Below, piece by piece: positions 1 through 13,923 of a DNA stretch of 13,923 nucleotides (its first letter is position 1; each line of letters starts with the position of its first letter). Location: positions 1-13,923 of the forward strand of contig CANDEX010000042.1 of assembly GCA_947383875.1 (NCBI GenBank). Reading direction: 5' to 3'. Under the pieces are notes generated by a model, which was not told the DNA's origin, searched no databases, and worked only from the letters and a program-made list of their open reading frames with translations. This stretch comes from an uncultured Azospirillum sp. Its GTDB lineage: Bacteria; Pseudomonadota; Alphaproteobacteria; RF32; CAG-239. The position numbers were made by a program, and so were the translations under genes.

Positions 1-245
1 AATTACCTGAAGGATATCGCGTCCCCGACATCCGGGAGTTAACATTAATTCACTTAAATATCGAGGACGTAAATGCCGGATTAACAGCCGCAAACGGTGA
101 AAAACTGGAAAGCTGGTATTGGTCCTCTACCGAGTACGGTAATACCAGTGCGTGGGGTTTCGCTATGGGTAATGGTAGTAGGTACAACAGCAGTAAGAAC
201 GGTAACAATAACTACGTCAGGCCGGTTCTCGCTGTTAAGCTTTAA
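1..245 (+). CDS. C-terminal end of a DUF1566/C-type-lectin-like protein, probable DGR target (5' partial)
   Basis: The open frame begins at base 3 and gives the last 80 residues of a protein cut by the window edge. The first part reads LPEGYRVPDIRELTLI, typical of the Lcl/DUF1566 fold. It is followed by WYWSSTEY and, at the very end, NYVRPVLAVKL. These motifs mark the C-type-lectin/formylglycine-generating-enzyme-like scaffold that displays variable residues in many diversity-generating retroelements. Between them lies a 25-residue Asn/Gly/Ser-rich stretch. The protein would be a binding or receptor-recognition protein, for instance on a phage tail or cell surface, but the N-terminal part that would show its location is missing. 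DUF1566 proteins also occur without DGRs, so the fold is more certain than the hypervariability. Confidence 0.75.
   Translation, partial: LPEGYRVPDIRELTLIHLNIEDVNAGLTAANGEKLESWYWSSTEYGNTSAWGFAMGNGSRYNSSKNGNNNYVRPVLAVKL
114..236 (+). other. Candidate DGR variable region (VR)
   Basis: In the codons for residues 45-71 of the partial protein, 22 of 27 end in T or C. Most are AAY or one or two A-substitutions from AAY (GGT, AGT, AGC, ACC, TAC, TTC, GCT). This is the footprint of adenine-directed mutagenic retrohoming, in which template AAY codons are diversified. The flanks (WSSTEY before, VRPVLAV after) are not of this kind. The template repeat and reverse transcriptase are not in the window and would lie to the left if local. 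Confidence 0.55.
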
Positions 246-258
246 CTATTTAGCTATT

Positions 259-285
259 TTGAGGGTGGCGGAATAGGTAGACGCT
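259..285 (+). pseudogene. tRNA-Leu-like 5' half (acceptor strand and D-arm only)
   Basis: GGTGGCGGAATAGGTAGACG (264-283) matches the conserved start of bacterial tRNA-Leu. T266 sits at tRNA position 8, the D-stem GCG (268-270) pairs with CGC (282-284), and the loop carries the GG of the A box. After base 285 there is no pairing anticodon arm, variable arm, GTTC T-loop or CCA, and the ribosome binding site of the next gene starts at about 294. It is therefore a truncated tRNA relic or a tRNA-like element, not a working tRNA. Confidence 0.55.
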
Positions 286-307
286 AAAAAGATAAAGGAG
301 ATTAATA

Positions 308-442
308 ATGTTTGATTTTAATTGTTTCGTATTTGGATGGTTTTGCGCACTTGTTGTTATCGCTATTATAGAAAAGCGCGCTTCAGCTTTTGTTGTTTGC
401 TTATTCGGCGCGGTAGTTCATGCTGCCATTTTATGGAGATAA
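308..442 (+). CDS. Small two-helix membrane protein of 44 residues
   Basis: The ATG at 308 has an excellent ribosome binding site (AAAGGAG, 294-300) at a 7-base spacing. The product begins MFDFNCFVFGWFCALVVIAI, has a short charged turn (EKR, residues 22-24), and then a second hydrophobic stretch ending in LWR. That gives two membrane segments with almost no soluble part. Position and size fit a small phage membrane peptide such as a holin or superinfection-exclusion factor, but no family is recognisable and no lysin gene is adjacent. The stop at 440-442 lies just before the next gene's start at 447, and that gene's ribosome binding site is inside this one, suggesting coupled translation. Confidence 0.6.
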   Translation: MFDFNCFVFGWFCALVVIAIIEKRASAFVVCLFGAVVHAAILWR

Positions 443-446
443 GCCA

Positions 447-833
447 ATGTCATATTTAGAAGAACTTTTGCCCGAGTTCAGAAACGGGGCAAAGATTAGG
501 CGAAAAGATTGGGGAGAGAAAAAATATATTAAATTATGTGGATTGTATGCAAAAGATGAATACGGTGACAGTTACTTTTTAGAACCTAACGAATTAACAG
601 CGGATGATTGGGAAATTTACCAAGAGCCTATTGATTGGGATTATATCATCAAAAATAAATGTCTGTGCTGGCTTTGGGATAATGGCTTAGGAAGGAGAGA
701 AACAGGATTGCTAATCTCAGTCAACATGGATGAAGAATATCCTTTTGAAGATAACAACAATATGGGGTTTAAAAAGTGCCGCCCCGTACGCAGAGATGAA
801 GTAACTTTTTATGAGGGTAGAGAAAGTGAGTGA
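447..833 (+). CDS. Phage-type protein with N-terminal Tad2-like (DUF2829-type) domain, candidate anti-Thoeris
   Basis: The ATG at 447 is preferred over an in-frame ATG at 420 because GGAG at 435-438 is correctly spaced from it. The product is 128 residues. Residues 4-58 (LEELLPEFRNGAKIRRKDW, then KYIKL, ending ADDWEIY) follow the layout of the DUF2829/Tad2-like family: a short helix, a K-x-x-R-x-x-W strand, a YI strand and a closing DDWE. Characterised Tad2 proteins sequester the cyclic-ADP-ribose signal of Thoeris defence. Residues 63-122 form a second module (CLCWLWDN ... CRPVRRDEVTFY) of a type found in phage-associated small proteins. Family membership is judged by eye; anti-defence activity is inference, and many DUF2829 proteins are untested. 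It sits in a cassette of small phage genes, where anti-defence genes often occur. Confidence 0.6.
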   Translation: MSYLEELLPEFRNGAKIRRKDWGEKKYIKLCGLYAKDEYGDSYFLEPNELTADDWEIYQEPIDWDYIIKNKCLCWLWDNGLGRRETGLLISVNMDEEYPFEDNNNMGFKKCRPVRRDEVTFYEGRESE

Positions 834-1041
834 AAATAAACCACAAGTTGGCGATATATGGGAAATATATGACCCTAACGCAGGAACGTATAAAGCTATA
901 GTCATTAATACATCTGACTTTGTCAATCCTTATTGTATTACTGAGGATTTTCAGGGAGCATTTTTATGGGGATATACTACTGAAACATATATCGGCAAAA
1001 GCAAAGCTAATATCAACGATTTGTTTGAGATTAGGGAGTAA
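826..1041 (+). CDS. Small phage-type protein of unknown function (about 71 residues)
   Basis: The frame is open from an ATG at 811, but a GTG at 826, overlapping the previous stop (831-833) and preceded by GAGGG, looks like the better start; the longer form would have 76 residues. The product has a soluble beta-type character: SENKPQVGDIWEIYD at the N-terminus, a hydrophobic core around residues 30-50, and a closing YIGKSKANINDLFEIRE. Short proteins opening with VGDIWE and ending in this kind of motif are common in phage and island cassettes, but no function is known to me. It is packed between its neighbours with overlap on one side and 5 bases on the other, so it is probably co-transcribed. 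Confidence 0.6.
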   Translation: MSENKPQVGDIWEIYDPNAGTYKAIVINTSDFVNPYCITEDFQGAFLWGYTTETYIGKSKANINDLFEIRE

Positions 1042-1046
1042 GTAGA

Positions 1047-1226
1047 ATGAATTTTTATGAAGCAAGAGTTGACGTTTTAGAAAATGAAAAAGAAGAACTA
1101 CAACAAAAGCTAGATATTGCGATGGATGCTTTGGAAAAATACAAAATAGAAGATGAAACAAACAATATCAGTGAGGATGTTAGATTTGCGGAAATCGCTT
1201 TAGCAAAGATAGCGGAGATTAAGTGA
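1047..1226 (+). CDS. Small coiled-coil protein of 59 residues
   Basis: The ATG at 1047 follows GGAG (1034-1037) and lies 5 bases after the previous stop. The product is almost entirely helical and charged. Residues 1-35 (MNFYEARVDVLENEKEELQ and on) have heptad-like hydrophobic spacing, suggesting a coiled coil. A short polar break (ETNNISED) is followed by a second helix ending AKIAEIK. The stop TGA (1224-1226) overlaps the next ATG (1226-1228), a coupling arrangement. No family is recognised. It may be a small oligomeric accessory or phage regulatory protein; that is a guess from shape alone. Confidence 0.55.
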   Translation: MNFYEARVDVLENEKEELQQKLDIAMDALEKYKIEDETNNISEDVRFAEIALAKIAEIK

Positions 1227-1369
1227 TGTATAAATATGCAATTTATGATGTAACAACTGGAGATTGTGTAAGTGCTTTTGTTGTAGAGCAGTATTTAGGC
1301 GAAGAAGCAGATGTTGAGGTTAAACTTATTGATGAAGTAAATGATGAAGAAGAGGAGTACGAAGAATGA
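1226..1369 (+). CDS. Small acidic protein of 47 residues
   Basis: It begins with an ATG sharing one base with the previous stop and ends with a TGA inside the ATGA that starts the next gene, so both ends are translationally coupled. The product begins MYKYAIYDVTTGDCVSAFVV and becomes strongly acidic, ending NDEEEEYEE. Small acidic phage proteins sometimes mimic DNA or bind nucleic-acid-binding host proteins, but nothing here proves that. Its reality is supported mainly by the seamless overlaps and the lack of competing frames. Confidence 0.5.
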   Translation: MYKYAIYDVTTGDCVSAFVVEQYLGEEADVEVKLIDEVNDEEEEYEE

Positions 1370-1695
1370 GTTTAACAGAAGATTGGAAAGATGGAAAGCT
1401 TTTGAAATGTGAAAGATATTGGGTAAAAAGCCCTGTCTTTATTGGAGCAAAGCCTGCTTTTCTAAACATTGATAATAGCTTTGATGTGGACGGAACAATT
1501 TATCCCGTTTCTTATCATTTAGAAGTCCTTGCTTCTTGTAATTATAAAAAACTGCAGAGCATGAAAGATTTGTTGAGAGATTGTCGGAAACAACTTCAAT
1601 CCGAAGCCTATAATCCTGATACAGATACAGTTTATAATAGTGTTGTAAACTTAATAAAGCGTATCAATACCGCTCTTGGTGAAAGTGAGGAATGA
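1366..1695 (+). CDS. Hypothetical phage-type protein of 109 residues
   Basis: It starts in an ATGA overlap with the upstream acidic gene; GAGGAG (about 1351-1356) lies 9 to 10 bases before the ATG. The N-terminal half (MSLTEDWKDGKLLKCERYWV, then a beta-rich region with DGTIYPVSYH) resembles a small beta-sheet domain. The C-terminal half, from about residue 63, is helical (SMKDLLRDCRKQLQSEAYN, then VVNLIKRINTALGE). Similar short proteins that open with DWK-DG-L appear in prophage cassettes, but I cannot attach a function. Its stop overlaps the start of the next gene. Confidence 0.6.
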   Translation: MSLTEDWKDGKLLKCERYWVKSPVFIGAKPAFLNIDNSFDVDGTIYPVSYHLEVLASCNYKKLQSMKDLLRDCRKQLQSEAYNPDTDTVYNSVVNLIKRINTALGESEE

Positions 1696-1868
1696 TGATA
1701 AGAACAGAAATAACATGGCAAATCCTTGTTGATGAAGAGACAGACAGAAAATTCGGCATTTCTTTTGACGATTTCACCACTGTTTCTAAATTAACAGCAA
1801 AAGGCTGCTCTTTATCACAAATTCAACACATCATGCGCCAACAGCGCAATTTTCAAACAAAACATTAA
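1692..1868 (+). CDS. Small hypothetical protein of 57-58 residues
   Basis: Two adjacent ATG codons (1692 and 1695) overlap the TGA of the preceding gene; GTGAGG just upstream serves either, with better spacing for 1695. The product, MIRTEITWQILVDEETDRKF onward, has a strand-rich start and then FDDFTTVSKLTAKGCSLSQIQ, a helix-turn-helix-like helical end that is basic (HIMRQQRNFQTKH). It is the last gene of the coupled cassette before the xis/int module. A small DNA-binding role is possible, but no family is recognised. Confidence 0.5.
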   Translation: MMIRTEITWQILVDEETDRKFGISFDDFTTVSKLTAKGCSLSQIQHIMRQQRNFQTKH

Positions 1869-1876
1869 AAAACCAC

Positions 1877-1940
1877 GGGGCGGCTATTATTATGCGTTTT
1901 CTCATTAAAAATCTCTCATGTTGACTACAACCACCGCCCC
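1877..1940. repeat. Inverted repeat GGGGCGG / CCGCCCC upstream of the excisionase-like gene
   Basis: GGGGCGG at 1877-1883 is complementary to CCGCCCC at 1934-1940. These arms are conspicuously GC-rich in an AT-rich leader and enclose about 50 bases. There is no T-run after the right arm, so it does not look like a terminator. It may be an operator, a binding-site pair or a leader structure for the xis/int transcript. A TTGACT (1921-1926) lies just before the right arm but has no good -10 box. Confidence 0.35.
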
Positions 1941-1973
1941 ACCTTTTCAACTTTTTAACGGAGACTTTTAAAA

Positions 1974-2360
1974 ATGATTCGACAAACTTGTCAAAATAAT
2001 ATAAAGAGAGTCTTAAACGCTAAAGAAGCACAGGCTTATCTTGGTATTCCGCGTTATTCCTTTGAAAAAGCCGTCCAAAATGGTGATATTGAATATAAAC
2101 TCATTGGGCGCAAAAAATTTTATCCCGTCTGGTGTTTAGATAAATGGCAAAACGACACAACGAACCATATAGATTGTTCAAAAGAGGCGACATCTACCAT
2201 GCCTATATCTCGTATATTGACGAAAACGGAGCCAGAATACAGTTTAGAGAGACTACTCGAACAACGGATGAAGCAAAAGCAATCCAATATTGCATCAAGA
2301 GAATTGCGCAATTGCAAAAGAAAGCTCGTCAACAAGCCAATGGTGAATTGCCCTGCATAA
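1974..2360 (+). CDS. Excisionase-like helix-turn-helix protein overlapping the integrase gene
   Basis: The ATG at 1974 has a GGAG (1960-1963) about 10 bases upstream. Residues 10-62 (VLNAKEAQAYLGIPRYSFEK, then GDIEYKLIGRKKFYPVWCLDKW) are a clear MerR/excisionase-type winged HTH of the kind that directs integrase in element excision. The frame stays open to 128 residues and overlaps the integrase by 217 bases in another frame. Residues 63-128 are polar and basic, including a KQKQSN stretch. It is uncertain whether this tail is selected protein or incidental readthrough over the integrase start. The pairing HTH-integrase at an element end supports the excisionase call. Confidence 0.65.
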   Translation: MIRQTCQNNIKRVLNAKEAQAYLGIPRYSFEKAVQNGDIEYKLIGRKKFYPVWCLDKWQNDTTNHIDCSKEATSTMPISRILTKTEPEYSLERLLEQRMKQKQSNIASRELRNCKRKLVNKPMVNCPA

Positions 2361-3223
2361 CCATTGACGAGGCGTTTGCCCGTTATTTTCAGGAAAAAGG
2401 CCAATATCTAACTCTCCCCCAACAAAGATTAAGCCGCTTATCAAAACTCAAACATGATTTAAAAATATACTATTTACACGAAATTACCGAACTGCAAATA
2501 AACAGCTTCATTACTCAAAATCGCGGCACACTAAGCAATTCCACAATAAACCGCTATCTTTACCTTCTTTCCGCCGTTTTAAGAACCGCAAACGAAGAAT
2601 GGAAAGTAAAAACTTACCCCATCAGGCTTTCAAAATTTAAACTTAAAGAACCTGCTGAAAATATCAAATATCTGAAAGATTGGAATTATGCTCAAAGAAT
2701 AATAGATAAAGCTGCGGATCATTTAAAGCCAATTATATATACGGCACTCTATACAGGATTTCGCGAAAGTAACATCCTTAATCTTAAATGGTCAGAAATA
2801 GATTTTAACACCGGACAAATAACATTGAAAGTCAAGGATTCCACAAAATCCGGAGGAAAAATCCACACAATGCCAATTGCCAAGCCTTTAATGGCGATCC
2901 TTGAAAATCAACCCAAAATTAATAACTATGTTTTTAACTATAAAAATAAACCAATCAAAAGCATCTCTACTGCTTGGCGCAATATTTTCTATAAAAGAAA
3001 CACAAGAAAATCTTTTAGTAGGGAATTGAAAGATCCAACCTTGCCTTACACAAACTTTCATACACTACGCCATACTTTTGCAACTTGGGTTTTGCGCAAA
3101 ACAAAAAATCTAAGAACGACAAAAGAACTTTTAGGCCATGCTAATATCAATACAACATTAAAGTATGCGCACACGCTTGACGATGAAAAACGTCAAGCAC
3201 TAGATTCAGTTTTCATCGATTAA
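2144..3223 (+). CDS. Tyrosine recombinase/phage integrase
   Basis: This is a site-specific recombinase of 359 residues, the usual length for phage and island integrases. Residues 8-60 resemble the N-terminal arm-binding region (YRLFKRGDIYHAYISYI). Residues 72-160 form the SAM-like core-binding domain. The catalytic domain from about 176 contains all expected residues: R207 in TGFRESNILNLKW, K235 in the beta-hairpin, H306 and R309 in HTLRHTFATW, H332 in LGHANI and the nucleophile Y341 in TTLKYAHT. It should therefore be active. The start at 2144 lacks a strong ribosome binding site and lies inside the HTH gene, suggesting translational coupling. It is transcribed toward tRNA-Phe, whose 3' end lies 140 bases beyond the stop and is the likely attB. 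It would catalyse integration and, with the HTH protein, excision. Confidence 0.92.
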   Translation: MAKRHNEPYRLFKRGDIYHAYISYIDENGARIQFRETTRTTDEAKAIQYCIKRIAQLQKKARQQANGELPCITIDEAFARYFQEKGQYLTLPQQRLSRLSKLKHDLKIYYLHEITELQINSFITQNRGTLSNSTINRYLYLLSAVLRTANEEWKVKTYPIRLSKFKLKEPAENIKYLKDWNYAQRIIDKAADHLKPIIYTALYTGFRESNILNLKWSEIDFNTGQITLKVKDSTKSGGKIHTMPIAKPLMAILENQPKINNYVFNYKNKPIKSISTAWRNIFYKRNTRKSFSRELKDPTLPYTNFHTLRHTFATWVLRKTKNLRTTKELLGHANINTTLKYAHTLDDEKRQALDSVFID

Positions 3224-3332
3224 TACCAGATTCGTTTTTGTGCAAAAATTGTGCAACTTTAACAAAAAGACTCGGCATTTTTTGCCCCAAAACAACATTT
3301 ACAAAAAAACCTCCGCTATCATTTAGATACAA

Positions 3333-3360
3333 TAAAAGCCTTGGAAAACCAAGGCTTTTA
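3333..3360 (-). terminator. Hairpin terminator of tRNA-Phe, possibly bidirectional
   Basis: A perfect 12-base-pair stem (3333-3344 with 3349-3360, core AAAAGCCTTGG) closes a 4-base loop. It begins two bases after the tRNA CCA end. On the minus strand it ends in TTTTATTG, and its A/T-flanked stem could also stop integrase transcripts from the other side. Confidence 0.75.
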
Positions 3361-3362
3361 GA

Positions 3363-3438
<76 letters not shown>

Positions 3439-3455
3439 ATCTGTTGACGAAGAGG

Positions 3456-3484
3456 TTTATAAAACATATTTTTCCGCTTGTCTA
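3456..3484 (-). promoter_or_regulatory. Sigma-70-type promoter of tRNA-Phe
   Basis: On the minus strand TAGACA (3484-3479) and TATAAA (3461-3456) are separated by exactly 17 bases, each one mismatch from consensus. The predicted start lies about 10 bases before the mature tRNA 5' end, giving a short leader. Confidence 0.7.
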
Positions 3485-3533
3485 GTTAAAAATGACATTG
3501 TGCAAAAAAATTTTCATCAACACACTTTTTTAT

Positions 3534-5711
3534 CTAGCGGACAAAGATTTTTGCCTGCATTAACGCCCGGCGCATCGCCTTATCTGAAATGTGATACATT
3601 TCTCTGCGCTCCTGAAAGGCTTCATACTTCCGGTAAACAGCTTCCTCCCCTCGCGATATCTCTTCCAAACGGCCGATTTGCTGTTGCAACTCATCTGAAC
3701 GCAATATCATATCCTTATATTCCGTAATTGCAGAGGCCAGAGAATCTTCCTCGAGTAATTTCTCATCTTCTGTTAACAAAATATCGTCAATTCGTTTTTT
3801 ATTATCTTCATGAATCGGTTTAATTGCTTTAAAATAGCTGTCAATCAAGCCGCTCATAAATTTCCTGGCTTCCGGACTATAATTTTCATAGCCGTTCAAT
3901 TCCTCCAGGATTTTCTCCTTTGCTCCCGGATACGGCTGAACATCCAAATATAAAGGAACAACCAAATTTGCACTGACCAAGTAACTGAAATCATCCGCAT
4001 ATACATTTGCTTTTTCGCCAGAAAGCTCCGGATAGGTATTAACAGCATAACTTACAAAATCACTTAACGTTTCATATTGATTCTGATGTACTGTTTCAAT
4101 CTTTTCCACCAAATTTTCGGTAACGATTTCATCTTCACTCTCTAAATCCCGCTTCTGCAGCTGAAAATTCTGCAACATCAGATTCGCAACATCCCGTTTG
4201 GCAGGACTATGCGGCAGTTTTGCCAGCTTATCAATAAAAACATCAGAGTTTTCGTCTGCATCCAGAACCGTTTCACGCGGAAAAAAATCCTGAATATTAT
4301 AATTCTTGTCAAAAGTATCAACAACCAGTTCAATAACGCGGGAGGCCTCATCGCTTAACCCTTCTTCCCGGCTTATCTTGTCTAACGTTTTCTGGCTGAT
4401 GCCGGAATCATTTAACACTATTCCCAGATAGTTTTCTGCTGCCTCAGCCAAAACAACAAATTTTCCGGCGAAAGCCAAAGCTTCTTCCTTAAACAGTTGC
4501 ACTTTCTCCTCATTGCCGCCGAACATTTCTTCTTTTTCATCATCGTCGTCATCACTATCATCCGCTGAATTTTGCTTATCACTCCAAAATTCATCCAACC
4601 CGCGGTCAATTTCACTTGTTTCGTTCCACAGCATCTGACTCCAGCCGCCAAGAACCAATCCTAACCTTTCCTGCCATTCCGGAGAATGCAACGCAGCACC
4701 GGCTGTTTCATACTTACACCAAAAAGCACTTTCGCTATTAACCTTCTGAAACGCTTCGTCATTTTCTAAATTTTCCAGATAATCGGGTAAAGGCTTTCCG
4801 TCTTTCCAGCGTTTTTCAGTCTTTTTCTCCCGCATATTACCCAGCGAATAGATTTCATCCTGAAGCTGCTCACTGTCAGCCACATCCCCTAAAACACCTT
4901 GCATTTTATTCAGATAATACTCAGGATAATTCCAACTTTTCATCTTTTTCTGGACGCTATGAATAACCTGCTTAAGACTTTCTACGGGTGTCATCAAAGA
5001 AAGCAAAAGCTTGTCATTGCTGTCCGAAAAATCCCAACTTTCATGAAGCCGGTCACGAAGAGAAACAGCAACTTCCCCCGCGTTTACTTTTCCTTTGCCC
5101 GATAAAAATTCATTCCCGACGTCACATAATATATTATTAATATCATCTCCGTCTTGCTCATCTACCACCAAACCGAAACTTTCCATAACAACGGCCACTT
5201 GTTCCGACAAATTCCGTTGTTCTATTTCATCAAACATCTGCTGCTGAAATTCAGATTTTTTCGTCTGAATTTCCTGAAGCGATAACCCCAAAGTATGATA
5301 CAGCCAGTATTTATTCTTAATATGCTCAGATGAAGAATTCATATTGACAAACGCGGCATCAAGCTGCTGAGGCAAAGTAGCGGTATTTCCGTCATACCAA
5401 GGACGTATCCCCGAAAAGCGCTGCTTCATTTCCACGGCCAATGTATGAGATAATGCCATAAAATACCGGCTGCGGCCATAATCATCTTCACCGCTGACAT
5501 TCGGAACGCGCATATTCGAACCATAATGCAGGTTCAGCTCCCATACCACATTTTCCAAGGCCGGAAACTCTTTAGACAGCGTCTTAATATATTCGGCATA
5601 CTGCTCGACAGACATATCCGTGCTTTTTCCGGCCAAAGAAACTCTCTCTGCCGCCAAAGCAAAAGTTTTCATAAAACGCAAGTTTAACTGGGATTCGTTT
5701 TTGTATCGCAT
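3534..5711 (-). CDS. Large unrecognised acidic, helical protein (about 725 residues)
   Basis: I do not recognise a family. The frame is open from 5750, but the preferred start is the ATG at 5711 (MRYKNESQLNLRFMKTFALA): a GGATGG lies about 6 bases upstream, and the 5750 start would fall upstream of the predicted transcription start. There is no signal peptide and no membrane segment, so it should be cytoplasmic. Nearly the whole length is helix-forming and rich in Glu, Lys, Gln and Leu. A very acidic linker (DDSDDDDDEKEE, about residue 384-395 from this start) divides it into two halves. The C-terminus is coiled-coil-like (LQQQIGRLEEISRGEEAVYR) and ends in a basic segment. It lies alone between flgE and tRNA-Phe with its own apparent promoter. 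A scaffold or effector role is conceivable; nothing in the sequence decides it. Confidence 0.8.
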   Translation of the reverse strand: MRYKNESQLNLRFMKTFALAAERVSLAGKSTDMSVEQYAEYIKTLSKEFPALENVVWELNLHYGSNMRVPNVSGEDDYGRSRYFMALSHTLAVEMKQRFSGIRPWYDGNTATLPQQLDAAFVNMNSSSEHIKNKYWLYHTLGLSLQEIQTKKSEFQQQMFDEIEQRNLSEQVAVVMESFGLVVDEQDGDDINNILCDVGNEFLSGKGKVNAGEVAVSLRDRLHESWDFSDSNDKLLLSLMTPVESLKQVIHSVQKKMKSWNYPEYYLNKMQGVLGDVADSEQLQDEIYSLGNMREKKTEKRWKDGKPLPDYLENLENDEAFQKVNSESAFWCKYETAGAALHSPEWQERLGLVLGGWSQMLWNETSEIDRGLDEFWSDKQNSADDSDDDDDEKEEMFGGNEEKVQLFKEEALAFAGKFVVLAEAAENYLGIVLNDSGISQKTLDKISREEGLSDEASRVIELVVDTFDKNYNIQDFFPRETVLDADENSDVFIDKLAKLPHSPAKRDVANLMLQNFQLQKRDLESEDEIVTENLVEKIETVHQNQYETLSDFVSYAVNTYPELSGEKANVYADDFSYLVSANLVVPLYLDVQPYPGAKEKILEELNGYENYSPEARKFMSGLIDSYFKAIKPIHEDNKKRIDDILLTEDEKLLEEDSLASAITEYKDMILRSDELQQQIGRLEEISRGEEAVYRKYEAFQERREMYHISDKAMRRALMQAKIFVR

Positions 5712-5739
5712 TATTGCCATCCATAAAAAATTATGTCTA

Positions 5740-5769
5740 ACAATACACAAAAACAGCCGTTTTTGTCAA
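5740..5769 (-). promoter_or_regulatory. Probable promoter of the large unrecognised gene, inside the flgE terminator loop
   Basis: Minus-strand TTGACA (5769-5764) is a perfect -35 box, followed after 18 bases by TATTGT (5745-5740), four of six matches to the -10 consensus. The predicted start near 5733 leaves about 20 bases to the ATG at 5711. The -35 lies in the hairpin loop of the upstream terminator. Confidence 0.5.
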
Positions 5770-5789
5770 CAAACAATTACGGCTGTTTT
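5750..5789 (-). terminator. Rho-independent terminator of flgE
   Basis: On the minus strand AAAACAGCCGT (5789-5779) pairs with ACGGCTGTTTT (5760-5750) across an 18-base loop and runs into further T residues. It starts 24 bases after the flgE stop codon. Confidence 0.75.
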
Positions 5790-5812
5790 CCATTTTCACA
5801 AAATACAATCAG

Positions 5813-7030
5813 CTAAGTCTTCAAATTCACAATCGTCTGCAACATTTCATTATTGGCATTAAACGACTGCGTGTTAAGCGAATAAGCCCTTTGAACCACA
5901 ATCAGGCGCGCAAATTCGCTCTCCACATTAACCGCTGAAGATTCCACCGCCTGCGGCTGAATAAGATCGGCAATATTCTTATCCGGCCCGTTAACATAAT
6001 GGCTATCCCCTGTGTCATTGCTCGCTTCAAACAAAGTATTATTGACCGGAATCAAATTATCAGAGGATTCAAAACCGACAATAGCCAGTTTGGCATAATT
6101 TATTTCTGCACCATTGCTGTAAGTTGCTTTAACAATACCATTACCGTCAATAAAGCTCTTAACAAAATTTCCGCTCGGCGAACCATCTTGTTCAACCTTA
6201 GTAATTCCAGAACTGCCGGCATATTGCGTCATTTTTGAAATATCCATAGCGATATTGTTTGTACTACCATCATCCCAAGCCACGGATATATTGAAATTCT
6301 TAGGACTAAGTAACGCACCATCTGCATTAAACACTGCTTCAACCGGCCCACCGCTAACTATACCGTCATCAATAGTAAAGTTAATTTCCCAAGTATTAAT
6401 TTTCCCTTCTACTTTAGAAAAAACCATATTCATTGTCCGGCCATCATTATTAGGGCCATAAACAGTAACACCATAAGTGCTGCTGTCGACCCCGTCTGCG
6501 GGAACATTGGCAATAACTGCCGCTTCAGTTGTGGGCACGGAGGGAACTTTTTCCTGATATTTAAGTTCTATATCAGTCACATTAGCGCCAAAACCATTGC
6601 CGACAGCCGGAAACCCCTGAACTTTCAGTCCGCTTCCCGTCACCAAAAACGACTGGCCGTTTTGAGTTAAAGTCGTAAAATCGCCGGCACGCGTATAATA
6701 AATTTTTCCGCCGGAATCTTTTACCTCAAAAAAAGCATTTTCACCACTGAGCGCCACATCGTAATTATTGCCGGTAGCGGTAATAATTCCCTGTTTATTC
6801 ACCAAGGTACGATCATAATAAGACACGCCGTTGATATTAACGCGGCTAGAACTCAGCTGGTCAACCGTATTATTATAACTGGGTGTCGTTCCCAGTAATG
6901 TTTTAAACATGGTTTCATTGGGCTTATAACCGACAGTCCGCATATTTGCAAAATTCGTACTCACAGTCTGCAAAGCGTGTGACTGGGCATCTAACCCTGT
7001 AACCGAAGGAGTAAAGCTGCTTAAAGCCAT
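5813..7030 (-). CDS. flgE: Flagellar hook protein FlgE
   Basis: This is the structural subunit of the flagellar hook, polymerised outside the cell after export by the flagellar type III system. Residues 4-40 carry the rod/hook N-terminal motif (SVTGLDAQSHALQTVSTNFA, then TVGYK). Residues 364-405 carry the matching C-terminal motif (SSAVNVESEFARLIVVQRAY ... NEMLQTIVNL), which pair as a coiled coil in the filament core. The middle is the beta-rich D1/D2 region expected for FlgE. The 405-residue length separates it from the shorter FlgF and FlgG (about 250-260). A good ribosome binding site (AAAGGAT, 7045-7039) precedes the ATG. It stands alone, without flgD or other flagellar genes nearby, under a sigma-54 promoter, consistent with middle/late-class control known for alphaproteobacterial hook genes. 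Confidence 0.93.
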   Translation of the reverse strand: MALSSFTPSVTGLDAQSHALQTVSTNFANMRTVGYKPNETMFKTLLGTTPSYNNTVDQLSSSRVNINGVSYYDRTLVNKQGIITATGNNYDVALSGENAFFEVKDSGGKIYYTRAGDFTTLTQNGQSFLVTGSGLKVQGFPAVGNGFGANVTDIELKYQEKVPSVPTTEAAVIANVPADGVDSSTYGVTVYGPNNDGRTMNMVFSKVEGKINTWEINFTIDDGIVSGGPVEAVFNADGALLSPKNFNISVAWDDGSTNNIAMDISKMTQYAGSSGITKVEQDGSPSGNFVKSFIDGNGIVKATYSNGAEINYAKLAIVGFESSDNLIPVNNTLFEASNDTGDSHYVNGPDKNIADLIQPQAVESSAVNVESEFARLIVVQRAYSLNTQSFNANNEMLQTIVNLKT

Positions 7031-7065
7031 CTGATAATCCTTTCAAATTAGTTTAAGATATAATA

Positions 7066-7081
7066 TGCAAATTGCGTGCCA
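7066..7081 (-). promoter_or_regulatory. Sigma-54 (RpoN) promoter of flgE
   Basis: Minus-strand TGGCACG-CAAT-TTGCA (7081-7066) matches the sigma-54 consensus TGGCACG-N4-TTGCW at every defined base. It predicts transcription from about 7055, some 25 bases before the flgE ATG. Sigma-54 promoters need an AAA+ activator, which for flagella is typically FlbD or FleQ/FlrC-like. Confidence 0.9.
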
Positions 7082-7148
7082 AATATTTTCTATTAATAAT
7101 GGAATTAAGACTAAAAACCTAAAACTATATTTTCACATAAAATTCCCC

Positions 7149-7169
7149 AACTTGAAATTTTGCCAAGTT
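7149..7169. promoter_or_regulatory. Candidate upstream activator site for the flgE sigma-54 promoter
   Basis: AACTTG (7149-7154) and CAAGTT (7164-7169) form an inverted repeat with a 9-base spacer, about 94-114 bases upstream of the predicted flgE start. That is the usual distance for an enhancer bound by a sigma-54 activator. Only the position and dyad symmetry support this; the motif is not one I recognise. Confidence 0.35.
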
Positions 7170-7308
7170 TTCCCCATTTTTAATCAAAAAACGCTCAAAA
7201 ATCACAAAAAAATGCAAAAAAAATAAGATTTTTGTTGTGTTTCATATAAATTAGAGCTAATGATTCAAATCTAAGAATTAACAGATTAAAAAAAGAGAGA
7301 ATAACACC

Positions 7309-7806
7309 ATGTCAAATCCTTTGGATCCTAAAGTCATCAGCAAACTGGCTGAAATTCTTGATAAGAGCAACCTGACCGAACTCGAATATGAAGACGAAGG
7401 CTGCCGCATCTGCCTAACCAGAGAACTGCCGCACGCCGCTCCGGTTGCGCCGATCTCTCCTCTGCCTGCAGCTCCTGCTTTTGCGCCTGCCGCTCCGGCT
7501 TCTCTGCCTGTTACCACCCCGGCTGCGCCTGCTGCTCCGGCTCCTGTTTCTGAAGAAGATTATGCCAAACTTCCGGGCGCTGTTAAATCCCCAATGGTTG
7601 GTGTTGTATACCTGTCCAGCGACCCGAATTCTCCAGACTATGTTAAAGTCGGCGACAGCGTTAATGCCGGCGACACGGTTTGCCTGATTGAAGCAATGAA
7701 AACTTTTAACCCGGTTAAAGCACACATGGCCGGCAAAGTTACCAAGATTTTGGTTTCCGGCGGCGATCCTGTAGAATATGGTGAACCGTTAATCATTATT
7801 GAATAA
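7309..7806 (+). CDS. accB: Biotin carboxyl carrier protein of acetyl-CoA carboxylase
   Basis: This is the BCCP subunit that carries CO2 on biotin between biotin carboxylase and carboxyltransferase, making malonyl-CoA for fatty acid synthesis in the cytoplasm. Residues 1-40 form the N-terminal domain (DPKVISKLAEILDKSNLTEL, EDEGCRICL). Residues 42-80 are a mobile Ala/Pro-rich linker. Residues 88-165 are the biotinyl domain with the site EAMKTFN, biotinylated on K131, plus the YVKVGDSVNAGDTVCLIEAM thumb-region context. The length (165) is close to the usual 150-170. AGAGAG precedes the ATG. accC starts 17 bases downstream, giving the standard accBC operon. The gene is divergent from flgE across an AT-rich 278-base gap with several A-tracts but no clear -35/-10 pair that I can fix. 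Confidence 0.95.
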   Translation: MSNPLDPKVISKLAEILDKSNLTELEYEDEGCRICLTRELPHAAPVAPISPLPAAPAFAPAAPASLPVTTPAAPAAPAPVSEEDYAKLPGAVKSPMVGVVYLSSDPNSPDYVKVGDSVNAGDTVCLIEAMKTFNPVKAHMAGKVTKILVSGGDPVEYGEPLIIIE

Positions 7807-7823
7807 CTTTTAGGAAAAACATA

Positions 7824-9173
7824 ATGTTTGAAAAAGTCCTGATTGCTAACCGCGGCGAAGTTGCTCTCCGCATTCATCGCGCTTGCCGCGAAATGGGTAT
7901 CCGTACCGTTGCCGTCCACTCTGAAGCCGATGCCAATGCAATGCACGTCCGCCTGGCTGACGAAGCGGTTTGTATCGGCCCGTCACGTTCTGCCGATTCC
8001 TATTTAAACAAACCGGCAATTATCTCTGCCGCTTTAATTACCGGCGCTGACGCCATTCACCCCGGATTCGGTTTTCTTTCCGAAAATGCAGACTTCGCCG
8101 AAATGGTTGAAAAACACGGCATTACATTCATTGGCCCGAGCGCCGAGCAGATGCGCTTAATGGGTGATAAAATTACCGCCCGCAAAGTCGCACAAGAAGC
8201 TGGCATCCCGGTAACTCCCGGTTCTCCCGCTCTCGAAAGCGTTGAAATGGCTCTTGAATGGGGTAACAAAATCGGCTACCCGGTCATCGTTAAGGCCACT
8301 GCCGGCGGCGGCGGCAAAGGCATGAAAATTGCCTTTAATGACGATGAAATGAAAGAAGCCTATACAATGGCACGAGCCGAAGCTAAAGCCGCATTCACCA
8401 GCGACGTAGTCTATATGGAAAAATACCTCCAGAAACCGCGCCACATTGAAATGCAGATTTTGGCAGACAAATACGGCCACGTTGTCCACCTCGGCGAACG
8501 TGACTGCTCCATTCAGCGCAGCAACCAAAAAGTCATTGAAGAATGCCCTTCTCCGGCATTAAACAGTCAGCAACGTCAGGAAATCGGTGAAATCGTTCGT
8601 AAAGCTATTGAAAAAATCGGCTACACCAACGCCGGAACTTTAGAATTTCTTTACGAAGACGGACGTTTTTATTTTATGGAAATGAATACCCGTCTGCAAG
8701 TAGAGCATCCGATTACGGAAGCCATCACCGGCATTGATATCGTGCGCGAGCAGATTCGCATTGCCAGCGGTGCGGCTCTAGGCTACACACAGGATGACAT
8801 TAAATTCCGCGGCCACGCTATTGAATGCCGTATTAATGCCGAAGATCCGGCAACATTCATTCCCTGCCCCGGTAAAATTACCGAATGGCACGCTCCCGGC
8901 GGCCTGGGTGTCCGTGTCGATTCTGAAATTTATTCCGGATACAGCATTCCGCCGTTTTATGACAGCATGATTGCCAAACTGATTGTCAGTGGCAGAACCC
9001 GCAACGGTGCATTAATGCGCCTGCGTCGTGCACTGGAAGAATTTGTCATCGATGGTGTCAAAACAACAATCCCTCTGCACCAGGAAATAATTTCCCAAGC
9101 AGAATATATTGACGGACAATATAACATCCATTGGCTGGAACAGTTTATGGATAAAAAGAAAGACGCCAAATAG
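7824..9173 (+). CDS. accC: Biotin carboxylase subunit of acetyl-CoA carboxylase
   Basis: This ATP-grasp enzyme carboxylates the biotin on AccB using bicarbonate and ATP. Its 449 residues match the usual length. The N-terminal domain begins FEKVLIANRGEVALRIHRAC. K116 (GDK) and K157 flank the nucleotide site. The glycine-rich loop is ATAGGGGKGM (158-167). HLGERDCSIQRSNQK (222-236) is the biotin-carboxylase signature. E286-M-N288-T-R290 binds metal and bicarbonate, and R336 in ECRINAED is the expected catalytic/biotin-contact arginine. All key residues are present. AGGAAAA precedes the ATG, and it is the second gene of accBC, followed by a strong terminator. Confidence 0.97.
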   Translation: MFEKVLIANRGEVALRIHRACREMGIRTVAVHSEADANAMHVRLADEAVCIGPSRSADSYLNKPAIISAALITGADAIHPGFGFLSENADFAEMVEKHGITFIGPSAEQMRLMGDKITARKVAQEAGIPVTPGSPALESVEMALEWGNKIGYPVIVKATAGGGGKGMKIAFNDDEMKEAYTMARAEAKAAFTSDVVYMEKYLQKPRHIEMQILADKYGHVVHLGERDCSIQRSNQKVIEECPSPALNSQQRQEIGEIVRKAIEKIGYTNAGTLEFLYEDGRFYFMEMNTRLQVEHPITEAITGIDIVREQIRIASGAALGYTQDDIKFRGHAIECRINAEDPATFIPCPGKITEWHAPGGLGVRVDSEIYSGYSIPPFYDSMIAKLIVSGRTRNGALMRLRRALEEFVIDGVKTTIPLHQEIISQAEYIDGQYNIHWLEQFMDKKKDAK

Positions 9174-9184
9174 TTAATTCTCTC

Positions 9185-9215
9185 AAAAATACCCGTTTCA
9201 AACGGGTATTTTTTT
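9185..9215 (+). terminator. Rho-independent terminator of accBC
   Basis: AAAAATACCCG (9185-9195) pairs with CGGGTATTTTT (9203-9213) around a 7-base loop and continues into a T-run. It begins 11 bases after the accC stop. Confidence 0.9.
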
Positions 9216-9367
9216 ATCTCTGCCCTATAATCCGCCCCTTAAACAAACGATTACCCTTTTTAAATTAAGCTCACCGTACAAAAACCCACAATTTGTCACT
9301 TTAATCTGTCTTTTTATTTAAATGTAAGTTATGATAAGCACAAATTAACTCTGCAAAGGAGCTGGAA

Positions 9368-10084
9368 ATGACTAAAAGCCTCCCGATTACCACTATTTTC
9401 CGTAACAGCTTCCACTATATGTCAAGCCACTGGCCAATGCTCAGCCTGTTCACCATACTTTCATTTGCGGGAATATATTTTCTTGGCAGCTTTAACATCC
9501 GCGATAATTTGCTGGGCGGCATTATCTATCTGCTTTACACTTACCTGTTTTATTTCTGCTTCGTGCGTGTGTATTTCAACCGCAAACCACTGCTAAAAAA
9601 GCATGAGTTCGTTCATGCGCTGATAAGAATTATAACAATTGCCTTACTGGCTTTTGCCAGCTTGATGCTGTTGGAAACAGCCATCCTGTTTTTCCTTTGG
9701 CTGTTAAACCCTCTGGAAATTTACCCGCAAATCCGCCATATCTGGGCTGATTTTATCGCCTCCGAAACTTTCCGTTATGCCCTTTATGGCGGAATGTTCC
9801 TCTTCCTGACAGTTATTTTCTTCATCCCCGCCATGGCATGGGTATCAGCCGTCATCGGCCGCAATGCATCTATAACTTTAACTTTCTTCCATGCGAAAGA
9901 CAACTATCTGCGCATTTTCCTGATTTGTTTCATCGTTTATGGCTTTTTGCCTTTTGGCATCTTTGCCCTGTCCGCAGATTCTTGGCTGTTGCGCGCAGCA
10001 TTTACGGCCTTATTCACCGTTATTCAATGCGTCATTTATCTGCAGATTTATGAGTTTTTCTATAAAGTCAAAAAACACAAATAA
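9368..10084 (+). CDS. Polytopic membrane protein of unknown function (238 residues)
   Basis: The start is well supported: AAAGGAG (9355-9361) is 6 bases before the ATG. About six membrane helices are visible, near residues 24-42, 48-68, 86-113, 137-163, 181-203 and 207-230. The short loops carry basic residues (RKPLLKKHE after helix 2) and the end is basic (KVKKHK), suggesting a cytoplasmic C-terminus. No transporter, enzyme or sensor motif is recognisable; the general shape resembles small uncharacterised inner-membrane families. It is monocistronic, lying between the accBC terminator and a shared terminator with a convergent gene, so the neighbourhood gives no functional clue. Confidence 0.75.
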   Translation: MTKSLPITTIFRNSFHYMSSHWPMLSLFTILSFAGIYFLGSFNIRDNLLGGIIYLLYTYLFYFCFVRVYFNRKPLLKKHEFVHALIRIITIALLAFASLMLLETAILFFLWLLNPLEIYPQIRHIWADFIASETFRYALYGGMFLFLTVIFFIPAMAWVSAVIGRNASITLTFFHAKDNYLRIFLICFIVYGFLPFGIFALSADSWLLRAAFTALFTVIQCVIYLQIYEFFYKVKKHK

Positions 10085-10114
10085 TATCTGTCAAACACAA
10101 TAATCAGATAACAA

Positions 10115-10145
10115 AAAAAGGGCTTCTGTTTCAGAAGCCCTTTTT
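10115..10145. terminator. Bidirectional terminator between convergent genes
   Basis: AAAAAGGGCTTCTG (10115-10128) pairs perfectly with CAGAAGCCCTTTTT (10132-10145) over a 3-base loop. A-rich and T-rich ends on both sides let it serve the membrane-protein gene on plus and the aminotransferase gene on minus. Confidence 0.9.
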
Positions 10146-10161
10146 AATACTATCCTAAAAC

Positions 10162-11322
10162 CTATGCTGCTTTGCTGGTTTTGGAAGCTGCGAACTCATT
10201 CATCTTGCTGATGACATAATCCAAATCTTCATCATCAAGATACGGTGTCATCGGAATAGAGAGAACAGTTTTAGACAGTTTTTCACAAACCGGCAGAGAA
10301 CGTGTATTCCATTTAGCATAAGCGGTCTGGGTATGAACCGGACGCGGATAATAAGCACCGCAAGGAATACCATTTTCTTTCAGGAATGCCATCAAACCAT
10401 CACGATCTTCACAATCAATTGTATACAAAGCATAAGCTGACTGGCAACCGTCCAAAATCTGTTGTTTGTGGAAATAGCTGCTCAATTCGTTATCATAACG
10501 GCTGGCAACACGGAAACGGTCTTTCAGTTCCTGATCGAACACTTTCAGTTTCTGCAAAACAACTGCAGCTTGGAAAGTATTCAAACGCCCTGTCATGCCA
10601 AGACGAACATTGTCATAATGGTCTTCTGGGCTCATACCGTGAACGCGGCAAGACTTAACCAGTTCATTTTCTTCATTGGAATTAGTAAATACGGCACCAC
10701 CGTCACCATAGCAAGCCAAAGGCTTTGTCGGGTAGAAAGAAGTAGCGGACATATCAGCAATAGAACCGGCTTTTTTGCCTTTGTAAACAGAACCATAAGA
10801 CTGGCAAGAGTCAGACAAAACTTTCATGCCATTTTTGCGGGCAATATTGATAATTGCATCATAATCGCAAGGAGAACCGAAAATATCAACGGCGATAACG
10901 GCTTTAAGATTGAGCTTGCCTTCTTTCTTAACTTCTTCAATTGCTCTTTCCAAATCCTGCGGATTCATGTTGTAAGTATTCGGATCAGAATCAACAAAAA
11001 TCGGGGTAGCACCCAACAAAACCGGAGCTTCGGCAGAAGCAACAAACGTAAAGGAGGAAACAAATACCGCATCACCTGCTTTAACATCCCAAGCCATCAA
11101 AGCCAGAGTCAAAGCATCCGTACCAGAACCGCAGGTTGCGCAGAATTTTGTGCCGGAATAATCAGCCAATTTCTGATCCAGTTCGCGGGTTTCAGGACCT
11201 TGGGCATAACCGCCATGGTTCAAAATAGTTTTGAAAGCATTCAAAAAATTTTCCTGGCCGATAACTTTCTGAGAAGTCGCACAGTCAAACAGATTAATCG
11301 GTTTTGCAGGTTTATTTGTCAT
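10162..11322 (-). CDS. DegT/DnrJ/EryC1-family sugar aminotransferase, WbpE-like
   Basis: This is a PLP-dependent aminotransferase that would add an amino group to a nucleotide-linked keto-sugar for surface polysaccharide synthesis. The 386-residue product has the family landmarks: HGGYAQGPETRELDQKLADY near 36-55, GSGTDAL (65-71) for cofactor phosphate binding, DSCQSYG (171-177) where D171 contacts the PLP ring, and SFYPTKPLACYGDGGA where K200 forms the Schiff base. GRLNTFQAAVVLQKL and the C-terminal YYPRPVHTQ and LSIPMTPYLDDED are close to WbpE, the UDP-3-oxo-GlcNAcA aminotransferase. Substrate is therefore likely a UDP-keto-sugar but is not proven. AAAGGAC precedes the ATG. No other sugar-pathway genes are nearby, which is unusual for this family. 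It lies 97 bases downstream of the metallophosphoesterase gene on the same strand. Confidence 0.88.
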   Translation of the reverse strand: MTNKPAKPINLFDCATSQKVIGQENFLNAFKTILNHGGYAQGPETRELDQKLADYSGTKFCATCGSGTDALTLALMAWDVKAGDAVFVSSFTFVASAEAPVLLGATPIFVDSDPNTYNMNPQDLERAIEEVKKEGKLNLKAVIAVDIFGSPCDYDAIINIARKNGMKVLSDSCQSYGSVYKGKKAGSIADMSATSFYPTKPLACYGDGGAVFTNSNEENELVKSCRVHGMSPEDHYDNVRLGMTGRLNTFQAAVVLQKLKVFDQELKDRFRVASRYDNELSSYFHKQQILDGCQSAYALYTIDCEDRDGLMAFLKENGIPCGAYYPRPVHTQTAYAKWNTRSLPVCEKLSKTVLSIPMTPYLDDEDLDYVISKMNEFAASKTSKAA

Positions 11323-11419
11323 CTTACTTTGTCCTTTTATAAAGTTTTAACTGAACGTGATATTATGACAAATCCCCCACAAAAGCAAAACACAAAACAT
11401 TACGGCTTTGTAACATTCT

Positions 11420-12184
11420 TTAAGGATGTGCAGGAACAAGATAAGATGTCAGCAAACCGGCCTCATAACGATACACATAAAACCCTAAAGGCTTATCCTC
11501 GGCCACAATATTTTCCACCGGAACAATATCATACTTGGCACGCCAATTTGTGCTCGGCGCAGTCACCACCGGCACACCGTCGATATTTCCGCTGACCGGG
11601 TTATGCAAATGGCCGCATACCACCAACTTGACCGTATCTTTATGGTCGCTGACCGTATACCTGAATTTTTCATACCAACTTCCCCCCATCCTGTCAAAAG
11701 TATGCAACCCGGTCTGGAAAGGAAACTGATGAACCATAATAACGACAGGCTTTTTGCCGGGATTATCCATAAGCTTGTCTTTCAGCCATTGCAAACGTTC
11801 TTCGCTCAATTCGCCATTCATAACACCTTCTTTATAAGTATCAACGGCAATCAAACGCAGTTCATAATCATCCACAACATACTGCAACCCGTCACAAACC
11901 TGAGGCAAAGGATGAAAAGGATATGTATCACGCAGCGCAACAATCAGTTTCTCCGTCCCGTCTTTATTGCCGGGAATAACATAATAAGGGACTTTCAAGC
12001 CGTTAAGAATTTCCAATGCCTCGGTGTAATGTTTTCCTGCTCCCTGAGCAATATCCCCGGTAACCAGAACAAACTCTAACGGCGCACAAAACTGATTGAT
12101 TTCCGCAACAATCCGGCGCAGATTTTCACTTCCTTTTTTATTTGGATCTCCTATATGCAAGTCCGATATATGTGCAAAATACAT
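11420..12184 (-). CDS. Calcineurin-like metallophosphoesterase, CpdA-like
   Basis: The 254-residue protein has the metallophosphoesterase signature order: D8-L-H10 in HISDLHIGD, G43-D44 in VTGDIAQG, GNKD at 72-75, H152 in IMVHQFP and G191-H-L-H194 in VVCGHLHNP. Together these make the two-metal site. Length and the LSEERLQWLKDKL helix resemble class III cyclic-nucleotide phosphodiesterases such as CpdA, so a cAMP or related phosphodiesterase is the best guess; other phosphoester substrates are possible. One oddity is GNKD where the family normally has GNH(D/E), which replaces the histidine thought to assist leaving-group protonation. There is no signal peptide, so it is cytoplasmic. A strong GGGAGG precedes the ATG. 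Confidence 0.85.
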   Translation of the reverse strand: MYFAHISDLHIGDPNKKGSENLRRIVAEINQFCAPLEFVLVTGDIAQGAGKHYTEALEILNGLKVPYYVIPGNKDGTEKLIVALRDTYPFHPLPQVCDGLQYVVDDYELRLIAVDTYKEGVMNGELSEERLQWLKDKLMDNPGKKPVVIMVHQFPFQTGLHTFDRMGGSWYEKFRYTVSDHKDTVKLVVCGHLHNPVSGNIDGVPVVTAPSTNWRAKYDIVPVENIVAEDKPLGFYVYRYEAGLLTSYLVPAHP

Positions 12185-12248
12185 ACTTCCCTCCCCTGAT
12201 AATATAATTATACATACGAATATATTAACCCAGATACAACAATTTTTA

Positions 12249-12276
12249 TTGATTTAGTAAAAATTAATGCTATATT
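12249..12276 (+). promoter_or_regulatory. Sigma-70-type promoter of mlaA-mlaC
   Basis: TTGATT (12249-12254) and TATATT (12271-12276) are 16 bases apart, and a TGC just before the -10 gives an extended -10. The predicted start near 12283 leaves about 35 bases to the GTG start of mlaA. Confidence 0.55.
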
Positions 12277-12318
12277 TGGGGCAATTATTAGTATCAGCGT
12301 TTGATGAAAGGGAAACAC

Positions 12319-13128
12319 GTGCAGAAAAGAGTTTTACTTACGTCTGTTTTAGCAATTACCGTTTTGGCAACAGCATCCTGCAGTTCCACAACTTCTGCTA
12401 TTTCTGACACCCATGATCAGGCTGACACTTTCGAAACATACAATCGTGCAATGTTCAAGTTCAACTATCAAGTTGATAAATATGTCCTGAAACCATTGGC
12501 TGAAGGCTACCGCAACATAACCAACCAATACACCAGAGATCGCGTCAGTTCGGTCATCGCGAACCTTAAAGAACCTCTGTATGCCGCCAATAACCTTCTG
12601 CAAGGCGACCTTAAAGACAGCGGTATGAGTTTAGCACGTTTTGCAGTCAACAGCACCTTGGGCTTAGGCGGAATGTATGATGTCGCCGACGGTTGGGGCT
12701 GGCCGCGCCATAAAGCCGGTTTTGACAGCACACTTGCCAAATGGTGCGTCCCTGACGGCCCTTACATCGTTTTGCCGATTTTCGGCCCAAGCACACCGCG
12801 CGCTGCTGTTTCTTTGGCGCTTGATTCTGCAGCAAACCCGCTTTACTGGGCAACTTATAACGATGCCAACGTCAAAGACAAAGTAATGTATTCTTACGCA
12901 GCTGTTTCTGGAATTGTCACCCGTGAATCCGTCATGGATATCTGGGATGATTTGGAACGCAATTCTGTTGACTTCTATGCAGCCATGCGGTCGGCTTATC
13001 TGCAAAATCGCGGCAAAATGGGGTGCTACAACAATCAATCCAACCAAGGTTCTGCAGCTTATGATTTTGATTTCGGGCTTGAGGACGAAGACGAAACTTA
13101 CAACGAAATGGAAACAGAAAATAATTAA
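12319..13128 (+). CDS. mlaA: Outer-membrane lipoprotein MlaA (VacJ), phospholipid asymmetry
   Basis: MlaA removes mislocalised phospholipids from the outer leaflet of the outer membrane and hands them to periplasmic MlaC. I chose the GTG at 12319 because AAAGGG is spaced correctly before it, whereas the upstream TTG (12301) and ATG (12304) have none. This start also gives a clean lipoprotein signal, MQKRVLLTSVLAITVLATAS with C21 as the lipidated cysteine. Family landmarks follow: YNRAMFKFNYQVDKYVLKPLA, the NLKEP...NNLLQGD segment, RFAVNSTLGLGGMYDVADGW and GPYIVLPIFGPSTPR. The product is about 269 residues, near the normal 250-260, with an acidic C-terminal tail (GLEDEDETYNEMETENN). mlaC follows after 21 bases. 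The ABC transporter part (mlaFEDB) is not in the window. Confidence 0.93.
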   Translation: MQKRVLLTSVLAITVLATASCSSTTSAISDTHDQADTFETYNRAMFKFNYQVDKYVLKPLAEGYRNITNQYTRDRVSSVIANLKEPLYAANNLLQGDLKDSGMSLARFAVNSTLGLGGMYDVADGWGWPRHKAGFDSTLAKWCVPDGPYIVLPIFGPSTPRAAVSLALDSAANPLYWATYNDANVKDKVMYSYAAVSGIVTRESVMDIWDDLERNSVDFYAAMRSAYLQNRGKMGCYNNQSNQGSAAYDFDFGLEDEDETYNEMETENN

Positions 13129-13149
13129 TCATAAACGGAGTTATATTTT

Positions 13150-13749
13150 ATGAAAAAAAGTATTTTGATGATGCTGGGTGCAGCGTTATTCTTAAATATC
13201 AACACTGCCTGCGCTTCAATTGACGCCGCAAAGGCTGAAGCTTTTGTAAAACAAGTAACAGAAAACGGCGTTGAAGACATTATTAATGCCAAAATTTCCG
13301 TGCAGGAAAAAGATGCCCGCTTTGAAAAACTGTTCAACAGCGCTTTAGACTTGAACTACATCGGCAAATTCGTTCTCGGACGTTATTGGAAAACAGCCAA
13401 CAAACAGCAGCAGGATAACTTCATCGCCGCCTACCGCGCAATGAATATCAAAACATGGTCCCGCCGCTTTGATGAATTCAAAGGCAAAAGATTTATTTTT
13501 CACGGCACATCACCGTCAAACTCTGCTAATCAGGTCTTTGTAAACACCACTGTTCCCATGGACCAGGGCGAACCGGCAAAAGTTGTCTGGCGCGTAAAAC
13601 AAAGCGGTGACAAATTCAAAATTGTTGACATTATTATTGAAAATGTCAGCTTGGCAATTACCGCCCGTAACGAGTATACAGCTTACATAAAAAATAATCC
13701 GGGCGGCGTAGATGCCTTAATTCAGGATTTGAAAAATAAAGCAAAATAA
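13150..13749 (+). CDS. mlaC: Periplasmic phospholipid-binding protein MlaC (Ttg2D)
   Basis: MlaC shuttles phospholipids through the periplasm between the MlaA complex and the inner-membrane MlaFEDB transporter. The 199-residue precursor starts with a Sec signal peptide (MKKSILMMLGAALFLNINTA, cleavage probably just after residue 22, near ACA-S). The mature part shows the family pattern: LDLNYIGKFVLGRYWKTANK, then a helix ending TWSRRFDEFKGKRFIFHG, and a beta-sheet with VVWRVKQSGDKFKIVDIIIE and NVSLAITARNEYTAYI. GGAG lies about 10 bases before the ATG. It is the second gene of an mlaA-mlaC operon, an arrangement I believe is common in alphaproteobacteria, and a strong terminator follows. Confidence 0.92.
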   Translation: MKKSILMMLGAALFLNINTACASIDAAKAEAFVKQVTENGVEDIINAKISVQEKDARFEKLFNSALDLNYIGKFVLGRYWKTANKQQQDNFIAAYRAMNIKTWSRRFDEFKGKRFIFHGTSPSNSANQVFVNTTVPMDQGEPAKVVWRVKQSGDKFKIVDIIIENVSLAITARNEYTAYIKNNPGGVDALIQDLKNKAK

Positions 13750-13766
13750 AACCTTTTAATTCCCCT

Positions 13767-13794
13767 GCCCCACCTAAACGGTGGGGCTTTTTTT
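13767..13794 (+). terminator. Rho-independent terminator of mlaA-mlaC
   Basis: GCCCCACC (13767-13774) pairs with GGTGGGGC (13780-13787) over a 5-base loop, followed by seven T residues, 18 bases after the mlaC stop. Confidence 0.93.
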
Positions 13795-13849
13795 ATCCCC
13801 TAAATATCTACCTCACATAGACAAACCCAAACCCGACCCTTATTAATGA

Positions 13850-13878
13850 TTGACAGATTGCGGCGGGTGTGCTATGCT
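13850..13878 (+). promoter_or_regulatory. Strong sigma-70-type promoter for a gene leaving the window
   Basis: A perfect TTGACA (13850-13855) is followed after exactly 17 bases by TATGCT (13873-13878), with TGC in front as an extended -10. The predicted start is near 13885, about 34 bases before the ATG at 13919. Confidence 0.75.
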
Positions 13879-13918
13879 TATCTTAAGCTTTGGTCTGGTT
13901 ATACTTGTGAGGTGTATC

Positions 13919-13923
13919 ATGAA
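13919..13923 (+). CDS. Start of a further gene (3' partial, two codons only)
   Basis: An ATG at 13919 follows GTGAGG (about 13907-13912) and lies downstream of a good promoter. Only the first bases are present, so nothing can be said about the product. Confidence 0.4.

Follow-up and report, generated by a model that had tools for sequence, protein, structure and literature searches.

A candidate phage-borne target of a host-type diversity-generating retroelement at a tRNA-Phe gene of an uncultured alphaproteobacterium

Phage diversity-generating retroelements (DGRs), such as that acting on mtd of BPP-1, encode their own reverse transcriptase (RT) and usually target a tail protein, and BPP-1 diversifies its own protein in cis. 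DGRs with DUF1566 targets occur in human microbiomes and genomes and are described with their RT, template repeat (TR), and variable repeat (VR) in the portions of two reports considered here (PMC4159848, PMC6642488). Remote DGR targets are documented, in the parts of the articles drawn on, for Treponema denticola (PMC4891356), cyanobacteria (PMC7517822), and Thiohalocapsa PB-PSB1 (PMC10907252). A prophage-borne target of a host DGR was not found in the portions consulted of the DGR literature (PMC8144416, PMC6642488, PMC4159848, PMC10907252, PMC7517822, PMC4891356, PMC3521204), preprints being outside the scope of the comparison.

The window analyzed here, meaning the whole stretch of 13,923 nucleotides from contig CANDEX010000042.1, starts inside the coding region of a variable protein (VP). 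The explanation that we favor, with somewhat better than even confidence, is that this VP gene is cargo of a phage residing at a tRNA-Phe gene and that a host-type DGR, acting in trans, rewrites its VR.

The gene end at the left edge of the window

The open reading frame (ORF) at 3 to 245 (plus strand) is open at its 5′ end, which lies outside the window, and comprises the last 80 codons of the VP gene, terminating in LESWYWSSTEYGNTSAWGFAMGNGSRYNSSKNGNNNYVRPVLAVKL and a stop codon. It matches the Lcl_C (DUF1566) domain (PF07603; 36.2 bits against a cutoff of 34.9, E value 8.4e-9). The VR at 120 to 233 (plus strand) runs from WSSTEY to YVRPVLA, and its 114 bases equal in length the TRs of two relatives of the host, G137 and G141. 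Within it is a hypervariable stretch at 138 to 212 (plus strand), 17 codons of which are Asn in the G137 template, with scaffold residues between them. The VR closes with the YVRPVLA segment at 213 to 233 (plus strand), which is conserved in the alignment and is where, as in BPP-1, the predicted initiation-of-homing (IMH) site would lie. No perfect stem of at least 6 bases (loop 3 to 8) is present in the 90 bases past the VR; a perfect stem follows 9 of 14 other VRs examined, and three VRs that differ from their templates at adenines only are without one.

A homologue search gave 339 sequences at an E value of 0.001, of which 120, at 51 to 73% identity, were listed and compared together with the window protein. 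WSSTE...RPV is kept in 121/121 of these sequences and the region between the two ends differs in all 121, a distinctness that is partly by construction because the database was clustered at 90% identity. Most of the scaffold is invariant among the 71 sequences that have the length of the window protein; columns 14, 16, and 37 show slight variation, and much variation is seen at column 13, for which the template has a Lys codon. The remaining variation is confined to the 17 template-Asn columns, at which 1173 of 1207 residues can be reached by changing AAY to NNY; of the 34 residues that cannot, 33 fall at three columns. These features bear out the original prediction of a hypervariable, DGR-type C terminus at the left edge: the Lcl_C domain, the fixed scaffold, and the variation between its two ends are all real.

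The same prediction had counted 22 of the 27 codons from position 138 as ending in T or C, which is exactly right, and had taken this pattern as the fingerprint of a DGR target. The DGR reading holds, on template and homologue evidence, but the count does not hold as its proof. Values of 22 or more occur in 61 of 3402 overlapping 27-codon segments from 12 other ORFs of the window (maximum 24), so the codon-ending count was discarded as evidence for a DGR, and, since the count alone is unspecific, independent evidence was sought. T/C-ending codons at this frequency are thus not rare here, and this, together with the part that database clustering plays in keeping the homologues distinct, is what could be said for ordinary fast evolution or codon bias with no DGR at all. 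We regard that explanation as very improbable, since differences from the best template are concentrated at template adenines (see below) and a fixed scaffold is combined with NNY-type residues at the template-Asn columns.

The structure model of homologue P0006 (135 amino acids) has a pLDDT of 96.6, and its closest folds are those of Legionella Lcl and Bdellovibrio Bd2740. With the fold modeled on this homologue, the VR, which is 3′ terminal in its gene, would be part of a C-type-lectin fold, and the gene product is probably a binding protein of this fold. Matches to the folds of vertebrate lectins were set aside, as they show only that the fold is common. Seven phage records match P0006 at 37 to 45% identity, and the plasmid collection, searched with P0006 as the only homologue, gave no match. 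By eye, P0001 and P0006 have no obvious signal peptide. Single-protein scans with the host gene, the integrase, and the VP returned zero loci.

The RT and the TR had been described as absent from the window, and this agrees with what the window contains: the ORFs that were scanned, a subset of the whole, gave no RT match, and blastn with bases 96 to 260 detected no second copy in the window, only matches of 10 to 13 bases.

Templates and retroelement loci in relatives of the host

Relatives of the host were drawn from a sample of 153 genomes of the order, reached via a metagenome-assembled genome of an uncultured Alphaproteobacteria bacterium. A host protein, which we take to be AccC, is 93 to 94% identical to its counterparts in 11 of the 153 genomes. 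A relative of the RT is present at an E value below 1e-60 in 25 of the 153 and at 0.001 in 34, the extra matches being weak, and five of the 11 genomes nearest by AccC have one (G128, G136, G137, G141, and, in part, G130).

The loci of G136, G137, and G141 are organized alike, by eye, with a target gene, an Avd-like gene, the TR, the RT, a small helix-turn-helix (HTH) gene, a membrane protein gene, and a ligA-like gene. In G001 the membrane-protein and ligA-like neighbors recur, and there are three TR copies; its Avd scores above the Pfam cutoff (PF22296), and no HTH ORF is listed at its locus. Judged from the neighboring genes, the DGR locus of the relatives is chromosomal. The RTs match Pfam RVT_1 and contain IGNLTSQ and YVDD, which we take to be marks of DGR enzymes. 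No NCBIfam model is above cutoff for them, the best being a group II intron RT that is far below it, and the locus is assigned as a DGR because Avd and TR are present rather than because of an RT model.

TRs were called N-rich when they encode at least ten Asn, a rule that undercounts and misses, for example, the TR-like repeats of G128, which is the nearest genome by AccC. By this one criterion, an N-rich TR with the scaffold of the window is present at 11 of the 25 RT loci of chromosomal type versus 0 of 43 related-RT loci from IMG/VR. An ungapped scan with 20 N-rich TRs from 11 genomes found 28 distinct matching segments, some of which are themselves TRs. Seven VR-TR pairs within five genomes (two each in G137 and G046, and one each in G136, G141, and G073) differ at adenines only; a VR of G137, compared with the TR of its own genome, is mismatched at 20 of 48 A and at none of the 66 other bases. 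Lcl_C matches are numerous in related genomes, with at least 27 in one of them (27 of up to 93 candidates scored), and only some of the relatives' Lcl_C genes are current DGR targets.

The window VR was aligned with the five N-rich TRs of equal length, the other 15 of the 20 having different lengths. The best template of the five is the TR of G137, from which the VR differs at 20 of 48 A versus 6 of 66 non-A positions (Fisher P = 7e-5), and a similar bias is seen with the TR of G141 (17 of 44 A versus 10 of 70 non-A, P = 0.006). Against these TRs, both of other species, the differences lie mainly at template adenines. The three remaining TRs, from less related genomes, have non-A mismatches at 24/73 to 31/77 positions, and the adenine excess is absent (P = 0.42 to 0.84). 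The TRs of G137 and G141 were also the only ones to reach the window VR in a scan of 357 sequences (the window and L001 to L356), which was ungapped and allowed at most 16% non-A mismatches, such that matches with insertions would be missed; the same scan found no IMG/VR locus with a VR matching a host TR. The original prediction had called for a template of 100 to 140 bases differing at adenines, and such a TR exists in a relative of the host, although not as an exact match.

Five of the six non-A differences between the VR and the G137 TR are at third codon positions, one of them changing Leu to Phe, and the sixth, at the first base of an Arg codon, belongs to a synonymous change. Differences of this kind would be expected for a template of another species, and the DGR reading of the window gene is well supported. 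The six non-A differences could also belong to a fossil, a VR that was formerly diversified and is a target no longer, which is compatible with a phage location and is also suggested by the lack of a perfect hairpin past the VR. In relatives, too, some VRs depart from their own genome's TR at many non-A positions, and the window VR could resemble these targets. Nevertheless, we consider a fossil unlikely, since the TR compared comes from another species and the G137 and G141 TRs differ from each other as well. Moreover, the gene retains an open frame, and the fraction of template A left unchanged, 58% in the window VR, equals that in the seven adenine-only pairs (57 to 68%).

The order also contains a second DGR scaffold, with templates ending in NRVRCVLA; G046 contains three copies of such a TR and G067 contains two (L124, L125, L155). 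G046 has three tandem targets of family GMYYYSDGTISAEV, two of which differ from a TR at adenines only. Two to four N-rich TR copies are found near one RT in six genomes (L094:2399-3132; L114, L119, L124, L125, L128), not all of them identical, and from these non-identical copies the templates themselves seem to duplicate and drift.

The phage-like element at tRNA-Phe

The VP gene and the small genes downstream of it share one coding strand. The first of these small genes (447 to 833, plus strand; scanned as ORF 420 to 833) has a weak match, below cutoff, to Tad2-like Thoeris antidefense proteins (PF11195; 23.8 bits against 25). The second (811 to 1041, plus strand) has relatives at 28 to 37% identity in phage contigs L340, L333, L334, L338, and L339, and a third small gene is at 1047 to 1226 (plus strand). 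An excisionase-like HTH_17 gene at 1974 to 2360 (plus strand), whose relatives stand beside related integrases, overlaps a tyrosine integrase gene at 2144 to 3223 (plus strand; PF00589, E value 2.6e-24). The integrase gene begins 1.9 kb downstream of the VP gene and stops ∼140 bases away from the 3′ terminus of a tRNA-Phe gene (3363 to 3438, minus strand), the predicted attachment site, and relatives have tRNA-Phe in the same neighborhood. Beside the tRNA 3′ end, at 3334 to 3359 (no strand assigned), is a terminator-like hairpin that is also found beside tRNA-Phe of G138 and G141.

The 41-kb IMG/VR contig L340 codes for an integrase with 73% identity to that of the window and an HTH protein with 51% identity, and relatives of both are also present in genomes with phage-like genes. 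In stretches of 3 to 6 kb flanking tRNA-Phe in G128, G131, G138, and G141 (ORFs up to 4.5 kb), no related integrase was seen by eye; the comparison spans only 340 bases in G137 and 18 bases in G133, and G138 may have another element at this place. The original prediction placed the gene in an integrated element, and the integrase adjoining tRNA-Phe makes this likely. We infer that positions 1 to ∼3360 are one end of a temperate phage, with the VP gene in its early region.

A 22-base sequence (264 to 285, plus strand) that resembles the 5′ end of tRNA-Leu lies in the gap that follows the VP gene, ahead of the next ORF. A 26-base pattern containing it occurs in 46 IMG/VR stretches (L358 to L403), several of which, such as L360, continue by eye with an insert, followed by an end that resembles a T arm and acceptor, the window having the 5′ part only. 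The standard T-arm test is positive in 1 of 48 rows of these tRNA-Leu-like stretches, ARAGORN finds no tRNA at the corresponding places in 14 loci, and Rfam at gathering thresholds finds none in ten.

A prophage of this kind could have its own complete DGR to the left of the window, diversifying its own protein in cis, and the window does start inside the VP gene, with the left part of the element out of view. An integrase profile led to 25 IMG/VR loci; the search for Lcl_C and RT covered the nine with at least 40% identity, the other 16 being at 24 to 29%. One of the nine, G158 (L357), has an RT and, just upstream, a TR-like, N-rich ORF (MLRTNYWLSS...NIRAPLDF), as a DGR encoded by the phage itself would. 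However, the YWLSS...NIRAPL scaffold of that ORF is a different one, and the other eight records, several of them short fragments, contain no RT match. Lcl_C is absent from all nine, several of which are fragments. Among the TRs compared, the VR is best matched by one from a near relative of the host, and the VP gene seems to lie in an early region near the integrase rather than in a tail module. On balance a cis-acting DGR of the phage seems unlikely.

The gene could instead be an ordinary chromosomal remote target, its junction with the phage being an assembly artefact or the relic of another element. VP genes occur in several copies, and a contig end lies within 1 kb of 13 of the 20 VP profile matches in G136, G137, and G141. 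The GC content of the VP end (0.44 to 0.48) is like that of the host genes (0.41 to 0.50), the remaining element being at 0.34 to 0.37. Because so many VP genes lie near contig ends and this GC content is host-like, a wrong join is possible. In G137 and G136, moreover, VP genes with the similar ending YVRPVLALKL stand beside ordinary genes. Against this, LPEGYRVPDIRELTLIHLNI is common to the window VP and P0001 to P0003 and was not seen in the relatives' VPs that were inspected, the best match of a profile of these proteins in the 153 order genomes reaches 77.7 bits (G137), and the VP has the same coding strand as the small genes downstream. We therefore rate a purely chromosomal target as improbable. 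The position of VP genes near contig ends suggests in its own right that DGR targets may break these assemblies, in which case surveys could undercount them. Lcl_C paralogues of G067 and G135 were considered as phage-borne targets and rejected, as those inspected stand, by eye, among chromosomal-looking genes.

Proposed mechanism and comparison with known systems

Under the favored explanation, a phage-borne target rewritten in trans, positions 3 to 245 would be the 3′ end of a VP gene that is cargo of a temperate phage, placed in its early region and integrated at tRNA-Phe of an uncultured alphaproteobacterium, with a lectin-fold domain in which a fixed scaffold would hold ∼17 randomized codons. 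RNA of the TR would be copied by an adenine-mutagenic RT with Avd, and the resulting cDNA would replace the VR of the phage gene in trans. Rewriting in trans by a host-type DGR is proposed because, of the templates found, the one that fits best belongs to a relative of the host. We infer that the host of the window has such an RT and TR, acting on the VP gene, and that the VP gene is truly in a prophage. The suggestion that the element may carry a self-diversifying binding protein needs refining as to the machinery, whose nearest likeness lies beside ordinary genes in relatives.

More broadly, the temperate phages of this order may carry small VR-bearing lectin-fold genes without RT or TR and parasitize a host DGR at a conserved locus that also serves several host targets, a generalization that we hold tentatively, at a little under even confidence. 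A phage doing so would need no more than a 114-base landing site to obtain a protein that varies by itself. The window gene is a target tied to a host-type DGR with no RT in view and apparently on a mobile element; if this is correct, a host and its phage can share DGR activity, and the recognition specificity of a prophage protein would depend on the host in which it resides.

The folds nearest to the P0006 model, the C-terminal domain of Legionella Lcl (8q4e) and Bdellovibrio Bd2740 (8oks), have 17 to 24% identity, and the likeness does not imply a shared ligand. The window gene has in common with the DUF1566 DGRs, as described in the portions of PMC4159848 and PMC6642488 considered, the target domain, a C-terminal VR, and adenine-biased differences; those systems have RT, TR, and VR, whereas the window has neither RT nor TR. 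In phage DGRs (BPP-1 mtd; PMC8144416, in the part consulted), the target is in the phage, as proposed for the window gene, but the RT is phage encoded. The remote targets of Treponema denticola, cyanobacteria, and Thiohalocapsa are similar in that VRs lie far from one RT/TR core, some of them by action in trans, and, unlike the window gene, they are not described as prophage cargo in the parts of those articles drawn on here.
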